The notes beneath the pieces are model-generated. The model was not told where the DNA came from. It did not search any database and saw only the letters and a list, made by a program, of their open reading frames with translations. A program made the position numbers and the translations under genes. Positions 1 to 64,000 of a stretch of DNA of 64,000 nt are shown here, in pieces. Position 1 is the first letter of the stretch; every line of letters begins with the position of its first letter. Source of the DNA: Bdellovibrionales bacterium (lineage in GTDB: Bacteria; Bdellovibrionota; UBA1018); NCBI GenBank assembly GCA_016786465.1, contig JAEUWC010000010.1, forward strand, positions 1 to 64,000, read 5' to 3'.

Positions 1-58
1 TGATGACCGAATATTCTCCCAGGATGAAAACTTTTCCCGCGACCGAATACCGGAACAT
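1..58 (-). CDS. GHMP kinase (mevalonate-pathway kinase), N-terminus only
   Basis: Nineteen codons are visible before the window edge. The peptide begins MFRYSVAGKVFILGEYSVI, and the G-K-V-F-I-L-G-E-Y-S-V pattern is the N-terminal signature of GHMP kinases such as mevalonate and phosphomevalonate kinase. The ATG (minus strand, base 58) lies 5 bases after the stop of the HMG-CoA reductase gene, so it is the third gene of the fni-mvaA operon. This supports a mevalonate-pathway kinase. Which kinase (mevalonate, phosphomevalonate or diphosphomevalonate decarboxylase) cannot be told from 19 residues. Confidence 0.75.
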   Translation of the reverse strand, partial: MFRYSVAGKVFILGEYSVI

Positions 59-63
59 GGCGA

Positions 64-1371
64 TTAGAACCCTTCCTGGCGAAGGTCGTGAAGAACTTGC
101 CTTGCCCGAGTCAGGTTGATCGTTTTTTCATTCTTCAAAACGGCGGAAAGACGGGTGCGCATTTCTGGAATTTCGTGGACCGTGGCACCGGCAGCAATCG
201 CTAAATTGGCCGCGTGAAGCTGCATATGACCTTTCACGATTCCCACCGTCGAAAGCGCCTTTAACGCCGCAAGATTCTGAACCAGACCCACGGCTACGCA
301 AACTCGGGCCAGGTCTTCTGCGCGACTGACCCCCAGCATTTTCAGGGCAACACGTGCAGTGGGGTGAAGCTTGGTGACTCCGCCGACGGTTCCCACGGCC
401 ATCGGAACTTCAATTCGGCCGACCAAGTCGCGACCTTCCAGGCGCCAATCCGTGATGGGTTGCAGCCGCCCTGTTCGCGAAGCAAAAGAATGAATTCCAG
501 ATTCAACGGCGCGCCAGTCGTTGCCGGTGGCGATCAAAATGGGGTCGATGCCATTCATGACGCCTTTGTTGTGGGTGGCTGCGCGATAAGGATCTGATTT
601 CGCAAAATGAGTCGCTTCTTCAATGCCGCGACCCAGTTTTTCTTCGACGTTTCGAATGACGACTTCTGCTCCGGCCAACTTTCCGTCGACCAGATTCGAA
701 AGGATGCACATTCCGACTTTTTCCGAAGTCAGATCTTCGATCACGGGTTTCAAAAATTCACAGACCTGGTTGATCAGATTCGCACCCATGGCATCGCAAG
801 GATCCGCCAATACATGGATCACAAGCATCGTTCCCTGACCATCGGCCCTGGGAAGTTCGCGAATCGCAAGATCCCGGATTCCGCCACCCCGTGCAACGAT
901 TCCAGGGATGCAAAGATTTCCTTGTTCGATCAAGACGTCGCGGCTTTCATGCAAAAGCTGGCGCGCGCGTACAACGTTTTGTACGGACGGCAATTGAATC
1001 TGTCCAATGATCAGGCTTCCTTTTGAATAGGTTCTGATGCTTCCGTCTTTTCGGATCCACTTTGCCGAAGCACTGGCCGCAGCGATGATCGATGTTTCTT
1101 CAACCGCCATCGGGATCAAAAGATCTTTGCCGTCGATGTTGAAGTTGGTCGCGACACCCAACGGAATCTGAAAATATCCGACCACATTTTCAATCAGGTG
1201 TTCGGCAACCGAAGTCGGAAGCGCTGAATCGCCCGAAAGAATTGCGACATCTTCGTCATCCAGTCCACTGATCGCGCGCATCCGATCCAGGCGCTGCCGC
1301 GGCGTCAGAAGATGGAAGCCTTCCATCAAACTTCGCTTGATTTCAGATGAATTCTGCTTGTCCTGATTCAT
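64..1371 (-). CDS. mvaA: hydroxymethylglutaryl-CoA reductase, class II type
   Basis: Cytosolic enzyme that interconverts HMG-CoA and mevalonate. At 435 residues without a membrane domain it has the size of the bacterial class II enzymes. The catalytic set known for the family can be placed: Glu91/92 in EETSIIAA, Lys269 in HNKGVMNGID, Asp285 in TGNDW and His382 in KGHMQLHA. The cofactor motif is DAMGANLIN at about 193-201. The gene overlaps the upstream fni by ATGA and is followed 5 bases later by a GHMP kinase. That context implies mevalonate synthesis for isoprenoids rather than mevalonate degradation, although the class II family includes degradative enzymes. Confidence 0.95.
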   Translation of the reverse strand: MNQDKQNSSEIKRSLMEGFHLLTPRQRLDRMRAISGLDDEDVAILSGDSALPTSVAEHLIENVVGYFQIPLGVATNFNIDGKDLLIPMAVEETSIIAAASASAKWIRKDGSIRTYSKGSLIIGQIQLPSVQNVVRARQLLHESRDVLIEQGNLCIPGIVARGGGIRDLAIRELPRADGQGTMLVIHVLADPCDAMGANLINQVCEFLKPVIEDLTSEKVGMCILSNLVDGKLAGAEVVIRNVEEKLGRGIEEATHFAKSDPYRAATHNKGVMNGIDPILIATGNDWRAVESGIHSFASRTGRLQPITDWRLEGRDLVGRIEVPMAVGTVGGVTKLHPTARVALKMLGVSRAEDLARVCVAVGLVQNLAALKALSTVGIVKGHMQLHAANLAIAAGATVHEIPEMRTRLSAVLKNEKTINLTRARQVLHDLRQEGF

Positions 1372-2414
1372 TTTTTTCCGCCTAGTTGCTGCATCGTGAT
1401 GTTGCCGCTACAGAACGCGGCGATTTGAAGTTCTTTTTCGATTTTTTCCATCCACTGATGAAGGGCCTGACGACCTTGCATCGCCGCGACAAGCGCTGGC
1501 TTGGCAAACCCGACTCGGTCGGCGCCAATGGAAATTAATTTTGCGGCGTCTAGGCCCGTGCGGACCCCGCCGGAAGCCCAAATTTCAAACGAAAGTCCGG
1601 ACTGCTTTTTCACCGAAACCGCATTTCGGACTGAAGCCACCGTTGAAACGCCCCAGTTTGCAAAAGTTTCTGAAATTTCTTGGGTCATATGACCTGCACG
1701 GGAACCCTCGATGCGCCCCCAATGCGTGCCGCCCAGACCCGAAACATCGACCGCTGAAATTCCATCGCCCAGTTGGTCAACCAGACGAAACAAGGTCTTT
1801 TCCGAAAATCCACAACCTGTTTCCTTCAAAACCAGCGCAGTTCCGCGCGACTTCAAGGCGGCTGATAATTCCTTTAAGGCTTCCAGCGAACCTTTAAAGT
1901 TAGGGGTACCTTCGGGCTGCAACGCTTCTTGTAAAGCGTTGAAGTGCACGACCAGGGCCTGTGAATCCAAAGATTCAACCAGGCTAAAAATCGATTCGAT
2001 CGAAGCATCTGCCAGCTGAGTAATTCCCAAGTTCGATAGCAGAACCAAACTAGGATTCTTTTCGCGAAGCTGCGACCACTGGTCGACCGCATCCTTTTGA
2101 TTCAACTGGCGCCTTTGGGATCCAACGCCCAAAACCCAGCCCCGGCTGGCGCAGGCTTCCGCCAATACCTGATTCAGGGCGACCGCATCGGCGTGACCCG
2201 CCGTCATGCCCGGAACAAAAAAGGGTGTCTTTAGACTTCGCCCAAGACAGCTTTGGTCCAGTCGGACTTCAGAAAGGTTAAATGCGGGTAAAGCATCATG
2301 TTCCAAAACGATGGCGTCAAACTGCCCCGACTGAATCGCCTGATGGCGTTCGTCCAGGGCGAGCGCCAGATGCTCGCGTTTTCGTTGCTCAAATTGACCG
2401 ATCTCTTCTGACAT
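1368..2414 (-). CDS. fni: isopentenyl-diphosphate delta-isomerase, type 2 (FMN-dependent)
   Basis: Interconverts IPP and DMAPP, the last step of the mevalonate branch, using reduced FMN in a TIM barrel. The 348-residue protein shows the family features: the early RKREHL segment, PFFVPGMTAGH, GVGSQRRQL and a C-terminal glycine-rich phosphate-binding part (ASGGVRTGLD, GADRVGFAKP). It is the first gene of the minus-strand operon and its stop overlaps the mvaA start (ATGA). The 82-base gap to the divergent gene at 2497 should hold promoters for both directions, but I see no convincing sigma-70 hexamers there. Confidence 0.93.
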   Translation of the reverse strand: MSEEIGQFEQRKREHLALALDERHQAIQSGQFDAIVLEHDALPAFNLSEVRLDQSCLGRSLKTPFFVPGMTAGHADAVALNQVLAEACASRGWVLGVGSQRRQLNQKDAVDQWSQLREKNPSLVLLSNLGITQLADASIESIFSLVESLDSQALVVHFNALQEALQPEGTPNFKGSLEALKELSAALKSRGTALVLKETGCGFSEKTLFRLVDQLGDGISAVDVSGLGGTHWGRIEGSRAGHMTQEISETFANWGVSTVASVRNAVSVKKQSGLSFEIWASGGVRTGLDAAKLISIGADRVGFAKPALVAAMQGRQALHQWMEKIEKELQIAAFCSGNITMQQLGGKK

Positions 2415-2496
2415 TGCGCGTAGGATCAGGATTTACTCTGACCGAAGCCTTAAATCCACTTCGATTACCAGGCCGACTTCAAGTAGACTGGTCAAC

Positions 2497-3660
2497 ATGG
2501 GGACGGAAGAAAGAAAAACCAAAAAAGTCGGGCAGTTAGACCTGACCTCGGGAGTTCAAAGAGCCATCCGTGTTGGCCAAAAACTTCGTCCCGTATTCAT
2601 GATTGGGACCGCCCTTTTAATCATCACCCAGACGGTTGCCCTAAGCCCCAAGTCACTGGACCAATCGGATCGAAGCGACCTTGAACTTTCACCTGTTGAA
2701 TTGATCACCGGTCACCAGGCCGTCTTGGCCACGGGAATTCCAAAAGACAAGATTGCCGACTACACCATCGAAGGCTTCAAGTATTCCGCAAGCCAAGGAT
2801 CTTCACGTCAGTGGCGCCTGAATGCCATCCGCGCATTCTTGTACGACGAAGAAAAACTGGTTCACGCCATCGATATTCGCGCACAGTTGTTTGATGCCAA
2901 CGGACGGATCACCCACGTCACCGGGAAAGAAGCGAAGTACTTTTTAAACGGACGCGACCTGGAAATTTTCGGAGAAGTCGTCGCCACTTTCCCCGACGGG
3001 TTCGTTACACGAAGTCCTTACCTTCGCTATGTGGGATCCAAGCGACGAGTCGAAATTCCAGTTCCTATGCCGGTGATTGGTGACGGAAAAGCGACTGAGA
3101 CTTCCGAAAAGTTGGATTTTACAGCCCAAGGTCTTTCTTATTCGGCTGAAACAATGAAGTTAGAACTTTTGAAAGACGTAAAGGTCACTTTGACGTCTCG
3201 TCGTCGTAAGACCAATAACGTCACCATGATCGAATCGGATCGCTGCGAAATTCTTCGAGATACCCAAAAGGGATTCTTTTTCATGAACCCCGAGCGCCCA
3301 GCCAAGGATCGGTACGTGAAGATTTCAGAACCGACCTTGTTCGCGCGGGCGCGCAAGGCGCAGCTGGATTATGGAGACTATCGAAAAACCGTGAACTATC
3401 TGGTCATCAACGAAGACGTTCTTTTGAGGGAAATCGTCGATGGCAAGGCGTCTCTACGCTATGCGACGGGGGGTCGTGCAGAATTTGACAACGAAAAAAA
3501 CCAGGTGCGTCTGGGCGAATTTCCACAGATCTATGAAGACAACGACACCATTACGGGCGACTACATTCTTTTCAATCGCGATACGGATATTGTAGAAGTG
3601 GAACATGGGAATGCTTACAGTGAAGGAAGCATGATGAAGTCCCAGCCCAAAAAAGAATAG
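2497..3660 (+). CDS. LPS transport protein, LptC-LptA fusion
   Basis: The 387-residue protein has one N-terminal membrane anchor (about residues 32-50) and then two beta-jelly-roll stretches. Residues about 60-190 look like LptC (a YSA...RWRLNAIRA start and GKEAKYF). Residues about 205-380 look like the OstA/LptA fold, with the GGRAEFDNEKNQVRLG and DTITGDYILFNRDT blocks typical of LptA. It is followed after one base by lptB, as lptA-lptB are in other bacteria. In E. coli LptC and LptA are separate proteins that join head to tail across the periplasm; here they appear to be covalently joined. The domain reading is mine and not confirmed by a profile search. Confidence 0.75.
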   Translation: MGTEERKTKKVGQLDLTSGVQRAIRVGQKLRPVFMIGTALLIITQTVALSPKSLDQSDRSDLELSPVELITGHQAVLATGIPKDKIADYTIEGFKYSASQGSSRQWRLNAIRAFLYDEEKLVHAIDIRAQLFDANGRITHVTGKEAKYFLNGRDLEIFGEVVATFPDGFVTRSPYLRYVGSKRRVEIPVPMPVIGDGKATETSEKLDFTAQGLSYSAETMKLELLKDVKVTLTSRRRKTNNVTMIESDRCEILRDTQKGFFFMNPERPAKDRYVKISEPTLFARARKAQLDYGDYRKTVNYLVINEDVLLREIVDGKASLRYATGGRAEFDNEKNQVRLGEFPQIYEDNDTITGDYILFNRDTDIVEVEHGNAYSEGSMMKSQPKKE

Positions 3661-3661
3661 A

Positions 3662-4399
3662 ATGAGCAGAACCACTACTGAAACTTTGAAAGCAGTCGAC
3701 TTGTTCAAGGGATACAAAGGGCGCCCAGTCGTAAAAGGGGTCAGCTTTCAAGTTCGTCCCGGCGAAGTCGTCGGCCTTCTAGGTCCGAACGGCGCCGGTA
3801 AGACGACTTCGTTTTACATGGTCATCGGATTGGTCAAGGCGGACCAGGGAAAGATCCTTTTAGGCGACCAAGAACTTTCAGGTTTGGCGATGCACGAACG
3901 TGCTCGACGCGGAATTGCTTATCTTCCTCAGGAAGCCAGCGTTTTTCGCAAAATGACCGTCGAAGAAAATATTCTCGCAGTGTTGGAAACCCTTCCGTTA
4001 ACCGAGCACGAACGGAAAGACCGCCTGTACAAATTACTGGATGAATTCACGATCAATCATATCGCAAAGCAAAAAGCCTACACGCTTTCGGGCGGTGAAA
4101 GGCGTCGCGTTGAAGTCGCACGTGCGTTAGCGATTAACCCTTCTTTCGTCCTTTTGGACGAACCTTTTGCTGGGATCGATCCCAAGGCCGTTGCAGACAT
4201 TCAGAACATGATTCAGGTCCTCAAAAAGCGTCAAATTGGTGTCTTAATCACTGACCACAACGTTCGGGAAACATTGGCGATTTGTGATCTTGGATATCTT
4301 CTCTTTGATGGTAAAATCATGGTTCAAGGAACGCCTGCAGAAATCATCGCGAGTCCCTTGGCCCGCGAGAAATACTTTGGCGAGAACTTCCAGTTTTGA
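3662..4399 (+). CDS. lptB: LPS export ABC transporter ATP-binding protein
   Basis: Cytoplasmic ATPase that powers LPS extraction with LptF and LptG. At 245 residues it is the usual LptB size. Walker A is GPNGAGKTT, the signature is LSGGERRR, Walker B is FVLLDEPFAGIDP and the switch is TDHNVRETL. The segment YLPQEASVFRKMTVEENI is typical of LptB. It starts one base after the LptC-LptA gene ends, so the two are translated from one message. No lptF or lptG is present in the window. rpoN follows 27 bases later, the classic lptB-rpoN order. Confidence 0.96.
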   Translation: MSRTTTETLKAVDLFKGYKGRPVVKGVSFQVRPGEVVGLLGPNGAGKTTSFYMVIGLVKADQGKILLGDQELSGLAMHERARRGIAYLPQEASVFRKMTVEENILAVLETLPLTEHERKDRLYKLLDEFTINHIAKQKAYTLSGGERRRVEVARALAINPSFVLLDEPFAGIDPKAVADIQNMIQVLKKRQIGVLITDHNVRETLAICDLGYLLFDGKIMVQGTPAEIIASPLAREKYFGENFQF

Positions 4400-4426
4400 A
4401 ACTCATCGTGAATCAGGAATCCATCC

Positions 4427-5947
4427 ATGGCGTTTGAATTGAAACAGAGCCTTAGATTAAGCCAGCAGCTGGTGATGACGCCGCAGCTGCAGCAGGCGAT
4501 CAAGCTCCTTCAGCTGAACCGAATGGAACTGGCTGAAGTGATCAACCAGGAATTGGTTGAGAATCCGATCCTGGAAGAATCCGCAGACGGCAGCGACAAC
4601 ACAGAAGTCGATGCTTCGGGCGAAACCCAGGTTGCCGAAGGCGACGGCACATCGGCTTCAGACACTGAAGCCGAACAGCGTCGCGACGAAGAAAGCATGT
4701 TGAAGCCGCAGACTAAGGAAGAACAACTGGTCGCGGGACAAGACGACTTCAATTGGGAATCTTACGTCGAAGAATTCAATTCGTCGTCCAGCTCGGCGCC
4801 TTCGATGCGAGAAGTCAGCGAAGAACTGCCCAGCTTTGAAAACGTATTGACCAAGACGACGACCCTGGAAGACCACCTGATGTGGCAGCTTTCCATGGCC
4901 GCGTTGACCGACCAAGAACGTCGCCTGGGTGAACTGATCATCGGAAATCTTTCGGATGACGGATATTTCAGCGCGGCCTTTGACGACATCGTCAAGGAAT
5001 CCGGAATGGATCCTGAAGATGCCGAAGAAGTTCTGAAGATCATTCAGAACTTTGACCCAGTCGGTGTTGCGTCCCGAAACCTTCAAGAATGCCTGATGAC
5101 CCAAGCGAAGTTCATGAAGCCCCGTCAGGCGCTGGTGGAAAAGATCATCGAAGCCCACCTACCTGACCTTGAAAGAAAGAACTATTCTCAGATCGCGAAG
5201 GCACTAGCGATTCCGGTCGACAAGGTCATCGAAGCCACGCGCTTGATTTTGGAATTTGAACCCAAACCGGGCCGATCGTTCCATTCCAGCGACACTCAGT
5301 ACATCACGCCGGATATCTATGTTTACAAAGTGGGCGACGAATATTCGATCGTCCTGAACGAAGACGGCCTTCCGAAGCTTCGCATCAGCCCTTATTACAA
5401 AAACATTCTGCAAGCTGCGAAGACGGACCAATCTGCGGACAAGGGAAAAGTCACCAAAGACTATGTTCAAGACAAGCTTCGCAGCGCGATCTGGTTGATC
5501 CGCTCGATTCACAACCGCCAAAAGACCATTTATAAGGTGACCGAAGCAATCGTTCGTCGCCAGCGCGACTTCTTTGAAAAAGGCGTTCAACACCTGAAGC
5601 CGATGATTCTGAAAGACGTCGCCAACGATATCGGGATGCACGAATCCACGATTTCACGCGTCACGACCAATAAATTTGTGCACACACCGGTTGGGATCTT
5701 TGAATTGAAGTACTTCTTCAATTCCAGCATCAGTTCTGCGGACGGTTCAGATTCCTTGGCAAGCGAAGCCGTTAAGGAAAAAATCCGCCAAATGGTCGCG
5801 AAAGAAGATCCAAAGAATCCACTATCGGACCAAAAGATTGTCGAACTTCTTCGTGAAGAAAACATCGAAATCGCGCGGCGTACCGTCGCGAAGTACCGTG
5901 ATATGCTCAGCATCCTTTCTTCCAGTAAGCGGAAGAAAATCATCTAA
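4427..5947 (+). CDS. rpoN: RNA polymerase sigma-54 factor
   Basis: The 506-residue sigma factor recognises -24/-12 promoters and needs AAA+ activators. Region I is intact at the start (LKQSLRLSQQLVMTPQLQQA). An acidic linker spans about residues 50-110. The core-binding domain follows. The helix-turn-helix lies around DIGMHESTISRVTTNKFVHT, and the RpoN box ARRTVAKYRD is at residues 483-492. It lies between lptB and hpf, a linkage common in proteobacteria. A complete protein implies sigma-54-dependent genes elsewhere in the genome. Confidence 0.97.
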   Translation: MAFELKQSLRLSQQLVMTPQLQQAIKLLQLNRMELAEVINQELVENPILEESADGSDNTEVDASGETQVAEGDGTSASDTEAEQRRDEESMLKPQTKEEQLVAGQDDFNWESYVEEFNSSSSSAPSMREVSEELPSFENVLTKTTTLEDHLMWQLSMAALTDQERRLGELIIGNLSDDGYFSAAFDDIVKESGMDPEDAEEVLKIIQNFDPVGVASRNLQECLMTQAKFMKPRQALVEKIIEAHLPDLERKNYSQIAKALAIPVDKVIEATRLILEFEPKPGRSFHSSDTQYITPDIYVYKVGDEYSIVLNEDGLPKLRISPYYKNILQAAKTDQSADKGKVTKDYVQDKLRSAIWLIRSIHNRQKTIYKVTEAIVRRQRDFFEKGVQHLKPMILKDVANDIGMHESTISRVTTNKFVHTPVGIFELKYFFNSSISSADGSDSLASEAVKEKIRQMVAKEDPKNPLSDQKIVELLREENIEIARRTVAKYRDMLSILSSSKRKKII

Positions 5948-5965
5948 GAAACTTCCGGAGATTTT

Positions 5966-6268
5966 ATGCAATTAAACATGTCGTTCAAAAACATCGAACC
6001 CACCGAGGCCATTAAGAATTTTACCAAGGAAAAGTGCGAAAAATTGAATCGCTACTTCAACGGGAAGATCCACGTCACCTGGAACTTTTCGGTCGAACGT
6101 GAAACCCAGATCGCGCATTGCCACTTGGTTGGTAACCACATGGATTACTTTGGCGAGGCTTCAACGTCGGATCTTTACGCTTCAATCGAGGAAGCCATCG
6201 ACAAGATCGACCGCCAGCTGAAGAAGCACAAAGAAATCGTGAAGAACCACCATCAAAAGCAGGACTGA
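5966..6268 (+). CDS. hpf: ribosome hibernation promoting factor, short form
   Basis: A 100-residue protein of the HPF/YfiA family, which binds the 30S decoding region and promotes 100S ribosome dimers or inactive 70S in stationary phase. The beta-alpha-beta-beta-beta-alpha fold is visible, with the segment ASTSDLYASIEEAIDKIDRQ before the last helix and a basic tail (KKHKEIVKNHHQK). It has no long C-terminal dimerisation domain, so it is the short class. A GGAG Shine-Dalgarno (AACTTCCGGAG) precedes the ATG, and it lies 18 bases after rpoN, the usual place for hpf. Confidence 0.93.
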   Translation: MQLNMSFKNIEPTEAIKNFTKEKCEKLNRYFNGKIHVTWNFSVERETQIAHCHLVGNHMDYFGEASTSDLYASIEEAIDKIDRQLKKHKEIVKNHHQKQD

Positions 6269-6273
6269 TCCCG

Positions 6274-9200
6274 CTATTGCTGGTCGATATTGTAGGGTTC
6301 GCCGTTCGCCTTCTTGATCAACGAGTTGATCGCGACAGGAACCTTCATCACGTTTCGGATGCGCTCGTCATATGCGGGTTCATCCGGGAAGATCATCTTG
6401 TCGCCTGAACCGTTGGCATATTCCGGGTCCCGTTCCATAGCTTCGCGAATCTTTTCCCAGCTGGCTTCGTTGGCCCGGAACTGGTGTAGCATCTGGTATT
6501 CCGCCTGCGTTTCGTCGTTCGTAAACGTCGTAACCGTCGTGATCGAAGCCAAGATCCTTAAAATGGGTGAAAACGCCGCTTCCAGTTCGTTGACTACTTT
6601 GCTTTCTGACCAGCAGCTGGCGTTGTAGTAAACAAACTCGACCCCGTTGTTCTTTTCGCGATTCTTGATCCACAGCCCGAAGTCCTGGTTTGAAATCAGA
6701 ACGCTAGCTGCGTCGTCGGTTGAAGTCGAATCCGGATAGACCAAGTAAAAGACTTCTTCCGTTCCGTCTTTTCGCTTCTTTTTTCCGGTCTTCATTTTCG
6801 AAGCCTTCGACATTCGGAACAGGTTCTTTTCGTCTCCGTCTGAATGCGCTTCTTTCAAGAAGTAATCCAGTGTCCCGCTTTCGATCTGTTCTTTCAGAAA
6901 ATCCAAAGTCTTCGGAAGACTTTGGGCTTTTCCGAACTTGAACCCCTGATCTTCGTAATAGGCTTGGTATTCGTCCAAAGTCGGGACCGCGTCCTCGCCC
7001 ATATTACTTCCAGCGATCACCATCCCCGTAAGCTTTCCGTCTTTCAACATCGACTGGAAGTTCGCACTTGGAGTTGCAGGAATGACTTCGGAAATCGGCT
7101 TATCCATACGCGTGACTGACCAATCCATCTTAAAGGTCTCGCCGTTATGGGTCCAAGTCAGGACACTTGCGGGAACAATATCCAAACTTCCACCCGGCGT
7201 GCCTTCAGTCAATTGGACCACTGGCAGCAGCTTTGAATAAAATCCGTACTCGTTTCGATCGCCGACTCCGTCAATCGGCGAAGTTCCCAGAATCATCGGC
7301 TTGATTTCATCCGCGCTGCGAATCCAAGTAAAATCCGTCAGATTCTTTGGCTTGAAACCAAAGAAGTGATCCACAAACGATCGGGTAAACTTATAGAGCT
7401 TTGAAATAAATACCCCTTCTAAGTCGCCCTGACTTCCAGCTGCGTTCGCTAGACTCTGTGCGATCGAATCCGCCATCGCTTCCCGAGTCGTTTCCGGCAT
7501 TTTCGCCAAGAACGGCGTCAGGCTTTCAATTTCCTGCCAGACCCGCCAGTTCGTCCCTTGGGATTCCGGGAAACTGTCCATTTTTCTTTGGACGTATTTC
7601 TTAGCTGACTTCAAAGCTGACGCGAAAGCCGGACGCTTCAAATCCGCCGCGGTCAACTGAACCTTTCGACTGGTCGCTTCCCATTCCGGAAACCGTTGGA
7701 CCAACTGCTCGAAAAGAACCGGATATTCACCTGCGATATGAGCCGCAATAGCCGCAAATTCTTTCGGCATTTCCCGGTATGCGTTCTTCAACAAAAGTTC
7801 GACCAAACGCGGAGCATTCTTTGGTGGATCAAATCCATTCTTAATCCAAGCACCGACCTGTCGCTTGATTGCTGTCGGAGTATTGCTCGCCGGCTTAGCG
7901 ACCAAGCCCCCCGAAGCATCCGTCAGATTACGAAGATCCAAGCGGATGGTTTCTTTTGAACTAACCAAAACAGGTCCTGAACTGTCTTTGACCAGCTTGT
8001 TGCCGCCTTGGCTTTGCGCACGCGCGACTTCACGAAGGATGTCTTTACCTGGATCAAAGAAAAATACGCGCGAAACTCCATCGGTCTCGATCTTGATTAG
8101 GAACTGGCTGATCTTGGTGTCCAGAGCGATAACCGAATCCGCAATTCCGTAGGACACATTGCTGTAGTTTCCCAGCTTTGAAGCGTCGATTTCAAAGATC
8201 TTTCCGTCGCCCTGGCGGATAATCCGCACCGTGCCTTCTGATTCGCTAGTTCCGGAATAAGTGACCCACAGCGGTTCAGAATAATGGGCTCCGTTGCTCC
8301 CAGGGGGACTTGAAACTTCAAACTCTTTCTCAAGCGAATAGCTCAGGTCCGAATTGGACTTATGAAGCTGGGCAAAGTACTTGATGGTCTGGCCGTCTGC
8401 ACTGACTTCTTGCCGGGTCGTCATCAAGAACTGGCCGTTTTCGGACATGTCCGCCGATTCCACGGGCTTTTCCTTGGTTCCCAGCGCCTGCACGACTGCC
8501 CCAGTTTCCGCGTTGACGACTTGAACTGCTACCGTCGCACCATCATCCGCGTAACGAACAAACGTGATTCGCTTTCCATCTGAAGAAATTTCCGGTTGCG
8601 GCAAGTAATTCGGGTCAGTCATTTCGATGCCGGCCGTTTCGTAGCCTTTTCCGGTCTTTAAATTGAAGACCCCCAGCTTTCCGTCTTCCATCAGAACAGT
8701 GACATAATCGCCCCGCGACCAAGCCGACGTCTGCCGAACGGATTTCGAAAGTTCCCACGCAACCGATTTACCGGTCGCCACGTCAAAGAAATCCACGATG
8801 TTATTTTTTTCCAAGCGAACGCGCACGACGACCGGGCGTTCGTCAGGTCCTGCACGAGTATACAGCCCCTTGGCGGGTAGTTCGTGCTTGGTCAACTTCT
8901 TCGCTTGAGTGTCGTAGACCATGACCATCTTCGAGCGCTGAATGATGGCGTATTTTCCCGCCAGTTCTAAACTTGCGTCGAAATCGGGTTCGGTTTCGTA
9001 ATTCACAGGAGGAGTCTTGATCCGCGTGACTTTTCCAGTCAGCGTGTCGACTTCCATAAGCACCTGGGTGAAATTGTTTGAATCCATGGCGCTGTAATCG
9101 TAGCTCAACCCAATGCCCGTGCGCCAACTGGTGAACTGCAGCGTATGCGCAAGATAGTCGGCGGACATCCCGTCGTTCGGCCCGAATTCCGCTTTGATCG

Positions 9201-9333
9201 GATACGACTTGCCTGAAGCTAGAAGAAGATTCTTACAAACCTCGGCAACTTCGTCGACGGCGTGAACCCACGACGTAGGTGCCAATGTCAAAGCGACTAG
9301 GACGCTTAACCCGCGAAGCAGTGACTTATTCAT
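6274..9333 (-). CDS. large exported protein: beta-propeller plus putative caspase-fold peptidase domain
   Basis: 1019 residues with a clear signal peptide cut near residue 25 (VHA). Residues about 60-480 contain repeated WD40/TolB-like blades (SSDGKRITFV, SENGQFLMTT, FNLKTGKG, VVNAETGAVV). A helical middle part follows. The last 250 residues have the layout of a clan CD (caspase-fold) peptidase: a hydrophobic strand with LTGMVIAGS, then LDYFLKEAHSDGD with His830, then a second strand FVYYNASCWSES with Cys907. The His-Cys spacing (77) is longer than in classic caspases because of a basic insert (TGKKKRKDG). I infer a secreted or periplasmic peptidase; the substrate is unknown. Its stop is 6 bases from the end of hpf, tail to tail. 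Confidence 0.6.
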   Translation of the reverse strand: MNKSLLRGLSVLVALTLAPTSWVHAVDEVAEVCKNLLLASGKSYPIKAEFGPNDGMSADYLAHTLQFTSWRTGIGLSYDYSAMDSNNFTQVLMEVDTLTGKVTRIKTPPVNYETEPDFDASLELAGKYAIIQRSKMVMVYDTQAKKLTKHELPAKGLYTRAGPDERPVVVRVRLEKNNIVDFFDVATGKSVAWELSKSVRQTSAWSRGDYVTVLMEDGKLGVFNLKTGKGYETAGIEMTDPNYLPQPEISSDGKRITFVRYADDGATVAVQVVNAETGAVVQALGTKEKPVESADMSENGQFLMTTRQEVSADGQTIKYFAQLHKSNSDLSYSLEKEFEVSSPPGSNGAHYSEPLWVTYSGTSESEGTVRIIRQGDGKIFEIDASKLGNYSNVSYGIADSVIALDTKISQFLIKIETDGVSRVFFFDPGKDILREVARAQSQGGNKLVKDSSGPVLVSSKETIRLDLRNLTDASGGLVAKPASNTPTAIKRQVGAWIKNGFDPPKNAPRLVELLLKNAYREMPKEFAAIAAHIAGEYPVLFEQLVQRFPEWEATSRKVQLTAADLKRPAFASALKSAKKYVQRKMDSFPESQGTNWRVWQEIESLTPFLAKMPETTREAMADSIAQSLANAAGSQGDLEGVFISKLYKFTRSFVDHFFGFKPKNLTDFTWIRSADEIKPMILGTSPIDGVGDRNEYGFYSKLLPVVQLTEGTPGGSLDIVPASVLTWTHNGETFKMDWSVTRMDKPISEVIPATPSANFQSMLKDGKLTGMVIAGSNMGEDAVPTLDEYQAYYEDQGFKFGKAQSLPKTLDFLKEQIESGTLDYFLKEAHSDGDEKNLFRMSKASKMKTGKKKRKDGTEEVFYLVYPDSTSTDDAASVLISNQDFGLWIKNREKNNGVEFVYYNASCWSESKVVNELEAAFSPILRILASITTVTTFTNDETQAEYQMLHQFRANEASWEKIREAMERDPEYANGSGDKMIFPDEPAYDERIRNVMKVPVAINSLIKKANGEPYNIDQQ

Positions 9334-9611
9334 TTCACGTACCTCGCTTCAACTGTCTTCGATTTCGTCACTGCCGGAGTCATGTTGTCGCGATGCCCGT
9401 TTGCCCAATCCTGGCAGTCTGCTTCCGAAGTTTTGTGGCTCCAGTAAGTTTTGGTGATGACCCGTTCCGTCTTGGCGACGAAGGTGATCGTCATCTGGCA
9501 GTTCTTTCCAGCAGGTGGACTAACCAGGATCTTTTTTTCAGCCAGTGCATCTGCCGCGCCTAAAAGCGCAAGCAAGCCGACGAATTTGGCAATCAACGCG
9601 TTCATGTTCAT
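9330..9611 (-). CDS. small exported protein, unknown
   Basis: The 93-residue protein has a signal peptide ending near ALA (residue 24) and a mature part of about 70 residues. The mature part has two cysteines (in KNCQMT and ADCQDW) that could form a disulfide, and an alternating pattern that suggests beta strands. The stop overlaps the start of the large propeller/peptidase gene by ATGA, so the two are co-translated and may work together, for instance as an inhibitor or partner. A second in-frame ATG two codons in could also be the start. I do not recognise the family. Confidence 0.6.
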   Translation of the reverse strand: MNMNALIAKFVGLLALLGAADALAEKKILVSPPAGKNCQMTITFVAKTERVITKTYWSHKTSEADCQDWANGHRDNMTPAVTKSKTVEARYVK

Positions 9612-9621
9612 GATTCTTTTT

Positions 9622-9634
9622 CGGAATAATTCCG
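9622..9634. promoter_or_regulatory. 13-base palindrome upstream of the small exported gene
   Basis: CGGAATAATTCCG is a perfect 5-base-arm palindrome with a 3-base centre, in the 47-base gap between the stop at 9659 and the ATG at 9611 on the minus strand. It lies 11 bases before the start codon. It could be an operator or a small RNA hairpin at the ribosome entry site. No T-run follows on the minus strand, so it is not an intrinsic terminator. Confidence 0.3.
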
Positions 9635-9658
9635 CAGGGTCTTGAAAAGGATTTAGAA

Positions 9659-10948
9659 CTAGAATCCGACGCTGCGTTTAAAGGCGCCGATTAGACCGTT
9701 GTCGCTCAGGAACCAAGCCGTCAAACCGTCCGAGCTTAGCCCCATAACGTAAAGGTAGGCCCCTTCGGTAATGGGCAGGTCACGACGCGCCAAAATTTTG
9801 CCGTCTGACCGAACTTCAATCCAACGGATCTTACGGGTTCCATTTTCGATTTCTTCAAAGCTGGAAATGACTCCTTCGGGCGTACTGAGCAACGAGCCCG
9901 CAAAATCAGCCTGATTGGGAATTCCCCGATGCCATCGCGGCGCCGGCTTTCCGATTTCTAAAAAGGCCAAGCTTTGTCCCGTCGGAGCGTTTCCGTAGAT
10001 ATAGACACCTTCACCGTGCGAACTAAATTCGATGCTTTCAGCAGGAAATTCGATGTCCTGGTCCCGCTTTCCCAGCCGATCCCAAATCCGAAGCCTGGAT
10101 TTCCGGGATGCGCCTGGTTTCGCTTTTGACCCATACGCTGCAGTCAAAACGGCTACCGAAGGGGGCATATCCGTCCGGTCTGATCCGACCGGCGAAATCG
10201 CGAAATCCAGAAATTCGCCTTCCATTTCCTGTTCCCAAACTGAATCACGCCGGGCGACGTCGTAAAGCGCGACCCGACTTCGAGTCAGGGTCGCGGCCGC
10301 TCGCGAACCAGAAAGTGCAATTGCGATCCACTTTTGATCTGGTGAAGTCTTTAGCCCCAGGACGTCGCCGGGCGCAGGAAACTGCGCTACCTTTTCACCA
10401 CGATTCAAACTAAAAAGCGTGAAAGCCGTATCAGGATCTGCGTCGTCATCGTGAAAGCAAACGACCAGTTTGGCTTCGGCCAGGATTTTGGGTCGACAAG
10501 ATCCTCGGACTTTCCAGATCTGCTTGCCCGATGCTGCAAATGCGATCAGTTCGTCGGAATAATTGTTCATCACCGCGAAGCGTCCATCTTCAGACAGATC
10601 TAATGCCCGAACCTTATTCTTAAAGCTTTTTGACCACTGGACTTGATAACGAAGCGAAGCACCATTTAAGGTGCGACGGTAGCGGACCAATCGATAATCA
10701 TGTGGCCCTTCCCTTTCAGGATCAGGAATGGTCGCAATCAACGCAGCAGAACCGTCACGCGTCAACGCAAGGTCCGTAGCAATTCCGCTGACCATCGAAG
10801 TCCAAACACCTGTCTTGGGTTTTGGCTGCGCTTCCCAATGAATTCCTTCTGGAAAGGGAAAGGGTTCGATCGTCGATCCTGGGAAGGTCGTACACGCGAC
10901 CAAAGTCGTACCCAGTAGAACCGTATTGCAAAGCGCTCTGAAGCCCAT
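9659..10948 (-). CDS. putative lipoprotein with beta-propeller (WD40-like) fold
   Basis: The start is placed at base 10948 because residues from there form a lipoprotein signal with lipobox LVAC (MGFRALCNTVLLGTTLVAC), giving 429 residues. A longer reading from 11002 would add 18 residues without signal character and would run into rimK. The mature protein has blade-like repeats (ALDLSEDGRFAVMNNYSDE, TSPDQKWIAIALSG, GLSSDGLTAWFLSDN), so a propeller of about 6-7 blades is likely. It is divergent from rimK with only 15 bases between the starts. It lies upstream of, and in the same direction as, the exported pair at 6274-9611, and may share their process. Confidence 0.65.
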   Translation of the reverse strand: MGFRALCNTVLLGTTLVACTTFPGSTIEPFPFPEGIHWEAQPKPKTGVWTSMVSGIATDLALTRDGSAALIATIPDPEREGPHDYRLVRYRRTLNGASLRYQVQWSKSFKNKVRALDLSEDGRFAVMNNYSDELIAFAASGKQIWKVRGSCRPKILAEAKLVVCFHDDDADPDTAFTLFSLNRGEKVAQFPAPGDVLGLKTSPDQKWIAIALSGSRAAATLTRSRVALYDVARRDSVWEQEMEGEFLDFAISPVGSDRTDMPPSVAVLTAAYGSKAKPGASRKSRLRIWDRLGKRDQDIEFPAESIEFSSHGEGVYIYGNAPTGQSLAFLEIGKPAPRWHRGIPNQADFAGSLLSTPEGVISSFEEIENGTRKIRWIEVRSDGKILARRDLPITEGAYLYVMGLSSDGLTAWFLSDNGLIGAFKRSVGF

Positions 10949-10963
10949 GAAACTAGATGCTAA

Positions 10964-11890
10964 ATGCGCTTCGCAATTCTGTCTCGTAATAAAAATCTGC
11001 ACAGCATTCGCCGTTTACTTCAAGAAGCGAGAACGCTTGGGGTCGAGTGCGACATCATCAACCCACTGGACTGTCAACTGGTCGTCGATGGCCGCAACAG
11101 CTGCGTGCAGGTAGGAAACTTGATCCTTCCCCGATATGACGCAATTCTTCCGCGAATCGGAGCTTCAATTACCGAGTACGGCCTAGCCGTCGTTCGTCAC
11201 TTTGAAGCAACCGGATCATTTGTGATCAATCCTTCTTCGGCGATCTGGGAATCACGCGACAAAATGGCTTGTCTGCAGAAACTTTCACAAGCAGGACTGC
11301 CCGTGCCCGCGTCGGTTCTGGCGCGCTCACCGCGCGGACTTCGTACTGCGGTTCAAACCGTCAAAGGACTTCCGGTGGTTTTGAAAGTAATCCAAGGAAC
11401 GCAAGGTGTGGGCGTCATGTTGGTTCACACTGCGATCACACTAGGATCCGTGCTCGATACGCTTCGCGGCCTTGAACAAGACGTACTAATGCAGCAATTC
11501 ATGGCCGAAGCGGGTGGACGCGACTACCGTGCTTTCGTCGTTGGCGATCGCGTCGTCGCTGCAATGATGAGAACGGCACCAGAAGGAGAATTCCGTTCGA
11601 ATATTCACCGTGGGGGCGAGGGAACCTTGGTGAAGCTTCCAAAATCATTTTTGAATCTGGCCGTCAAAGCCACAAAGACGGTCGGACTTCGAGTCGCCGG
11701 TGTTGACATCATTACTGGCAAAGCGGACGGAAAAGGAAAAAAGGCCAAACTGAAGCCCATGGTGCTTGAGATCAACAGTTCACCTGGATTTGAAGGAATC
11801 GAAAAGGCGACCGGGCTGAATATTGCTCACGAGATCGTCGAGTACATGGCCAAAGAAGCTCAGAAAACTAAGAACCGAAAGCGCCGTTAA
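10964..11890 (+). CDS. rimK: ATP-grasp ligase, ribosomal protein S6 glutamate ligase type
   Basis: 308 residues matching RimK throughout: the MRFAILSRN start, the central ATP-grasp with LPVVLKVIQGTQGVGVM, and the metal/ATP site near LEINSSPGFEGIEKATG. In E. coli RimK adds glutamates to the C-terminus of ribosomal protein S6; family members also make other peptide ligations, so the substrate here is inferred. A lysine-rich insert (GKADGKGKKAKLK) lies before the MVLEINSS motif. Its TAA shares the palindrome TTAA with the stop of the convergent gene at 11887. Confidence 0.9.
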   Translation: MRFAILSRNKNLHSIRRLLQEARTLGVECDIINPLDCQLVVDGRNSCVQVGNLILPRYDAILPRIGASITEYGLAVVRHFEATGSFVINPSSAIWESRDKMACLQKLSQAGLPVPASVLARSPRGLRTAVQTVKGLPVVLKVIQGTQGVGVMLVHTAITLGSVLDTLRGLEQDVLMQQFMAEAGGRDYRAFVVGDRVVAAMMRTAPEGEFRSNIHRGGEGTLVKLPKSFLNLAVKATKTVGLRVAGVDIITGKADGKGKKAKLKPMVLEINSSPGFEGIEKATGLNIAHEIVEYMAKEAQKTKNRKRR

Positions 11891-12357
11891 GCGGCGGCTT
11901 TTGCCTTTGATTTCTGGGTCAGACGTCGATAGCGAGTTTTGGCGCGTCGCTTTTCACCAAACGGACGCCCCTTCACATAATCTTCGATGCTCAGGCAGCC
12001 GTAGATCTTCTTGACCAGCATCGTGTTCACCTGCGCAGCCAATTCTTCGATGATGGGCTGTTCAAGCGACTTCGGAACAACGACATTCATTTTGCGAAGG
12101 TACGTCAAATATTCGACGATGATGTTCCCGATAAATGTCTTGCGGTCCGAATCGGAATCCTGAAAATTGTAAAGATGCTGTTCAAAAATAACGTATAGGG
12201 GATCCAGTTGACCGGTTTCCTTCGCCTTGGACTTTCGACTTTTTGGGTCCTGATCACTCACAGCTTCCATCTTTTCTTCCGTACGGGCCTCGACCGCAGC
12301 CTCATTTTCTGGACCGGGGATCAGGTTATCGGTGGACCGTTTTACGGATTGTCTCAT
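11887..12357 (-). CDS. conserved-looking basic protein, unknown
   Basis: 156 residues. The first 50 are charged and low complexity. The core (about 55-125, LDPLYVIFEQHLYNF to SIEDYVKGRPFG) is predicted mainly helical. The C-terminus is strongly basic (EKRRAKTRYRRLTQKSKAKAAA), which suggests nucleic acid or ribosome contact. No known domain is recognised. It is convergent with rimK with overlapping stops and divergent from the gene at 12435 with a 77-base gap that should carry both promoters. Confidence 0.6.
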   Translation of the reverse strand: MRQSVKRSTDNLIPGPENEAAVEARTEEKMEAVSDQDPKSRKSKAKETGQLDPLYVIFEQHLYNFQDSDSDRKTFIGNIIVEYLTYLRKMNVVVPKSLEQPIIEELAAQVNTMLVKKIYGCLSIEDYVKGRPFGEKRRAKTRYRRLTQKSKAKAAA

Positions 12358-12434
12358 GTTTCAAGTCTTCCTATTTTTTCTGGCTACCAACTGCGAATCC
12401 CACATAGTTTCATTCGGTCGGGCGGGAGCGAATC

Positions 12435-13484
12435 TTGAGCAGCAAAAGTCGCGCAAAAAAATTATCGAAAACCAAAGAATTTCAGAAGTTTAAATCGTGG
12501 CTTTCGGACGCAAAAAGGGTGTTAGTTTCGACACACCACTTACCGGACGGTGACGGACTTGGGGCCGAAGCGGCTTTATTCCATTATTTGAAGCGTTCCA
12601 AAAAACAGTGTCGGATCTATAACCCCGATCCATTACCCAAGCGTTACCGCTTCTTGGACCCCAAAGGTTCGATCATTCTTGGGCCTGGCGACGCCGAAGT
12701 TTGGGACACCTGCGACCTTTGGGTGATCGTTGACACCAATGACCCACGCCGACTGGGAAAACTTTGGGGAGAAATGTCGTTACGTGCCAAGAAAATCGTT
12801 TTCTTGGATCACCATCCGGAAATCGAAGGCGCTCCGGAAATCGTTTACCCACCCCACGCCATGCTGGTTTCGGACATCGAAAGCAGCAGCATCGGAGAAC
12901 TTTTGGCCCATCTTTTTTCGGAATTGAATCTGACCCGAATCAATTCCGACATCGCGCTAGGCCTTTACGTTTCAGTAATGACCGACACAAACAGCTTTCG
13001 ATACGCACGCACGACCCCAGAAGCGCACCGAATAGCCGCCGACATGATCGCGATGGGTGGCGTGAATCCTGAAGAAGTCTATCAAGCGATTTATTCTTCA
13101 AAAGAAGTCAGCCACCTGAAACTTTTGGGGACCACCCTTTCCAATGTTCAGGTCGCCGCCGATGGAAAAGTCGCGTGGTTAGAAATGGGTTTGGACATTC
13201 GTAAGCGACACCAAGCTACGTCGGACGACACTCAGTCCTTCTTGAACTTGCTTCTTCTTTTGAAAGATGCAGAAGTCGTTTGTCTTTTTCGCGAAGAAGA
13301 CAATTCGCAAATTCGCGTTTCCATAAAATCCAAAGGACGAATTGTCATCAATCGCGTTGCCATGGAACTGGGGGGCGGGGGTCATGAATTCGCAGCCGGT
13401 TTAGCACTTTCAGCACCCATGGAAAAAACGGTTGAAGCGGTGATCGGAAGAATCGAACAACTGATTCATGGAAAAAGAAAATAG
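12435..13484 (+). CDS. DHH/DHHA1 phosphoesterase (NrnA-like nano-RNase / pAp phosphatase)
   Basis: 349 residues, starting with TTG; a GGGAG Shine-Dalgarno sits 7 bases upstream. DHH motifs: THHLPDGDGLGAE (about 33-45), VIVDTND, FLDHHPE and SVMTDTNSFRYART. The DHHA1 domain ends with GGGGHEFAAGL. NrnA-type enzymes degrade 2-5 nucleotide RNAs and dephosphorylate pAp in the cytoplasm, using two manganese ions held by these Asp/His residues. It heads a four-gene run with a metallophosphoesterase, MoxR and VWA; the next ATG lies 17 bases before its end. Confidence 0.88.
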   Translation: MSSKSRAKKLSKTKEFQKFKSWLSDAKRVLVSTHHLPDGDGLGAEAALFHYLKRSKKQCRIYNPDPLPKRYRFLDPKGSIILGPGDAEVWDTCDLWVIVDTNDPRRLGKLWGEMSLRAKKIVFLDHHPEIEGAPEIVYPPHAMLVSDIESSSIGELLAHLFSELNLTRINSDIALGLYVSVMTDTNSFRYARTTPEAHRIAADMIAMGGVNPEEVYQAIYSSKEVSHLKLLGTTLSNVQVAADGKVAWLEMGLDIRKRHQATSDDTQSFLNLLLLLKDAEVVCLFREEDNSQIRVSIKSKGRIVINRVAMELGGGGHEFAAGLALSAPMEKTVEAVIGRIEQLIHGKRK

Positions 13485-14619
13485 TGATCTAAAAATTAAA
13501 CTAGTGATCAGCGACTTTCACCTATCCAGGGGTGCTTGGCTTCCCGACGGAAGACGAAACCCGCTTGAAGATTTCCATCAGGATCACCGCTTCTTTGAAT
13601 TCTTGGATCACTATTCTTCCGGAAAGTACGAAAACGCCGACGTGGAATTGATCATCAATGGCGACTTTTTCGACCCACTTGCGGTTATTCCTTTACCCAA
13701 AAAAAGAACACGTCAGCCCTACCTGGAATTCCCGATCGAAGTCGAAGAAGACGCGGCAGTTCAACAGTTTAAACTGATCATTGCGGGACATCCAAAATCG
13801 ATCGAAGCCCTTTCTTTGTTTTTGAAACGCGGAAAGAAGATCGTGTTTCGCTGGGGAAATCACGACGCTTCGATCCTTTGGCCCAAGGTTCAGGAATACT
13901 TACGTGAAACTTTGTCACCCCCTAAGTCTGAACAGATCGAATTTCAGCAGAATGCATACGTCTTTGATCGGGTCTGTGTAGACCATGGCCATCAGCTGGA
14001 AGTTTTCAATCACTTTGACGAAGAAAACATCTTTATCGAAAGAAAGACCAAAAAGGGCCTGATCAAGATCCAGAACCTTCCGTTTGGAAGCTTCTTCGTC
14101 TTGGGCTTCATCAACCGAATGAAGCTGAAAAAGACCTTCATCAATCAAGTCTACCCGCTGCAGAACTACGTGAAAATTTCGCTGCTTTTTGAACCCTGGT
14201 TCTTCTTCACCAATGGACTGAAGGTAGCGTGGTTTTTTCTTAAAATGCGATTCATTACCCACCCGATGCGATTTGCCCGATTCAAGAAAACACTGATGCT
14301 AATCGCAGAAGCGTTCAATCGTCCCAGTCTGGAAGAAGAAGCGGAAAAAATCTTTTTTGATCGCTTGGATGGCAAAGAAGACTGCGGGTTTGACACCCTG
14401 ATCATGGGTCACAATCATCAGGCGGCGGTTCGAGTTTTTCCGGGAAACAGGGTCTATATCAACACCGGAACTTGGATTCCGATCACCAGTCTGGATATGG
14501 GAACCCTGGGTCATCGCGTTTTACGAACTTACGCGCTGATTGAATACATTGACGGGAAACCCCGGGCTAGTCTAAAGATCTGGAACGGAAATCCCAAAAT
14601 CCATGAAGACTTCGCCTAA
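13468..14619 (+). CDS. calcineurin-like metallophosphoesterase
   Basis: 383 residues with the full dimetal motif set: SDFHLSRG, INGDFFDP, WGNHDA, VDHGHQLE and IMGHNHQA, then NTGTWIP. The architecture resembles the UDP-diacylglucosamine hydrolase (LpxH-like) branch, but two hydrophobic stretches around residues 205-275 (FGSFFVLGFINRM, LLFEPWFFFTNGLKVAWFF) suggest membrane association. The substrate is not predictable. It overlaps the upstream DHH gene by 17 bases and the downstream moxR by 17 bases, which implies tight translational coupling. Confidence 0.85.
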   Translation: MEKENSDLKIKLVISDFHLSRGAWLPDGRRNPLEDFHQDHRFFEFLDHYSSGKYENADVELIINGDFFDPLAVIPLPKKRTRQPYLEFPIEVEEDAAVQQFKLIIAGHPKSIEALSLFLKRGKKIVFRWGNHDASILWPKVQEYLRETLSPPKSEQIEFQQNAYVFDRVCVDHGHQLEVFNHFDEENIFIERKTKKGLIKIQNLPFGSFFVLGFINRMKLKKTFINQVYPLQNYVKISLLFEPWFFFTNGLKVAWFFLKMRFITHPMRFARFKKTLMLIAEAFNRPSLEEEAEKIFFDRLDGKEDCGFDTLIMGHNHQAAVRVFPGNRVYINTGTWIPITSLDMGTLGHRVLRTYALIEYIDGKPRASLKIWNGNPKIHEDFA

Positions 14620-15517
14620 AAAACCGAAAGCTGCGCCCAGAAAGTCTGCGATCGTCGGTCGCGCGCAGGAAATGCAGTCCATCCTTTGGGCGATTCAATC
14701 GGGCCGCCACCTTTTGGTTGAAGGCGCCGTCGGCGTCGGCAAGACCTATTTGGTGCAAACGGTCGCTGAAAACTTAGGTCGAAAGTTCATTCGGATCGAT
14801 GGTGATTCTCGTTACACTGAACAAAAGTTGACTGGATCCTTTGATCCTTCGACTGCGTTAAAAAAGGGCTACAACTGGAAAACCTTCGAACCTGGCCCAT
14901 TGGTTCAAGCCATGCAAGAAGGTGCGATCCTTTTCATCAACGAATTGAACCGGATGCCCGAAAACGTTCAGAACGTGATGCTTCCGGCACTGGATGAAGG
15001 ATTCATTCAGATCCCTCATTTAGGAACTTTGAAAGCTAAGCCGGGATTCCTGGTCGTTGCCACCCAGAATCCAAGGGAATTCGTAGCGACATCCCACCTG
15101 AGCGAAGCGCTGATGGACCGAATGGAATGGATCCCGCTTTCGGCACAAAGCGAAGCAGAAGAAATTCAGATTCTTGAAATGGCCATCTTGCCAGACAGCC
15201 TTCCATCACCCTGGCTGGAAACTTGCGTGGCGCTGGTTCGCTCGACGCGAAATCATCCAAAGATCAAGCGCGGCGCTTCGGTCCGCGCGGCAATTGCATT
15301 GGCCCGCCTTTTGACCCAGGTCCAGCACTTGGATGCTGAAACATTCATTCGCGCAGGCACCATGGCGCTAGCTAACCGCATTGAACTTTTGGCTTCATCC
15401 ACCACCGGGGAACAGTATCAAGCCCTGATTCAACTAATCGTTTCAGACTTCTTTCAGTCTGCTTCAGAAACGCTAAAAAAAAAGCCAAGCCTGACGGGGC
15501 CGCACGCAAACCACTAG
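14603..15517 (+). CDS. MoxR-family AAA+ ATPase
   Basis: 304 residues. Walker A is GAVGVGKT (41-48), Walker B ILFINELN (109-116) and sensor 1 LVVATQNP (150-157). MoxR ATPases usually act with a VWA partner as a chaperone that inserts cofactors or remodels complexes; the VWA gene follows. Near its end the gene carries nine consecutive A (15475-15483) read as AAA AAA AAG. A -1 slip there would avoid the TAG at 15515-15517 and continue into the VWA protein. The last 14 residues after the slip point look unconserved in character. Confidence 0.9.
   Translation: MKTSPKKPKAAPRKSAIVGRAQEMQSILWAIQSGRHLLVEGAVGVGKTYLVQTVAENLGRKFIRIDGDSRYTEQKLTGSFDPSTALKKGYNWKTFEPGPLVQAMQEGAILFINELNRMPENVQNVMLPALDEGFIQIPHLGTLKAKPGFLVVATQNPREFVATSHLSEALMDRMEWIPLSAQSEAEEIQILEMAILPDSLPSPWLETCVALVRSTRNHPKIKRGASVRAAIALARLLTQVQHLDAETFIRAGTMALANRIELLASSTTGEQYQALIQLIVSDFFQSASETLKKKPSLTGPHANH
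15475..15484 (+). other. candidate programmed -1 frameshift site (A AAA AAG)
   Basis: In the moxR frame the bases read AAA AAA AAG, giving the classical slippery heptamer A AAA AAG at 15478-15484. The -1 frame is open from well upstream of this site through the VWA gene to the TAG at 16416, and contains no ATG, GTG or TTG between the site and GTG 15577. A slip would yield exactly 604 residues (1814 + 1 bases = 605 codons with stop). I see no clear internal Shine-Dalgarno upstream. Downstream there is only a weak 5-base stem (15485-15489 with 15521-15525). Confidence 0.55.
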
Positions 15518-15576
15518 AACCTTGGACCGTTTTCACCAAATCGGAAAACGAAGGATTCTTTTACCAACATAACGAA

Positions 15577-16416
15577 GTGATCCAAACCCGGGACATCGCT
15601 GATGGAACCGGTTACGACAAAAAAGAAGCCTGGGACGTCGCTGTTCATTTTCAAGACATTAAAAGGCACGCAGCCGTGCTTTCTTATCGAAAGCAAAAAG
15701 AACTAGAATCCAAAGCCATCCAAGGCGTGATGAATCGAGCCCGAAAGCTGGTCGGTCCAGTTCGGGCTGCTGAAAAAGATCGGGTCTTGGCCCTAAATGA
15801 AATCGGCCCTGGCACGTCCGTTTCTGAAATCGATTTGGAATCGACGCTGGAAGCGGATCCGGTTCATTTCAGTGATCTTCGATTTCTTTGCCGAACCCCC
15901 AAGCGGGTTCCGATCGCCGTACTGATGGACGTCAGCATGTCGATGAAGGGCGATAAATTGGCACACTTGGCCCTTTCAGCGTCGGCGATGGCCCTGTCTA
16001 TTCCCGGTGCGGACCTTTGTTTTGCGGGATTCGATTCAAAGACTACTTGGGTCAAGCGGTTTGACGAAAAAGTTTCGACCGAAAAAATCGTGGCGAAAAT
16101 CTTGAACCTGCCGGCTGCGGGGTTCACGAATATGGATGCCGCATTTTCAGATCTCAAAGCCGAACTGGAATCAGCTAAAAGGCCTCGTGCCAACGTGATT
16201 CTTATTGGTGATGGAAAATACACCGAAGGAAGAAACCCGTTGGAAGCGGTTCAAGGATTTTTCAGGCTTCACGTTCTGAAGATCGGTAAAGACATTGGGG
16301 GCAGGCAAAACCTTAAGGACTTAGCACAAAAAGGGTCGGGGCAATTCATTGAAGCGCGCCAATATGCGGATCTTCCAAAGTGTCTATATTCGCTTTTGCG
16401 TGCGGCCATGCGCTAG
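15577..16416 (+). CDS. VWA-domain protein (CoxE/ChlD-like), N-terminus probably supplied by frameshift from moxR
   Basis: 279 residues from the first canonical start (GTG, no Shine-Dalgarno). The VWA domain has a complete MIDAS: DVSMS (Asp118, Ser120, Ser122), the Thr in GFTNMDAA and the Asp in LIGDGK. The in-frame sequence upstream of the GTG (ending EPWTVFTKSENEGFFYQHNE) looks protein-like, so the true product is likely longer. It may be produced by -1 frameshifting in moxR (604-residue fusion) or from a non-canonical start. As partner of MoxR it would bind a metal-dependent ligand in a chaperone-like complex. It is convergent with the phosphatase at 16420, with a 3-base gap. Confidence 0.85.
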   Translation: MIQTRDIADGTGYDKKEAWDVAVHFQDIKRHAAVLSYRKQKELESKAIQGVMNRARKLVGPVRAAEKDRVLALNEIGPGTSVSEIDLESTLEADPVHFSDLRFLCRTPKRVPIAVLMDVSMSMKGDKLAHLALSASAMALSIPGADLCFAGFDSKTTWVKRFDEKVSTEKIVAKILNLPAAGFTNMDAAFSDLKAELESAKRPRANVILIGDGKYTEGRNPLEAVQGFFRLHVLKIGKDIGGRQNLKDLAQKGSGQFIEARQYADLPKCLYSLLRAAMR

Positions 16417-16419
16417 CCG

Positions 16420-17403
16420 TTAGCGAATCCCTTTTCCAACAATGGTTCGACTGTGATGAACGGCAAAAGTTCCCGCTTCTTCGGTGACGTAATCCAGTTT
16501 CGCTTGAATTTTTTGATCGGCGTTCTTTGAAAGAGTCATCACGACGAACCCCAGGCTCGACCTGACAAAACCGCCTTTGGGTTCGCGAAAACTTTCGGTG
16601 GGTTCCTTGCCTCCCGCACCGCTGACCACTAGGTGGGTCCCCTGCGCTTCGCCTTCGTCCGAAATAAAATGTTCGTGCCCGGCCATGTAGATGTCGAAAC
16701 GACCGACAATGTTTCGGTTCAGAAACCCCTTCAGAAAGGCCCTGGCATCGCCGTGATGCCCGCTGTTCCAATAAGGATGATGTCCCAGGGCGATTGTCAT
16801 CGCACAATTTCGAAACGAATCTGTAATGTCGCGAACCCACGCCCCTTGCCCAAAGCCCTTGAAGAACCACTTCAGGCTGTCGTACGGCGAAGTGTCCAAC
16901 GTCGCGATACAAACTTCGTCCGGGCCGTAGCTTTCAGCATAGTACCGATGAGGGATGTAAAGATAATGATGGCGCTTCGCCAGTTCGACCCATGCGCCTG
17001 GGTTACCCTGATAATCGTGATTACCTAAAGTCATGAAGAACTTGGGACCCTGCGACGCTTGAATCAGGGATTCATAGGGTTTTACAAAAGCTGCCTGGTA
17101 CAATGGATCGTCGGCACTTTTCAGACCGTCATCGTAAATCAAATCGCCAAGTATTCGAATCTGATCACAGCCCTGTTTTTCAAGAGCCGCCGCGACACGG
17201 TACTGTTCCGGGGTGTCGCTGCCCGTATCCCCAAGCACGCAAATTTTTTGCCCCAAAAGGCTTTTCGAAAACACGTCCAGGTGTTTTGGATTCTTGCTTT
17301 GTGGGCTTCGGGTGGAACCCTGTTGCAATACGACTAGACTGATGATCAAGGCCAGCACACCGACCCCGCCAGCTACCTTTTTGAAAACCTTGGATATTTT
17401 CAT
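16420..17403 (-). CDS. exported purple-acid-phosphatase-like metallophosphatase
   Basis: 327 residues with an N-terminal hydrophobic segment (about 10-27), likely a signal anchor or signal peptide. Motif series of tartrate-resistant acid phosphatases: VLGDTGSD, ILGDLIYDDG, LGNHDYQGNPGAW, ALGHHPYWNSGHHG and MAGHEHF. The metal ligands are all present. It should act in the periplasm on phosphomonoesters; the natural substrate is unknown. It is divergent from the GH92 gene across a 139-base region with two palindromes. Confidence 0.85.
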   Translation of the reverse strand: MKISKVFKKVAGGVGVLALIISLVVLQQGSTRSPQSKNPKHLDVFSKSLLGQKICVLGDTGSDTPEQYRVAAALEKQGCDQIRILGDLIYDDGLKSADDPLYQAAFVKPYESLIQASQGPKFFMTLGNHDYQGNPGAWVELAKRHHYLYIPHRYYAESYGPDEVCIATLDTSPYDSLKWFFKGFGQGAWVRDITDSFRNCAMTIALGHHPYWNSGHHGDARAFLKGFLNRNIVGRFDIYMAGHEHFISDEGEAQGTHLVVSGAGGKEPTESFREPKGGFVRSSLGFVVMTLSKNADQKIQAKLDYVTEEAGTFAVHHSRTIVGKGIR

Positions 17404-17465
17404 CTGCCACCCAACCCCCTGCGATGATGATGCCGGGGTCCGGAAACTGAATCAACTCGAGGTTT

Positions 17466-17514
17466 GGGTTAACCCAGTATAACTGACCAAAATGGTTTAC
17501 TTTTGGCCATTTTG
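17466..17514. promoter_or_regulatory. two palindromes between phosphatase and GH92 genes
   Basis: GGGTTAACCC (17466-17475) is a perfect 10-base palindrome. CAAAATGG (17488-17495) and CCATTTTG (17507-17514) form an 8-base inverted repeat with an 11-base spacer. Both lie in the divergent intergenic region, 29-77 bases upstream of the GH92 ATG, where a repressor or activator would bind. I cannot name the regulator; the LysR gene beyond GH92 is one candidate. Confidence 0.35.
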
Positions 17515-17542
17515 CGTGTTACAGTCCCGCCCGGAAATCACA

Positions 17543-19789
17543 ATGTCGCGAATTTTTTGGCCTTTATCCCTAGCCCTGAGCCTTGTTTCAGTGCCCGCTT
17601 CTTGGGCCCAAAAAGGCACGCCCAAAGCACCCATTGATGAAGTGAACGTCTTCATCGGTTCAGGCGGGACTTTGTATTCTGCAGGGATGACCTTTCCAGC
17701 CGCGGCCGTTCCTTTTGGGATGGTTCGCGTGGGCCCCGACGGAAAGTTTTCGGGTCCGCTTTTTTTCCTAAACCAAGCGAACATCGCCACGGCCGGATAC
17801 GCTCCGATCCAACGAAAAGTTTATGGCTTTAGTCACACGCGGCTGCAAGGCGCAGGTCTGAAAGAAGGCGGAGCGTTTCGAGTTCTTCCCGTTCTTTTCA
17901 AAGACGGAAAAAGTCCCGATGACCGGCTTCGCAAGAAGGGCCTTCGTTTCAAAAAGAAAACTGAAAGCGCAAGCCCCGGTTACTATGCCGTTCGCCTAAA
18001 GAACAAGATCACGGCTGAAATGACTTCGACGGGAAATTGTTCAATTCAGCGATACAGCATCCCGAAAGGGACGACCGAAAACTTCGCGCTTTCAATCGAC
18101 GCTACCGCCAACCTTTCATCGCCCGATAAGAAAAGTAGCGACAGTCAGATTTCGACCCAAGCCAGTGGACAGATCATTCAGGGGTACACGCTTTTCAAAG
18201 GCGACTTTTCAAACCGCTACGACGGAACACCCTATCACTTTTACGCCAAGCTTTCGCGCGTGCCCACCGAAGTCATCGAACAAGGCGACAAGCTTTGGTT
18301 GGTCTGGAAAGATCATCCTGAAGAAGTCCTTCTGAAGTCCTGCTTAAGCGCCGTCAGCCAGGCGAACGCCGAATTGAATTTCTCGGCCGAAGTCGCGCAG
18401 ACGGATTTGGAATCAGCGGTGAAAAGCGCTCGATCGCAATGGTCACTTTGGTTGGATCGCGCAAAAATTCAAAGTAGCAGCCCGTCCGTCCGCATCCGTT
18501 ATTACAGCGCCCTTTATCGTGCCGGATTAATGCCGACGCGCTTTCAAGATTCCAATGGTGAATACATGGGCTTCGGAAGGGTTGCAGGAACTGCGCAAGG
18601 CTTCACCTATTATACGGATCTTTCGCTTTGGGATTCGTTTCGAACCCTGCACCCGCTTTACAATCTGATTGCGCCCGAAGTTCAGCTTTCCGTTTTGAAA
18701 AGTTTGCTGACGATGGCCCGAAGCTTTGGAAACGTGTTCCCAATTTGGCCTGCAGGAAGCGGCGAAGGCGGCAGCATGTTCGGCTTTCCTGCTCATTTTC
18801 TTTTTGCAGAATCGTGGGCAAAAAAACTTCCAGGTTTGACCCAGGCTGATGCTCAAGAAGCGCTGACGTTCATGAAAAACGCAGCATTGCACCCCGGCGC
18901 ACTTTGCGGCGGCAGTTTGGGCTATTGCGCTTCCGATGTCGAAAGCAAATCAGTCAGTAAGACCCTGGAAGTTTCCTGGGCCAACGGTGTTTCCGCGGCT
19001 TTTGCCCAAAGCCTAGGGGATACTCAGGCTGCGACTGAATTTGAAGCTGCGTCCCTGGGTTTTGAAAAAATCTGGAATCCCAAGAACCAGCTATTTACCC
19101 CGCGCGATTCCACCGGAAAATTTCTGAAGATCGCACCTAAACTGACTTCCTTCATCGATTTCCTTGGAATCAACGACCACGCATATGCCGAAGGGACTCC
19201 GCACCAATGGCGCTATTCGATCCCTCACCGCGCCGATCGCTTGATTGAACTGATGGGCGGACCCAAGAAATTTGAAAAAGAACTTTGCGCCTTCATGGGC
19301 GGAGCCAGCCGAAACCGAAGCGCCATCAGCCCGGGCTGGGGATACTGGCTGGGGAACGAACACGATTTTCACGCCCTGTACCTTTTCAACGACGTGAACC
19401 GTCCTGAATTGACTCAGTACTGGGCACGTTGGGCATTGGAAACCCGCTTTGGTGATTCCGTGGACGGGCTAGACGGAAACGACGATTCTGGATCGACGTC
19501 GGCTTGGTACCTGCTTTCGGCGCTGGGCATTTACCCCCAGCCTGGAACCGAAAATTACTGGATCGGTTCCCCGGTCGTTGAATCAGCAGACTTGAATCTG
19601 GGACAGGGGCATAGCTTAAAGGTTCGCGTTCAAAACCAGGGCGTCAAAAACGTTTATGTTCAGAAAGCCAGCTTGAACGGTAAAGCCATTTGCAAGCCCT
19701 TCATTCGCCATTCAGATTTGGTGGATGGCGAACTTCGTTTTGAAATGGGACCAACGCCCGCGCAAAGCGGCGGATTCAGCTGCCCTTAA
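17543..19789 (+). CDS. glycoside hydrolase family 92, exported alpha-mannosidase
   Basis: The start is set at 17543 because MSRIFWPLSLALSLVSVPA is a good signal peptide ending at WAQ; the upstream 17 codons are not. Length 748 residues, typical for GH92. Family blocks are clear: PFGMVRVGPDG, GFSHTRLQGAG, YTDLSLWDSFRT, AGSGEGGSMFG, GNEHDFHALYLFN and the catalytic acid pair in GNDDSGSTSAWYLLSALG. GH92 enzymes are calcium-dependent exo-mannosidases on alpha-1,2 (also 1,3/1,6) mannose. It stands alone rather than in a polysaccharide locus, and its end overlaps the convergent LysR gene by 4 bases. Confidence 0.92.
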   Translation: MSRIFWPLSLALSLVSVPASWAQKGTPKAPIDEVNVFIGSGGTLYSAGMTFPAAAVPFGMVRVGPDGKFSGPLFFLNQANIATAGYAPIQRKVYGFSHTRLQGAGLKEGGAFRVLPVLFKDGKSPDDRLRKKGLRFKKKTESASPGYYAVRLKNKITAEMTSTGNCSIQRYSIPKGTTENFALSIDATANLSSPDKKSSDSQISTQASGQIIQGYTLFKGDFSNRYDGTPYHFYAKLSRVPTEVIEQGDKLWLVWKDHPEEVLLKSCLSAVSQANAELNFSAEVAQTDLESAVKSARSQWSLWLDRAKIQSSSPSVRIRYYSALYRAGLMPTRFQDSNGEYMGFGRVAGTAQGFTYYTDLSLWDSFRTLHPLYNLIAPEVQLSVLKSLLTMARSFGNVFPIWPAGSGEGGSMFGFPAHFLFAESWAKKLPGLTQADAQEALTFMKNAALHPGALCGGSLGYCASDVESKSVSKTLEVSWANGVSAAFAQSLGDTQAATEFEAASLGFEKIWNPKNQLFTPRDSTGKFLKIAPKLTSFIDFLGINDHAYAEGTPHQWRYSIPHRADRLIELMGGPKKFEKELCAFMGGASRNRSAISPGWGYWLGNEHDFHALYLFNDVNRPELTQYWARWALETRFGDSVDGLDGNDDSGSTSAWYLLSALGIYPQPGTENYWIGSPVVESADLNLGQGHSLKVRVQNQGVKNVYVQKASLNGKAICKPFIRHSDLVDGELRFEMGPTPAQSGGFSCP

Positions 19790-20688
19790 GAATCCAGGCA
19801 GCCACCCATCCTTTTTTTCAAATGCGTGTAAAAGTAATCAATTGCAACGCGAACCTTTGCAGGCGTCTGCTTGTCGCGGTGATAGACGATATGCACCGCT
19901 GAATCCGGGCTTCGCCATTCAGGCAAAACTTGAACCAAGCGACCTTCTTGAACGTCTTCTAAGCAAACCACTTCGGGTAAAAGTGCGATCCCCGAACCGG
20001 AACGAACATAATTCTTCACCGCCGTCAGATCGTTTGAAAGAAATCGCGAATTCGTTCGGACCACCTTCTTTTGTTTTTCAGTCACCAAGATCCATTCGGT
20101 TTCGGAAAAGTCCGGATGAAAAGCGATGCATTCCATTTCGGAAAGATCATCGGGCGACACGATCTTCTTTCCTTTTAAGTACGACGGACTTGCGTAAAGC
20201 TTCAGTGAAAGTTCACCCAGCTTTTTTAGGACCAGGGACGAATCTTCCAAAGCACCGCTTCGGAAAGCCAGGTCAATGTTTTCGGCAATCAAGTCGACTA
20301 CTCGATCCGTTAAAACCAATTCGACCGAAATTTTTGGATAAGCGGCCAAGAATCCCGGAACCAATCCAGCTAAGATCTGTGAACCCATTTCCATGGTCGC
20401 CGTCAGCCGAAGGTGCCCTTGGGGTTCACCGGCTGTCCCCGTTGTTTCCTTGGCAGCATGATCAATCTCGGCCAATAAAACTTTGCATCTTTCATAAAAG
20501 CGACGGCCTTCTTCGGTCAGGCGAAGCTGCCGGGTCGTTCGCTGCAAAAGAGAAATCCCCAAATCCTTTTCCAGCTGCGAAATCTTCGAGCTTAAAGTCG
20601 ACTTGGGTATTTTTAGCTTCTTGGCAGCACCGCTAAAGCTGCCGTTCTGGATGACTTCCGAAAACAGGGGCAAAGCATTCAGGTCCAT
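19786..20688 (-). CDS. LysR-family transcriptional regulator
   Basis: 300 residues from MDLNALPLFSEV, the standard LysR start; an upstream in-frame extension to 20766 is not conserved in character. The N-terminal winged helix (FSGAAKKLKIPKSTLSSKIS) and the linker helix are followed by a periplasmic-binding-type effector domain with ...LRLTATMEMGSQILAGLV. It resembles the AaeR/DmlR-like subgroup. The divergent ankyrin gene at 20818 is a possible target; a dyad at 20699-20714 may be its own operator. Confidence 0.92.
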   Translation of the reverse strand: MDLNALPLFSEVIQNGSFSGAAKKLKIPKSTLSSKISQLEKDLGISLLQRTTRQLRLTEEGRRFYERCKVLLAEIDHAAKETTGTAGEPQGHLRLTATMEMGSQILAGLVPGFLAAYPKISVELVLTDRVVDLIAENIDLAFRSGALEDSSLVLKKLGELSLKLYASPSYLKGKKIVSPDDLSEMECIAFHPDFSETEWILVTEKQKKVVRTNSRFLSNDLTAVKNYVRSGSGIALLPEVVCLEDVQEGRLVQVLPEWRSPDSAVHIVYHRDKQTPAKVRVAIDYFYTHLKKRMGGCLDS

Positions 20689-20692
20689 TCTC

Positions 20693-20730
20693 GGTACCTT
20701 AGACGATTGTCGAAGTTTTAGACAGGTACC
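20693..20730. promoter_or_regulatory. candidate LysR operator with flanking GGTACC repeats
   Basis: TTAGACGATTGTCGAA (20699-20714) is a dyad (TTAGAC/GTCGAA, 5 of 6 pairs, 4-base centre) containing LysR-style T-N11-A spacing. It is bracketed by two GGTACC hexamers (20693-20698 and 20725-20730), and a second TTAGAC copy lies at 20719-20723. It sits 5 bases upstream of the LysR start codon, where autoregulation is common for this family. Confidence 0.4.
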
Positions 20731-20817
20731 CCCCGCCAATCGGGTGAAAAAAGGCCAGTTTTCCACGGGTTAGGGGAACCTAGAAATGGCCCAGATCATG
20801 AAATACCCTAGGGCAGG

Positions 20818-21759
20818 ATGATGGCTTGTAAACCCCACCGATTTACGGTTTCAGCGATTTCAGCAGTGATGCTCTGGGCTGCCCCACAGGCTGCTTTCGC
20901 GCTGCCGATGCCACCCCAGGCCCAAACCGCAAAGAAATCAACCGCGGTCGAGACCCCTGAAAATCAAAAGCTTTTTTCGGCCATTGAAACCGGATCGACC
21001 CTTCAGATTCGCCAGGCTTTAGATTCAGGTGCCAACCCAAACTTCCGAAGCAAGAAGGCTTTATACGCCCCGGTACTATTCCGTGCGATGGCCAACGGAA
21101 GCGCCCCTGCAGTTGCACTTTTGATTGCCGCCGGCGCCCAGGTTGAAAGCACCGATCACCGAGGAACCCCGATTCTAGTCGCAGCCGCATCGCTTGCGCA
21201 TTCGGGTGCGCAGAAAATCATCGACGCAATCGAAGTCTTGATCGTTCGCGGTCGCGCAAACCCAAATGCGCAAGACACGGCCTACGTCGGCGACGATCGT
21301 ACAGCACTTCAAGCGGCCGCTTCGGGTGGATCGCTTCGCTTGGTCAAACTTCTTTTGGCAGCCGGCGCGGATCCCAATCGCTTGAATCGCCACAATGAAT
21401 CAGCCCTGCACTTTGCCGCCGAAAAAGGACATACCGCGATTGTACAGGAACTTTTGAAGTGGGGAGCACTTCCTGATTTGAAGTCTCGCCACACGGCCAT
21501 GACCCCATTGATGGTCGCGGCTGAAAACGGGAACTTGGATGTGATTCAGGTTCTGGTTCAAGAAAACGTTCGGCGCGACGCCAAGAACGCTTTTGGAAAA
21601 ACCCCGCTGGATCTGGCGCGCGCGAAGATGAATCCAAACAAAGGCCGGACCCCTGCCGCAGTCCGCGCGAAGTTTCTGCGCACGGTCCGATTTCTAGAAA
21701 AGCTGAGCTTTGAAAAAGCTTCAAAGCCTGCGCTTCAAAAAGCGCGCGTGGCTACCTGA
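20818..21759 (+). CDS. exported ankyrin-repeat protein
   Basis: 313 residues with an N-terminal signal peptide (cut near AFA, residue 28) and then about six ankyrin repeats, seen as SGANPNFRSKK, AAGAQVESTDHRG, ALQAAASGGSLRLVKLLLAAGADPN, ALHFAAEKGHTAIVQELLKWGA and PLMVAAENGNLDVIQVLV. Ankyrin repeats bind protein partners; the partner here is unknown but should be periplasmic or extracellular. AGGATG gives a Shine-Dalgarno; two ATGs are adjacent. Its last 39 bases overlap the convergent hydrolase-like gene. Confidence 0.85.
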   Translation: MMACKPHRFTVSAISAVMLWAAPQAAFALPMPPQAQTAKKSTAVETPENQKLFSAIETGSTLQIRQALDSGANPNFRSKKALYAPVLFRAMANGSAPAVALLIAAGAQVESTDHRGTPILVAAASLAHSGAQKIIDAIEVLIVRGRANPNAQDTAYVGDDRTALQAAASGGSLRLVKLLLAAGADPNRLNRHNESALHFAAEKGHTAIVQELLKWGALPDLKSRHTAMTPLMVAAENGNLDVIQVLVQENVRRDAKNAFGKTPLDLARAKMNPNKGRTPAAVRAKFLRTVRFLEKLSFEKASKPALQKARVAT

Positions 21760-22551
21760 AAAGAAAAGTTCCGATAAAACAATCGAAGTGACATGGCCGA
21801 AATTAAAGAAAAGGTATTGGGGTTTTCCCCAAGCTTCCCAAAGCTGGTACTGGTTTTTGGTAAATACTTTTTTGTCCTGGTCCCCACCCACAAAGCGAAT
21901 CATTTTGCTTTGTGACGGATCTGCTACCTGCGCAGGTTCATACACGATCACTTTTGCCAGTTCGGCCTGAAGTACGGCACGGTCGGTTGTTCCCAGTGCA
22001 GCCATCTGCGCTTCTTGCACTTTCACCCACTGGGCCGAAACGGTGTAAGCCAAAAGTTCAGGAAGGCCAGCACCCGCGACCAAAAGGACGGCCGGCCCGA
22101 TCTTTGGCCGAATGCCTTTGACCACCGATGCGACTACCCCACCTAGACTTGAACCCATCACACCGAAAGTTCCCTTGTACCGACCCATCACTGCGTCTGC
22201 GAACACGATTCCGTTTTGCAAAATGACGTTGAAATAGTCCAAGCGCGAAAGTTCGACTTGATCAAATTTCCAATCCTTCAGGACCAGAACGCGAACACCA
22301 ATCCCGCAAAGACGTGCGGCTTGAATTTTATCCAAAACCGTCATGTTGGCCGTCGAAGGAAACAAGATGACCGTCTTTTCGGGGTCGTAAACTTTTCCTT
22401 TTTTCTTGGGATTGAACTTCAAAGCCGAAAGGTCGTTCGGAAACCCTGTGACGTCGGTGACTTCGCATCCGCCTGCTTGCGCCTGAAGGGCAAAAATGAA
22501 AGACGCAAAAACCCCGACGGCCGCTAGCCTAAACGAATTCCAAGTGATCAT
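21721..22551 (-). CDS. exported alpha/beta-hydrolase-like protein, fourth gene of the pot operon
   Basis: 276 residues with a signal peptide ending near AQA (residue 26). The mature part has a fold-like series: TVILFPSTAN (strand), FGVMGSSLGGVVASVV (nucleophile elbow G-x-S-x-G-like, GSSLGG) and a late FNFGHVTSI that could supply the His. The acidic residue may be in RFVGGDQDK. I infer an esterase/lipase-type fold; activity is not certain. It begins 9 bases after potC ends, exactly where potD would be expected, yet it does not resemble the PotD periplasmic binding protein. Confidence 0.6.
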   Translation of the reverse strand: MITWNSFRLAAVGVFASFIFALQAQAGGCEVTDVTGFPNDLSALKFNPKKKGKVYDPEKTVILFPSTANMTVLDKIQAARLCGIGVRVLVLKDWKFDQVELSRLDYFNVILQNGIVFADAVMGRYKGTFGVMGSSLGGVVASVVKGIRPKIGPAVLLVAGAGLPELLAYTVSAQWVKVQEAQMAALGTTDRAVLQAELAKVIVYEPAQVADPSQSKMIRFVGGDQDKKVFTKNQYQLWEAWGKPQYLFFNFGHVTSIVLSELFFSGSHARFLKRRL

Positions 22552-22560
22552 GCAGAAATG

Positions 22561-23373
22561 CTAACCAGCTCGACCCGGTTTTGGCGAACGAAAAGCGATC
22601 AAAACCGCAACCGCAGTCAGGCCCAGCATCAGGCTCGAAAGTGCATTGATCGCGGGGCTGACGCCAAAACGAATCATGGAATAGATTTTAACGGGAAGCG
22701 TTTCTGACCCAACGCCCGAAGTAAAAAAGGTAATCAGGAAGTCATCGAAAGATAAGGTGAAAGCCATCAACGCGCCGCTGATCACGCCCGGCAGAATCAA
22801 AGGAAAAGTCACTTTCCAAAACGTTTGCCAAGGCGAGGCACCCAGATCACGCGCTGCTTCTTCAAGCGTTCTATCAAATCCGTGTAATCGGGAACGAACC
22901 GTCATGATGACGTAAGAAACGCTGAAAGTGACATGTGCTAGAACAATTGAAAACATTCCCAACGTCATTTTCAAAAGTACAAACCAAATCAAAAGCGAAA
23001 GCCCCATCACGATTTCCGGCATCACTATGGGGATGTGAATCATCGTGTCCATCCACTGCTTTCCACGAAAACGGGAACGTTCTAATGCCAGTGCGGCCGT
23101 CGTCCCGATCGCACTTGAAATCAAAGTCGAAAAACCGGCGATCATCAGACTGACCGTAAAGGCTTCCAAGATCGATTGATCCGAAAAAACTTGCTGGTAC
23201 CAGTGCAAGGTCCACTCTTTCGGACCCCCAGGCTCTCCCTTCAAAAAGGATCCCAACACCAAGGTGATCAATGGAATGTACAAAATCGCGTACGTGAAAA
23301 CGGCAACACCCTTGGCCGACCAGGGCGCCCGGGGACGAACACGAAAAACATCGGCTTCTTTCGAACTAGCCAT
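22561..23373 (-). CDS. potC: ABC transporter permease, spermidine/putrescine type
   Basis: Start chosen at 23373 (MASSKEAD), 270 residues, overlapping potB by 8 bases; a longer reading from 23424 adds 17 charged residues. About six membrane segments. The permease EAA loop reads EEAARDLGASPWQTFWKVTF, the contact site for the ATPase. The C-terminal FDDFLITFFTSG block is typical of PotC. It imports polyamines (or a similar cation) with PotA and PotB; no binding protein is encoded next to it. Confidence 0.9.
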   Translation of the reverse strand: MASSKEADVFRVRPRAPWSAKGVAVFTYAILYIPLITLVLGSFLKGEPGGPKEWTLHWYQQVFSDQSILEAFTVSLMIAGFSTLISSAIGTTAALALERSRFRGKQWMDTMIHIPIVMPEIVMGLSLLIWFVLLKMTLGMFSIVLAHVTFSVSYVIMTVRSRLHGFDRTLEEAARDLGASPWQTFWKVTFPLILPGVISGALMAFTLSFDDFLITFFTSGVGSETLPVKIYSMIRFGVSPAINALSSLMLGLTAVAVLIAFRSPKPGRAG

Positions 23374-24208
23374 TTTCTGCCCCCGCACCCCTTGTGGAAT
23401 GGGCCGCTTTTCCGGTTTCGCCACTGGACCGAATGTAAAAGATCAGGGAAAGCGTCACTACGCTCATCATCAAAAGCGAAAGCGCAGATCCAAATGGCCA
23501 ATCGCGGGTCTTTAAAAATTGTTCGGTGATCAGGTTGCCCATCAGCATCGATTTTGCGCCACCTAGGATGTCAGGAATCACAAATTCGCCCAGTGCCGGG
23601 GTGAACACAAAAACGCACCCCGTGATGATTCCGCTTTGGGTCTGAGGAATCAAAACCCGAAACACCACCTGCCAGGGCTTCGCGCCCAAATCCCGCGCGG
23701 CTTCGATCAACGTGAAATCAAAGCGATCGATGGCCACAAAAAGCGGCAGGATCATGAAGGGCAAGTAGTTGGTCAGCATTCCAAACGCGACCGCCAGTCC
23801 ACCTTGGCCGCCTTCAGGCAAAAGCGCGCGAATGGCGTAAACGCGGACGATGAAATTGGTCCAAAACGGCAATACGGTCAAAGCGACCAAAAGATTTTTG
23901 AAAGCCGGGCGCGAAGTCGCCATCACATACGCGACCGGGTAACCCATCAAAAGACAAGCCAGCGTCGTGGATCCTGCCAAAAGCAGGCTTTGAAGAAAAA
24001 TCTTGATGTATATTCCGTCAAACGCGCGAAGGTAATTGGCAAAACTAAAATCCAGGACCACACCCCCGTAAGTGCCACGCGTCCCAAGGCTATAGATTGC
24101 AACAATCGCCAAAGGCACGATGAAAAAAAGCCCAAGCCAACCCAAAGCCGGCCAAAGTTCCCAAGGCGGATAGCGTTTGATTCTAGGGTATTCGTCACCC
24201 ACCGACAT
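23366..24208 (-). CDS. potB: ABC transporter permease, spermidine/putrescine type
   Basis: 280 residues from MSVGDEYPRI; an upstream in-frame start at 24238 lies deeper inside potA. Six predicted membrane segments. Family blocks: LTVLPFWTNFIVRVYAIRAL, the EAA loop IEAARDLGAKPWQVVFRV and PALGEFVIPDILGG. Inner-membrane partner of PotC. It overlaps the end of potA by 14 bases and the start of potC by 8, so all three are translated together. Confidence 0.92.
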   Translation of the reverse strand: MSVGDEYPRIKRYPPWELWPALGWLGLFFIVPLAIVAIYSLGTRGTYGGVVLDFSFANYLRAFDGIYIKIFLQSLLLAGSTTLACLLMGYPVAYVMATSRPAFKNLLVALTVLPFWTNFIVRVYAIRALLPEGGQGGLAVAFGMLTNYLPFMILPLFVAIDRFDFTLIEAARDLGAKPWQVVFRVLIPQTQSGIITGCVFVFTPALGEFVIPDILGGAKSMLMGNLITEQFLKTRDWPFGSALSLLMMSVVTLSLIFYIRSSGETGKAAHSTRGAGAENG

Positions 24209-25448
24209 TTTGAAGTCCCGAGACTGGATCCGTTGCAACCGCGTCCACGGTCGATGTCGTCAACGGCGCGCTGGCCACCGACACCGTGCCATTGCACTGA
24301 AGCAGGCAGTCTTCCGGAAACCAGGCGATGTAAACTTTTTCACCCTGAACAAAGGTCTTCTTTGCACTAACGGCGGTATTGGGCACCGATACCGTCAGCG
24401 ACTGACCTTCTTTAGAAAGCGGCAAAGCGACCGTGAAGTGGGTCACGGGCCCCAAATAAAGGATGTCTTTCAAAACGCCTTCGATCACGTTTTGTTCCTG
24501 CCCGGGGCTGGACTTTAAAACCTTCAGCTTTTCGGGCCGAATCAACACGCGCGCGGATTGTCCGACCTGGGCCGTAGGAAGCGGGCGGCTTCCGTCTCGG
24601 GACCCCTTTACGGTGATCGGGCGGCGGGCCAATGGTGACTGAACCACGATTCGGTCGGCTTGGACTTCCTTGATATCGGCTTCCATCGAATTCGCCGTAC
24701 CGATGAACTGGGCGACAAATGGGGTGCGGGGGTATTCGTAAATTTCCTGCGGAGTGCCCATCTGTTCGATCAGACCGTTATTCATCACGGCAATTCGGTC
24801 AGAAAGGGTCAGGGCTTCTTCTTGATCGTGGGTCACAAAGATGAAGGTCATCTTCAGACGGCGTTGCAGGGTCAGAAGTTCCATCTGCATCTGCTGGCGA
24901 AGCTTCAAATCCAGGGCCGAAAGCGGTTCGTCCAAAAGAAGGATTTTCGGGCGGTTGGCCAAGGCACGGGCCAAAGCAATGCGCTGCTGCTGTCCGCCGG
25001 ACAAGGTCGTGATCGGGCGATCTGCAAAAGCTTCCATCTGGACCAGCGCCAGGGATTCACGAACGGCTTCGTCGATTTTTTCTCGGGTCCAGCCCTTGGC
25101 TTCGCCCTTCATTTTTGGGCCAAACGCCACGTTTTCACGAACCGAAAGGTGCGGGAAAAGAGCGTACTTTTGAAAGACCAGGTTGAAGGGCCTTTGATTG
25201 GCAGGAAGCGGGTCGATTCGGACACCGTCCAGCGAAATGGTGCCGCCTGACGGCCGCTCAAACCCCGAAATCATGCGAAGCAGGGTCGTTTTTCCGCAAC
25301 CGCTAGGCCCTAGCAAAGAAAAGAACTCGCCCTCTTTGATCGTTAGATCGACTCCTCGTACGGCCTGGAAAATTCCGCCAGTATCTGGAGAGCTAAAGTC
25401 TTTGGTAACGCCTAAAATTTCTAACATGACAGACTTCTTATCGGTCAA
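24195..25448 (-). CDS. potA: spermidine/putrescine ABC transporter ATP-binding protein
   Basis: 417 residues. Walker A GPSGCGKTT, Q-loop LVFQKYALFPHL, signature LSGGQQQRIALARAL, Walker B ILLLDEPLSALD and switch FVTHDQEEA. The C-terminal regulatory OB domain (TOBE, about 280-390) fits the PotA/FbpC group. The last 25 residues are a Thr/Val/Ala-rich tail beyond the usual PotA end. It is the first gene of potA-potB-potC-hydrolase. The promoter should lie at 25449-25500, upstream of the HU terminator, but no good hexamers stand out. Confidence 0.92.
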   Translation of the reverse strand: MTDKKSVMLEILGVTKDFSSPDTGGIFQAVRGVDLTIKEGEFFSLLGPSGCGKTTLLRMISGFERPSGGTISLDGVRIDPLPANQRPFNLVFQKYALFPHLSVRENVAFGPKMKGEAKGWTREKIDEAVRESLALVQMEAFADRPITTLSGGQQQRIALARALANRPKILLLDEPLSALDLKLRQQMQMELLTLQRRLKMTFIFVTHDQEEALTLSDRIAVMNNGLIEQMGTPQEIYEYPRTPFVAQFIGTANSMEADIKEVQADRIVVQSPLARRPITVKGSRDGSRPLPTAQVGQSARVLIRPEKLKVLKSSPGQEQNVIEGVLKDILYLGPVTHFTVALPLSKEGQSLTVSVPNTAVSAKKTFVQGEKVYIAWFPEDCLLQCNGTVSVASAPLTTSTVDAVATDPVSGLQNVGG

Positions 25449-25502
25449 AGCCGGAGCGGTTATGAGCAGTGATTAGTAACGCACCTTCCTATTCGCACTG
25501 CG

Positions 25503-25535
25503 AAAAAAAAGCCACCCTAATGACTTAGGGTGGCT
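25503..25535 (-). terminator. intrinsic terminator behind the HU gene
   Basis: A perfect 11-base stem AGCCACCCTAA / TTAGGGTGGCT (25510-25520 with 25525-25535) with the 4-base loop TGAC is followed, on the minus strand, by eight T (complement of 25503-25510). It lies 31 bases after the HU stop and separates HU from potA. The plus strand also has a short T-run (25536-25544), so it may stop weak traffic in the other direction. Confidence 0.92.
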
Positions 25536-25565
25536 TCATTTTTTAGAGATTTCTCTAAATACGGC

Positions 25566-25838
25566 CTAGCGGATCGAGTCTTTGAACTCGCGGCCAGCGC
25601 GGAACTTAGGAACCATCATCGCTGGAATTTTGATTTCTTTTCCAGTTTGTGGGTTACGGCCGATGCGTGCTTTGCGCTTCGACTTGGTGAAGGTGCCGAA
25701 GCCGATCAAGGTGACGTCTTCGCCTTTTTTAACGCTTTTCTTCACGGTGTCGAGCATTGCGTTGATGACAGATTCTGCATCAACTTTGGTTAGCTTCGTG
25801 CTTTTTGCAATCGCATCAATCAATTGTGATTTGTTCAT
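25566..25838 (-). CDS. hup: HU-family DNA-binding protein
   Basis: 90 residues from MNKSQLIDAIA; a GGAGAG Shine-Dalgarno lies 8 bases before this ATG, which rules out the GTG three codons upstream. Typical HU: dimer helices, the GFGTFTKSKRKARIGRNPQTG core with the DNA-binding arm and the conserved Pro in IKIPAMMVPKF. Nucleoid protein that bends DNA nonspecifically. It has its own promoter (25899-25927) and a strong terminator, so it forms a monocistronic unit. Confidence 0.96.
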   Translation of the reverse strand: MNKSQLIDAIAKSTKLTKVDAESVINAMLDTVKKSVKKGEDVTLIGFGTFTKSKRKARIGRNPQTGKEIKIPAMMVPKFRAGREFKDSIR

Positions 25839-25898
25839 TTCAAACACTCTCCATTGGGTTTGTGGTTATGAATTGAGAGGAAATTCCCCTCGACGCAG

Positions 25899-25927
25899 AT
25901 GATGTCTAAGGGCTCTGGGCCTGTCAA
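25899..25927 (-). promoter_or_regulatory. sigma-70-type promoter for the HU gene
   Basis: On the minus strand TTGACA (plus 25922-25927) is a perfect -35. A 17-base spacer separates it from CATCAT (plus 25899-25904, 4 of 6 matches to TATAAT). Transcription would begin about 50 bases before the HU ATG. The -35 lies 9 bases past the stop of the cyclophilin gene. Confidence 0.6.
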
Positions 25928-25935
25928 AAGAAAAA

Positions 25936-26487
25936 TTATTCTCCCCGGACAATCTTCAATTCCGTGATCCGAATTTCTTGCTTCGGACGATCCATCGGAC
26001 CCGTTGCACAGGCGCCGATTTTTTCGACAGTGTCCATTCCTTTGACTACTTTTCCGAACACCGAATGCTTTCCGTCCAACCAAGGCGTCGGCACCAAAGT
26101 GATGAAAAACTGCGATCCGTTCGTGTTTGGACCTGCATTGGCCATGGAAAGCACCCCAGGACCCGTGTGGCGCAGGCTAGGATGGAACTCGTCTTTGAAA
26201 CGGTAGCCCGGGCCGCCAATCCCCTGACCCAGCGGATCTCCGCCCTGGATCATGAAATTCTTGATCACGCGGTGAAAAATCGTTCCGTTGTAAAAGGGCG
26301 CTTTGCCCTTTTCACCGGTTTTCGGATGGACGAATTCTTTTTCACCGGTCGCCAAACCCACGAAATTAGCCACTGTTTCAGGGGTTTTTTCTTCTTCAAG
26401 CGAGCAGATCCATTCTCCTGCAGTCGTCGTGAAGATCGCAAATAGCCCTTTACCCAAACCCAAATCCTTCGTTTCGATGTTTTGCAT
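25936..26487 (-). CDS. cyclophilin-type peptidyl-prolyl cis-trans isomerase
   Basis: 183 residues with the cyclophilin core: [20 protein letters not shown] (active-site Arg, Phe, Gln), [20 protein letters not shown] and [17 protein letters not shown]. No signal peptide is evident, so it is probably cytoplasmic, although the window's other genes are often exported. It accelerates Xaa-Pro isomerisation during folding. It is 10 bases downstream of the SH3b-barrel gene and may be co-transcribed with it and the Nudix gene. Confidence 0.93.
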
Positions 26488-26497
26488 GCAGGGAAAA

Positions 26498-27325
26498 CTA
26501 CTCGAAACTTCGGTGAATGCCTATGGCAAACCCAAACTGGAATGCGTCATCTGCGGCTGAAAGCAGGCTCCAGACGCCTAATTCGGCGTCCCATCCCCAG
26601 TGCGGTACCGCCGCGGCCGTCGAATGGCTGGAAAAAGGCTTACGGTAGCCCAGTGCTGCACCCCAAATGTACTGCCCCGTCAGGAAATCCCGCCCCAGGC
26701 GCAGCCGAAATTCAGGCTCGGCGAAACTGTTTTCTAAAAAGGTTCGACCCGCCCCTGAAAGGAAAAGTGCCCGCCTTTGGCTGGTCATCAACATTCCTGC
26801 TCCTAGCCCCCAACGGCGGCCTTCAAAACCAGGACGTGACTGGCGTAAATTAGAAAGCCATTCGGATTGGCCGCCGATCCCAAAAACTGAACTGGTGATT
26901 CCAGTGACGGGATCACGCGGAAGAAAGCTCCATGACCAAGCCAGCTGAGTGATCCAGATCGACGTCCATCGGGGGTCCGCTTCGGCCTCGGGACTTCGGC
27001 GCTTGCTGTACGGATCATGGCCGCGCTTCATTTCAGCTTCGGCGAATTCTTCGGTCATGATGTCGTTGGAAGGAATAAATCCCGTGGTCTTGCTTCGGCT
27101 TTTGGCCTTGTACCAAAGCTCTCCGAAGCCATTCGTAAAGGGCTGGGACGACACTTCGATGCTTTCGCCTTCGAAGACTTCGGTCAGAACGCCTGATCCC
27201 CGATCCGGCTTTTCATAAAGGTAGGCCGCGCGAACGTTGATCACGGCCGTTTGCGAAGCGAAGGCTTTTGGCAAAGTGGCTGTGCAAGCTAGGTTCAAAA
27301 GAAAAAGGATTCCTAAAGGCTTCAT
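26498..27325 (-). CDS. exported SH3b-domain protein with a beta-rich C-terminus
   Basis: The start is set at 27325 because [19 protein letters not shown] is a signal peptide and the ATG overlaps the Nudix stop as ATGA; 275 residues. Residues about 25-95 form an SH3b domain ([27 protein letters not shown]). A charged linker ([17 protein letters not shown]) follows, then about 170 residues of alternating aromatic/glycine strands ending in Phe-Glu, which suggests a small outer-membrane barrel. The same layout recurs at 49979-51007. SH3b domains commonly bind peptidoglycan, so an anchor between wall and outer membrane is plausible; this is inference. Confidence 0.6.
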
Positions 27326-27759
27326 TCGATGGCCCACCCCAGGGACTTTGCGACGTGGTCTAGACCGATTTGATTGGACGGATAGCCGGATTTTGCCCTG
27401 GCCGCGGTCAGAGATAGCCATTCAAAGTCGACATGTTCCTTGGGGTCGATTTTCACATTCTTTGGATCGAAATCTTGCGGGGCTTCCAGACTAAATACCT
27501 TTTCATGGGCCCTTCCCCATTGACCTTCAAATTCAAATTCATAGCCGCCGTCTTTTGGAGATTCTGAAAACGGTATCGAGGTTTCTTCTTGGGCTTCGCG
27601 CAAAGCGGCATCAACAAAGGACTCCCCTTTTTCGACCTTCCCCGTGACGGGCTGCCAGCGGCCACCGCGGTCGGGGCGCATCTTTAAAAGCAGAACCAGG
27701 GGTTTCGCGGAAGGTCGACCCGGCCGTTGATAGATCCAGACCTGCACTTTACTTTGCAT
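27322..27759 (-). CDS. Nudix hydrolase
   Basis: 145 residues with a full Nudix box (G-x5-E-x7-R-E-A-x-E-E, residues about 40-62, with ALREAQEETSI). The start VQVWIYQRPG and the later HEKVFSLEAP, HVDFEWLSL blocks resemble the NudB group (dihydroneopterin triphosphate pyrophosphatase) of folate synthesis, but the substrate is not proven. Cytoplasmic. First gene of a minus-strand run with the SH3b-barrel protein (ATGA overlap) and the cyclophilin. Confidence 0.85.
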   Translation of the reverse strand: MQSKVQVWIYQRPGRPSAKPLVLLLKMRPDRGGRWQPVTGKVEKGESFVDAALREAQEETSIPFSESPKDGGYEFEFEGQWGRAHEKVFSLEAPQDFDPKNVKIDPKEHVDFEWLSLTAARAKSGYPSNQIGLDHVAKSLGWAIE

Positions 27760-27782
27760 GCTCTTCCACGTTAGAGGATACT
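27754..27782 (+). promoter_or_regulatory. candidate promoter for tRNA-Thr
   Basis: TTGCAT (27754-27759), a 17-base spacer and GATACT (27777-27782, 4 of 6 to TATAAT) lie 20 bases upstream of the tRNA. The -35 match is weak (TTG only) and overlaps the Nudix start codon on the other strand. Confidence 0.3.
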
Positions 27783-27802
27783 GATCCAGTAATCAATTCG
27801 GT

Positions 27803-27877
27803 GCCGATGTAGCTCAGTGGTAGAGCAACGCTTTCGTAAAGCGTAGGTCGGCGGTTCAATCCCGCCCATCGGCTCCA
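27803..27877 (+). tRNA. tRNA-Thr (anticodon CGU)
   Basis: A complete cloverleaf. The acceptor stem GCCGATG pairs with CATCGGC. The D-stem is GCTC/GAGC and the anticodon stem ACGCT/AGCGT with loop TTCGTAA gives anticodon CGT, which reads ACG. The T-stem is GGCGG/CCGCC with loop TTCAATC. The discriminator is T and the terminal CCA is encoded (27875-27877). The variable loop is short, as in class I tRNAs. The membrane protein gene begins 8 bases later, so the two may share a transcript. Confidence 0.97.
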
Positions 27878-27884
27878 CTTTCAA

Positions 27885-28694
27885 ATGCCCCTCTCTTCTT
27901 CCTCGAAAAACGAACTTAAAGCCGTTTTGATTCTTGTGGCCGGCTTCGGCCTGGTGACCCTATTGGGTGACCTGCCCAAGAAAATCGCAGAACTGGTGCT
28001 TTTACTGGCTGCCCTGGAATTTACCAGTTACCTGGCCGCGAAGTATTTCGGATCAGGACGGGCTTTCTGGATTGTGGGGTTTCTAGGTGGGCTGGTTTCC
28101 AGTACGGCCGTGACCTTGGCTTGCGCAGAAGCGTCGAACAAGAGCGCCAAAAGCTGGAAGTTTCGATCGGGAACGGCGCTGGCTGCCCAATTGGCAGCGA
28201 CCCTTGAAATGTTTGGAATTGTCCTGTTTGCAGCAAGGCCGCTTGCGACCCGAATCGCACTTCCCACGGCTTTGTTGGCGGCGACCCTGACCGCTGGGAT
28301 TGTTTGGTGTTCGCGAAGTCAGAAAGATTCTGACTTCAAAATCGAAGTTCGATCCCCCATTGATGCCAAGAACGTACTTCGGCTTTCCTTGTTCTTGGGA
28401 ACCATCTTCGCGGGAATGGCGGCCCTGCAAAAGGTTTTAGGCAGTCAAGCAACGGGGCTTTTCGCGTTCGTTACCGGACTTTTTGAAATGCACGGGGTTA
28501 CTTTGGCGACCACGACCCTGTACACGCAGTCGTCGATCGACGCGGATACAGCGGTCATCAACATATCGCTTGCCACGGTTGCAAGCGTCGTCGCGAAGAT
28601 CAGCTTGGCGTGGACGCACGGATCCAGGCGCTTCGCCGCTTTTATGACCGCGGTGCTGACCTTGGGGTCGGCTTTTTTTGCTTTAGTGTTTTAG
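27885..28694 (+). CDS. DUF4010/MgtC-related integral membrane protein
   Basis: 269 residues with about 7-8 hydrophobic segments. The block GFLGGLVSSTAVTLACAE is the hallmark of the DUF4010 domain found behind MgtC in some proteins. The N-terminal MgtC half is missing here, so this is a DUF4010-only version. The function of the domain is not established. It begins 7 bases behind tRNA-Thr, and its end overlaps the convergent universal stress gene by 53 bases. Confidence 0.7.
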   Translation: MPLSSSSKNELKAVLILVAGFGLVTLLGDLPKKIAELVLLLAALEFTSYLAAKYFGSGRAFWIVGFLGGLVSSTAVTLACAEASNKSAKSWKFRSGTALAAQLAATLEMFGIVLFAARPLATRIALPTALLAATLTAGIVWCSRSQKDSDFKIEVRSPIDAKNVLRLSLFLGTIFAGMAALQKVLGSQATGLFAFVTGLFEMHGVTLATTTLYTQSSIDADTAVINISLATVASVVAKISLAWTHGSRRFAAFMTAVLTLGSAFFALVF

Positions 28695-29604
28695 CCTTGG
28701 GATGAATCACCCACACGGGCTGATGACTTCCCCGAATCACTTGCCGGGTGGTGCTTCCCAGCACCGACAGGAAAGGCCCTGACTGCGAAGCCAGCGCAAC
28801 CATGTACGCCTTTCCATTCACGCGTTTCAAGATCGAATCGGTCACAGCGGTTCCGCGTTCCGAATCCACCACGGCGCTAGCGGATAGCTTCATGCTTTTC
28901 GCTTTCTTGACCCACTGGTTGGCCTTCTTTTTTGATTCCAAGACCTGAGCGTCAAATGCTTCTTCATAAGCGACGTAAACCGCAGGCGCTAGGACCCCCA
29001 TCGGATAATCGTTGAAAATGACTTTGTTAAAGATCACCAGTTTTCTTTGGGTTTCGGCGCAAAATTGAAGCACCTTTTCAAAGGCCTTTTCAGATGCTTC
29101 TGAAAAGTCCGTTGCAAAAAAGACCGTGTGACTTCCCGCCGAAGGCTGCCAACCGGGATGCACGGTCAGTACAGGAATCGGCGAAAGCGTGACCAAAGTT
29201 TCGGTAAAGCTTCCCAAAAGCAAACGGCTTAAGCCCTTACGCGAATGGGTGGCTACCAAAATCAATTCAGCATCGATCGACTGAGAAAACTTCACTAGGC
29301 GCTTGGCCGCTTCGCGAACGCCGTTGGATGGCTTACCCAAAACGGACAACCCCGCCACATGCGCCAAAGGCTTTCCCGGTGTATCTGCTAGCCGTTTTTT
29401 CCAAAATTCCTTTAATCCTCGTACCTGGGCTTGTTCGACCGAAATGGATACTTCAGGAATAGCGCTTCCAGGAGCGAAAACCGGGTAAACTTCGGCGCCT
29501 TGCAGAAGGTACTGAATCGCCCTTTTGGCCGCGCTGATCGTTCGCCCTGATTCTTCAAAAGGATCAACCCCCCAAACGACTTTTTTGGATTGAAAATGAC
29601 TCAT
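28642..29604 (-). CDS. tandem universal stress protein (two UspA domains)
   Basis: 320 residues: UspA domain 1 at about 8-150 with the nucleotide-binding-like motif HSRKGLSRLLLGSFTETLV, and domain 2 at about 160-300 with FFATDFSEASEKAFEKVL and SQSGPFLSVLGSTTRQVI. The G-2x-G-9x-GS ATP motif is clear in domain 1 and altered in domain 2. Cytoplasmic stress-response role by family. The ATG overlaps the stop of the transglutaminase gene (ATGA), so it is the last gene of that envelope cluster. Confidence 0.88.
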   Translation of the reverse strand: MSHFQSKKVVWGVDPFEESGRTISAAKRAIQYLLQGAEVYPVFAPGSAIPEVSISVEQAQVRGLKEFWKKRLADTPGKPLAHVAGLSVLGKPSNGVREAAKRLVKFSQSIDAELILVATHSRKGLSRLLLGSFTETLVTLSPIPVLTVHPGWQPSAGSHTVFFATDFSEASEKAFEKVLQFCAETQRKLVIFNKVIFNDYPMGVLAPAVYVAYEEAFDAQVLESKKKANQWVKKAKSMKLSASAVVDSERGTAVTDSILKRVNGKAYMVALASQSGPFLSVLGSTTRQVIRGSHQPVWVIHPKAKTLKQKKPTPRSAPRS

Positions 29605-30944
29605 AGGTTGCTGCTTTCAATCAAGCTGCGCACGATCCGACGAAGCGGTTGGCCTACGCGCGAAGACTGAATTGCTGCCGCCTTCCAAGTCGACGGAATT
29701 TTTTCCTGGTTTCCAGCGTTCCAAGTCGCGCGATCCCATTGGGAATCCAGGGTCTGATCTCCTAATGTTTTCGGTACGCTTCTTTTGGATTCGGTCCACA
29801 AGAAGTCCGGTTGAACCTCTGAAAGCCATTCACCGCCGATGATTCTTCCGTCGGAATCCAATTCCAATTCGTACCTGTACCCGATCGTCCGCGAAGCATC
29901 GTACTTTTCAGAATCTAAAACGCGGTCCGACGGAAAAGTTTCAACCAGGTAGGTCACGTCCATTTTGATTCCCACCACATGGGTAGAACCCTGTGCCCGA
30001 AAACCCTTTCGCGGATCTGAAGAAAATGCCGTTCGCGCAATTTTCGCTTCCGCCAGGCTGGCCGTGTCCTTGCCAGTGACCGGATTGAAGTAGGAATACG
30101 AATATCCCAGGACTGGATGGTTCCAGACTTCAAAGTCTCGGGTTGCATCCATCACAAACGTTCTGCCCGCACCGCCGATTTGATTGACGACCGAAAGATG
30201 CCACGTACCTGCGTTGGTATCTAAACATTCCTGCTGCAAGGCCCTGCCTAAACGATCGCGCGGGGGTGATGCCGTGTTGCATCGCCTGCCGATGAATCGA
30301 GTCGTCTTGCTTTGACCCTTGGCCCACAAAAGTGTGGCCAGTGCTTTGATGTCCGAAGGTACAAATGGAATCACTTGGCTTCCGTCATATGAAAGCACAT
30401 CAACTTTATGCCTTGGGCGTTTTTCCATGAAAGAAGCGGGCGCCCAACCATGGCAGTAGCCCATCCAGGGTTCGACTTCTTTGCTTCGTTCGTAATAGGG
30501 CCTGCCTTCTTCCAACATTCTTCGGGTCAAAGAAAACGAAGTGTCGCCGACCAGCAGGTCATATTTTTCGGCAGGCGAAAGATTTTCGACCGGCCCCTGA
30601 CCGATACGCCCGGCCAAGAAATCGACGTTTTCTTTCCAATCGATGGAATCAGGGAATTCGGGGTCATTGAATCGAACCGCAAGCGACCCTTTGTAAATGG
30701 GCCAATAAGAATCTGACCAGGGTTGCTGAGCAAGTTTAGCTTTTTGTAAACCCGCCTGGCTGATTTGCTCTAGGGTTTCAAACTTCATTTCATCCACCAA
30801 CCCCACCGCTAAATTGTCAGTGGTGGGTTCAACCAAAATTCCGCTTTGGTTTGCGGCCAAAAAAAGCAAGTGTGCCGTGGGCAGAATCGCAAGTGCGGCC
30901 ATCCAACGAGTCTTGGGCTTGAAGCGCAAAATTGAAGTGTTCAT
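29601..30944 (-). CDS. exported transglutaminase of the elicitor (Phytophthora GP42-like) family
   Basis: Start set at 30944; 447 residues with an N-terminal hydrophobic segment (about 15-31). The catalytic triad fits a transglutaminase fold: Cys164 in MGYCHGWAPA, His249 in GTWHLSVVNQ and Asp266 in FVMDATRD. Directly after it comes VWNHPVLGYSY (273-283), strongly like the Pep-13 core (VWNQPVRGF) of the oomycete transglutaminase that plants sense. The enzyme would cross-link Gln and Lys side chains of proteins outside the cytoplasm. It is co-translated with the stress protein downstream and follows two other envelope genes. Confidence 0.78.
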   Translation of the reverse strand: MNTSILRFKPKTRWMAALAILPTAHLLFLAANQSGILVEPTTDNLAVGLVDEMKFETLEQISQAGLQKAKLAQQPWSDSYWPIYKGSLAVRFNDPEFPDSIDWKENVDFLAGRIGQGPVENLSPAEKYDLLVGDTSFSLTRRMLEEGRPYYERSKEVEPWMGYCHGWAPASFMEKRPRHKVDVLSYDGSQVIPFVPSDIKALATLLWAKGQSKTTRFIGRRCNTASPPRDRLGRALQQECLDTNAGTWHLSVVNQIGGAGRTFVMDATRDFEVWNHPVLGYSYSYFNPVTGKDTASLAEAKIARTAFSSDPRKGFRAQGSTHVVGIKMDVTYLVETFPSDRVLDSEKYDASRTIGYRYELELDSDGRIIGGEWLSEVQPDFLWTESKRSVPKTLGDQTLDSQWDRATWNAGNQEKIPSTWKAAAIQSSRVGQPLRRIVRSLIESSNL

Positions 30945-31040
30945 AAGCCCATCTATAGGCCCACATAGCGGGAATTCCCAGGGAAATGGGTAGGTCAATT
31001 CGTCTCAAATCTGTGACAAAATGCGCGCCAAAATGGCCCA

Positions 31041-31772
31041 CTACTGAACGACGCAACGATATCCAAACTGAAATCCACGCGAACCCAACTGATAAAATTC
31101 TTCGGGAGAACTAATCACCACATGAATCAATCCGTGAGACCGATAGGTCACGCCGGCCAGTTGTTCGTTCAAACTTTCGATCCAAAGACTGATTGGATCT
31201 TGCTGCTTGTTCAACGGGGTATAGGACTTGAAGTAAAGGATCACGGGGCGATCCGAAACGATTTCTTGGGATCGAACTACGTCTCGCAGAAAGTGCGTCC
31301 CGCTGATCGCCGGAGCGCCGTCGACAGGCCAGTTTCTGGTCGAAGTTCCAAACTTTCGGTTCAAGCGGTCTCGAATCAGACTCCAACGACCTTCAAGGGT
31401 TGATGCCGAATTCAAATTGAAGTCGATGACACGATAGCCGGCGTGCTCAAGCCGATTTTCGAAGATCGTTTCGAAGTAATCCCGGTTTTCGATTCGACTT
31501 AAGTCAATTGCGATTTGAGAAGAACCCGAGTGGGCCTTGTATTCAGTGATGATCTTCTGAATCAGGTCTTCATTTTCTTGATAGCGTATTTCACGCTTCT
31601 TCGAAGTCTTGACCAGTTGAAGATCGCATTCACGTGACCGCGATTCATCACCAGAAAAGATCGAAAAAAACCAACCCTTGCCTTTGGCCTGCACCACCTG
31701 TGGGGCCGTAATGCCAAAGATCAGAACAAGCCCAAGAACGCGTATTGCCCGGGTGTACTGCTTCCGGCACAT
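31041..31772 (-). CDS. exported protein, unknown
   Basis: 243 residues with a signal peptide (cut near VQA, residue 28). The mature region is mixed alpha/beta: SSQIAIDLSRI, YRVIDFNLN, RPVILYFKSYTP, LIHVVISSPEEFY, which reads like a Rossmann-type fold with no clear catalytic motif. Two cysteines (REC near residue 49 and YRC at the end) could form a disulfide. The start shares one base with the stop of the YiiX-like lipoprotein gene (TGATG), so the pair is translationally coupled. The family is not recognised. Confidence 0.6.
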   Translation of the reverse strand: MCRKQYTRAIRVLGLVLIFGITAPQVVQAKGKGWFFSIFSGDESRSRECDLQLVKTSKKREIRYQENEDLIQKIITEYKAHSGSSQIAIDLSRIENRDYFETIFENRLEHAGYRVIDFNLNSASTLEGRWSLIRDRLNRKFGTSTRNWPVDGAPAISGTHFLRDVVRSQEIVSDRPVILYFKSYTPLNKQQDPISLWIESLNEQLAGVTYRSHGLIHVVISSPEEFYQLGSRGFQFGYRCVVQ

Positions 31773-33331
31773 CAGGGGGCTCTAAACCACTTGTGGAAGA
31801 TCGGTGCCTTTGCCGACATCCGTTCCATTTCGTGGGATTCATGAAGCCCGCGGTAGTTCTTGTAGGTCTTTTCGTCGTCCTTCCGAATTTCGTCCAAGAC
31901 GTCGTAAAGTTCTTTGAACGACAGTGGATAGCCGGTTTGCTTCTTCTTTTCGGTAGCGCGCTTCTTTAGTTCTTCAAAAACCGCGTTGGCAACTTGTTCA
32001 AAGGTCAGCACGGTTTCCAAAGTCTTTTTCTTCATGTTCAATGGAAACTTCTTTTCAAGATCCATCAGTGAAGCAATCCACTTTTCGTGCAGCCAAACGC
32101 CGTGGCGGAAAAAGTACCCGACTTCAGCTTTGAAATTGGCACCCGTGCTGACGTGAATTCTATAATTCAGTTCTTCCATCCAGCGCAGGTACATCGTCAA
32201 AGTCGCGTCCTTATAATGGTTATCAACCACACGCGACATGTCCTTCCATTCACCCAAGATTTCAAATCGCGTATCCAATTCCATGTCCGAAGGTGCAAAC
32301 ATCGAACGCGCCTGAACCCCTAGATCATCCAACAAGCTGGTGTTTCTTGGACTGAAGGTGGTTGGATACCGCCCCAAGATGAACTTCCCATCGGATCCAT
32401 GCTTGTAGGCGACATGAGCGACTTCTGAACAGAAAAGTTCTTTTTCGTCGTCCATGACCATCCCGAAGTCATAGGGAAATTTTTCACGATTCATGCGTTC
32501 GTACATGTACTTCGCTGAACGAGCCGCAATTTCCTGATCTGCTCGGGTCTTTGCGCGAAATACCGTCACGCGAAAATTCTTGTCGGCAGCATAGGCTTCG
32601 TACTTCCGAACCGTGGAACCGACTTCGATGTGGGCTTCCATGATCCATGCCTGTTGATTGTCATCGACATAGACCAGGGCCAGGTGGCTGAACTGTCCGT
32701 CCACATCACCCAGACGCGCAATCAGGGCGCTGGTCGGAGCATTGCCTCGTGAAACCAGAATATCGCCCGACTTGAAATGGCGCGGGAAAAGAGCCGCCGG
32801 ATTTCTTGGGTTAAGCTGAAGATACGGCGCTACCCCGCGCAAGTAGGGATAAACTTTGTTTTCATCGTACGGCTTGGGTTTTGAAGCATACGCGCCGATG
32901 GTTTCTTCAATGTACCGGTAGACTCGAAGAACGTTTCGAATCTGCATGATGCATTTTCCATCGGGCTCGCCTTGCTTTTCTAAGGCAGCTAACTTTTGGC
33001 GAAGCTCAAGCCTAGCGACAAAGGCTTTTTCTGAAATTTCGGTGGAATTCTTGGAAAGATCATTTGCATCCAGATCCTTAAAGCGCATATCGAATGCGAC
33101 ATTGTACAAGTCTTCAAGCACCGTCCTGCAGCTGTTTGAATCCTTGATTTCGTTCTTCACCTGTTCGCGGGCTTGTTCCACAAACTCGGAAAGTTTGATG
33201 GCGACTCCTGCTGGGAATCGCGCCCCGATCGAACCGGTTTTGGTGGTGCATCCAGCCATTGCCATTGCCATTGCCATTGCAAAGACGACCCACGCCAAAG
33301 AAAGTCCCTGAATTCCAGATCTCATTTTCAT
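31772..33331 (-). CDS. lipoprotein with YiiX/NlpC-P60-like papain-fold domain
   Basis: 519 residues. The lipobox AMAGC puts the acylated Cys at 28, behind a hydrophobic run built from (Ala-Met) repeats. The region about 185-310 fits the permuted papain-like YiiX/YebB family: FKSGDILVSRG, His216 in QFSHLALVYVDD, Glu232 in WIMEAHIEVGS and Cys301 in KELFCSEVAH. Such enzymes cleave amide or ester bonds, often in cell-wall peptides or lipids; the target here is not known. Residues 310-519 are a helical, highly charged tail without a recognised domain. First gene of the cluster that includes the unknown protein and the transglutaminase. Confidence 0.75.
   Translation of the reverse strand: MKMRSGIQGLSLAWVVFAMAMAMAMAGCTTKTGSIGARFPAGVAIKLSEFVEQAREQVKNEIKDSNSCRTVLEDLYNVAFDMRFKDLDANDLSKNSTEISEKAFVARLELRQKLAALEKQGEPDGKCIMQIRNVLRVYRYIEETIGAYASKPKPYDENKVYPYLRGVAPYLQLNPRNPAALFPRHFKSGDILVSRGNAPTSALIARLGDVDGQFSHLALVYVDDNQQAWIMEAHIEVGSTVRKYEAYAADKNFRVTVFRAKTRADQEIAARSAKYMYERMNREKFPYDFGMVMDDEKELFCSEVAHVAYKHGSDGKFILGRYPTTFSPRNTSLLDDLGVQARSMFAPSDMELDTRFEILGEWKDMSRVVDNHYKDATLTMYLRWMEELNYRIHVSTGANFKAEVGYFFRHGVWLHEKWIASLMDLEKKFPLNMKKKTLETVLTFEQVANAVFEELKKRATEKKKQTGYPLSFKELYDVLDEIRKDDEKTYKNYRGLHESHEMERMSAKAPIFHKWFRAP
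33255..33278. repeat. hexanucleotide tandem repeat (GCCATT)x4 in the signal peptide
   Basis: Four perfect GCCATT units; on the coding (minus) strand they read as repeated Met-Ala codons inside the lipoprotein signal peptide, just before the lipobox. Copy-number change would not break the frame but would lengthen or shorten the hydrophobic core by two residues per unit. Confidence 0.85.
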
Positions 33332-33396
33332 AGTCTGCTAGTTTACCGGAATTCGGCTGTCTGGACAGTCGGCAGAATTTGCCGTATCGAAGGGTC

Positions 33397-34194
33397 ATGA
33401 GCTCAAAACCGACCGCCGTTCGCCACGATTGGATTCGTTCTAGTCATTTTCACGACCTACAAGAAACGGACGTCCTGAACGAAATCGGACGCCGCATTAA
33501 GAAGACTCAGGAAACAGCTCATCCCCTAGTTTTATTGGACTTGGATTCTACCCTTTATGAAGTCGAACCCAGGACCCACCAGATCTTGTTGGAATGGATC
33601 GATTCTCCTCAAAGCACCAGCTTCCCCATTGCCCGGGATAAAGTCGCCAAGATCACTCGTGATCACCTGGGCTATTCCTTAAAAGACACTTTTTCACGCT
33701 TGGGTCTGGACCTTAGCTTTCAAGAATTTTCGGCTGCCTGGGAAAATGCGAAGGCCTTTTGGCAAGAACGCTTTTTCAACAGCGATTATTTGAAGCACGA
33801 CATCGCCTATGAAGGTGCCGCAGAATTCGTCAACGACATCTACAAGCTGGGTTGCGAGATCGTCTACCTGACCGGACGTGATGAACCGGGGATGGGACGC
33901 GGAACGCGACAGAACCTGCTTCGCGATGGATTTCCGTGGGAAAAGCCCAAGACCCACCTGCTATTGAAGCCCACCTTTGAAATGGACGATCTTCTTCATA
34001 AGAAGTCGGCCGAAAACTATATTCGCAAGCACGGCACGCTGGTGGCTTCGTTTGAAAACGAACCCCTGAACTTGGTTTCACTTTCGGAAATCTTTCCCGA
34101 AGCGATGCACATTTTTGTCGACACGATTTGTAGCGACCGCCCTGCGCCCGTGGCGCAGGGCTTGTACCGCATCAAGGGGTATATTCGGCCCTGA
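33397..34194 (+). CDS. HAD-superfamily hydrolase-like protein
   Basis: 265 residues from MSSKPTAV, preceded by GAAGGG; a start six codons upstream is less likely. HAD motif I is VLLDLDSTLYE with Asp nucleophile and second Asp, motif II is IVYLTGRDEP, the Lys of motif III is in the KPKTH/LLLKPTF region, and motif IV may be SFENEPLNL (acidic residue Glu rather than the usual Asp pair). The substrate is unknown. It is divergent from the YiiX lipoprotein and convergent with the MFS gene. A perfect 10-base hairpin is embedded near its 3' end. Confidence 0.75.
   Translation: MSSKPTAVRHDWIRSSHFHDLQETDVLNEIGRRIKKTQETAHPLVLLDLDSTLYEVEPRTHQILLEWIDSPQSTSFPIARDKVAKITRDHLGYSLKDTFSRLGLDLSFQEFSAAWENAKAFWQERFFNSDYLKHDIAYEGAAEFVNDIYKLGCEIVYLTGRDEPGMGRGTRQNLLRDGFPWEKPKTHLLLKPTFEMDDLLHKKSAENYIRKHGTLVASFENEPLNLVSLSEIFPEAMHIFVDTICSDRPAPVAQGLYRIKGYIRP
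34139..34161 (+). other. strong hairpin inside the 3' end of the HAD gene
   Basis: GCCCTGCGCC and GGCGCAGGGC (34139-34148 and 34152-34161) pair perfectly over 10 bases with a 3-base loop. It lies 33 bases before the stop codon at 34192-34194. No T-run follows, so simple intrinsic termination is unlikely; it may protect the transcript or be chance within GC-rich codons. Confidence 0.5.
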
Positions 34195-34208
34195 TGGGCC
34201 TAAATTCT

Positions 34209-34229
34209 CGGGCCGCCTGCGGCTGCCCG
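34209..34229. terminator. hairpin between convergent HAD and MFS genes (weak terminator)
   Basis: CGGGCCGCC / GGCTGCCCG form a 9-base stem with one mismatch and a 3-base loop, in the 51-base gap between convergent stops. There is no run of T on either strand, so termination would need Rho or be inefficient. Confidence 0.35.
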
Positions 34230-34245
34230 GGTCTCCCAGCCCTAA

Positions 34246-35565
34246 TTAATGGCCGCTACTGGCCTTTGGACGTGCGTTCCAAAGGGTTAACATCAAGACG
34301 GCGCCAATGACGGAAAACCCGATCATGCTTGGGCCCCATGCGCCCCAACCGAATTTTTGAATCAGCGATCCCATACCGATACCGACAAACGAACCGCCGA
34401 TGTATTGCATTCCGTCGAAAATCCCAGCCGCGGTTCCCGCTGCTTTCTTTCCGCCAAAGTCCATCGAAGCTGTTCCTGAAAGCATCGAATGAACGACGCT
34501 GATGGCGAAGGAATTGACGATGAAAGCCAAGATGACCAGTTCCATCGACGGCGACAACCAAATCACGGCCAACGATAGAATCTGGGCCGCATAGCCCAAG
34601 AATGCGACCGGCGTGCGACGGCCTTTGAATGCCCAATCCGAAATCGTGCCGGCAAAGAATGCGCCGACGATGCCGGCGATGACGACGCCGCCTGCGCCTT
34701 TTTGAAAGATCGCGCTTTCTAGTTTCATGCCTTGCGCTTCTTGCATGTAGCGCGGGAACCACTGTTCAAAACCGTGGCGAACAAAGCCCGTGCAGAATTC
34801 TGCGGCCGCGATCGTCAAGGTCACAGGGTTGGTCAGAATTTTCTTCAGCACGTACTTCACGCTAATTTTTTCTTTGTCGCCACTGGATGCATCTTGAACG
34901 TCCAAGGCAGGAAGGCCGACATCATCTGGACCGTTATGAACAAACTTGTAAGTCATGAAAAACATGACTGCGACCAATGCCGAAGGAACGAAGAAAACCC
35001 ACTGCCAAGGAAGCACGGCAACCAGTGCAGCGCCTACGAAGAAAATCAACGCACGACCCGACTGAATCATCGAACCGAAGATTGCCGAAAAGACTCCGCG
35101 CTCGGAAACGTGAAACCAGCCGGCGTTGACCTTGATCAGGGCCAATGCGCTGTAGGACTGGAAGTACATGTTAATGGACCAAACGGTGGCCAAATAGGCG
35201 ATCAAAACTTCGCCCGTTCCCAGGAAGCCCATGTAGGCGCCCAAGCCGAAAAGAAAGTTGAAGACTACCGATCCGCCTGCGCCGATCAGCATCGCGCGGC
35301 GTCCGCCGATTTTGTCGGCAATCGGCCCGTTAAAAATGGCCGACACGCCGTAAATGGTCAAAGCAGCCGTGATGATCGCGCCGATCTGGGTTTTGTCCCA
35401 GCCGTACGTATCCGACAGCTTTTTATTGACCATCGAAAGATTGTAACGACCCATGTACATGACCGCATAGGTCACGCCCAGTGTCAGCCAATTGATGGCT
35501 CGCCGACTGCGGAAGGCTGAATTGTGTTTAATGGGAGAAGCGAAAGCTGCAGAGACAGACGACAT
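34246..35565 (-). CDS. MFS transporter, organophosphate:phosphate antiporter (GlpT/UhpT) type
   Basis: Start at 35565 (ATG MSSVSAAF); the longer TTG start at 35586 is less likely. 439 residues, 12 predicted membrane helices. The blocks MYMGRYNLSMVNKKLSDTYGWDKTQIGAI and YFQSYSALALIKVNAGWFHVSERGVFSAI resemble the GlpT/UhpT family that exchanges sugar or glycerol phosphates for phosphate. The exact substrate is not shown. A terminator for the upstream HiPIP unit lies just before its promoter region. Confidence 0.82.
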   Translation of the reverse strand: MSSVSAAFASPIKHNSAFRSRRAINWLTLGVTYAVMYMGRYNLSMVNKKLSDTYGWDKTQIGAIITAALTIYGVSAIFNGPIADKIGGRRAMLIGAGGSVVFNFLFGLGAYMGFLGTGEVLIAYLATVWSINMYFQSYSALALIKVNAGWFHVSERGVFSAIFGSMIQSGRALIFFVGAALVAVLPWQWVFFVPSALVAVMFFMTYKFVHNGPDDVGLPALDVQDASSGDKEKISVKYVLKKILTNPVTLTIAAAEFCTGFVRHGFEQWFPRYMQEAQGMKLESAIFQKGAGGVVIAGIVGAFFAGTISDWAFKGRRTPVAFLGYAAQILSLAVIWLSPSMELVILAFIVNSFAISVVHSMLSGTASMDFGGKKAAGTAAGIFDGMQYIGGSFVGIGMGSLIQKFGWGAWGPSMIGFSVIGAVLMLTLWNARPKASSGH

Positions 35566-35584
35566 AAGGGAGCCCTTTCGGAGC

Positions 35585-35630
35585 AAAAAGTGTTAGCCGC
35601 CAAGCCTTGTTTGTGGCCAACGGCTAACAC
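35585..35630 (-). terminator. intrinsic terminator behind the HiPIP gene
   Basis: On the minus strand GTGTTAGCCG and CGGCTAACAC (plus 35590-35599 with 35621-35630) pair perfectly over 10 bases around a 21-base loop and are followed by five T (complement of 35585-35589). It ends transcripts of the HiPIP gene before the MFS gene at 35565. The long loop makes it less canonical. Confidence 0.65.
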
Positions 35631-35633
35631 ACC

Positions 35634-35709
35634 CTTTGGTATCGGGTCGAGCGCATTTCTGCTCGACCGGTCTTTGGTCTCAGGTCGAGCGCATTTCTGC
35701 TCGACCGGT
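35634..35709. repeat. tandem 38-base palindromic repeat (two copies)
   Basis: Two 38-base units (35634-35671 and 35672-35709) differ at two positions. Each contains the palindrome GGTCGAGC-GCATTTCT-GCTCGACC (8-base arms, 8-base loop). They fill the space between the HiPIP stop and the terminator. A third copy of the palindrome, with two substitutions, lies at 57379-57402, so this is a small dispersed repeat family, REP-like in appearance. Confidence 0.85.
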
Positions 35710-35711
35710 GG

Positions 35712-36095
35712 TTACGCTTTTGCGACCCAGCTATTGCACCAACCGCCGGCCGTAACGACGCCCTGAGCAAAAATATTGCACTTGCCCCAGCCTTCGTTCA
35801 AAGCCGTGTACTGAGCGCAGTTCATGCAGCTCATTTTGGCGCCTTCAGCGGTGCCCTTACGCGGAAACTTGGTGACATCGACCTTCGAGGCGTCTTCGCT
35901 GTAACCCAGCGCAGTTGCTACTGGATCCTTTTCGCTCAATGCCTTTTGGCCTTCTGGAATGTCCGCACCCCCACCGCCCTTCTTGGTGCATGCTTGCATC
36001 AAGAAAGAAGCCGCGGGAACCACGGCAGCAGCCAAAGCTGCTGATTTTAGAAAATCACGACGAGAAACCTCACTGCCCGTTTTGGTTTTGTTCAT
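35712..36095 (-). CDS. high-potential iron-sulfur protein (HiPIP), Tat-exported
   Basis: 127 residues. A Tat signal (SRRDFLKSAALAAAVVPAA) is followed by a Gly-rich linker and a HiPIP domain with the four cluster cysteines in order: C-x2-C (MSCMNCAQ), then C in GKCNIF, then C in GGWCNSW. HiPIP carries a 4Fe-4S cluster and shuttles electrons in the periplasm. Some HiPIP proteins are lipidated; FLMQACTKK near residue 36 could be a lipobox (Gln-Ala-Cys), which would make it a Tat lipoprotein. It is monocistronic, with a terminator at 35585. Confidence 0.93.
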   Translation of the reverse strand: MNKTKTGSEVSRRDFLKSAALAAAVVPAASFLMQACTKKGGGGADIPEGQKALSEKDPVATALGYSEDASKVDVTKFPRKGTAEGAKMSCMNCAQYTALNEGWGKCNIFAQGVVTAGGWCNSWVAKA

Positions 36096-36119
36096 GACTT
36101 AATTTTAGCCACGACCCCG

Positions 36120-37346
36120 CTACTTTTCTAAGTAATTCAAGTCGGCCCCAAAGGTTTCACGCATCCAAAATAGACCCGCCGCAGCAAAAACCATCGAAGC
36201 CGTTACCGTAATCGCGGCGGAATGAATGATCCCATAAGTCGGCTTCAGGGCCAAAAATAGCAGGGACATTGGAACGACGGATCCGCGAACAAAGTTTGGA
36301 ACCGATGTGCCCGCGGTTGCGCGAAGATTCGTTCCAAACTGTTCGACCGCAATCGTCACCAAGACAGCCCAGTAACCCGTACCTAGTCCCATGCTAAAGA
36401 TCATGGCGTAGAAAACTTCAGCGGGGACGGGTCCTAAATTCAAATAAATCGCAATTGAAACGGCCAAAATTCCCAAGAAAATTCCTACCGCCTTTTTCCG
36501 GCTTTCCATGACCTGAGAAAGATAGCCGCTGGTGAAGTCGCCGACGATCAGACCCATGTAGCAAAACATGATCGAACGCGATGCCTTAATTTCTCCGACC
36601 ACGCCCATAGCCTTTCCAAATTCGGGTCCGAAGGCAACCAGGATACCAATCGTGCACCAGATCGGAATGCCGATCAAAATGCAGCGCAAGTATCGAAAGA
36701 ATCGTTCTGGATTGTGAAAGAACATCAGGAAATTTCCACGCGACGTTTCCTTCTTCATTAAAGCAGTGAACATTCCGGATTCGAAAACGCCAACCCGAAG
36801 CAAAAGTAGAAGAAAGCCCAAGATTCCGCCGATGGCATAGCAAATCCGCCAATCGAAAATTTCGCCGACGATTCCGGCGACGACCGCACCGCTGACTCCG
36901 ATCGTGGCCACCATCAAGGTTCCGTAACCGCGCAAATGAGCGGGCAGTGTTTCCGCCACCAAGGTGATCCCGGCTCCTAGTTCTCCGGCCAGTCCAATTC
37001 CCGCGATCAAGCGCAAGATCGCGTACTGTTCAAAGTTCTGCACAAACGCATTCAAAAGATTGGCGGCCGAATAAAGGATGATGGATCCGAAAAGAACCGA
37101 AAGCCTTCCTTTCTTATCACCCATGATCCCCCAAAGTAGCCCACCGATGACCATCCCCGACATTTGGATGTTGTGAAGCATGGCGCCCATCTGAAGTTCC
37201 TGACCCGTCAGCCCGATGTCGCGAAGGCTGGAAATGCGAACGATATTGAACAAAAGAAGATCGTAGATGTCGACAAAGTACCCCAGCGCGGCAACCACGA
37301 CGGCGGGGCTGAAGATCGCCTTCAAATTCTTAAAATTTTTGGTCAT
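36120..37346 (-). CDS. MFS transporter, metabolite:H+ symporter-like
   Basis: 408 residues with about 12 helices. Signature blocks: GGLLWGIMGDKKGRLSVLFGS (MFS motif A), LIAGIGLAGELGAGITLVAETLPAHLRGYG and RATAGTSVPNFVRGS. The layout resembles the MHS/benzoate/carboxylate group of MFS proteins. The substrate is unknown. Its start lies 28 bases from the divergent lipoprotein gene, and its end is 24 bases upstream of the HiPIP start in the same direction, so a shared transcript is possible. Confidence 0.8.
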   Translation of the reverse strand: MTKNFKNLKAIFSPAVVVAALGYFVDIYDLLLFNIVRISSLRDIGLTGQELQMGAMLHNIQMSGMVIGGLLWGIMGDKKGRLSVLFGSIILYSAANLLNAFVQNFEQYAILRLIAGIGLAGELGAGITLVAETLPAHLRGYGTLMVATIGVSGAVVAGIVGEIFDWRICYAIGGILGFLLLLLRVGVFESGMFTALMKKETSRGNFLMFFHNPERFFRYLRCILIGIPIWCTIGILVAFGPEFGKAMGVVGEIKASRSIMFCYMGLIVGDFTSGYLSQVMESRKKAVGIFLGILAVSIAIYLNLGPVPAEVFYAMIFSMGLGTGYWAVLVTIAVEQFGTNLRATAGTSVPNFVRGSVVPMSLLFLALKPTYGIIHSAAITVTASMVFAAAGLFWMRETFGADLNYLEK

Positions 37347-37374
37347 GTCCCGGTCCTACAGCTAAACTGATCTT

Positions 37375-38208
37375 ATGGGGAAACTTTCTAGAATCCTTGC
37401 GGCGGCTTTTTTAGCCTGGACTTTTTCGGGTTGCGGCAAGGGTTTAGACACGACTTTCGTGATCAAGGCACCTGAACTTGAAGTCAAAACAGGCCTGAAA
37501 GCCTGGTATCGGGCCGCTTCGTTTTCGGGAACCTTCAATTTTGGAGCATCGCTTTCCGGGGCGACCTGGTCGGGGCAAGATGGGTACGGAAGTTCTTTGA
37601 TCACCAGCGGATCGAACCTTTATTTCCAGGGTTCGCCGCCCAACGGTTCTTATCCGGGCACACAGTCTGTCAGCGTTGCGGGAAGCGCCACGAAATTTTT
37701 TGTCGCCGCATCCAACTTGGGGACTTTTTCTAGAATTTCAATTTACGCCGCGCTTCGCTTGCCCAGCGCGGGCGATGGCGGTGTCGGCGTGTCCAGCGGT
37801 GCGGGATTTACTTGCGGATCAATTGATCAGATCGGGCTTTTTGCTGAATCCGGAACGGGTTATTGGCGCGCGGATATTTGCAAATCGGGATACGGATCTG
37901 CGGTCACGGCTGCTTTGGACAATACGGGGCAAAATACAGCGTCCCGAATTCTTCGGGTTCGGTTTAACGAATCCGATCAAACGATCCGGCTATTTGCCCC
38001 CGGAATGACGGAATCCGTTTCGTCGACTTCGTCCATCGGTACGAACACGCTGACATTGACGGGCGAATTTTCGATCGGAGCGCTTTCGGGTGTCGCCAAC
38101 AACGGTACGGCCGACGTGTATGAAGTCTTGGTCTATGATTCGATTTTAAGCAGCGACGACGATTCGTCGGTAATCGAATACCTGCGTAACAGTCACCCGG
38201 TGCACTAG
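37375..38208 (+). CDS. lipoprotein with a LamG-like beta-sandwich
   Basis: 277 residues. Signal and lipobox FSGC put the acylated Cys at 20. The mature part (KTGLKAWYRAASF..., SISIYAALRLPS, NTASRILRVRFNESDQTIRLF, TADVYEVLVYDSILSSDDDSSVIEYL) has the strand order and the closing ...VLVYDSILS motif of LamG/concanavalin-like domains found in surface proteins. It could bind carbohydrate or peptide, but this is inference. It ends 11 bases before the convergent FAH gene. Confidence 0.65.
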   Translation: MGKLSRILAAAFLAWTFSGCGKGLDTTFVIKAPELEVKTGLKAWYRAASFSGTFNFGASLSGATWSGQDGYGSSLITSGSNLYFQGSPPNGSYPGTQSVSVAGSATKFFVAASNLGTFSRISIYAALRLPSAGDGGVGVSSGAGFTCGSIDQIGLFAESGTGYWRADICKSGYGSAVTAALDNTGQNTASRILRVRFNESDQTIRLFAPGMTESVSSTSSIGTNTLTLTGEFSIGALSGVANNGTADVYEVLVYDSILSSDDDSSVIEYLRNSHPVH

Positions 38209-38219
38209 GCTTGCTGGGG

Positions 38220-38831
38220 TCAAGAAATGGAAGCGATCAATTCGGATTTTTCACCCTGGGCCGATTGAACCCAGGCCCGAATTTTTTGCCCAGACTTGAG
38301 CGCTGAAACCCCCGGCGGCGTCCCTGTGAAAATCAGGTCGCCTTCGTCTAGTCCAAAGTGTTCATCCAAGTAAGCCAGCAATGTCGGGATCGAAAAAATC
38401 AGGTCACGTGTGCTGCCTTTTTGCCTGGTTTGTCCGTCGACTTCGATGCCCACTTCAAAGTTTTGAAAGTTTTCGCCCGGCGCCGCAGGGATGATTCTTC
38501 CGATTGGGGCAAATCCCTTGAGGCCCTTGGCCAAAACCCAAGGAAGGCCCTTCTTTTTGGCTTCGGACTGAAGGTCGCGCGCCGTCAAATCGATTCCAAC
38601 TGCGAAAGATTGAACTTGCGGCTGATTGGATTTCCTTGGTCCTAGGATCAGCACCAATTCGACTTCGTGATGAACGTCTTTGGAAATGGACGGCAGCGCG
38701 ATGGTTTTGGGTTCTAGCGCCAGCGCGTGGGTGGGCTTTAAGAAAACGACGGGCGCTTGGGGCACTTCGTTTCCCAGTTCCTTGGCATGTTCGGCATAGT
38801 TGCGACCAATGCAGTAGATGTTTTTGGCCAT
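38220..38831 (-). CDS. fumarylacetoacetate hydrolase-family protein
   Basis: 203 residues from MAKNIYCIGRNYAEHAKELG, the usual start of short FAH-family enzymes; an upstream start at 38924 is unlike the family. Metal ligands: the His-Glu block DVHHEVELVLI and the Asp in VGIDLTARDLQ; IFSIPTLLAYLDEHFGL and GDLIFTGTPPGV are present. Members act as hydrolases, isomerases or decarboxylases on beta-diketo acids (acylpyruvases); the exact reaction is not determinable. Cytoplasmic. Confidence 0.9.
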   Translation of the reverse strand: MAKNIYCIGRNYAEHAKELGNEVPQAPVVFLKPTHALALEPKTIALPSISKDVHHEVELVLILGPRKSNQPQVQSFAVGIDLTARDLQSEAKKKGLPWVLAKGLKGFAPIGRIIPAAPGENFQNFEVGIEVDGQTRQKGSTRDLIFSIPTLLAYLDEHFGLDEGDLIFTGTPPGVSALKSGQKIRAWVQSAQGEKSELIASIS

Positions 38832-38883
38832 GAGCAAATTTTGACCTTTCTTGATTTGATCTTGTCGGAAGTCTGCCGGAAGT

Positions 38884-38908
38884 CCAGGCCCATCGCCTGG
38901 TTTAAACC
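38884..38908. promoter_or_regulatory. hairpin and palindrome in the FAH/PafA divergent region
   Basis: CCAGGC-CCATC-GCCTGG (38884-38900) is a perfect 6-base hairpin; it overlaps GGTTTAAACC (38899-38908), a perfect 10-base palindrome. Both are in the 131-base gap between divergent genes and could be an operator or a leader hairpin. A weak promoter-like pair (TTGCGT at 38925, TTTACT at 38948, 17 apart) precedes the phosphatase ATG. Confidence 0.35.
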
Positions 38909-38962
38909 CTAACAAGAAAGCCACTTGCGTCTGGCGCTGTCACCGGCTTTACTGGCGGCCTG

Positions 38963-40660
38963 ATGAAGAAGACTGCATCTTGGTTAATGATTTCTTCGTT
39001 GGTGCTTGGACTGTCCGTTGCCCCCGGCCAACGGGCTTTGGCTTCGACGCCACGAATCCCCAAACTTCCTAAACTGATCGTCTGGATCGTCATTGATCAG
39101 TTCCGATCGGATTACCTAAGCCGTTATTCGGAACAGTTCGGATCCGGTGGGTTTCGAAAATTGATGACCCAAGGTGCGTACTTCGCACAGGCTCAGTACG
39201 ATGTTCTGCAAGCCGTGACCTGCGTGGGTCATGCCGTTATGGCCACGGGTGCAAGCCCTGCCAGAAACGGAATTCCGATCAACCGCTGGTACAATCGCGC
39301 CACCCAAAAACGAGAGTATTGCGCTGAAGATGAACGCTACGAAGTGGTCGGCGTCGCCCCTTCGGAAGATAAGAAAAAGCGGGATCAGGGAACTTCGCCC
39401 AAGAACCTGAATGCAACCACGATCACTGACGAAATCAAAACAGCGTACCCGGAGTCCCGCGTGGTCGCGTTTTCACAAAAAGACCGCGGCGCAATCTTGG
39501 TGGCGGGACACCGCGCCGACATGGCCGTGTGGCAAGACTGGGACACGGGAAAATGGGTTTCCAGCAATTATTACTTCAAGGACAAAAAGCTTCCGCAATG
39601 GCTTCAAAGTCACAATGACGGGATTGGAAAAACCGAAAGAAAGCCTGAAAAATGGGAACCTTTACCCGGCGGCACAGGAACCTACACACCGAATACCGTT
39701 TTTCAGAAAGAATCTTTCGCGGGTCAGAAAAAAGGGTTCCCCTACGAATTCAAACCCGGCGAACGCGCGTACGCCTTGGGACCCTGGAACGTCAAAGAAC
39801 TTTTCAAGGTCAGCCGTCTTGCTCTGAACGAAATGAAACTGGGCCAGAACCCCAAGGGTGTGGACGTGCTTGCCATCAGCGTTTCTACCCATGATTACGT
39901 CGGGCACAATTTCGGACCCAACAGCCGCGAAGTCGAAGAAATCACCCGACACGAAGACCTAGAAATTTCTGCGCTTTTAAAAGAAGTCGACCAGAAGGTC
40001 GGATTGAAGAACACGATCGTCGTTTTGACCGCCGATCACGGAACGCCTCCGAACCCAGATGAAGTGATCACCCATGGAAGCCCTGCCGGAAAGATCCCTA
40101 CCGACAAGTGGGTCGAAGACGCGGAAAAAAAACTGGCCACAAAATGGGGACAGACTTCCCAAAAATCAGTTCACGGCCATTCCGGCTACATCGCCTTTGC
40201 CGAAGAACTGAACTTCTTTTGGAACGATGCTGCCCTTTCAGAAAAGAAGATTTCCAAATCCACCGCCGACGCCGCGCTAAAGGCGCTTCTTTTGGAAAAG
40301 CCCGAAGTTGCGGATGTCATCACGGCTTCTGAAATCCTGGAAAGAAAATTGCCCCTGGGGCTTTTGGGCCATCAAGTGCAGCAAAGTTTCATCCCCACCC
40401 GAAGCGGGGATGTAATCGTTAACCCGAAACCCAACTTCATGATCGGTGGAGACGCAGTTAGTCATCACACGGGCTACACTTACGATCGCACCGTACCCAT
40501 CATCTTCATGGGGCCCAGCGTTAAATCGGGCAGATACCCCGGCGGTGACGTGATGGACATTGCTCCGACCTTGGCCTTTATCCTGGGCGTCATTCCGCCG
40601 AATAGTTCTGAAGGAAGGGTCCTTGCGGAAGCCTTGACCGGTCGATCTGGAATCAACTAG
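38963..40660 (+). CDS. exported alkaline phosphatase-superfamily enzyme (PafA-like)
   Basis: 565 residues with a signal peptide (cut near ALA, 27). Metal sites and nucleophile of the PafA/NPP branch: Asp45 in VIDQFRSDYL, Thr86 in AVTCVGHAVMATG, STHDYVGHNFG, LTADHGTPPNP and SHHTGYTYDRTVPI. The nucleophile is Thr rather than Ser, as in PafA phosphomonoesterases. It should release phosphate from organic phosphomonoesters in the periplasm. sucA follows 29 bases later; a functional link is not obvious. Confidence 0.88.
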   Translation: MKKTASWLMISSLVLGLSVAPGQRALASTPRIPKLPKLIVWIVIDQFRSDYLSRYSEQFGSGGFRKLMTQGAYFAQAQYDVLQAVTCVGHAVMATGASPARNGIPINRWYNRATQKREYCAEDERYEVVGVAPSEDKKKRDQGTSPKNLNATTITDEIKTAYPESRVVAFSQKDRGAILVAGHRADMAVWQDWDTGKWVSSNYYFKDKKLPQWLQSHNDGIGKTERKPEKWEPLPGGTGTYTPNTVFQKESFAGQKKGFPYEFKPGERAYALGPWNVKELFKVSRLALNEMKLGQNPKGVDVLAISVSTHDYVGHNFGPNSREVEEITRHEDLEISALLKEVDQKVGLKNTIVVLTADHGTPPNPDEVITHGSPAGKIPTDKWVEDAEKKLATKWGQTSQKSVHGHSGYIAFAEELNFFWNDAALSEKKISKSTADAALKALLLEKPEVADVITASEILERKLPLGLLGHQVQQSFIPTRSGDVIVNPKPNFMIGGDAVSHHTGYTYDRTVPIIFMGPSVKSGRYPGGDVMDIAPTLAFILGVIPPNSSEGRVLAEALTGRSGIN

Positions 40661-40689
40661 AACCGGGGCACGCAAGGAAAAATCACCAC

Positions 40690-43482
40690 TTGAACAAGTT
40701 CAGTTACCTGTCCCAAAGCAACGCATTCTACATCGACGAACTTTTGGAAAAATATCAGAAGGATCCCGATTCGGTTGACGAATCCTGGCGGTATTTTTTC
40801 GAAGGGATGGAATTGGGAACAGCAGTCGCAGGGGGTGCCGAAGGTGCCGATGGACCGGATCATGGATCCGCACAAGCGACCGTCATTGCCCATCCCCAAT
40901 TGGCTTTGGAATCCAAAGTCATCGCGCTGATTGAAGCGTATCGCGCGTTTGGAAAAAAAATCGCCGACATCAACCCGCTAGTCCCGCCATCAAAAAGTCA
41001 TCCGGCGCTGGAACTTTCGGCGTTTGGTCTGACGGCAAACGAACTTTCGCAGACTTTCCAAGCTGGCGCCTTGATCGGAATGGGTGCGGCAAAACTTTCG
41101 GACATCATCGAAAGATTGAAGCAAGTTTACGCGTCCACCATCGGTGTCGAATTCGCGCACATTGAAAACAAGGAAATGCGCGACTGGCTGATTCAAAAAT
41201 TCGAAGCCAAGCAGGGCGCAGGTGCTTTGCCAGCAGAAACCCGAAAACACATTCTGAAGCGCCTGACCGATTCGGAAACTTTCGAAAGATTCTTGCACAC
41301 GCGCTACGTCGCACAAAAGCGTTTCAGCGTCGAAGGCGGCGAAGCAGTCATCCCGACTTTGGACTGCTTGATTGAAAAAAGCGCCGAAGCCGGCGCAAAA
41401 GACGTCGTGATTGGAATGGCTCACCGTGGCCGGTTGAACGTTTTGACCAACGTTTTCGGAAAGAAATCCGAAGCGATGTTCACTGAATTTGAAGGCAACT
41501 ATAAAACCGACCCTGCCGACGGCGAAGGCGACGTGAAGTACCACAAGGGCTACAGCGCGGACGTTACGACGAAGTCAGGAAATTCGGTCCACCTTTCATT
41601 GGCCTTTAACCCTAGCCACTTGGAATTCGTCGGTTGCGTGGTTGAAGGAATGTCGCGCGCCAAGCAAGACCGCTGGGACGACCCCACTGGCGTCAGCACG
41701 CTTCCGATCGTGATTCACGGCGACGCCGCGTTGGCTGGACAGGGGGTTTGCTACGAAACCCTGCAAATGTGCCAACTTCAAGGCTACAAAACAGGCGGTA
41801 CGGTCCACATCGTGATCAATAACCAAGTCGGTTTCACAACGGATCCGTCGGATTCGCGTTCGGCCGTTTATTCCACCGACCTTGCTAAAATGCTGGATGT
41901 TCCGGTTTTCCACGTCAACGGGGATGACCCAGAAGCCCTTTGGAAGGTCGCAGAACTTTCGATCGAATTTCGTCTGAAGTTCAAGACCGACGTTTTTGTG
42001 GATCTGATTTGTTACCGAAAGCACGGCCACAACGAAGGCGATGAACCGACCTTCACGCAGCCGATGCTTTACAAAAAGATCAAAGCCCATGCTTCACCGC
42101 GCGAAGTCTATGCGGAAAAAATGGAAAAACTGGGCGTGGTTTCAAAAGCGGAATCCGACGCGATGGTCGCGAAGCTGAATGAAAAGTACATTGAAGCCCA
42201 ACAGGTCGCGAAAAAGGACGCTCCATATTCGCGCATTTCGGTTTTCCAGGGACCCTGGAAAGGAATGGGAACACCGACTGAAACCGATGTTTTCAATCCG
42301 TCCAACACCGAAGTTTCGGCCGACAAGCTCAAGGCCCTGGCCGTCGAACTGAACACTTTGCCCGCAGGATTCAACCTGCACAGCAAACTGGGAAGATTTT
42401 TTGAAGCGCGATTGAAGGCCGTGCAAGACGGAAAAGGAATCGACTGGGGCAACGGCGAAGCTTTGGCCTACGGATCGCTTCTGCAGGAAGGTTTCCCAAT
42501 TCGAATCACAGGCCAAGACGCCGAACGCGGAACGTTTACCCACCGTCACGCGGTGGTCACGGATTCTGAAACCGGTCAGAAGTTTTCAGCTTTCAAGAAT
42601 CTAAAGAACACAAAAGCAAAATTCGAAGTCTATAACAGCCATCTTTCCGAAACCGCCGTCATGGGTTTTGAATACGGCTATTCAATTACCGAACCGCACA
42701 CGCTTTCGATTTGGGAAGCCCAGTTTGGGGACTTCGCCAACGGCGCTCAAGTCATCATCGATCAGTTCCTAGCAACTTCCGAAAGCAAATGGCTTCGCGC
42801 TTCAGGCTTGGTCCTGCTTCTTCCGCATGGTTACGAAGGCCAGGGACCCGAACATTCCAGCGCTCGCTTAGAAAGATTCTTGAACCTTTGTGGACGACAG
42901 AACATGCAGGTCTGCAATTTGACCACTCCGGCCCAAATTTTCCACGCGCTGCGTCGTCAAGTTCACCGCCGATTCCGTAAGCCACTGGTTGTGATGTCGC
43001 CCAAAAGCCTGCTTCGCCACCCACTGGCCGTTTCATCTTTGGATGAATTCACGAAGCAGGGTTTCCAGGAAGTCATCGACGACCCGACCCATCCGAAAGC
43101 CGCGAAGCGCGTGCTTTTGTGCAGCGGAAAGGTCTATTACGACTTGGTCCAAGAACGCGAAAAACGCGGAAAACAGGCTGAAATCGCGATTGTTCGCGTT
43201 GAACAGCTTTACCCGTGGCCGGCTGAAAAACTAAAGGCCGTCTTGTCCGGATATTCCAAGGACGCGCAGTTTGTTTGGGTCCAAGAAGAACCCAAGAACA
43301 TGGGTGCATGGGGACATGTTTTCGGAACCTGGATGGGAGCGACCGACCACTTCGCTCTGCAATTAGGGGGACGCCCGATTCGCTATGCTGGCCGCGACCT
43401 GGCAGCAGCGCCAGCCGTGGGTTCGCCGAAAGTCCACGATTCTCAGCAAAAAGATCTTTTGGATCAGGCATTAAAAGACTAA
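40690..43482 (+). CDS. sucA: 2-oxoglutarate dehydrogenase E1 component
   Basis: 930 residues, starting with TTG (MNKFSYLSQSNAFYIDELL is the conserved N-terminal start; AGGAAA lies 10 bases upstream). Thiamine-diphosphate sites: GMAHRGRLNVL, SFNPSHLE-like AFNPSHLEFV, GDAALAGQGV and HGHNEGDEP; the C-terminal LVLLLPHGYEGQGPEHSSARLERF is present. It decarboxylates 2-oxoglutarate and passes the succinyl group to SucB in the TCA cycle. First gene of sucA-sucB-lpd. Confidence 0.97.
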   Translation: MNKFSYLSQSNAFYIDELLEKYQKDPDSVDESWRYFFEGMELGTAVAGGAEGADGPDHGSAQATVIAHPQLALESKVIALIEAYRAFGKKIADINPLVPPSKSHPALELSAFGLTANELSQTFQAGALIGMGAAKLSDIIERLKQVYASTIGVEFAHIENKEMRDWLIQKFEAKQGAGALPAETRKHILKRLTDSETFERFLHTRYVAQKRFSVEGGEAVIPTLDCLIEKSAEAGAKDVVIGMAHRGRLNVLTNVFGKKSEAMFTEFEGNYKTDPADGEGDVKYHKGYSADVTTKSGNSVHLSLAFNPSHLEFVGCVVEGMSRAKQDRWDDPTGVSTLPIVIHGDAALAGQGVCYETLQMCQLQGYKTGGTVHIVINNQVGFTTDPSDSRSAVYSTDLAKMLDVPVFHVNGDDPEALWKVAELSIEFRLKFKTDVFVDLICYRKHGHNEGDEPTFTQPMLYKKIKAHASPREVYAEKMEKLGVVSKAESDAMVAKLNEKYIEAQQVAKKDAPYSRISVFQGPWKGMGTPTETDVFNPSNTEVSADKLKALAVELNTLPAGFNLHSKLGRFFEARLKAVQDGKGIDWGNGEALAYGSLLQEGFPIRITGQDAERGTFTHRHAVVTDSETGQKFSAFKNLKNTKAKFEVYNSHLSETAVMGFEYGYSITEPHTLSIWEAQFGDFANGAQVIIDQFLATSESKWLRASGLVLLLPHGYEGQGPEHSSARLERFLNLCGRQNMQVCNLTTPAQIFHALRRQVHRRFRKPLVVMSPKSLLRHPLAVSSLDEFTKQGFQEVIDDPTHPKAAKRVLLCSGKVYYDLVQEREKRGKQAEIAIVRVEQLYPWPAEKLKAVLSGYSKDAQFVWVQEEPKNMGAWGHVFGTWMGATDHFALQLGGRPIRYAGRDLAAAPAVGSPKVHDSQQKDLLDQALKD

Positions 43483-43491
43483 AAAGATCCT

Positions 43492-44691
43492 ATGAAGCAT
43501 CCTGTTGTCGCGCCATCGGTGGGTGAATCCATCACCGAAGTCAGCATCTTGAAATGGAAAAAAAATACCGGTGAAGCAGTCAAGACGGGCGATCTTCTAC
43601 TGGAAATTGAATCCGACAAAGCCACGGTCGAAATCGTTGCCGAACAAAGCGGCGTCCTGACCCAGCTTAAGCCCGCCGGCGAACGCATCCCCATTGGCGC
43701 CAAGATCGGTGAAATCGATACCGAAGGCAAAGCCACCGCTACTTCGTCAGCCCCTTCCGCTGCCGCTGCTTCAAGCGCTGCACCTGCGAAAACTTTTTCA
43801 AACGAAACGCCTGCTTCGTCTGCTCCGCTGTCGCCATCGGTTCGCAAGATGGTTGTCGAAAACGATCTGAATCCCGCTTCGATTTCCGCCACCGGAAAAG
43901 GCGGACGCCTGACCAAGGGCGATGTCATCGATTTCATGGAAGGCGGACAAAAGCCAAAGCCTGCCGCCATTCCTTCGACCTATGTTGAACGCCCCGGCGA
44001 CCGCCGCGTTCCAATGTCGCTTCTTCGCCAAAAGATTGCAGAACGCCTGGTGATGGCGCAGCACACGGCCGCGATTCTAACGACTTTCAACGAAGTCGAC
44101 ATGACCGCAGTCATGGCCCTTCGCAATCAGCACAAAGAAGCTTTTGAAAAGAAACACAAAGTGAAGCTCAGCTTCATGTCGTTTTTCACCAAGGCTTCAG
44201 TTCTTGCGCTGAAAGCGATTCCCGAAGTGAATGCTTCGATGGATGGAAAAGACATTATTTATCACGACTATTTCGACATCGGCATCGCCGTCGGAACGGA
44301 TCGCGGACTGGTGGTTCCAGTCGTCCGCGGTGCTGAAAAATTAAGCTTCGTCGAAATCGAAAAGAAAATTGGCGAACTGGCGCTGAAGGCCCGTGACGGA
44401 AAGCTTTCGATCGCCGACATGTCCGGCGGAACATTCACGATTTCAAACGGCGGAACTTATGGATCCTTGATGTCCACGCCGATCTTGAATCCTCCGCAAA
44501 GCGGAATTCTAGGAATGCACAAGACGATGGATCGCCCGATGGCCGTGAACGGCAAGGTTGAAATCCGTCCCATGATGTATCTGGCGCTTTCCTATGACCA
44601 CCGAATCATTGACGGCAAAGGCGCAGTCACTTTCCTGGTCACGCTAAAAGACGCTTTGGAAAATCCCCAGAAACTGGGCTTCGAGTACTAA
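43492..44691 (+). CDS. sucB: dihydrolipoyl succinyltransferase (E2)
   Basis: 399 residues: an N-terminal lipoyl domain with lipoyl-Lys in [12 protein letters not shown] (about 43), an Ala/Ser-rich hinge (about 80-105), a peripheral subunit-binding domain ([15 protein letters not shown]...KGDVIDF) and the CoA acyltransferase domain with the [12 protein letters not shown] catalytic His and Asp. There is a single lipoyl domain. It transfers the succinyl group to CoA. It starts 9 bases after sucA and is followed 18 bases later by lpd. Confidence 0.96.
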
Positions 44692-44709
44692 TTCTTTTCA
44701 GGAGTAAAA

Positions 44710-46116
44710 ATGGCAGACACGGTTTACGACCTATTGGTCATTGGCGCAGGCACAGGCGGATACGAAGCTGCGATTCGGGCTTCCCAACTGGGAATGAAGG
44801 TCGCTTTGGCCGAAAAAGGAAAGACCTTGGGTGGAACCTGCCTGAACGTCGGATGCATCCCTTCAAAAGCGCTTCTGGAATCCAGCGAACATTATCACGT
44901 CGCCAAGCACAAGCTTTCTAAGCACGGCGTTCTAGTTTCAGATGTGAAACTGGACCTGGCCGCGATGCTCAAGCGTAAAGACGCCGTCGTTCGCCAGTTG
45001 ACGGGTGGCGTAGAATTTCTATTTAAGAAAAATAAAATCGATTGGCTCAAGGGCCTGGCGAAAATCACGGACGCTCAAGGCGAAGTAAAGAAAGTCGATG
45101 TCGCAGGAACGACCTATTCGGCCAAAAAAGTTTTGATCGCAACGGGCAGTGAACCATCGTCCCTTCCCTTCCTTCCTTATGATGGAAAGAAAGTGGTCAG
45201 TTCGACTGAAGCCTTGGAATTCACCGAAGTTCCAAAGCACCTGGTCGTCATTGGCGGCGGCGTCATTGGCTTGGAATTGGGATCGGTCTGGTTGCGGCTG
45301 GGCGCAAAAGTCACGGTCGTCGAATTCCTGGATCGTCTGGTTCCAGGAATGGATAGCGCGATCGCTACTGAACTTCAGAAAGTTTTGACCAAACAAGGCA
45401 TGGAATTCCGCCTTTTTTCAAAATGCACGGGTGCCACCCAAAAAGGCGACTGGACCTTGGTTGAAGCCGAAGACCGAAAGACGGGAACAAAGTTTACACT
45501 GGAAGCCGATCGCGTCTTGATTGCGACGGGCCGCCGCCCGGTCACAAAGGGCCTAGGCGCGGAAGAAGCCGGAATCAAAATCAATAAGGCTGGGCAGATT
45601 GAAATCGACGATCATTTCCAGACGTCGGTCAAAGGCGTTTACGCGGTTGGCGACGTGGTTCGCGGACCGATGTTGGCGCACAAGGCAGGTGAAGAAGGCG
45701 TTGCGGTTGCTGAAATCTTGGCCGGACAAGCCGGTCACGTGAATTACGAAGCAATCCCTGGCGTGATTTACACCTGGCCCGAAGTGGCTTCAGTCGGAGC
45801 GACCGAAGACGAACTGAAAGAAAAAGGGACGCCGATCAAGGTCGGAAGTTTCCCATTCCAAGTGAATGGCCGCGCTAAGGCGATGGATGAAACCGACGGT
45901 TTTGTGAAGATCATCGCCCATCAAAAAACTGACAGGGTGCTGGGCGTTCATATTATTGGACCTCGCGCAGGTGACTTGATTGCAGAAGCGGCGGCATTGA
46001 TGGAATTCGGTGCGTCGTCCGAAGACATCGCCCGCACGACGCATGCGCATCCGACGCTGGCCGAAGTTTTCAAAGAAGCGGCGCTGGCCGTCGACAAACG
46101 CCAAATCCATCTTTAG
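44710..46116 (+). CDS. lpdA: dihydrolipoyl dehydrogenase (E3)
   Basis: 468 residues; FAD site GAGTGGYEAAIRASQLG, redox disulfide GGTCLNVGCIPSKALL, NAD site GGGVIGLELGSVWLRLGA and the C-terminal HAHPTLAEVFKEAAL catalytic His-Glu pair. It reoxidises dihydrolipoamide in the OGDH complex and probably also in pyruvate dehydrogenase or glycine cleavage. AGGAG Shine-Dalgarno at 44700. Last gene of the suc operon; the next gene has its own promoter-like element. Confidence 0.97.
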   Translation: MADTVYDLLVIGAGTGGYEAAIRASQLGMKVALAEKGKTLGGTCLNVGCIPSKALLESSEHYHVAKHKLSKHGVLVSDVKLDLAAMLKRKDAVVRQLTGGVEFLFKKNKIDWLKGLAKITDAQGEVKKVDVAGTTYSAKKVLIATGSEPSSLPFLPYDGKKVVSSTEALEFTEVPKHLVVIGGGVIGLELGSVWLRLGAKVTVVEFLDRLVPGMDSAIATELQKVLTKQGMEFRLFSKCTGATQKGDWTLVEAEDRKTGTKFTLEADRVLIATGRRPVTKGLGAEEAGIKINKAGQIEIDDHFQTSVKGVYAVGDVVRGPMLAHKAGEEGVAVAEILAGQAGHVNYEAIPGVIYTWPEVASVGATEDELKEKGTPIKVGSFPFQVNGRAKAMDETDGFVKIIAHQKTDRVLGVHIIGPRAGDLIAEAAALMEFGASSEDIARTTHAHPTLAEVFKEAALAVDKRQIHL

Positions 46117-46128
46117 AACGCTGCGTTG

Positions 46129-46147
46129 ACCGAATTTCGGTTATACT
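46129..46147 (+). promoter_or_regulatory. palindrome abutting a -10 element before the PilZ-like gene
   Basis: ACCGAA-T-TTCGGT (46129-46141) is a perfect 6-base-arm palindrome immediately followed by TATACT (46142-46147), a good -10. No -35 hexamer sits at the usual distance. Transcription would start at or next to the ATG at 46154, which suggests a leaderless or near-leaderless message driven by an activator bound to the palindrome. It could also be a short hairpin behind lpd. Confidence 0.4.
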
Positions 46148-46153
46148 CGTTCC

Positions 46154-46558
46154 ATGGGTGATGAGTTACCAGAAGATGTCGATAGCTCGATGTTCGAGTC
46201 GATGAAACTCGTTGTGACCTCGGTCGTTCACGCACACACCAAGGTCGCGTTCAAGGATCCTTCGCAGTTCAACATCATTGAATTTTCCGAGAACGAACTT
46301 TTGATCGAGCTTCCGTCCAAGTCGTACGCCACTGGCCACTACTTGATGATCAATCTGGAAGTGAAAGGATCTAAGACCCCATTCAAAACTTTGGAAATCG
46401 AAGGAAAGATCGAAAGCCTAGAGAATCTGGATGGCGCCGATCAGATCCGTTTTTCCATGTCCCAGTTCGATCATTCGGAATGGGATAAAATCCGCGCCGC
46501 ATTCAGCAGCAGACAAGCCGATATCCAGAATTTCTTTGCATCCGTGAAAGGCTACTGA
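46154..46558 (+). CDS. PilZ-like small beta-barrel protein (tentative)
   Basis: 134 residues. The middle (residues about 30-100) alternates strands (FNIIEFSENELLIELPSKS, HYLMINLEVKGS, LEIEGKIESLE, QIRFSMSQF) in the order seen in PilZ and YcgR-type barrels, and the C-terminal helix (DKIRAAFSSRQADIQNFF) is also typical. The c-di-GMP ligands (RxxxR and D/NxSxxG) are not seen, so nucleotide binding is doubtful. It is 5 bases upstream of the receiver-TPR gene and probably co-translated with it. Confidence 0.5.
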   Translation: MGDELPEDVDSSMFESMKLVVTSVVHAHTKVAFKDPSQFNIIEFSENELLIELPSKSYATGHYLMINLEVKGSKTPFKTLEIEGKIESLENLDGADQIRFSMSQFDHSEWDKIRAAFSSRQADIQNFFASVKGY

Positions 46559-46563
46559 CTTCG

Positions 46564-47937
46564 ATGTCGTTGGACAAAATTAGCAAAGCTCAGGAAGAAG
46601 CACTTCGGTCCTATTTGTCGACGAAGAAGATTTTGATGGCGGACACCAGTCCGTCCAGCAAAGCATCGCTTCACCAAGCTTTGACCGAATTAGGCGCCAA
46701 GGCGACGAATATCAAAATCGCGTCTAGTTTTCGGGATGCCGAACTTCTGATCGGAGAATTCAAGCCCGAGGTCGTGATCTGCGACTATGACTTGGGAAAG
46801 CGCTGCGGTCTGGATCTTTTGCAAAAGCAAAGGGCCGAGCAACCGGATTCGAAGAAAAGCATTTTTGTGATGGTCACGGGCAATACTTCACAATCGGCGG
46901 TAGCGCGTGCGGCTGAAGAAGACGTGGACGCCTATGTGATCAAACCGTTCACGACCTTTACCCTGCGCCAAGCCTTGATGAAAACGGCCATGTTAAAAAT
47001 GAGCCCGCCCGAATATCTGGTGGAAATCGAGGCCGGTCGCGAAGCGATTAAGGACGGAAAACTGGACGACGCGATCAAGCATTTTGAAAAAGCCAAAACG
47101 CTGGATCCACAGCCCGCGCTTGCTTGTGCCTATATCGGGCAAGTGAATTACATGAAAAGTCAGATTGCCCCGGCCGAAGGAAGTTACCAAGAAGGCCTGG
47201 GGCACAACAAAATTCACTACAAGTGCTTGGTCGGTCTGTATGAAGCGCTGATGGGGCAAAAGCGTTACCGCGAAGCTTATGATGTCGTGAAAAAGATTTC
47301 GAATTACTTTCCTGCCAATCCACAGCGCCTGACCATGGTCCTTCGCTTGGCGATCATGACCCAAAGTTACGATGACGTCGAAAAGTACTATCAGATGTTT
47401 ACCAAGATCGACGAAAGAAGCCCGGACGTCGTTCGCTACATTTCAGCCGCGCTGGTGGTCTGCGGAAAATACTATTTACAGACCAATGTTCCTTCACGCG
47501 CGTTAGAACTTTACAAGAAAGCAGCAACCGCCGCTTATGGAAATCCAAAGGTCCTGGCCGAAATCGTTCAAGGCCTTTGCGACTTTGGACAAGCCAAAGA
47601 AGCCGAAGGTTTTTTGAAGCGCTATCCGCCTGAACTTCAAAAAACTGCACCCTTCAAAGCCTTGGAAGTTTTGATCCTGGATCGGATGACGGAAAACGCC
47701 AGCCTGGTCTTGGACAAATCACGATCCCTGATTCAAGAGGGCCTGGAAGATCCTTTGCTTTACCAAGTAGCGATCCGCCGCGCGGCGCTTGCGAAGCAGA
47801 ACGACATCCGCGACGACCTTTTTTACCGCGCAACCAAAAAGTACGCCGACCAAACGGAACGCTTCAATGCCGCAAAAGACGGGAAGACAGTCACAGGCGC
47901 CGTCGACGCGGCTGCAACTCCGAAGGGCAAAGGCTAA
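46564..47937 (+). CDS. receiver-domain protein with TPR repeats
   Basis: 457 residues. Receiver domain at about 22-145: Asp74 in VICDYDLG is the predicted phosphoacceptor, Thr in VTGN and Lys in VIKPF complete the site. Residues about 155-430 are tetratricopeptide-type repeats (KDGKLDDAIKHFEKAKTLDP, ACAYIGQVNYMKSQIAPAEGSYQEGL, PSRALELYKKAATAAYGNP). It has no DNA-binding or enzymatic output, so phosphorylation would act through protein contacts. Paired with the PilZ-like gene upstream. Confidence 0.88.
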   Translation: MSLDKISKAQEEALRSYLSTKKILMADTSPSSKASLHQALTELGAKATNIKIASSFRDAELLIGEFKPEVVICDYDLGKRCGLDLLQKQRAEQPDSKKSIFVMVTGNTSQSAVARAAEEDVDAYVIKPFTTFTLRQALMKTAMLKMSPPEYLVEIEAGREAIKDGKLDDAIKHFEKAKTLDPQPALACAYIGQVNYMKSQIAPAEGSYQEGLGHNKIHYKCLVGLYEALMGQKRYREAYDVVKKISNYFPANPQRLTMVLRLAIMTQSYDDVEKYYQMFTKIDERSPDVVRYISAALVVCGKYYLQTNVPSRALELYKKAATAAYGNPKVLAEIVQGLCDFGQAKEAEGFLKRYPPELQKTAPFKALEVLILDRMTENASLVLDKSRSLIQEGLEDPLLYQVAIRRAALAKQNDIRDDLFYRATKKYADQTERFNAAKDGKTVTGAVDAAATPKGKG

Positions 47938-47948
47938 GGGATCTTGCT

Positions 47949-48326
47949 TTAGGTGGCTTCCAGAATTTCGTAGGTCCGGTGTGTCCCACGAATTTCGACC
48001 TGAACCCGATCACCTTGCTTCTTTCCAACCAAAGCTTCGCCCAATGGGGATGAAGGCGTGATCAATTGAAGCGCCTGACCTTCCCAGGAAGTGATCAGTC
48101 CGCCATATGACGGCACGATCAGCGCAAAAAGTGTGACCTGTCCCAGGCGAAGCTTCAAAAGCGAACTGGGGATGATCCAGTCACTGGGTTCATAGATTTT
48201 CCGGGGCAAGAACCTGAGCATCAAGATCTGCTGATCCAGTTCAGCGATCGCGGCGGGGTCTTTTTCCTCGTTCCGTTGCTTTAGAAGCTCTTGAACTAGG
48301 CCATCGAGTAGTTTTGCTTTATCCAT
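47949..48326 (-). CDS. Gre-like protein, C-terminal domain with shortened N-terminus
   Basis: 125 residues. The second half (GGLITSWEGQALQLITP to EIRGTHRTYEILEA) is a GreA/GreB C-terminal FKBP-like domain, with SPLGEALVGKKQGDRV as the signature. The N-terminal helical region is only about 35 residues and lacks the paired acidic residues at a coiled-coil tip that GreA uses for RNA cleavage. It resembles Rnk-type proteins that bind RNA polymerase without cleavage activity. Convergent with the receiver-TPR gene and divergent from the histidine kinase gene. Confidence 0.72.
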   Translation of the reverse strand: MDKAKLLDGLVQELLKQRNEEKDPAAIAELDQQILMLRFLPRKIYEPSDWIIPSSLLKLRLGQVTLFALIVPSYGGLITSWEGQALQLITPSSPLGEALVGKKQGDRVQVEIRGTHRTYEILEAT

Positions 48327-48349
48327 GTCAGTCTTGTTAGTCTGGGGCT

Positions 48350-49294
48350 GTGATTCGAAAGCACCGCTGGGTTTGGTTCACCCTTTTCATCCTTGCCGTG
48401 ATTATTCTAGGCCTTCTCGCGACGGGTTGGAACCTAGAAGTCGTGAAGCACTATTCGCAAATCGAAGCTTTCCAGAAATCTTTCCCGTCCAGCCCCGTCA
48501 AGATGCCTGACGGCCCTACGCTAAAGGTCGTTTTGGGAAGCTTGGGTTTCGTGGGAATTCTGATTGGCCTGATCGTCATCTACATTCGACTGATTCAGGA
48601 AATGCGTTTGAACCAGATGCAGTCCGAATTTCTCGCCGCCGTCAGTCACGAACTGAAAACCCCCATCGCAACTTTGGAATTAACATCGTCGCTTTTGCGA
48701 AAAGGCGGCCTAACGGGCGAAGAAATGAATCGGCTTTGGACTTCGCACCGGGATGGACTGTTACGGTTGAAAACCGAAGTCAGTTCCCTTTTGGAAGCCG
48801 CCCAATGGCAGGCGAATCTGATTCGTCCACGACTGGAAGAAGTTCAGCTGGAATCCTACCTGGTTGATTCTTTTCCGCGCTGGCAACAGATGCTGGGCGA
48901 ATCTGCCCAACTGATCCGCGAAGGCGACCGCCTGGACCAAGTCGCGATTTTGGATCCCAGAATCCTGGACAAAATTTTTGACAACCTGATCGACAATGCT
49001 CGGAAATTTTCAGGCAACGAACCCCGAGTCATCATTCGCACCAAAGTTTCAAACCCAACCGAATGGAGAGTCGAAGTCCAGGACGAAGGCCGAGGATTCG
49101 ATGCTTCGGAACGATCAAAGCTTTTCAAAAAGTTTCAGCGTTTGAAAGTGGGGCACACATCCCACATTGCGGGATCGGGGCTAGGGCTTTATCTGGTCGC
49201 AGCCGCTGCCACCGCCATGAAACTAAAGGTCGACGCGCACAGTGACGGATCAGGAAAGGGCGCTCTTTTCGCAGTGTCGGGGCATTCATCATGA
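48350..49294 (+). CDS. sensor histidine kinase
   Basis: 314 residues, starting with GTG. Two transmembrane helices (about 9-26 and 63-82) enclose a short periplasmic loop of about 36 residues. The DHp domain has the phosphoacceptor His100 in AVSHELKTP. The ATPase domain has the N box NLIDNARKFS, G1 DEGRGFD and G2 GSGLGLYL. The small sensor loop suggests sensing of a membrane or small signal. Its stop overlaps the response regulator start (ATGA). Confidence 0.93.
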   Translation: MIRKHRWVWFTLFILAVIILGLLATGWNLEVVKHYSQIEAFQKSFPSSPVKMPDGPTLKVVLGSLGFVGILIGLIVIYIRLIQEMRLNQMQSEFLAAVSHELKTPIATLELTSSLLRKGGLTGEEMNRLWTSHRDGLLRLKTEVSSLLEAAQWQANLIRPRLEEVQLESYLVDSFPRWQQMLGESAQLIREGDRLDQVAILDPRILDKIFDNLIDNARKFSGNEPRVIIRTKVSNPTEWRVEVQDEGRGFDASERSKLFKKFQRLKVGHTSHIAGSGLGLYLVAAAATAMKLKVDAHSDGSGKGALFAVSGHSS

Positions 49295-49995
49295 ACTTAC
49301 CCTTCCTGGAAGTCCTGCTTTTGGAAGACGAAGCCCCTTTGGGAGACGCGATTCAGATCGCTTTTCAGAAAATGGGGATGACCGTGGTCTGGCACCGCAG
49401 CCTTGGCGATTTTCGCAAGGGCCTTCAGAAGCTGAATCAGGACGGAAACAAGATTCCGCCGCTTATTGTTTTGGATCGAACATTGCCCGACGGTGACGGC
49501 CTGGAAATCTGCCAAGAACTTCGCGACCAAAAGTATTCGGGCGCGATCTTGGTCCTGACCGCTAGCGGTGACCCCCGAGAACGGGTTCGGGGCCTTCGCG
49601 CCGGAGCCGACGATTACTTGCCCAAGCCCTTTGATTGGGACGAGCTTCAGGCACGCATCGAAGCGCTTTCTCGGCGATATAGCCCCAAGACCGAAGAAAG
49701 AATCCTTTGGACCCTGGAAGAAGAAAGGCTTCGCGTTCTTTCACCCAAGGGTTGGGTCCAGCTTACGCCGCTTGAATTTCGCCTGGTGAAAAAGCTGATT
49801 GAAGAAGATGGGTCGATCGTTTCGCGCGAAGAACTTTTGCGCAAAGTCTGGGGATTTCGATTCTTACCGCAAACTCGCACCGTGGATTTTTTCATGAACC
49901 GCTTGCGCAAACGTCTTGAAATCGATCCAGAAAAGCCACGTCACTTCATCACCGTACGCGGAGCCGGTTACCGATTCATTAGAACTGAAGGGTGA
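49291..49995 (+). CDS. OmpR-family response regulator
   Basis: 234 residues. Receiver domain: acidic pocket LLEDEAP, Asp62 in VLDRTLPDG, Thr in LTASGD and Lys in LPKPFDW. C-terminal winged helix: LTPLEFRLVKKL, SREELLRKVWG, TRTVDFFMNRLRKRLE and the final wing FITVRGAGYRF. It should dimerise on direct repeats upstream of target promoters. Partner of the kinase at 48350. Its last 17 bases overlap the convergent SH3b-barrel gene. Confidence 0.95.
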   Translation: MNLPFLEVLLLEDEAPLGDAIQIAFQKMGMTVVWHRSLGDFRKGLQKLNQDGNKIPPLIVLDRTLPDGDGLEICQELRDQKYSGAILVLTASGDPRERVRGLRAGADDYLPKPFDWDELQARIEALSRRYSPKTEERILWTLEEERLRVLSPKGWVQLTPLEFRLVKKLIEEDGSIVSREELLRKVWGFRFLPQTRTVDFFMNRLRKRLEIDPEKPRHFITVRGAGYRFIRTEG

Positions 49996-51007
49996 TGCCG
50001 GCGCCTAGTAGTACGCCACTGAAATCCAGGCTCAATTGCCGAAAAGCGCTGTTCACTTGCCAGATTTCTCCGCCAGTATCCGTCTGTCCAGGATCCAGCT
50101 GCGGGGTCCGCAAAAACCGGTAGCCGACTTCGGCAGTCACGTGCGCGTCTTTATTAAAGTGATAGGAAATATTCAGCTTCCCCAAACCCGCAAATGACGT
50201 GTTCTGGTAGGAAGTGATTTGAGACGGCGTGCTGAGTTCAGCCGAACTGAGGGTTGAATTCACCCCAAGTCCCGCGAAGACAGCAAAAGACGTCGAAAAG
50301 CTTCGCTCTTCAGACAAAGTGACTTCCACCCCCGCCATCACCGGGAATGTGTAGTATTCAATGTTGTAAGATTTGTTAGCTGTAGGGTTATGGGCTGCAA
50401 GATTTCGGGACAGATTTTCTGCGCGAAACATCACTGCAAAATCCTTGGTAAAGCGAAATCCCAATTCGCCGCCATAACTGAAGCCGCCATTCATTTCCGA
50501 AAAACTGAGCTGATCGTTGACGTCGGCAGGTTTGAAGAAAGTTCCTCCGCCCAGGGCGCGAACCCGAACAAAAGAATAGACCCGTTTTGAAGCCGACGAT
50601 TCACGCTTGTAGGCAGGGCTTCCGCCGCGAAAGGGATTGGATGGATCCGCTGCCAGCGGTGCTTGTTCCTGACCTGGACCAGCGGGACCTGATGTTCCGT
50701 AATCCGATGATCCAGGCGACAGTGGGTTATCGAATTTGATCGAATCGGCTTCAACCCAACCCACGCGTCCGGTTGACGTTCGAATTTTGTAGTAGCCTTC
50801 CGTTGGATAGTTTGAAGCCGTCACCGGCGCATCGTGCGGCAACTGATCGATGACTTCGTAGCCTTCGCCCGGACCATTGAAAACGTCGACACCGTCGACA
50901 TCGATTCTCCCCGTTCGGGCGGCAAAGGAAATGGAAGTGGCCAGTATTCCCACGAAAAGTCCGGTCGTCATTCGAAGTACTAGACGACGTACAAGACTTG
51001 GGGTCAT
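49979..51007 (-). CDS. exported SH3b-domain outer-membrane barrel protein
   Basis: 342 residues. The signal peptide ends near SFA (29). SH3b domain about 33-90 (VDVFNGPGEGYEVIDQLP, TGRVGWVEADSI), then a Pro/Gly/Ser linker (about 92-135), then about 200 residues of alternating strands that end in Leu-Gln-Phe, a good outer-membrane barrel C-terminal signal. Same architecture as 26498-27325, although sequence identity looks low. It may tie the outer membrane to peptidoglycan. Its start shares one base with the stop of the M23 gene (TGATG). Confidence 0.65.
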   Translation of the reverse strand: MTPSLVRRLVLRMTTGLFVGILATSISFAARTGRIDVDGVDVFNGPGEGYEVIDQLPHDAPVTASNYPTEGYYKIRTSTGRVGWVEADSIKFDNPLSPGSSDYGTSGPAGPGQEQAPLAADPSNPFRGGSPAYKRESSASKRVYSFVRVRALGGGTFFKPADVNDQLSFSEMNGGFSYGGELGFRFTKDFAVMFRAENLSRNLAAHNPTANKSYNIEYYTFPVMAGVEVTLSEERSFSTSFAVFAGLGVNSTLSSAELSTPSQITSYQNTSFAGLGKLNISYHFNKDAHVTAEVGYRFLRTPQLDPGQTDTGGEIWQVNSAFRQLSLDFSGVLLGAGITLQF

Positions 51008-51999
51008 CAGCGAAGGACCCTCAAAAGATCCAGCGGGTTGACCTTAACCCGTTGTAAAACTGCGCCCCAATGCAAGTGGGGGCCACTTGCCCTGCCGGTT
51101 GCGCCCGCAAGGCCCAACAAAGTCTTGGGCGAAACTTTTTTACCCTTCTTGGTCTTCAGTCGGCTCATGTGTCCGTAGACGGTAAAAATCCCGTATCCGT
51201 GGTCTAGAATGACCGTTTTTCCCGTAAAAAACAAATCTTTAGCCAAGACGACCACGCCGCCGGCGGGCGCATAGATTGGGGTTCCGACGGCAGCTTTCAA
51301 ATCTAATCCTTGGTGAAACCCCTGCATTTCACCGTTGTAAACTCGCTTGGTTCCATACGGCGATGTGATCGGACTATTCACGGGCAAAATGAAAGGTCCG
51401 GACCAAAGGCGCTCGCGACGGATTTCCCGATAAATCATTCCGATCTCGGCGCTTTCACGTTTGATTCGCTTTAAGTCTTTCTTCGGAGGGTTCACGTGCT
51501 TGCCATCCACGCGAAGCTTTTCGGCTTTGTACTTTCCTTCCAAGACATCCACGGGAATGGTCATCTTGGTTTCTCCGGCAATCAGTTGAAAATTCACGGT
51601 CCCAGGTTTGAAATTAATCGGTACGGCCACGACTGAAACAAAAGTACCTGCGGCTTCGTCGACGGGAATCAGCGGAAATTCTGTTTCTTCGTGAACCACT
51701 TTGTAGGCCTTCTTCGCATCGGCTGTCGCCTGACGGCTTTCCGGAATGCTGAAGTCGATCAGAAGAATCGAACCGTCATAGATTTTTTCAGAAGAAAGCG
51801 TCACCTGAATGTCCGACGGACCCGAAATTTTCTTCACCGGTTCGTTCGAACGCTCAAGACTGAAAAGAAGTTTTTGGTCAATTTCGACGGGAGCTTCGGG
51901 CGCGGCGTCCGACACTTTTTCTGACTTCACCACTGCCTGGCTGGTGCAGCCGACAAACCAAGCAAAACTACAAAGCACTAACCTCGCGATCACCATCAT
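51007..51999 (-). CDS. M23-family metallopeptidase, lipoprotein
   Basis: 330 residues. A short signal and lipobox FVGC place the acylated Cys at 18. A linker and a beta-rich part precede the LytM domain (about 210-325): first His-Asp pair in GFHQGLDLKA, DHGYGIFTVYGHM, and the HLHWG motif with the last His. All zinc ligands are present, so it should cleave peptidoglycan peptides. It overlaps xseA by 32 bases upstream and the SH3b-barrel gene by one base downstream. Confidence 0.92.
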   Translation of the reverse strand: MMVIARLVLCSFAWFVGCTSQAVVKSEKVSDAAPEAPVEIDQKLLFSLERSNEPVKKISGPSDIQVTLSSEKIYDGSILLIDFSIPESRQATADAKKAYKVVHEETEFPLIPVDEAAGTFVSVVAVPINFKPGTVNFQLIAGETKMTIPVDVLEGKYKAEKLRVDGKHVNPPKKDLKRIKRESAEIGMIYREIRRERLWSGPFILPVNSPITSPYGTKRVYNGEMQGFHQGLDLKAAVGTPIYAPAGGVVVLAKDLFFTGKTVILDHGYGIFTVYGHMSRLKTKKGKKVSPKTLLGLAGATGRASGPHLHWGAVLQRVKVNPLDLLRVLR

Positions 52000-53206
52000 G
52001 GAATGTAATCCTTAAGCGCGTCCCAGCTGAAATTTGTTTGGACGATCGGACCACCTGGTTGCTGGTTGGGTCTCGGACTAATGAAAATCCACGCTCTAAA
52101 ACCCGTAGCGGCGAAAGAGCCCCGAGCTTTCCAACCCATTGTTCAAAGGTCGAACGTCGTCTTTCCAATCTTACTCGCATCGCTCTTTCCAGTCGCATGG
52201 AAAGCTCATCACAACGCTGAACTTTTTCGCGCAATCGATCCTTGGGACTGATCAGGCGCGCAGCGACGTGTGTCAGTAAGGTTTTTTTGGCGGTCAGGTC
52301 ACGACTAACAACCTGCATTAGCCTGATTTGCGCTTCGCGCAGTCGCCTAGAAACATCAAACCAAGCGCCAGTGATCATTTCGGCCGCAGCCGATGGCGTC
52401 GCTGCCCTTAAATCCGAAACAAAATCAGAAATCGTGAAATCGATTTCATGCCCAACCGCAGACACGACCGGTAGTGCACTTTTCGCAATCGCGCGCGCTA
52501 ACCCTTCGTCGTTGAAGCACCAAAGGTCTTCCATGCTTCCACCGCCGCGGGCCAAGACCACGACGTCGCCCAGTTTTTTCTGGTTCACCACTTCCAGTGC
52601 ACGAATCAATTGCGCTGGCGCTTCGGTCCCCTGAACCAGGGCGGGGACCACCAGAATTTGAACATGCGGTGCTCGTCTTTCCATGACCGTGATCATGTCG
52701 CGAATGGCGGCGCCACTTGGCGAAGTGATGATCGCCACACGCTTGGGATATTCGGGAATTCTTCGCTTTCTTTGTGGGTCAAAAAGACCTTCTTGAGAAA
52801 GCTTGGCCTTCAATTGTTCAAAAGCCAAAGTCAACGCACCTGCACCCAGGGGTTCAATCTGGTCAATGATCAGCTGATAGGATCCGCGCGGCGGGTAAAT
52901 AGAAAGCTTTCCGCGACAAAGAACGGAAAGCCCATCCTTCAGATCAAAACGCTTGGACTGGCCACCCCGCGCGCCCCATCCAAAAACAGCTGCGGGGATC
53001 ATTGCATTTGCGTCCTTTAGACTGAAGTACACGTGACCGCTGGATGCGGGTCGGTAGTTACTGACTTCGCCCTGAACCCAAACTTGCTGAAAGGACGGTT
53101 CCAAAACACCGCGAATTCGCGCCGTCAGTTCCGTCACGCTTAAGTGCTTCGGGGGCTGGGTGCTTCCTTTGGAATTCGCCTGCGAAAATAAAGGAAGGTC
53201 TTCCAC
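51968..53206 (-). CDS. xseA: exodeoxyribonuclease VII large subunit
   Basis: 412 residues: the N-terminal OB-fold (SVTELTARIRGVLEPSFQQVWVQGEVSN), the catalytic core with VAIITSPSGAAIRDMITVM, LARGGGSMEDLWCFNDE and SAVGHEIDFTISDFVSDLRAATPSAAAE, then a coiled-coil tail that binds XseB. Degrades single-stranded DNA in both directions. The small subunit xseB is not next to it in this window. It lies 12 bases downstream of ctpA. Confidence 0.95.
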   Translation of the reverse strand: MEDLPLFSQANSKGSTQPPKHLSVTELTARIRGVLEPSFQQVWVQGEVSNYRPASSGHVYFSLKDANAMIPAAVFGWGARGGQSKRFDLKDGLSVLCRGKLSIYPPRGSYQLIIDQIEPLGAGALTLAFEQLKAKLSQEGLFDPQRKRRIPEYPKRVAIITSPSGAAIRDMITVMERRAPHVQILVVPALVQGTEAPAQLIRALEVVNQKKLGDVVVLARGGGSMEDLWCFNDEGLARAIAKSALPVVSAVGHEIDFTISDFVSDLRAATPSAAAEMITGAWFDVSRRLREAQIRLMQVVSRDLTAKKTLLTHVAARLISPKDRLREKVQRCDELSMRLERAMRVRLERRRSTFEQWVGKLGALSPLRVLERGFSLVRDPTSNQVVRSSKQISAGTRLRITFHDGDREVSAL

Positions 53207-53217
53207 TTACTTCCCAC

Positions 53218-54666
53218 TTACTTTGAAGAAGCCTTCTTCGTGCCAGGGGTCGCTAGACCGCCGGGGGGAAGAATTTCTGCTGCGACCATCTTCTTGAAAA
53301 CGTCGTAACTTTTTAACTGCGAAAGCGCAGCCTGGACCTGATAATCATCTCTTGGATTGATCTTGGAAGGACCGAATTCGTCATCATCCGCGATCGACTT
53401 TGCGTCTTTCGCCGCCTTTTCCTTTTTCCCAAGAAGTTCCAATTCCTGAACCTTGAATTCGTTATCCGCCTTGTCGTCTTCGGGCTTCACGTCCGTGTTC
53501 ACCATGTGACCCCGCAAGTCCTTTTCACGAAGGGCTTCGGTCTTCTTCCTGGCGTCAGCTAACACTTTTGGATCCAGATCTTCCAAAAGTACGTCAGGCT
53601 TCACGCCCTTTTCCTGAATGCTTCGGCCGCTTGGGGTGTAATACCTGGCAATGGTTAACTTCAAACCCACTTCGGGGGTCAGTTCCATCACAGTCTGAAC
53701 GGATCCTTTTCCGAAAGTCGGTTGCCCCATCACAATGGCCCGATGATGGTCTTGAAGTGCTCCGGCCACGATTTCGGCAGCAGAAGCGGAACTGGCGTTC
53801 ACCAGAACGGCAACCGGGAAATCCTTACGGGCCTTGCCACGCTTTGCGTATTTCACTTCCTTTTGGTCGCGATTGCGCCCGATGGTGGAAACGATCACGC
53901 CTTCGTCTACGAAAAGTGAACTGACTTCAACAGCCTGATCCAAAAGACCCCCTGGATTATTGCGCAGGTCAAAGACCAATCCCTTCAAAGTGCCCTTGCT
54001 TTCCATCTTCGCGATCGCAGCCTTGATGTCCTGCGCGGCGCTTTCGTTAAAGTTAGTCAAGCGGACGTATCCGTAATTGGGTTCCAAAATTTCGTTCTTC
54101 ACCGAAACCACTTTGATCAAGTCCCGCTTCAGCTTCATTTCCTTGGGTTCTTTGAATCCTTCGCGGTAAATCGAAATACTGACTTCAGACCCTTTTTTGC
54201 CCCGCATTTTTGAAACAGCTTCTTCCATGCTCAGGCCTTTGGTGCTGTCTTTTCCGATCTTGACGATGCGATCGCCCGCTTTCACGCCAGCGCGCCAAGC
54301 CGGGGTGTCTTCGATCGGAGCAATCACGGTCAAAACCCCATCCTTCACGCCGATTTCAATACCCAATCCACCGAACTTACCCTGCGTTTCTTCCTTCATT
54401 TCCCGGTAAACGTTCGGGGGCAGAAAATTTGAATGAGGATCCAAGGTTTCAAGCATTCCCTTGATCGCACCATAAATCAGGTCCTTGTGCTTCACTTCGT
54501 CGACATACATGGTTTCGACTTGGTGGATGACCTTCTGAAACATGTCGCGTTCTTCATAGCGTTCTTGCTGGGTGGGCGAAGTCGGTTTGCCTTCAGACGC
54601 CTGCGCACCCGATTGGGCAACGATCAGCAAAAGGGACGCCAACAGAATCAAAACTTGCTTCTTCAT
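53218..54666 (-). CDS. ctpA: carboxy-terminal processing protease, S41 family
   Basis: 482 residues with a signal peptide (cut near AQA, 23). PDZ domain about 95-185 (GGLGIEIGVKDGVLTVI). Protease core: LRNNPGGLLDQAVEV, the catalytic Ser within NASSASAAE (291-298) and Lys320 in TFGKGSVQT. Periplasmic; CtpA enzymes trim or degrade envelope proteins and cell-wall hydrolases. It lies one base after the EnvC-like gene stop, in the ftsE-ftsX-envC-like run. This order is widespread and suggests a shared wall-remodelling role. Confidence 0.95.
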   Translation of the reverse strand: MKKQVLILLASLLLIVAQSGAQASEGKPTSPTQQERYEERDMFQKVIHQVETMYVDEVKHKDLIYGAIKGMLETLDPHSNFLPPNVYREMKEETQGKFGGLGIEIGVKDGVLTVIAPIEDTPAWRAGVKAGDRIVKIGKDSTKGLSMEEAVSKMRGKKGSEVSISIYREGFKEPKEMKLKRDLIKVVSVKNEILEPNYGYVRLTNFNESAAQDIKAAIAKMESKGTLKGLVFDLRNNPGGLLDQAVEVSSLFVDEGVIVSTIGRNRDQKEVKYAKRGKARKDFPVAVLVNASSASAAEIVAGALQDHHRAIVMGQPTFGKGSVQTVMELTPEVGLKLTIARYYTPSGRSIQEKGVKPDVLLEDLDPKVLADARKKTEALREKDLRGHMVNTDVKPEDDKADNEFKVQELELLGKKEKAAKDAKSIADDDEFGPSKINPRDDYQVQAALSQLKSYDVFKKMVAAEILPPGGLATPGTKKASSK

Positions 54667-54667
54667 A

Positions 54668-55819
54668 TCAAGACCTCTCTGTCTTTTTCAACCATTGAAC
54701 CGGGTTGATCGGAATGTTGTTGGTTCGAAGTTCAAAATAAAGCGGATCCCCGTTGCGCGCGGTGGTACCAATGCTCGCGCCCTTCTGAATTGAATCCCCG
54801 GCCTTGCAGCTTAACTTTTCAAGCTTTCCGGAAATCGAATAGAAATGGTTCCCATGATCGATAATCGCGATCTTTCCTAGGTTTGGGACTTCTCCTGAAA
54901 AAGCGACTTTGCCTGCCAAAATTGCCGAAACTTCCTGTCCCGGAGCCACTTCGATTTCAATCCCCTTTTTGAAAACTTGAAGTTTGGATTTTTGGTCCAA
55001 GGACTTTCCGAAAAAGCCGACGATTCGTCCCATCACGGGGTAATCCAGTTTGCCTTGCAGCGCAGTCAACTGCGTGATCGGTGCGGCTGCGGACTTCTCG
55101 CGGGCCAGGGATTCCCGAAGTTCCATCCGGACGTTGAAGTCTTTAAGTAATTTTTCGACGTCGGCTTCCGCAATCTTCAGTTTCTGATAACTGTCCAACT
55201 GTTCCAGTTTTTCCTGGCCTTTTTTGGCCATTAAGTCCGACTGAATCTTTTCGTTAAATTCCAGAACCCCTTCTTTTTCGTCGATGTCATGAATCAGCGC
55301 GATCAATTGGGATCGTTCTTCAAAAATCCTTTTTTCCAAAAGATCGGCGTCGGCCACGTCGGCTTTTACGACTTCGACTTCGCGAAGGCTTCTTTCAACC
55401 AAGCGGCTTAGGACTTTTCGGCGCGGGGCTTCCAGTTTTTCTTTTTCCAGAAGATTCCATCCCTTTGGCACTTCTGACTGTGAACGCCGAATGTCACGCA
55501 AGGTCAGCCGAATGGCTTTTTTGGATTCTTCGATTTTTTCTTTCAGCCGCGCACGACGCCCTTCCAGGGTTTCGATCGTGTCTTCCAGATTCTTTACGCG
55601 TCGAAGGGAAATTTCCTTTTCCTGCTTCTGTAGGCGAATCAATGCGCGAACCCTTTTCAAATGGGTTTGCGCGTTTGAATGCGATTTTCCCGATGCAGCG
55701 ACTGACTTTTCCAGTTCATGCATCTTATCGCGGATCGCCCCAAGCTGTTCGGCAAGACCCCGTTTGGGAACCATCGCCCTAGATTCAGGAATCAGGAAAA
55801 GCGCTAAAGCCAGAATCAT
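54668..55819 (-). CDS. EnvC-like coiled-coil/degenerate LytM protein (murein hydrolase activator)
   Basis: Start set at 55819 (MILALALFLIPESRA signal), with an ATGA overlap with ftsX; 383 residues. Residues about 20-250 are a long coiled coil (many Lys/Glu/Leu heptads). The C-terminal LytM-like domain (GIEIEVAPGQEV, IIDHGNHFYSISGKL, PLYFELR) lacks the first zinc-His (position occupied by Gly-Ile) and the final His of H-x-H (Tyr in LYFELR), as in EnvC, which activates amidases instead of cutting itself. FtsEX controls EnvC in E. coli, so a division role is likely. Confidence 0.88.
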   Translation of the reverse strand: MILALALFLIPESRAMVPKRGLAEQLGAIRDKMHELEKSVAASGKSHSNAQTHLKRVRALIRLQKQEKEISLRRVKNLEDTIETLEGRRARLKEKIEESKKAIRLTLRDIRRSQSEVPKGWNLLEKEKLEAPRRKVLSRLVERSLREVEVVKADVADADLLEKRIFEERSQLIALIHDIDEKEGVLEFNEKIQSDLMAKKGQEKLEQLDSYQKLKIAEADVEKLLKDFNVRMELRESLAREKSAAAPITQLTALQGKLDYPVMGRIVGFFGKSLDQKSKLQVFKKGIEIEVAPGQEVSAILAGKVAFSGEVPNLGKIAIIDHGNHFYSISGKLEKLSCKAGDSIQKGASIGTTARNGDPLYFELRTNNIPINPVQWLKKTERS

Positions 55820-56667
55820 TTGCGAGCAAAACCCCCGGAAAAAATCCCTAGCGCGATTCCGCCCAATGCGACGGCGACTGAAGCCATCCAAGTCGGCTGC
55901 GGAAAATCAGATAGAAGCGGTGAAAGCAAAGTCAGCTGGCGAAAAAGCCAGGATCCGCAAAGGTTCCAAAAAACCAGACCCGCGATTCCACCCACGGTTC
56001 CAATCCAAAGACCCGAAAGAAAAATCGGGGCCTTGGCCATCCCCGGGCTTGCACCCCAGAAAGTCATCAGATCGACAACGTCTCGATGCAAAGAAGAATT
56101 GGCTTGGGCCATATAGACCAAAGCGGAAAGAAGCGCGAAGGCCAGCCCAATCACTAAAACCCGCGCAACCCATCGAATGGCCTTAAAGCCAGACACGATT
56201 TGAATGTGGCGATCGCGCGACGTTTCGACGGATTCGATTCCGGGGATCTGTGAAAGCTTTTCGGCAGCCGCCTGGGAAAAGATTCCCGTGATTGAAAAAT
56301 GCCGTGGAACCAGCTGATGCGTTTCAGCGCCAAATCCCTGAACTTCCCGTGCAAGATCAGGATAGGTGTCGCCAAGCCGATCGATGAATTCCTGTACGCT
56401 GACCGCCTGCACCTGCGACGGTCTTGCGCCTAGCTGCAGCTGAATTGAATCCGAAATCTTGGATTCGTCTTCGGGGCGAACCGAAGAATCCAGATAGGCC
56501 GTGATCACTTGTTCGCTTTGAAGACGATGAACCAGCGGGGTTAGCCCATTTTCAAGATGAAAAAGCATTGCGGCGATTGTCAAAAGCGCGCCCATCGAAA
56601 GGACCGAAAGGATCTGGGTCAAGGGGGCTTGGCGCCAGGGCCGAAGCGACATTTTTAGTAAAAGCAT
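55816..56667 (-). CDS. ftsX: cell division protein FtsX
   Basis: 283 residues from the ATG at 56667, which has GAGGA 7 bases upstream; a start at 56652 is the alternative. Four predicted membrane segments with a periplasmic loop after the first (SEQVITAYLDSSVRPED...). The core DVVDLMTFWGASPGMAK is the conserved FtsX cytoplasmic motif. With FtsE it forms an ABC-type mechanotransducer that drives cell-wall hydrolysis at the septum. The stop overlaps the EnvC-like gene (ATGA). Confidence 0.93.
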   Translation of the reverse strand: MLLLKMSLRPWRQAPLTQILSVLSMGALLTIAAMLFHLENGLTPLVHRLQSEQVITAYLDSSVRPEDESKISDSIQLQLGARPSQVQAVSVQEFIDRLGDTYPDLAREVQGFGAETHQLVPRHFSITGIFSQAAAEKLSQIPGIESVETSRDRHIQIVSGFKAIRWVARVLVIGLAFALLSALVYMAQANSSLHRDVVDLMTFWGASPGMAKAPIFLSGLWIGTVGGIAGLVFWNLCGSWLFRQLTLLSPLLSDFPQPTWMASVAVALGGIALGIFSGGFARK

Positions 56668-57338
56668 AGACCGTCCTCGAGCATGACCCGCCCGTGTTTC
56701 ATTTGCGCACAACGTTTGCGCACGCGCCGAACGATTTCGCGATCATGGGTCGCCAGAAGCACTGTCGTGCCCGAAGTGTTCGCGCGAAGAAACTGATCCA
56801 TCAACACCCAAGTCGTTTCTGGATCCTGCGAACCGGTAGGTTCATCCGCAATCAAGATCTCGGGCTTTCGTATCAATGCCCGAGCCAAGGCCGTGCGCTG
56901 ACATTCTCCGCCCGAAATCTGCGAAATCGAACGATTGCGAAGCGCGACTAGATTCAGTTTTTCCAAAAGTTCGTGAACCGAATTCTTTAAATTCAGCCCC
57001 GAAAGCGGATTCCTAGAAAGCCGCGATGAAAGCGCTATGTTTTCATAAACGCTAAGGTCGGAAATCAACTGGTGGTTCTGGGGAACATATCCGATGGACT
57101 GGCGAATCGTGCGAAGAGTCGACGGATTCACTTTTGCCAAATCGTAGCCAAAGACCTGAACCTGCCCCTGCGACGCAACGTCGTCAGTCGCGATCAACCG
57201 AAGCAATGTGGATTTCCCGGCACCGCTTCCACCGACGACGTACAAGAAATCTCCGCGGTTCATTTCCAGATCCACATGATCCAGAACCCGAGTCTGTCCG
57301 TGATACCATTTTGAAACGCCCGAAAGACGAACGTACAC
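56655..57338 (-). CDS. ftsE: cell division ATP-binding protein FtsE
   Basis: 227 residues, starting with GTG (MYVRLSGVSKWY). Walker A GGSGAGKST, signature QISGGECQRTALARALI, Walker B ILIADEPTGSQDP and switch ATHDREIV. ABC ATPase partner of FtsX. First gene of ftsE-ftsX-envC-like-ctpA-xseA-M23-SH3b-barrel, all minus strand with small gaps or overlaps; expression likely starts between 57339 and 57509. Confidence 0.95.
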   Translation of the reverse strand: MYVRLSGVSKWYHGQTRVLDHVDLEMNRGDFLYVVGGSGAGKSTLLRLIATDDVASQGQVQVFGYDLAKVNPSTLRTIRQSIGYVPQNHQLISDLSVYENIALSSRLSRNPLSGLNLKNSVHELLEKLNLVALRNRSISQISGGECQRTALARALIRKPEILIADEPTGSQDPETTWVLMDQFLRANTSGTTVLLATHDREIVRRVRKRCAQMKHGRVMLEDGLCFY

Positions 57339-57378
57339 GCGCGAATTCCCCCTTCTTCAGGCTAGCACATCGGGATTG

Positions 57379-57402
57379 GATCGAGCACATTTCTGCTCGA
57401 CC
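57379..57402. repeat. third copy of the dispersed palindromic repeat
   Basis: GATCGAGC-ACATTTCT-GCTCGACC matches the 24-base palindrome of 35645-35668 and 35683-35706 with two substitutions. It lies 41 bases upstream of the ftsE start codon, in the intergenic space between ftsE and the CPBP gene, so here it is at the 5' side of a gene rather than behind one. Confidence 0.75.
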
Positions 57403-57443
57403 CGGGGGTCAAAGCGCGAAAGGAAATGTGCGACCTACGATTG

Positions 57444-57461
57444 GTGTCAGGAGATTGACAC
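57444..57461. promoter_or_regulatory. dyad upstream of the CPBP-tol operon
   Basis: GTGTCA-GGAGAT-TGACAC is a 6-base inverted repeat with a 6-base spacer, 48-66 bases before the CPBP start. The right arm contains TTGACA (57455-57460), and a second TTGACG follows at 57473-57478. An 18-base spacer after the latter leads to TAACCT, a weak -10. A regulator bound here could control the operon. Confidence 0.35.
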
Positions 57462-57509
57462 TACCCAATTCATTGACGGAAGCGAGAGGCGTCCCGTAAC
57501 CTGGGATTT

Positions 57510-58469
57510 ATGCTTCTGGATCGGGTCTCGAATCAGCTTTCGGCATCTTTGCGTTCGCGTCCGCTGCTCAGTGCCGTGGGTCACCTGCTTGCCTACACTG
57601 TCGTTTCTGTTTGTTTTTATCTGCTGGTCCTGACTTTGATCACGTACTTCCTGGCCTTTAGTCGGTCCCGCTTTCAGGACATCACTGACGTCTTTGGCGC
57701 AAATGCGCTTCCGCTCGTCAGCTTGGGGTCGGTCTTGTTTCTGGTTTTGCTTCGCGCCCTGAACCCGATCACCGCGACCACCACCGACGAAATTTTTACT
57801 TTATTTCGACTTCGAAAAAGGTTCCTGCCCGGATTTGGAATCGGCGCAGCGCTGGGCTTGGGCATTGTTGCTGCAGTTCTAGTCAGCGGAAGCTACCGTT
57901 ACTTGGGGGTCTTGGTTCAAATGGACGAAGCCCTGCTTTCGATGACCAGCATCGGGTTTCGGGTCTTAACCCTGGTGGTTTTGGTTTACTGCGAAGAATT
58001 CATTTTTCGTTACAAAGTTCTGAACGGACTTCGTGCCGTCATGTCGGATCCCATGGCCGTCGTTCTTTCGACTTTGGCTTTTTGTTGGGTAAAATCGTTG
58101 CAGTTTGACCTGGGGATCGCCCAGCTTGCGACGTTGTTCCTGATCGGGATCGCGGTTTCAGTTCGAACCATCACCGAAGCTGATTTTTCAAAAGGCGCCG
58201 GCTATTGGGCCGGAATCCTGGTGATTCTGCATCCTGTTTTTTCATTGCCGATTCTGGGCAATGACTACCAAGGCATTTTTCTGATCCGATACCAGAATCC
58301 CGAACTGACCACCGCGTCGACGTCACAGCTTTCAAGGTTTTTGACAGGGGGTGCGGGCGGTCCGTTGTCCAGTATTGCCATTCAGCTGGTGCTGGTCGTG
58401 GATATTCTGCAGGGCATCCTAAAAAATAAGAAAACGCTTTTAACCAATCGAAATCGGGGAATAAAATAA
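57510..58469 (+). CDS. CPBP-family (Abi/Rce1-like) membrane protein
   Basis: 319 residues with about 8 membrane segments. Motif 1 of the CPBP metalloprotease family is present (EEFIFRYKVL, E-E-x3-R). The second motif, normally F-x3-H, reads FCWVK, so the His is absent; a later His in ILVILHPVF could be the third motif. The protease may be altered or inactive. It begins the plus-strand operon with tolQ 8 bases downstream. CPBP proteins cut transmembrane substrates or act as immunity proteins. Confidence 0.65.
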   Translation: MLLDRVSNQLSASLRSRPLLSAVGHLLAYTVVSVCFYLLVLTLITYFLAFSRSRFQDITDVFGANALPLVSLGSVLFLVLLRALNPITATTTDEIFTLFRLRKRFLPGFGIGAALGLGIVAAVLVSGSYRYLGVLVQMDEALLSMTSIGFRVLTLVVLVYCEEFIFRYKVLNGLRAVMSDPMAVVLSTLAFCWVKSLQFDLGIAQLATLFLIGIAVSVRTITEADFSKGAGYWAGILVILHPVFSLPILGNDYQGIFLIRYQNPELTTASTSQLSRFLTGGAGGPLSSIAIQLVLVVDILQGILKNKKTLLTNRNRGIK

Positions 58470-58476
58470 AACAACG

Positions 58477-59172
58477 ATGAATACGCCTCATGCTGCCCCA
58501 AATGGCATTTTAGATCTGATTTCGCAGTCCGGCCCGGTCGCAAAACTGGTTCTGTTGATCCTGGTTTTCGCTTCGGTGGTTTCTTGGGCCATCATTCTTT
58601 TCAAATGGCGAATTATGAAAACGGCCGCCGCAGAAAACGTCCAGTTCCTGAATCTTTTTTGGAACGGAAAAAGCATCGAAGAAATCTACAACAAGGCGGA
58701 TCGCTACCCCCGCAGCCCGATCGCCAACGTCTTTCGATCCGGAGTCAAAGAGCTTCGAAAACTGACTTCGGCAGACGGAAGGGGTCTGGATGAATCCGGT
58801 GTTCACAACGTGGGTAGGTCGTTAAGTCGCGCGTCTGCTTCCGAAGTTGCATCCCTTGAAAAACACGTCGCTTGGTTAGCCACCACCGCCAGCGCTTCGC
58901 CCTTCATCGGTCTTTTTGGAACCGTGTGGGGGATCATGAATTCGTTTCAAGGCATCGGATCGACTGGAAGCGCGAACTTAGCCGTCGTTGCGCCAGGTAT
59001 TTCAGAAGCCTTGATCACCACTGCAACCGGGATTGCTGCCGCCATTCCCGCCGTCATTGCGTACAACCACTTCGGACAACAGATCCGCCGAGTCGCTGTC
59101 GACATGGACTGTTTCGCACAAGATTTTTTGAACATCGTTCAACGGAGCATGATGGGCTCCAGAAAAGGGTAA
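58477..59172 (+). CDS. tolQ: Tol-Pal system proton channel subunit (TolQ/ExbB family)
   Basis: 231 residues with three transmembrane segments: one near residue 25-43, and two in the C-terminal half. The conserved stretch SASPFIGLFGTVWGIMNSFQGIG and ISEALITTATGIAAAIPAVIAYNHF mark the TolQ/ExbB core. With TolR it forms a proton-driven stator. The Tol assignment rests on the tolR-tolA-tolB genes that follow. It is 7 bases behind the CPBP gene. Confidence 0.92.
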   Translation: MNTPHAAPNGILDLISQSGPVAKLVLLILVFASVVSWAIILFKWRIMKTAAAENVQFLNLFWNGKSIEEIYNKADRYPRSPIANVFRSGVKELRKLTSADGRGLDESGVHNVGRSLSRASASEVASLEKHVAWLATTASASPFIGLFGTVWGIMNSFQGIGSTGSANLAVVAPGISEALITTATGIAAAIPAVIAYNHFGQQIRRVAVDMDCFAQDFLNIVQRSMMGSRKG

Positions 59173-59173
59173 G

Positions 59174-59608
59174 ATGGGTTTTTCAACTGGCCAAGGCGGC
59201 CACGGAACTCAGACGACTCTTTCTGAAATCAACGTCACCCCTTTGGTCGACGTGATGCTTGTGCTTTTGATCGTCTTCATGGTTTCAGCGCCCTTGATGC
59301 AACAAGGGGTTCAGGTGGATCTTCCCAAGGCCAATGCCGGTACGCTGACCGAAACTCCGGAACAGATTGTCCTGGTCGTTACGAAAGACAAGAAAATCCT
59401 GATCAATGAAAAAGTGATTAAGGAAGGAACCCTTCGGACTTGGCTTGAAACACTTTCGGCGTCAAAACCCAATTTGGATGTCTTCATTTCTGCAGACCAA
59501 GGAGTCCCTTACGGCTTCGTGGCCCAAGTGATGGCCGAAGTGAAAAAGGCGAAGATACAACGAGTCGGCCTGGTGACCGACCCGGGAGACCCGAATTTCA
59601 AGCTGTGA
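59174..59608 (+). CDS. tolR: Tol-Pal system stator subunit (TolR/ExbD family)
   Basis: 144 residues. One transmembrane helix (about 22-40) with the channel Asp in NVTPLVDVMLVLLIVFMV, then a periplasmic ExbD/TolR domain (GVQVDLPKAN...VFISADQGVPYGFVAQVM). The proton path uses the Asp. It begins one base after the tolQ stop and is followed 33 bases later by tolA. Confidence 0.95.
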   Translation: MGFSTGQGGHGTQTTLSEINVTPLVDVMLVLLIVFMVSAPLMQQGVQVDLPKANAGTLTETPEQIVLVVTKDKKILINEKVIKEGTLRTWLETLSASKPNLDVFISADQGVPYGFVAQVMAEVKKAKIQRVGLVTDPGDPNFKL

Positions 59609-59641
59609 GGAACCGTCCCGAGCAAGAATTTGCTTGGCACG

Positions 59642-60421
59642 ATGACAATGAACGCGACTTTTGACGATCTAGAACCGAAGCTTTTTCGATTTCTTCAGAT
59701 TTCCGCGGTCTTGCACCTGGGAGCGATCCTGCTTTTCGTCATCAAAAGTCTGGTCTTCCCATCAAAACCGATCACTTACACGCCTTCGCTTCGCGTTGAC
59801 CTGGTCGGCCTTCCAGATATTTTGAAAAAGGACAAAGAAGCCCTGAACAAGGTCGTTTCGCAGTCCTTGGAAAAAGCGCTGAAGGAAGCTGAAACTCAGG
59901 CGAAGGCGCAAGAAAAACCCGCGCCCGAGAAAATCAAAATCACCAAAGAAATCGCGAATCCAGACGACATGATCTTGAATCCGACCAAGACCGCTTCTTC
60001 GAAAGATCGCGCCAAGAAGATGAAAAGCGCGCTGGAAAGAATCAAAGCCCTGCAGAAAATCGAAAAAGAAGAAGAAAACGTTGTCATCAAGGGCAATAAA
60101 CTTTCCAAGGGATCCAGCCTGGATGGAAACGCCAAGGAGAATGCCGAAGCGAACTATCGCGATTTGGTGCGCGATCGTTTGCGTGACGGATGGGAACTGG
60201 CACCCTGGTTAGCGCGCCAAAACCTTCAAGCAAGGGTGGAAATCACCATCGACGGCAAGGGCCGGGTACGAAGCTTTCGCTTTATCAAAGCGTCGGGCAA
60301 CAGTCAGTTTGACGAAGCGGTGAAAAGAAGTATCGCCCAAGCGCAGCCCTTTCCTACGCCACCTAAAGGAATGGCAGATCAGCTCTTGATTGATGGAATT
60401 CTGGTCGGCTTCCCCCTATAA
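59642..60421 (+). CDS. tolA: TolA-like protein with TonB C-terminal domain
   Basis: 259 residues from the ATG at 59642 (an upstream TTG at 59630 is less likely). A single N-terminal membrane helix (about 22-43) is followed by a Lys/Glu/Ala-rich helical stretch (about 60-165), shorter than in E. coli TolA. The C-terminal domain (YRDLVRDRLRDGWELAPWLA, ARVEITIDGKGRVRSFRFI, FDEAVKRSIAQAQPFPTPP) is a TonB/TolA fold that contacts TolB or Pal. Links the inner-membrane stator to the outer membrane. Confidence 0.88.
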   Translation: MTMNATFDDLEPKLFRFLQISAVLHLGAILLFVIKSLVFPSKPITYTPSLRVDLVGLPDILKKDKEALNKVVSQSLEKALKEAETQAKAQEKPAPEKIKITKEIANPDDMILNPTKTASSKDRAKKMKSALERIKALQKIEKEEENVVIKGNKLSKGSSLDGNAKENAEANYRDLVRDRLRDGWELAPWLARQNLQARVEITIDGKGRVRSFRFIKASGNSQFDEAVKRSIAQAQPFPTPPKGMADQLLIDGILVGFPL

Positions 60422-60431
60422 TCTTTAAGCA

Positions 60432-61787
60432 ATGAAAACTCTTCTTCTGGTTCTCGCGGCATGCACCTGGTCAAGTTCAGTTTGGGCTCAAGGCAAGGCT
60501 TACATTCCGGTGGGCCAAGCAAAGACCAAGAAAACTGTCATCGCCTATACCGATTCAAAGCCGATGTTGATTCAGGGGAATCCCGACCCGACTGATTTGG
60601 CTAGAACCATTCGTGACACCGCGATGGCCGATCTAACATTCATGGAAATTTTCAAGTTCATGGATCGGGGCGCTTTCATCGAAGACAAAAGCGCAGGACT
60701 GACCCCCGACAAGTTCAAGCTTTCGGACTGGACATCCATTGGCGCAGAATTTCTGGTAAAATCCAAAATCACTCGGGATGCGAACACGCTGACCTTCGAA
60801 GCGTACGTTTACGATACTTTTGGGGCCAAGCAACTTTTGGCCAAAAAGTATGTGGCAACGGTGATTGAAGCCAAGATCATCGGACATTCATTGGCCAACG
60901 ATATTGTGGAAGTCCTGACCGGGCTTCGCGGAATCTTCACCACCAAGATCACTATGTCGTGCGATCGCCGCAGTAACGTAAAAGAAATTTACGTGATGAA
61001 TTTCGATGGCAGCGAAGTGAAACAAATCACCAGCCACCGTTCGATCGCCCTTGCCCCAGGATGGAGCCCGGATTCTTCGAAGATCGCCTATTCGCTTTTC
61101 ACCAAACGAAGAAGCAACAACATCAAGAACATCGATCTTTACGAATACAACTTCAACACCAACACGATCCGCATGCTGTCGAATCGTCAGGGTATCAATT
61201 CGGGTGCCGCATATTCACCCGACGGAAAGCGAATCGCTTTAACGATGAGCTTTCTAGGAAACCCCGAAATTTTCAGCTTTGACCCAAACGACAAGACCGT
61301 AACCCGCCTGACCAAGTCCTTGGGTGAAGACGTCGATCCGGCTTGGAGCCCCGACGGAAAAGAACTGGCCTTTGTTTCTACCCGAAGCGGTAAACCCATG
61401 GTTTTCGCCATGAATCTGGCTGGGGGAAACATTCGACGATTGACCTTCGCGGGCGATTACAATGCGACACCCACCTGGTCGCCGACGAATAACAAAATCG
61501 CTTTTGCGGGCTGGATCGATGGGATGTTCGATATTTTCATCATGAATCCCGATGGAACCAACATCGAACGATTGACCAAGAATCAGGGAAATAACGAAGA
61601 CCCTCATTTCAGCCCGGACGGAAATTTCATCACTTTCAGTTCAAACCGAACCGGCGAAAAGAATATCTACGTGATGAACGTCGACGGTACTTTTGTCAAA
61701 AGGCTGACGTACGGTTTGGGCAACTGCGTTGCACCAAAATGGTCCCAGTTCCCCGTTAAACCCCGTTTCGCGGAACCCAAAAAGTAA
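60432..61787 (+). CDS. tolB: Tol-Pal system beta-propeller protein TolB
   Basis: 451 residues with a signal peptide (cut near WAQ, 20). The N-terminal domain (about 25-160) is followed by a six-bladed propeller with TolB repeats: WSPDSSKIAYSLFTKR, YSPDGKRIALTMS, WSPDGKELAFVSTRSG, WSPTNNKIAFAG and FSPDGNFITFSSNRTG. Periplasmic; connects TolA with Pal. It lies 10 bases after tolA. No pal gene follows within this window. Confidence 0.96.
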   Translation: MKTLLLVLAACTWSSSVWAQGKAYIPVGQAKTKKTVIAYTDSKPMLIQGNPDPTDLARTIRDTAMADLTFMEIFKFMDRGAFIEDKSAGLTPDKFKLSDWTSIGAEFLVKSKITRDANTLTFEAYVYDTFGAKQLLAKKYVATVIEAKIIGHSLANDIVEVLTGLRGIFTTKITMSCDRRSNVKEIYVMNFDGSEVKQITSHRSIALAPGWSPDSSKIAYSLFTKRRSNNIKNIDLYEYNFNTNTIRMLSNRQGINSGAAYSPDGKRIALTMSFLGNPEIFSFDPNDKTVTRLTKSLGEDVDPAWSPDGKELAFVSTRSGKPMVFAMNLAGGNIRRLTFAGDYNATPTWSPTNNKIAFAGWIDGMFDIFIMNPDGTNIERLTKNQGNNEDPHFSPDGNFITFSSNRTGEKNIYVMNVDGTFVKRLTYGLGNCVAPKWSQFPVKPRFAEPKK

Positions 61788-61824
61788 CAAGAAGTAAAGC
61801 GTCCCAATTCTTCAAATTTTCAGA

Positions 61825-61883
61825 TAAAATTTTTGAACGCAGGTTCCAAGATGGAAGCTGTGACACCGCAGGAAGCGAAATGA
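61825..61883 (+). promoter_or_regulatory. -10 element and 10-codon upstream ORF before the Hpt-like gene
   Basis: TAAAAT (61825-61830, 5 of 6 to TATAAT) has no good -35. A small ORF (61851-61883, M-E-A-V-T-P-Q-E-A-K) ends with TGA that overlaps the next ATG (61880) as ATGA. An AGGAAG Shine-Dalgarno for the downstream gene lies inside it. It could be a leader peptide with coupling, but is short enough to be chance. Confidence 0.3.
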
Positions 61884-62212
61884 ATTTCACCACTGACAAA
61901 GACGAAGTCCGCGAAATGCTCCGCAAACGGTACTTGGACCGTTTATCCGGCCGGCTGCGGAAAATGCGCAGGGATTTGGTTGCTCGGAACTGGTCGCAAC
62001 TGAAAGACGACTGCAAACAATTGGCCCAGAACGCCGAAAGTTTCGGATTCCCAGAACTTCGTGAAATTGCCGAACGCACGACCAAGTCCATTCCGGATCA
62101 AACACTTTCGCGTGCAAATCTTCCGCTGGAATCCCGCCGTCTTTTGGAAAACCTTTTGAATTCGATCGACGGGATTATTGCGACTTACGCGTTTCCGCGC
62201 CGAGACCAGTAA
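61880..62212 (+). CDS. small helical protein, Hpt-like without the phospho-His (tentative)
   Basis: 110 residues, all helical in prediction. The block LKDDCKQLAQNAESFGFPELREIAERT has the spacing of a histidine phosphotransfer domain (H-x-L-K-G...A...G....L...A), but the His position holds Lys or Cys, so it could not carry phosphate. It may be a docking or regulatory relic of the family; alternatives cannot be excluded. Its last 38 bases overlap the convergent glycosyltransferase gene. It sits behind tolB by 92 bases. Confidence 0.5.
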   Translation: MNFTTDKDEVREMLRKRYLDRLSGRLRKMRRDLVARNWSQLKDDCKQLAQNAESFGFPELREIAERTTKSIPDQTLSRANLPLESRRLLENLLNSIDGIIATYAFPRRDQ

Positions 62213-63812
62213 CAATTCGAAACTTTCGATGAGTTTCGTCATCGAAGTTCGGCAGCGCCGCCCGTCCTTGCAAAAGAATTTTTCCATAGGGAAACTTCCG
62301 ACGCGTTTTGAAACGCCGCCATTCCAGAAACTGTATCCCAGGTTTTTCAGACCAGCCACCAGACTGCCACTGTTCGTCGGACAAAATCAGGTGACCGCCC
62401 TGGCGAACGAAGGCTTCTGCGTCTTCGATCGAACCTTTCCATCCAATTTCACGGTCGATTCCAAGACCGACATACGTTCTTTCGTTCCAAACATTCTTTC
62501 CTGGATCTAAATTCGCCACCTGAACTGTTGGATGGGCTTTTGACCACGCCACCAAATCCGCAAGATCGTGCGAACCCAGATCTGCGGCAGCGAATCGAAA
62601 AGACATCAGCACCAAAATGACCGAAAACGCGAATCCTCTAAGGCGTCTTTTCCATGCAGCCCACAAAGCAAGAATTGAAGCGATCATCAATGCCGCGGCA
62701 ACAAACCAACTGATCCATTCGGCCCGGATCAAAAACGCCGAAGCAAAAACTGCAAGGCCCGCAATTCCGATTCCGGAAGATCGAAGCAACGCCACAAAGA
62801 CCCGGTCATTTCGACAATGGGTGATCGTCCAATCCAAAACCAACATCAGCGGTGGAACCAAGACGAATAGATAGGGCTTCACACGATAGGGATGAAGGCT
62901 GAAGAAAGCAAAGGCCGGCAGGACCCAACAGATGGCCAAGGTCCAAACATGGCTTAAAGGTCGGTGCGCGCGCACCAAGCGAAGGGCTCGAAGAACGCCA
63001 GGAATCAAAAGCAAGGTTCCTGGAAAAGCCCAGTAAAGCAGCGCACCCCAAAGGCCCAACGGGGTGCTGGCGTTCCCATTTTTCTTAGAAAATGTTTCCT
63101 GAACGAAGTACTGATCCCAGAAATTCTGCGGATCCATACGAAACATCGCCACATACCAAACCAATCCCACGCAGACACCCAAGAAGCCGGCGGCGTAAAA
63201 CCGTCGATGGCGAATCACCCACCAGTTTCCAGTCATGAAAAGGTAAAGAAGAAATCCAGCGACCCAAAACACGGAATAAACGGGGCTTTTCACCCAGGCA
63301 TTCAAACCCGCAAAAACGAAGGCCAAGAAAAGCGAAGGCCAATGCGTTCTGGCCAAAAACTGCAAAGCGAAAAACCACGCCAAGGCATCCATGAAGCAAA
63401 GCAGGATTTCCATTTGAGCGACGGTTCCAAAAACCCATGCACCGACGCTTGCCGCAAACCACAGCCCAGCGTTGGATGCGAATTCACGGCCTTGAAAGTG
63501 AAGTGAAATTTTTCCCAAGATCGCGCTGGTTCCAAGCAACGCCAGGACCGATGGAAGCAAGGCCGAGAAAAGGCCGACCCCGAAGATTTTCCAAGAAAGC
63601 AAAATCGACAAGTACTGAAGCGGCGGTTTCACGTAACTGGGTGCATCGAAAAGCAACGGCTGGAAAACCGACCCGGCGTTCCACATTTCTTGCGAAATCG
63701 CCAAGTAGACCTTCTGGTCGCCGGTTAAGGGCACAGTGTACAGTGAAAGACTGGCCAGGTAGGCCAAGAAAATCCAAATCAGATATCCAGGAAAAGTGAA
63801 CGCATTTCGCAA
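62175..63812 (-). CDS. ArnT-like glycosyltransferase, polyprenyl-phosphate sugar donor type
   Basis: 545 residues with about 11-12 membrane helices and a soluble C-terminal part. The first periplasmic loop (VPLTGDQKVYLAISQEMW, PSYVKPPLQYLSI) matches the GT39/GT83 family: the acidic pocket (here Asp in GDQ instead of Asp-Glu) and the K-P-P-L motif. ArnT relatives transfer aminoarabinose or other sugars from polyprenyl phosphate to lipid A or other acceptors; the acceptor is not known. Divergent from the thiolase gene with a 59-base gap. Confidence 0.85.
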   Translation of the reverse strand: MRNAFTFPGYLIWIFLAYLASLSLYTVPLTGDQKVYLAISQEMWNAGSVFQPLLFDAPSYVKPPLQYLSILLSWKIFGVGLFSALLPSVLALLGTSAILGKISLHFQGREFASNAGLWFAASVGAWVFGTVAQMEILLCFMDALAWFFALQFLARTHWPSLFLAFVFAGLNAWVKSPVYSVFWVAGFLLYLFMTGNWWVIRHRRFYAAGFLGVCVGLVWYVAMFRMDPQNFWDQYFVQETFSKKNGNASTPLGLWGALLYWAFPGTLLLIPGVLRALRLVRAHRPLSHVWTLAICWVLPAFAFFSLHPYRVKPYLFVLVPPLMLVLDWTITHCRNDRVFVALLRSSGIGIAGLAVFASAFLIRAEWISWFVAAALMIASILALWAAWKRRLRGFAFSVILVLMSFRFAAADLGSHDLADLVAWSKAHPTVQVANLDPGKNVWNERTYVGLGIDREIGWKGSIEDAEAFVRQGGHLILSDEQWQSGGWSEKPGIQFLEWRRFKTRRKFPYGKILLQGRAALPNFDDETHRKFRIVTGLGAETRKSQ

Positions 63813-63871
63813 GGCTGAAATCTAACTGATGACTCGTTGAAGGATCAACGAAAGAAAGATAGGATCGCGCC

Positions 63872-64000
63872 ATGAGCACAAATGATCGGATTGTCATCGT
63901 CGGTGGAGCCAGAACCCCTTTTGCGCGCGCACGGAGCGTGTACGCGAAAATGTCGCCAAGCGCCCTGGGCGGAATCGCACTTCGCGAAGCCACTGCGAAG
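63872..64000 (+). CDS. acetyl-CoA acyltransferase (thiolase), N-terminal fragment
   Basis: 43 codons reach the window edge: MSTNDRIVIVGGARTPFARA and KMSPSALGGIALREA. The V-x-G-x-R-T-P-F start is diagnostic of thiolases, and the FARARSVYAKMS stretch is closer to FadI/FadA (fatty acid beta-oxidation) than to the AtoB group, though this is a weak call. An AGGA Shine-Dalgarno lies 7 bases before the ATG. If it is an acetoacetyl-CoA thiolase it would feed the mevalonate pathway at the other end of the window. Confidence 0.85.
   Translation, partial: MSTNDRIVIVGGARTPFARARSVYAKMSPSALGGIALREATAK

Follow-up and report, generated by a model that had tools for sequence, protein, structure and literature searches.

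A candidate caspase-fold peptidase family with a beta-propeller and a small exported partner in Bdellovibrionota

The locus and its distribution

The window, a 64,000-nucleotide stretch of a Bdellovibrionales genome (GenBank assembly GCA_016786465.1, contig JAEUWC010000010.1), encodes a 1019-residue exported protein that combines a propeller-like N-terminal half with a C-terminal domain of predicted caspase fold (Table 1). The N terminus reads as a signal peptide, with the hydrophobic region LSVLVALTLA followed by VHA. The C-terminal domain carries His830 within the motif KEAHSDGD and Cys907 within NASCWS, which are separated by 77 residues. The export signal and both motifs had been pointed out in a first-pass annotation of this DNA and are borne out. 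The same annotation described the first half as a propeller, which holds clearly for the homologs, where WD40 repeats are strong (L014, E 5e-15; L068, E 2e-25), but only weakly for the window protein itself, whose beta-propeller Pfam match (E 9.5e-5) lies under the curated cut-off.

Table 1 Features of the peptidase locus, in positions of the window
Feature	Position	Strand	Basis
Propeller/helical/caspase-fold exported protein, 1019 aa	6274..9333	-	Intact ORF; homologs found
Signal peptide, residues 1-25, inferred cleavage after VHA	9259..9333	-	Sequence reading; hydrophobic N terminus in most homologs with intact 5' end
Beta-propeller region, roughly residues 40-490	7864..9216	-	Pfam E 9.5e-5; clear WD40 in homologs
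Helical domain, residues 493-658	7360..7857	-	AlphaFold2 secondary structure
Small beta region, residues 666-742	7108..7338	-	AlphaFold2 secondary structure
Predicted caspase-fold domain, residues 767-1008	6310..7035	-	AlphaFold2 topology; conservation
His830 codon, predicted catalytic His, end of strand 3	6844..6846	-	Conserved 30/31
Three-stranded insert, residues 837-867, strand 3 to helix 3, including the basic turn GKKKRKDG	6733..6825	-	AlphaFold2
Cys907 codon, predicted nucleophile, end of strand 4	6613..6615	-	Conserved 30/31; joint loss with His in L068
Exported partner, 93 aa	9330..9611	-	ATGA start/stop overlap with the peptidase gene; family alignment; β-β-α-β fold
Propeller-like lipoprotein, upstream, probably outside the conserved unit	9659..11002	-	PQQ_2 E 0.0016; no match in the other loci compared

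The gene for the 93-residue exported protein lies upstream of the peptidase gene, and its end overlaps the peptidase start by ATGA. Further upstream, an open reading frame for 447 residues carries the lipobox LVAC and matches PQQ_2 weakly. A block of three genes had been proposed in the annotation; the pairing of peptidase and partner recurs in 11 loci, but the lipoprotein has no match at the other family loci compared, and a block that includes it was rejected. The other neighbors of the peptidase gene vary between genomes. In one genome (G018), a second copy is directly followed by a gene for a 536-residue exported protein with a DHGG motif and a weak Peptidase_C13 match (E 0.0025; L019 4850-6457, minus strand). 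In two related genomes, the peptidase gene overlaps at its end with the gene of a DUF2891-like exported protein (L062 2808-4139 and L069 7575-8903). On the other side of the peptidase gene in the window, lptB-like ABC, rpoN-like, and hpf-like genes (2497-6268, assigned by eye) are convergent to it, and 5 bases separate its stop codon from that of the hpf-like gene. Adjacent HMG-CoA reductase-like and type 2 isopentenyl-diphosphate isomerase-like genes at 64-2414, also assigned by eye, suggest a mevalonate pathway in this genome.

The window's own genome holds a single copy of the propeller/caspase-fold gene. Homologs are present in 11 genomes in a search of 143 relatives, and of 369 genomes of the phylum, 33 match a profile of residues 493-1019, a count that includes the genome of the window. 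About 31 homologs, found in Bdellovibrionota only, align across residues 500-1019; the N-terminal half diverges fast, with its WD40 repeats still recognizable. The named records are assigned to Bdellovibrionales, Bdellovibrionaceae, Oligoflexia, and one Deltaproteobacteria metagenome-assembled genome, assignments that are interpreted here as Bdellovibrionota. A pattern scan of 84,980 species yielded no relatives outside Bdellovibrionota, with the proviso that it required an EAHS-type motif and diverged members may escape it. A scan of a genome collection gave no match with the single protein as query and nine loci with the alignment as query, and the phage and plasmid collections contained no relatives. 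One diverged member (L023 6866-9868, plus strand) has GHSGG and SSCFSG, which are nearer to the textbook caspase-fold motifs; its C-terminal part matched none of the known sets.

Active-site residues and predicted fold

His830 and Cys907 are each conserved in 30 of the 31 homologs, so that neither position is variable, a point on which the first-pass annotation had made its reading depend. Together with Arg892 and Pro983, with which they are tied, they are the most conserved of 494 alignment columns. As both residues rank in the top four of these columns across 31 homologs, their conservation exceeds chance. The exception at both sites is one and the same protein, L068, in which the histidine is replaced by arginine (SRSDGD) and the cysteine by tyrosine (GYWS), while the propeller is kept and no small partner gene is adjacent. 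This joint loss fits a predicted catalytic dyad that has been lost in an inactive member. A conserved pair with the histidine first is characteristic of clan CD. The residue after the histidine departs from that clan: the family mostly shows H-S-x-G, with glycine at +3 in 29 of the 31 members, instead of the His-Gly that is marked as a conserved clan CD feature (PMC12445089).

Cysteines 33 and 907 are the only ones in the window protein. Cys33 (9235-9237) lies a few residues past the predicted signal cleavage site and is kept in most homologs, including L068; in the window protein and in L017, the N-terminal cysteine is the sole one besides the predicted catalytic cysteine. A latency disulfide between Cys33 and Cys907 was therefore considered, but it is not favored because L068 keeps the N-terminal cysteine without the predicted catalytic one.

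The C-terminal half was modeled with AlphaFold2 from an input of 29 sequences, giving a model of 527 residues with a pLDDT of 92.4 and a pTM of 0.88. The predicted domain begins with β1 (767-774), α1 (776-795), β2 (804-806), α2 (809-819), and β3 (824-828), after which His830 is placed. Three strands follow (837-867), then α3 (882-895) and β4 (900-905), which leads to Cys907. The last part consists of α4 (910-920), β5 (925-930), further helices, and a final strand (1000-1008). Caspases have six strands, with the histidine and the cysteine at the C-terminal ends of β3 and β4 and a small three-stranded sheet between β3 and α3 (PMC4357240). The modeled order of elements along the chain is thus that of caspases through β5, this sheet included, and the two residues are predicted at the expected strand ends, in agreement with the caspase-fold end that had been claimed for the protein. 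The long His-Cys spacing, which had been called unusual and said to hold a basic insert, is explained in the model by the three-stranded section with its basic turn.

The exported partner

Small exported genes adjoin the peptidase gene in 11 loci, in ten of them upstream (overlapping or within a few bases) and in one downstream (L072); the small exported neighbor described from the window alone is therefore a recurrent one. Cys38 and Cys66 are the only invariant residues in the ten copies first aligned. The partner is a real family, with a predicted β-β-α-β fold whose core lies mostly above a pLDDT of 90. It has no consistent Pfam match, and a Foldseek search with it returned no meaningful relative.

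A search of the phylum gave the 11 paired copies and seven confident solo copies in another family (f10). On the peptidase tree, the members with a partner do not group together but are scattered; hence, the pair is probably old and the partner has probably been lost repeatedly. A gene pairing that is conserved in 11 loci spread over the tree is what is expected of a cognate inhibitor, and inhibition is the first choice for the role of the partner, tentative as this is. A chaperone or folding factor comes second and is a possibility to which less weight is given. The solo copies imply that the partner is also of use apart from this peptidase. They are small two-cysteine exported proteins (L102, L103, L104, L105, L106, L107, and L108). 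Except in L103, the basic tail is extended and the gene is convergent to an M42-like aminopeptidase gene (assigned by eye).

Interpretation and comparison with known systems

None of the known peptidase families was matched in Pfam, NCBIfam, and PDB sequence searches, and NCBIfam gave no match anywhere in the 1019 residues. The families C11, C13, and C14, against which a check had been proposed, show no sequence membership, either in the Pfam scan or in profile comparisons with C11, C13, and C14 proteins collected from the same phylum. The Pfam scan gave no match to PF00656 (C14), for which the profile comparison likewise indicates no membership, none to PF03415 (C11) around the active site, and none to PF01650 (C13); PF01364 (C25, gingipain) was covered by the Pfam scan only and was not matched either. 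Matches to calmodulin, caused by an EF-hand-like stretch up to HSDGD, are regarded as chance similarity (best E 0.04). Since the predicted fold and the dyad point to clan CD and no named family that was tested fits, the protein looks like the representative of a new family. It is probably a cysteine peptidase, either secreted or periplasmic, that has the caspase (clan CD) fold and belongs to a family not named before. In such an enzyme, Cys907 would attack the peptide bond and His830 would protonate the leaving group, while the N-terminal beta-propeller and the helical domain may serve in substrate recognition or in gating. The 93-residue protein, translated first from the overlapping gene, would most likely restrain the peptidase or aid its folding.

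The same domain could instead support a different His-Cys chemistry, that of a transpeptidase or ligase attaching secreted proteins to something, like GPI transamidase or the C13 asparaginyl ligases. Legumain-type enzymes perform both reactions with one active site (PMC9604545), the dyad order and the predicted fold are the same, and the protein is exported. This reading is nevertheless unlikely, as the genes have no dedicated substrate protein beside them apart from the small partner, and no sequence similarity ties the protein to C13 enzymes. A binding protein that retains histidine and cysteine in a structural role or to bind metal is rather improbable: no activity is known for the family and L068 lives without both residues, but the joint loss of exactly these two, and their places after β3 and β4, favor catalysis.

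A generic three-layer α/β fold with coincidental His and Cys positions is very improbable, although two comparisons speak for it. Foldseek found no significant match to the 527-residue model in the PDB, perhaps because the model carries extra domains; legumain is the sole clan CD entry among the 50 matches listed (E 1.2, TMt 0.39). In the profile comparison, the score of the C13-like set is a weak 19.9 (equalled or exceeded by 1 of 100 column shuffles, against 13-14 for the control families), and the hhalign score of legumain, 15.0, is within its shuffles (maximum 19.9); in both cases, unexplained outliers among the shuffles were set aside (132.95 for the C13-like set, 132 and 134.7 for legumain). 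On the other side, the order of all elements fits a caspase, including the three-stranded insert, and the C13-like set alone gives a long alignment, which starts at strand 1, reaches the cysteine, spans 133 columns, and brings the active-site regions roughly into register. Furthermore, the top Foldseek match among viral models is an annotated C14 caspase-domain protein (E 1.4e-3), followed by a 232-residue Solivirus protein (E 2.3e-3, probability 0.98) and, a hundredfold behind these two, by a third match (E 0.22); the top two superpose poorly over their whole length (rmsd 26 and 11, TMq about 0.2).

Caspase-fold proteases are familiar mainly for their part in intracellular cell death, and Bdellovibrionota is a phylum known for bacterial predators. 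If the reading as a cysteine peptidase is correct, the exported propeller proteins add a new family to clan CD and offer a testable candidate for extracytoplasmic protein processing in some of these bacteria, the recurrent small partner is a possible natural inhibitor fold, and L068 is a ready comparison as a naturally dead member, as predicted. It is a more speculative and rather doubtful extension that this new clan CD family of Bdellovibrionota consists of secreted, propeller-gated caspase-like proteases with a small cysteine-paired exported inhibitor of their own, which would be used against other cells or in envelope remodeling.

Among the known families, C11 (clostripain) shares the predicted fold of the clan and the order of the dyad with the window protein and is common in the same phylum; the window genome has a C11 gene of its own elsewhere (contig C16). 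The C11 profile match to the window family, however, falls away from the active site. Legumain and other C13 enzymes share the predicted strand-helix order, and strand 1 of legumain, VAGSN, resembles VIAGSN in the window protein. They lack the N-terminal propeller and the helical domain, and they have His-Gly where the window family has H-S-x-G. An equivalence of Asn777 with Asn42 of legumain was dropped because Asn42 is situated four residues beyond the GSN of legumain. The 77 residues between histidine and cysteine in the window protein contrast with 41 in legumain (His148/Cys189; PMC9604545), 42 in caspase-7 and 46 in PmC11 (PMC4357240), and 46 in YabG of Clostridioides difficile (PMC12445089).

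Cyanobacterial metacaspases (C14) with WD40 repeats exist, some of them without the dyad (PMC2853523). They combine a caspase-type fold and a beta-propeller in one bacterial protein, as is the case here; the domain pairing as such is therefore not new. The window protein differs from them in its N-terminal propeller, its export signal, and the absence of a PF00656 match.

The gene pair finds a likeness in pairs of the staphopain/staphostatin type, in which the gene of a small inhibitor lies beside that of a secreted cysteine peptidase. The peptidase clan is a different one, the partner of the window protein is itself exported and usually encoded upstream, and inhibition is hypothetical here.
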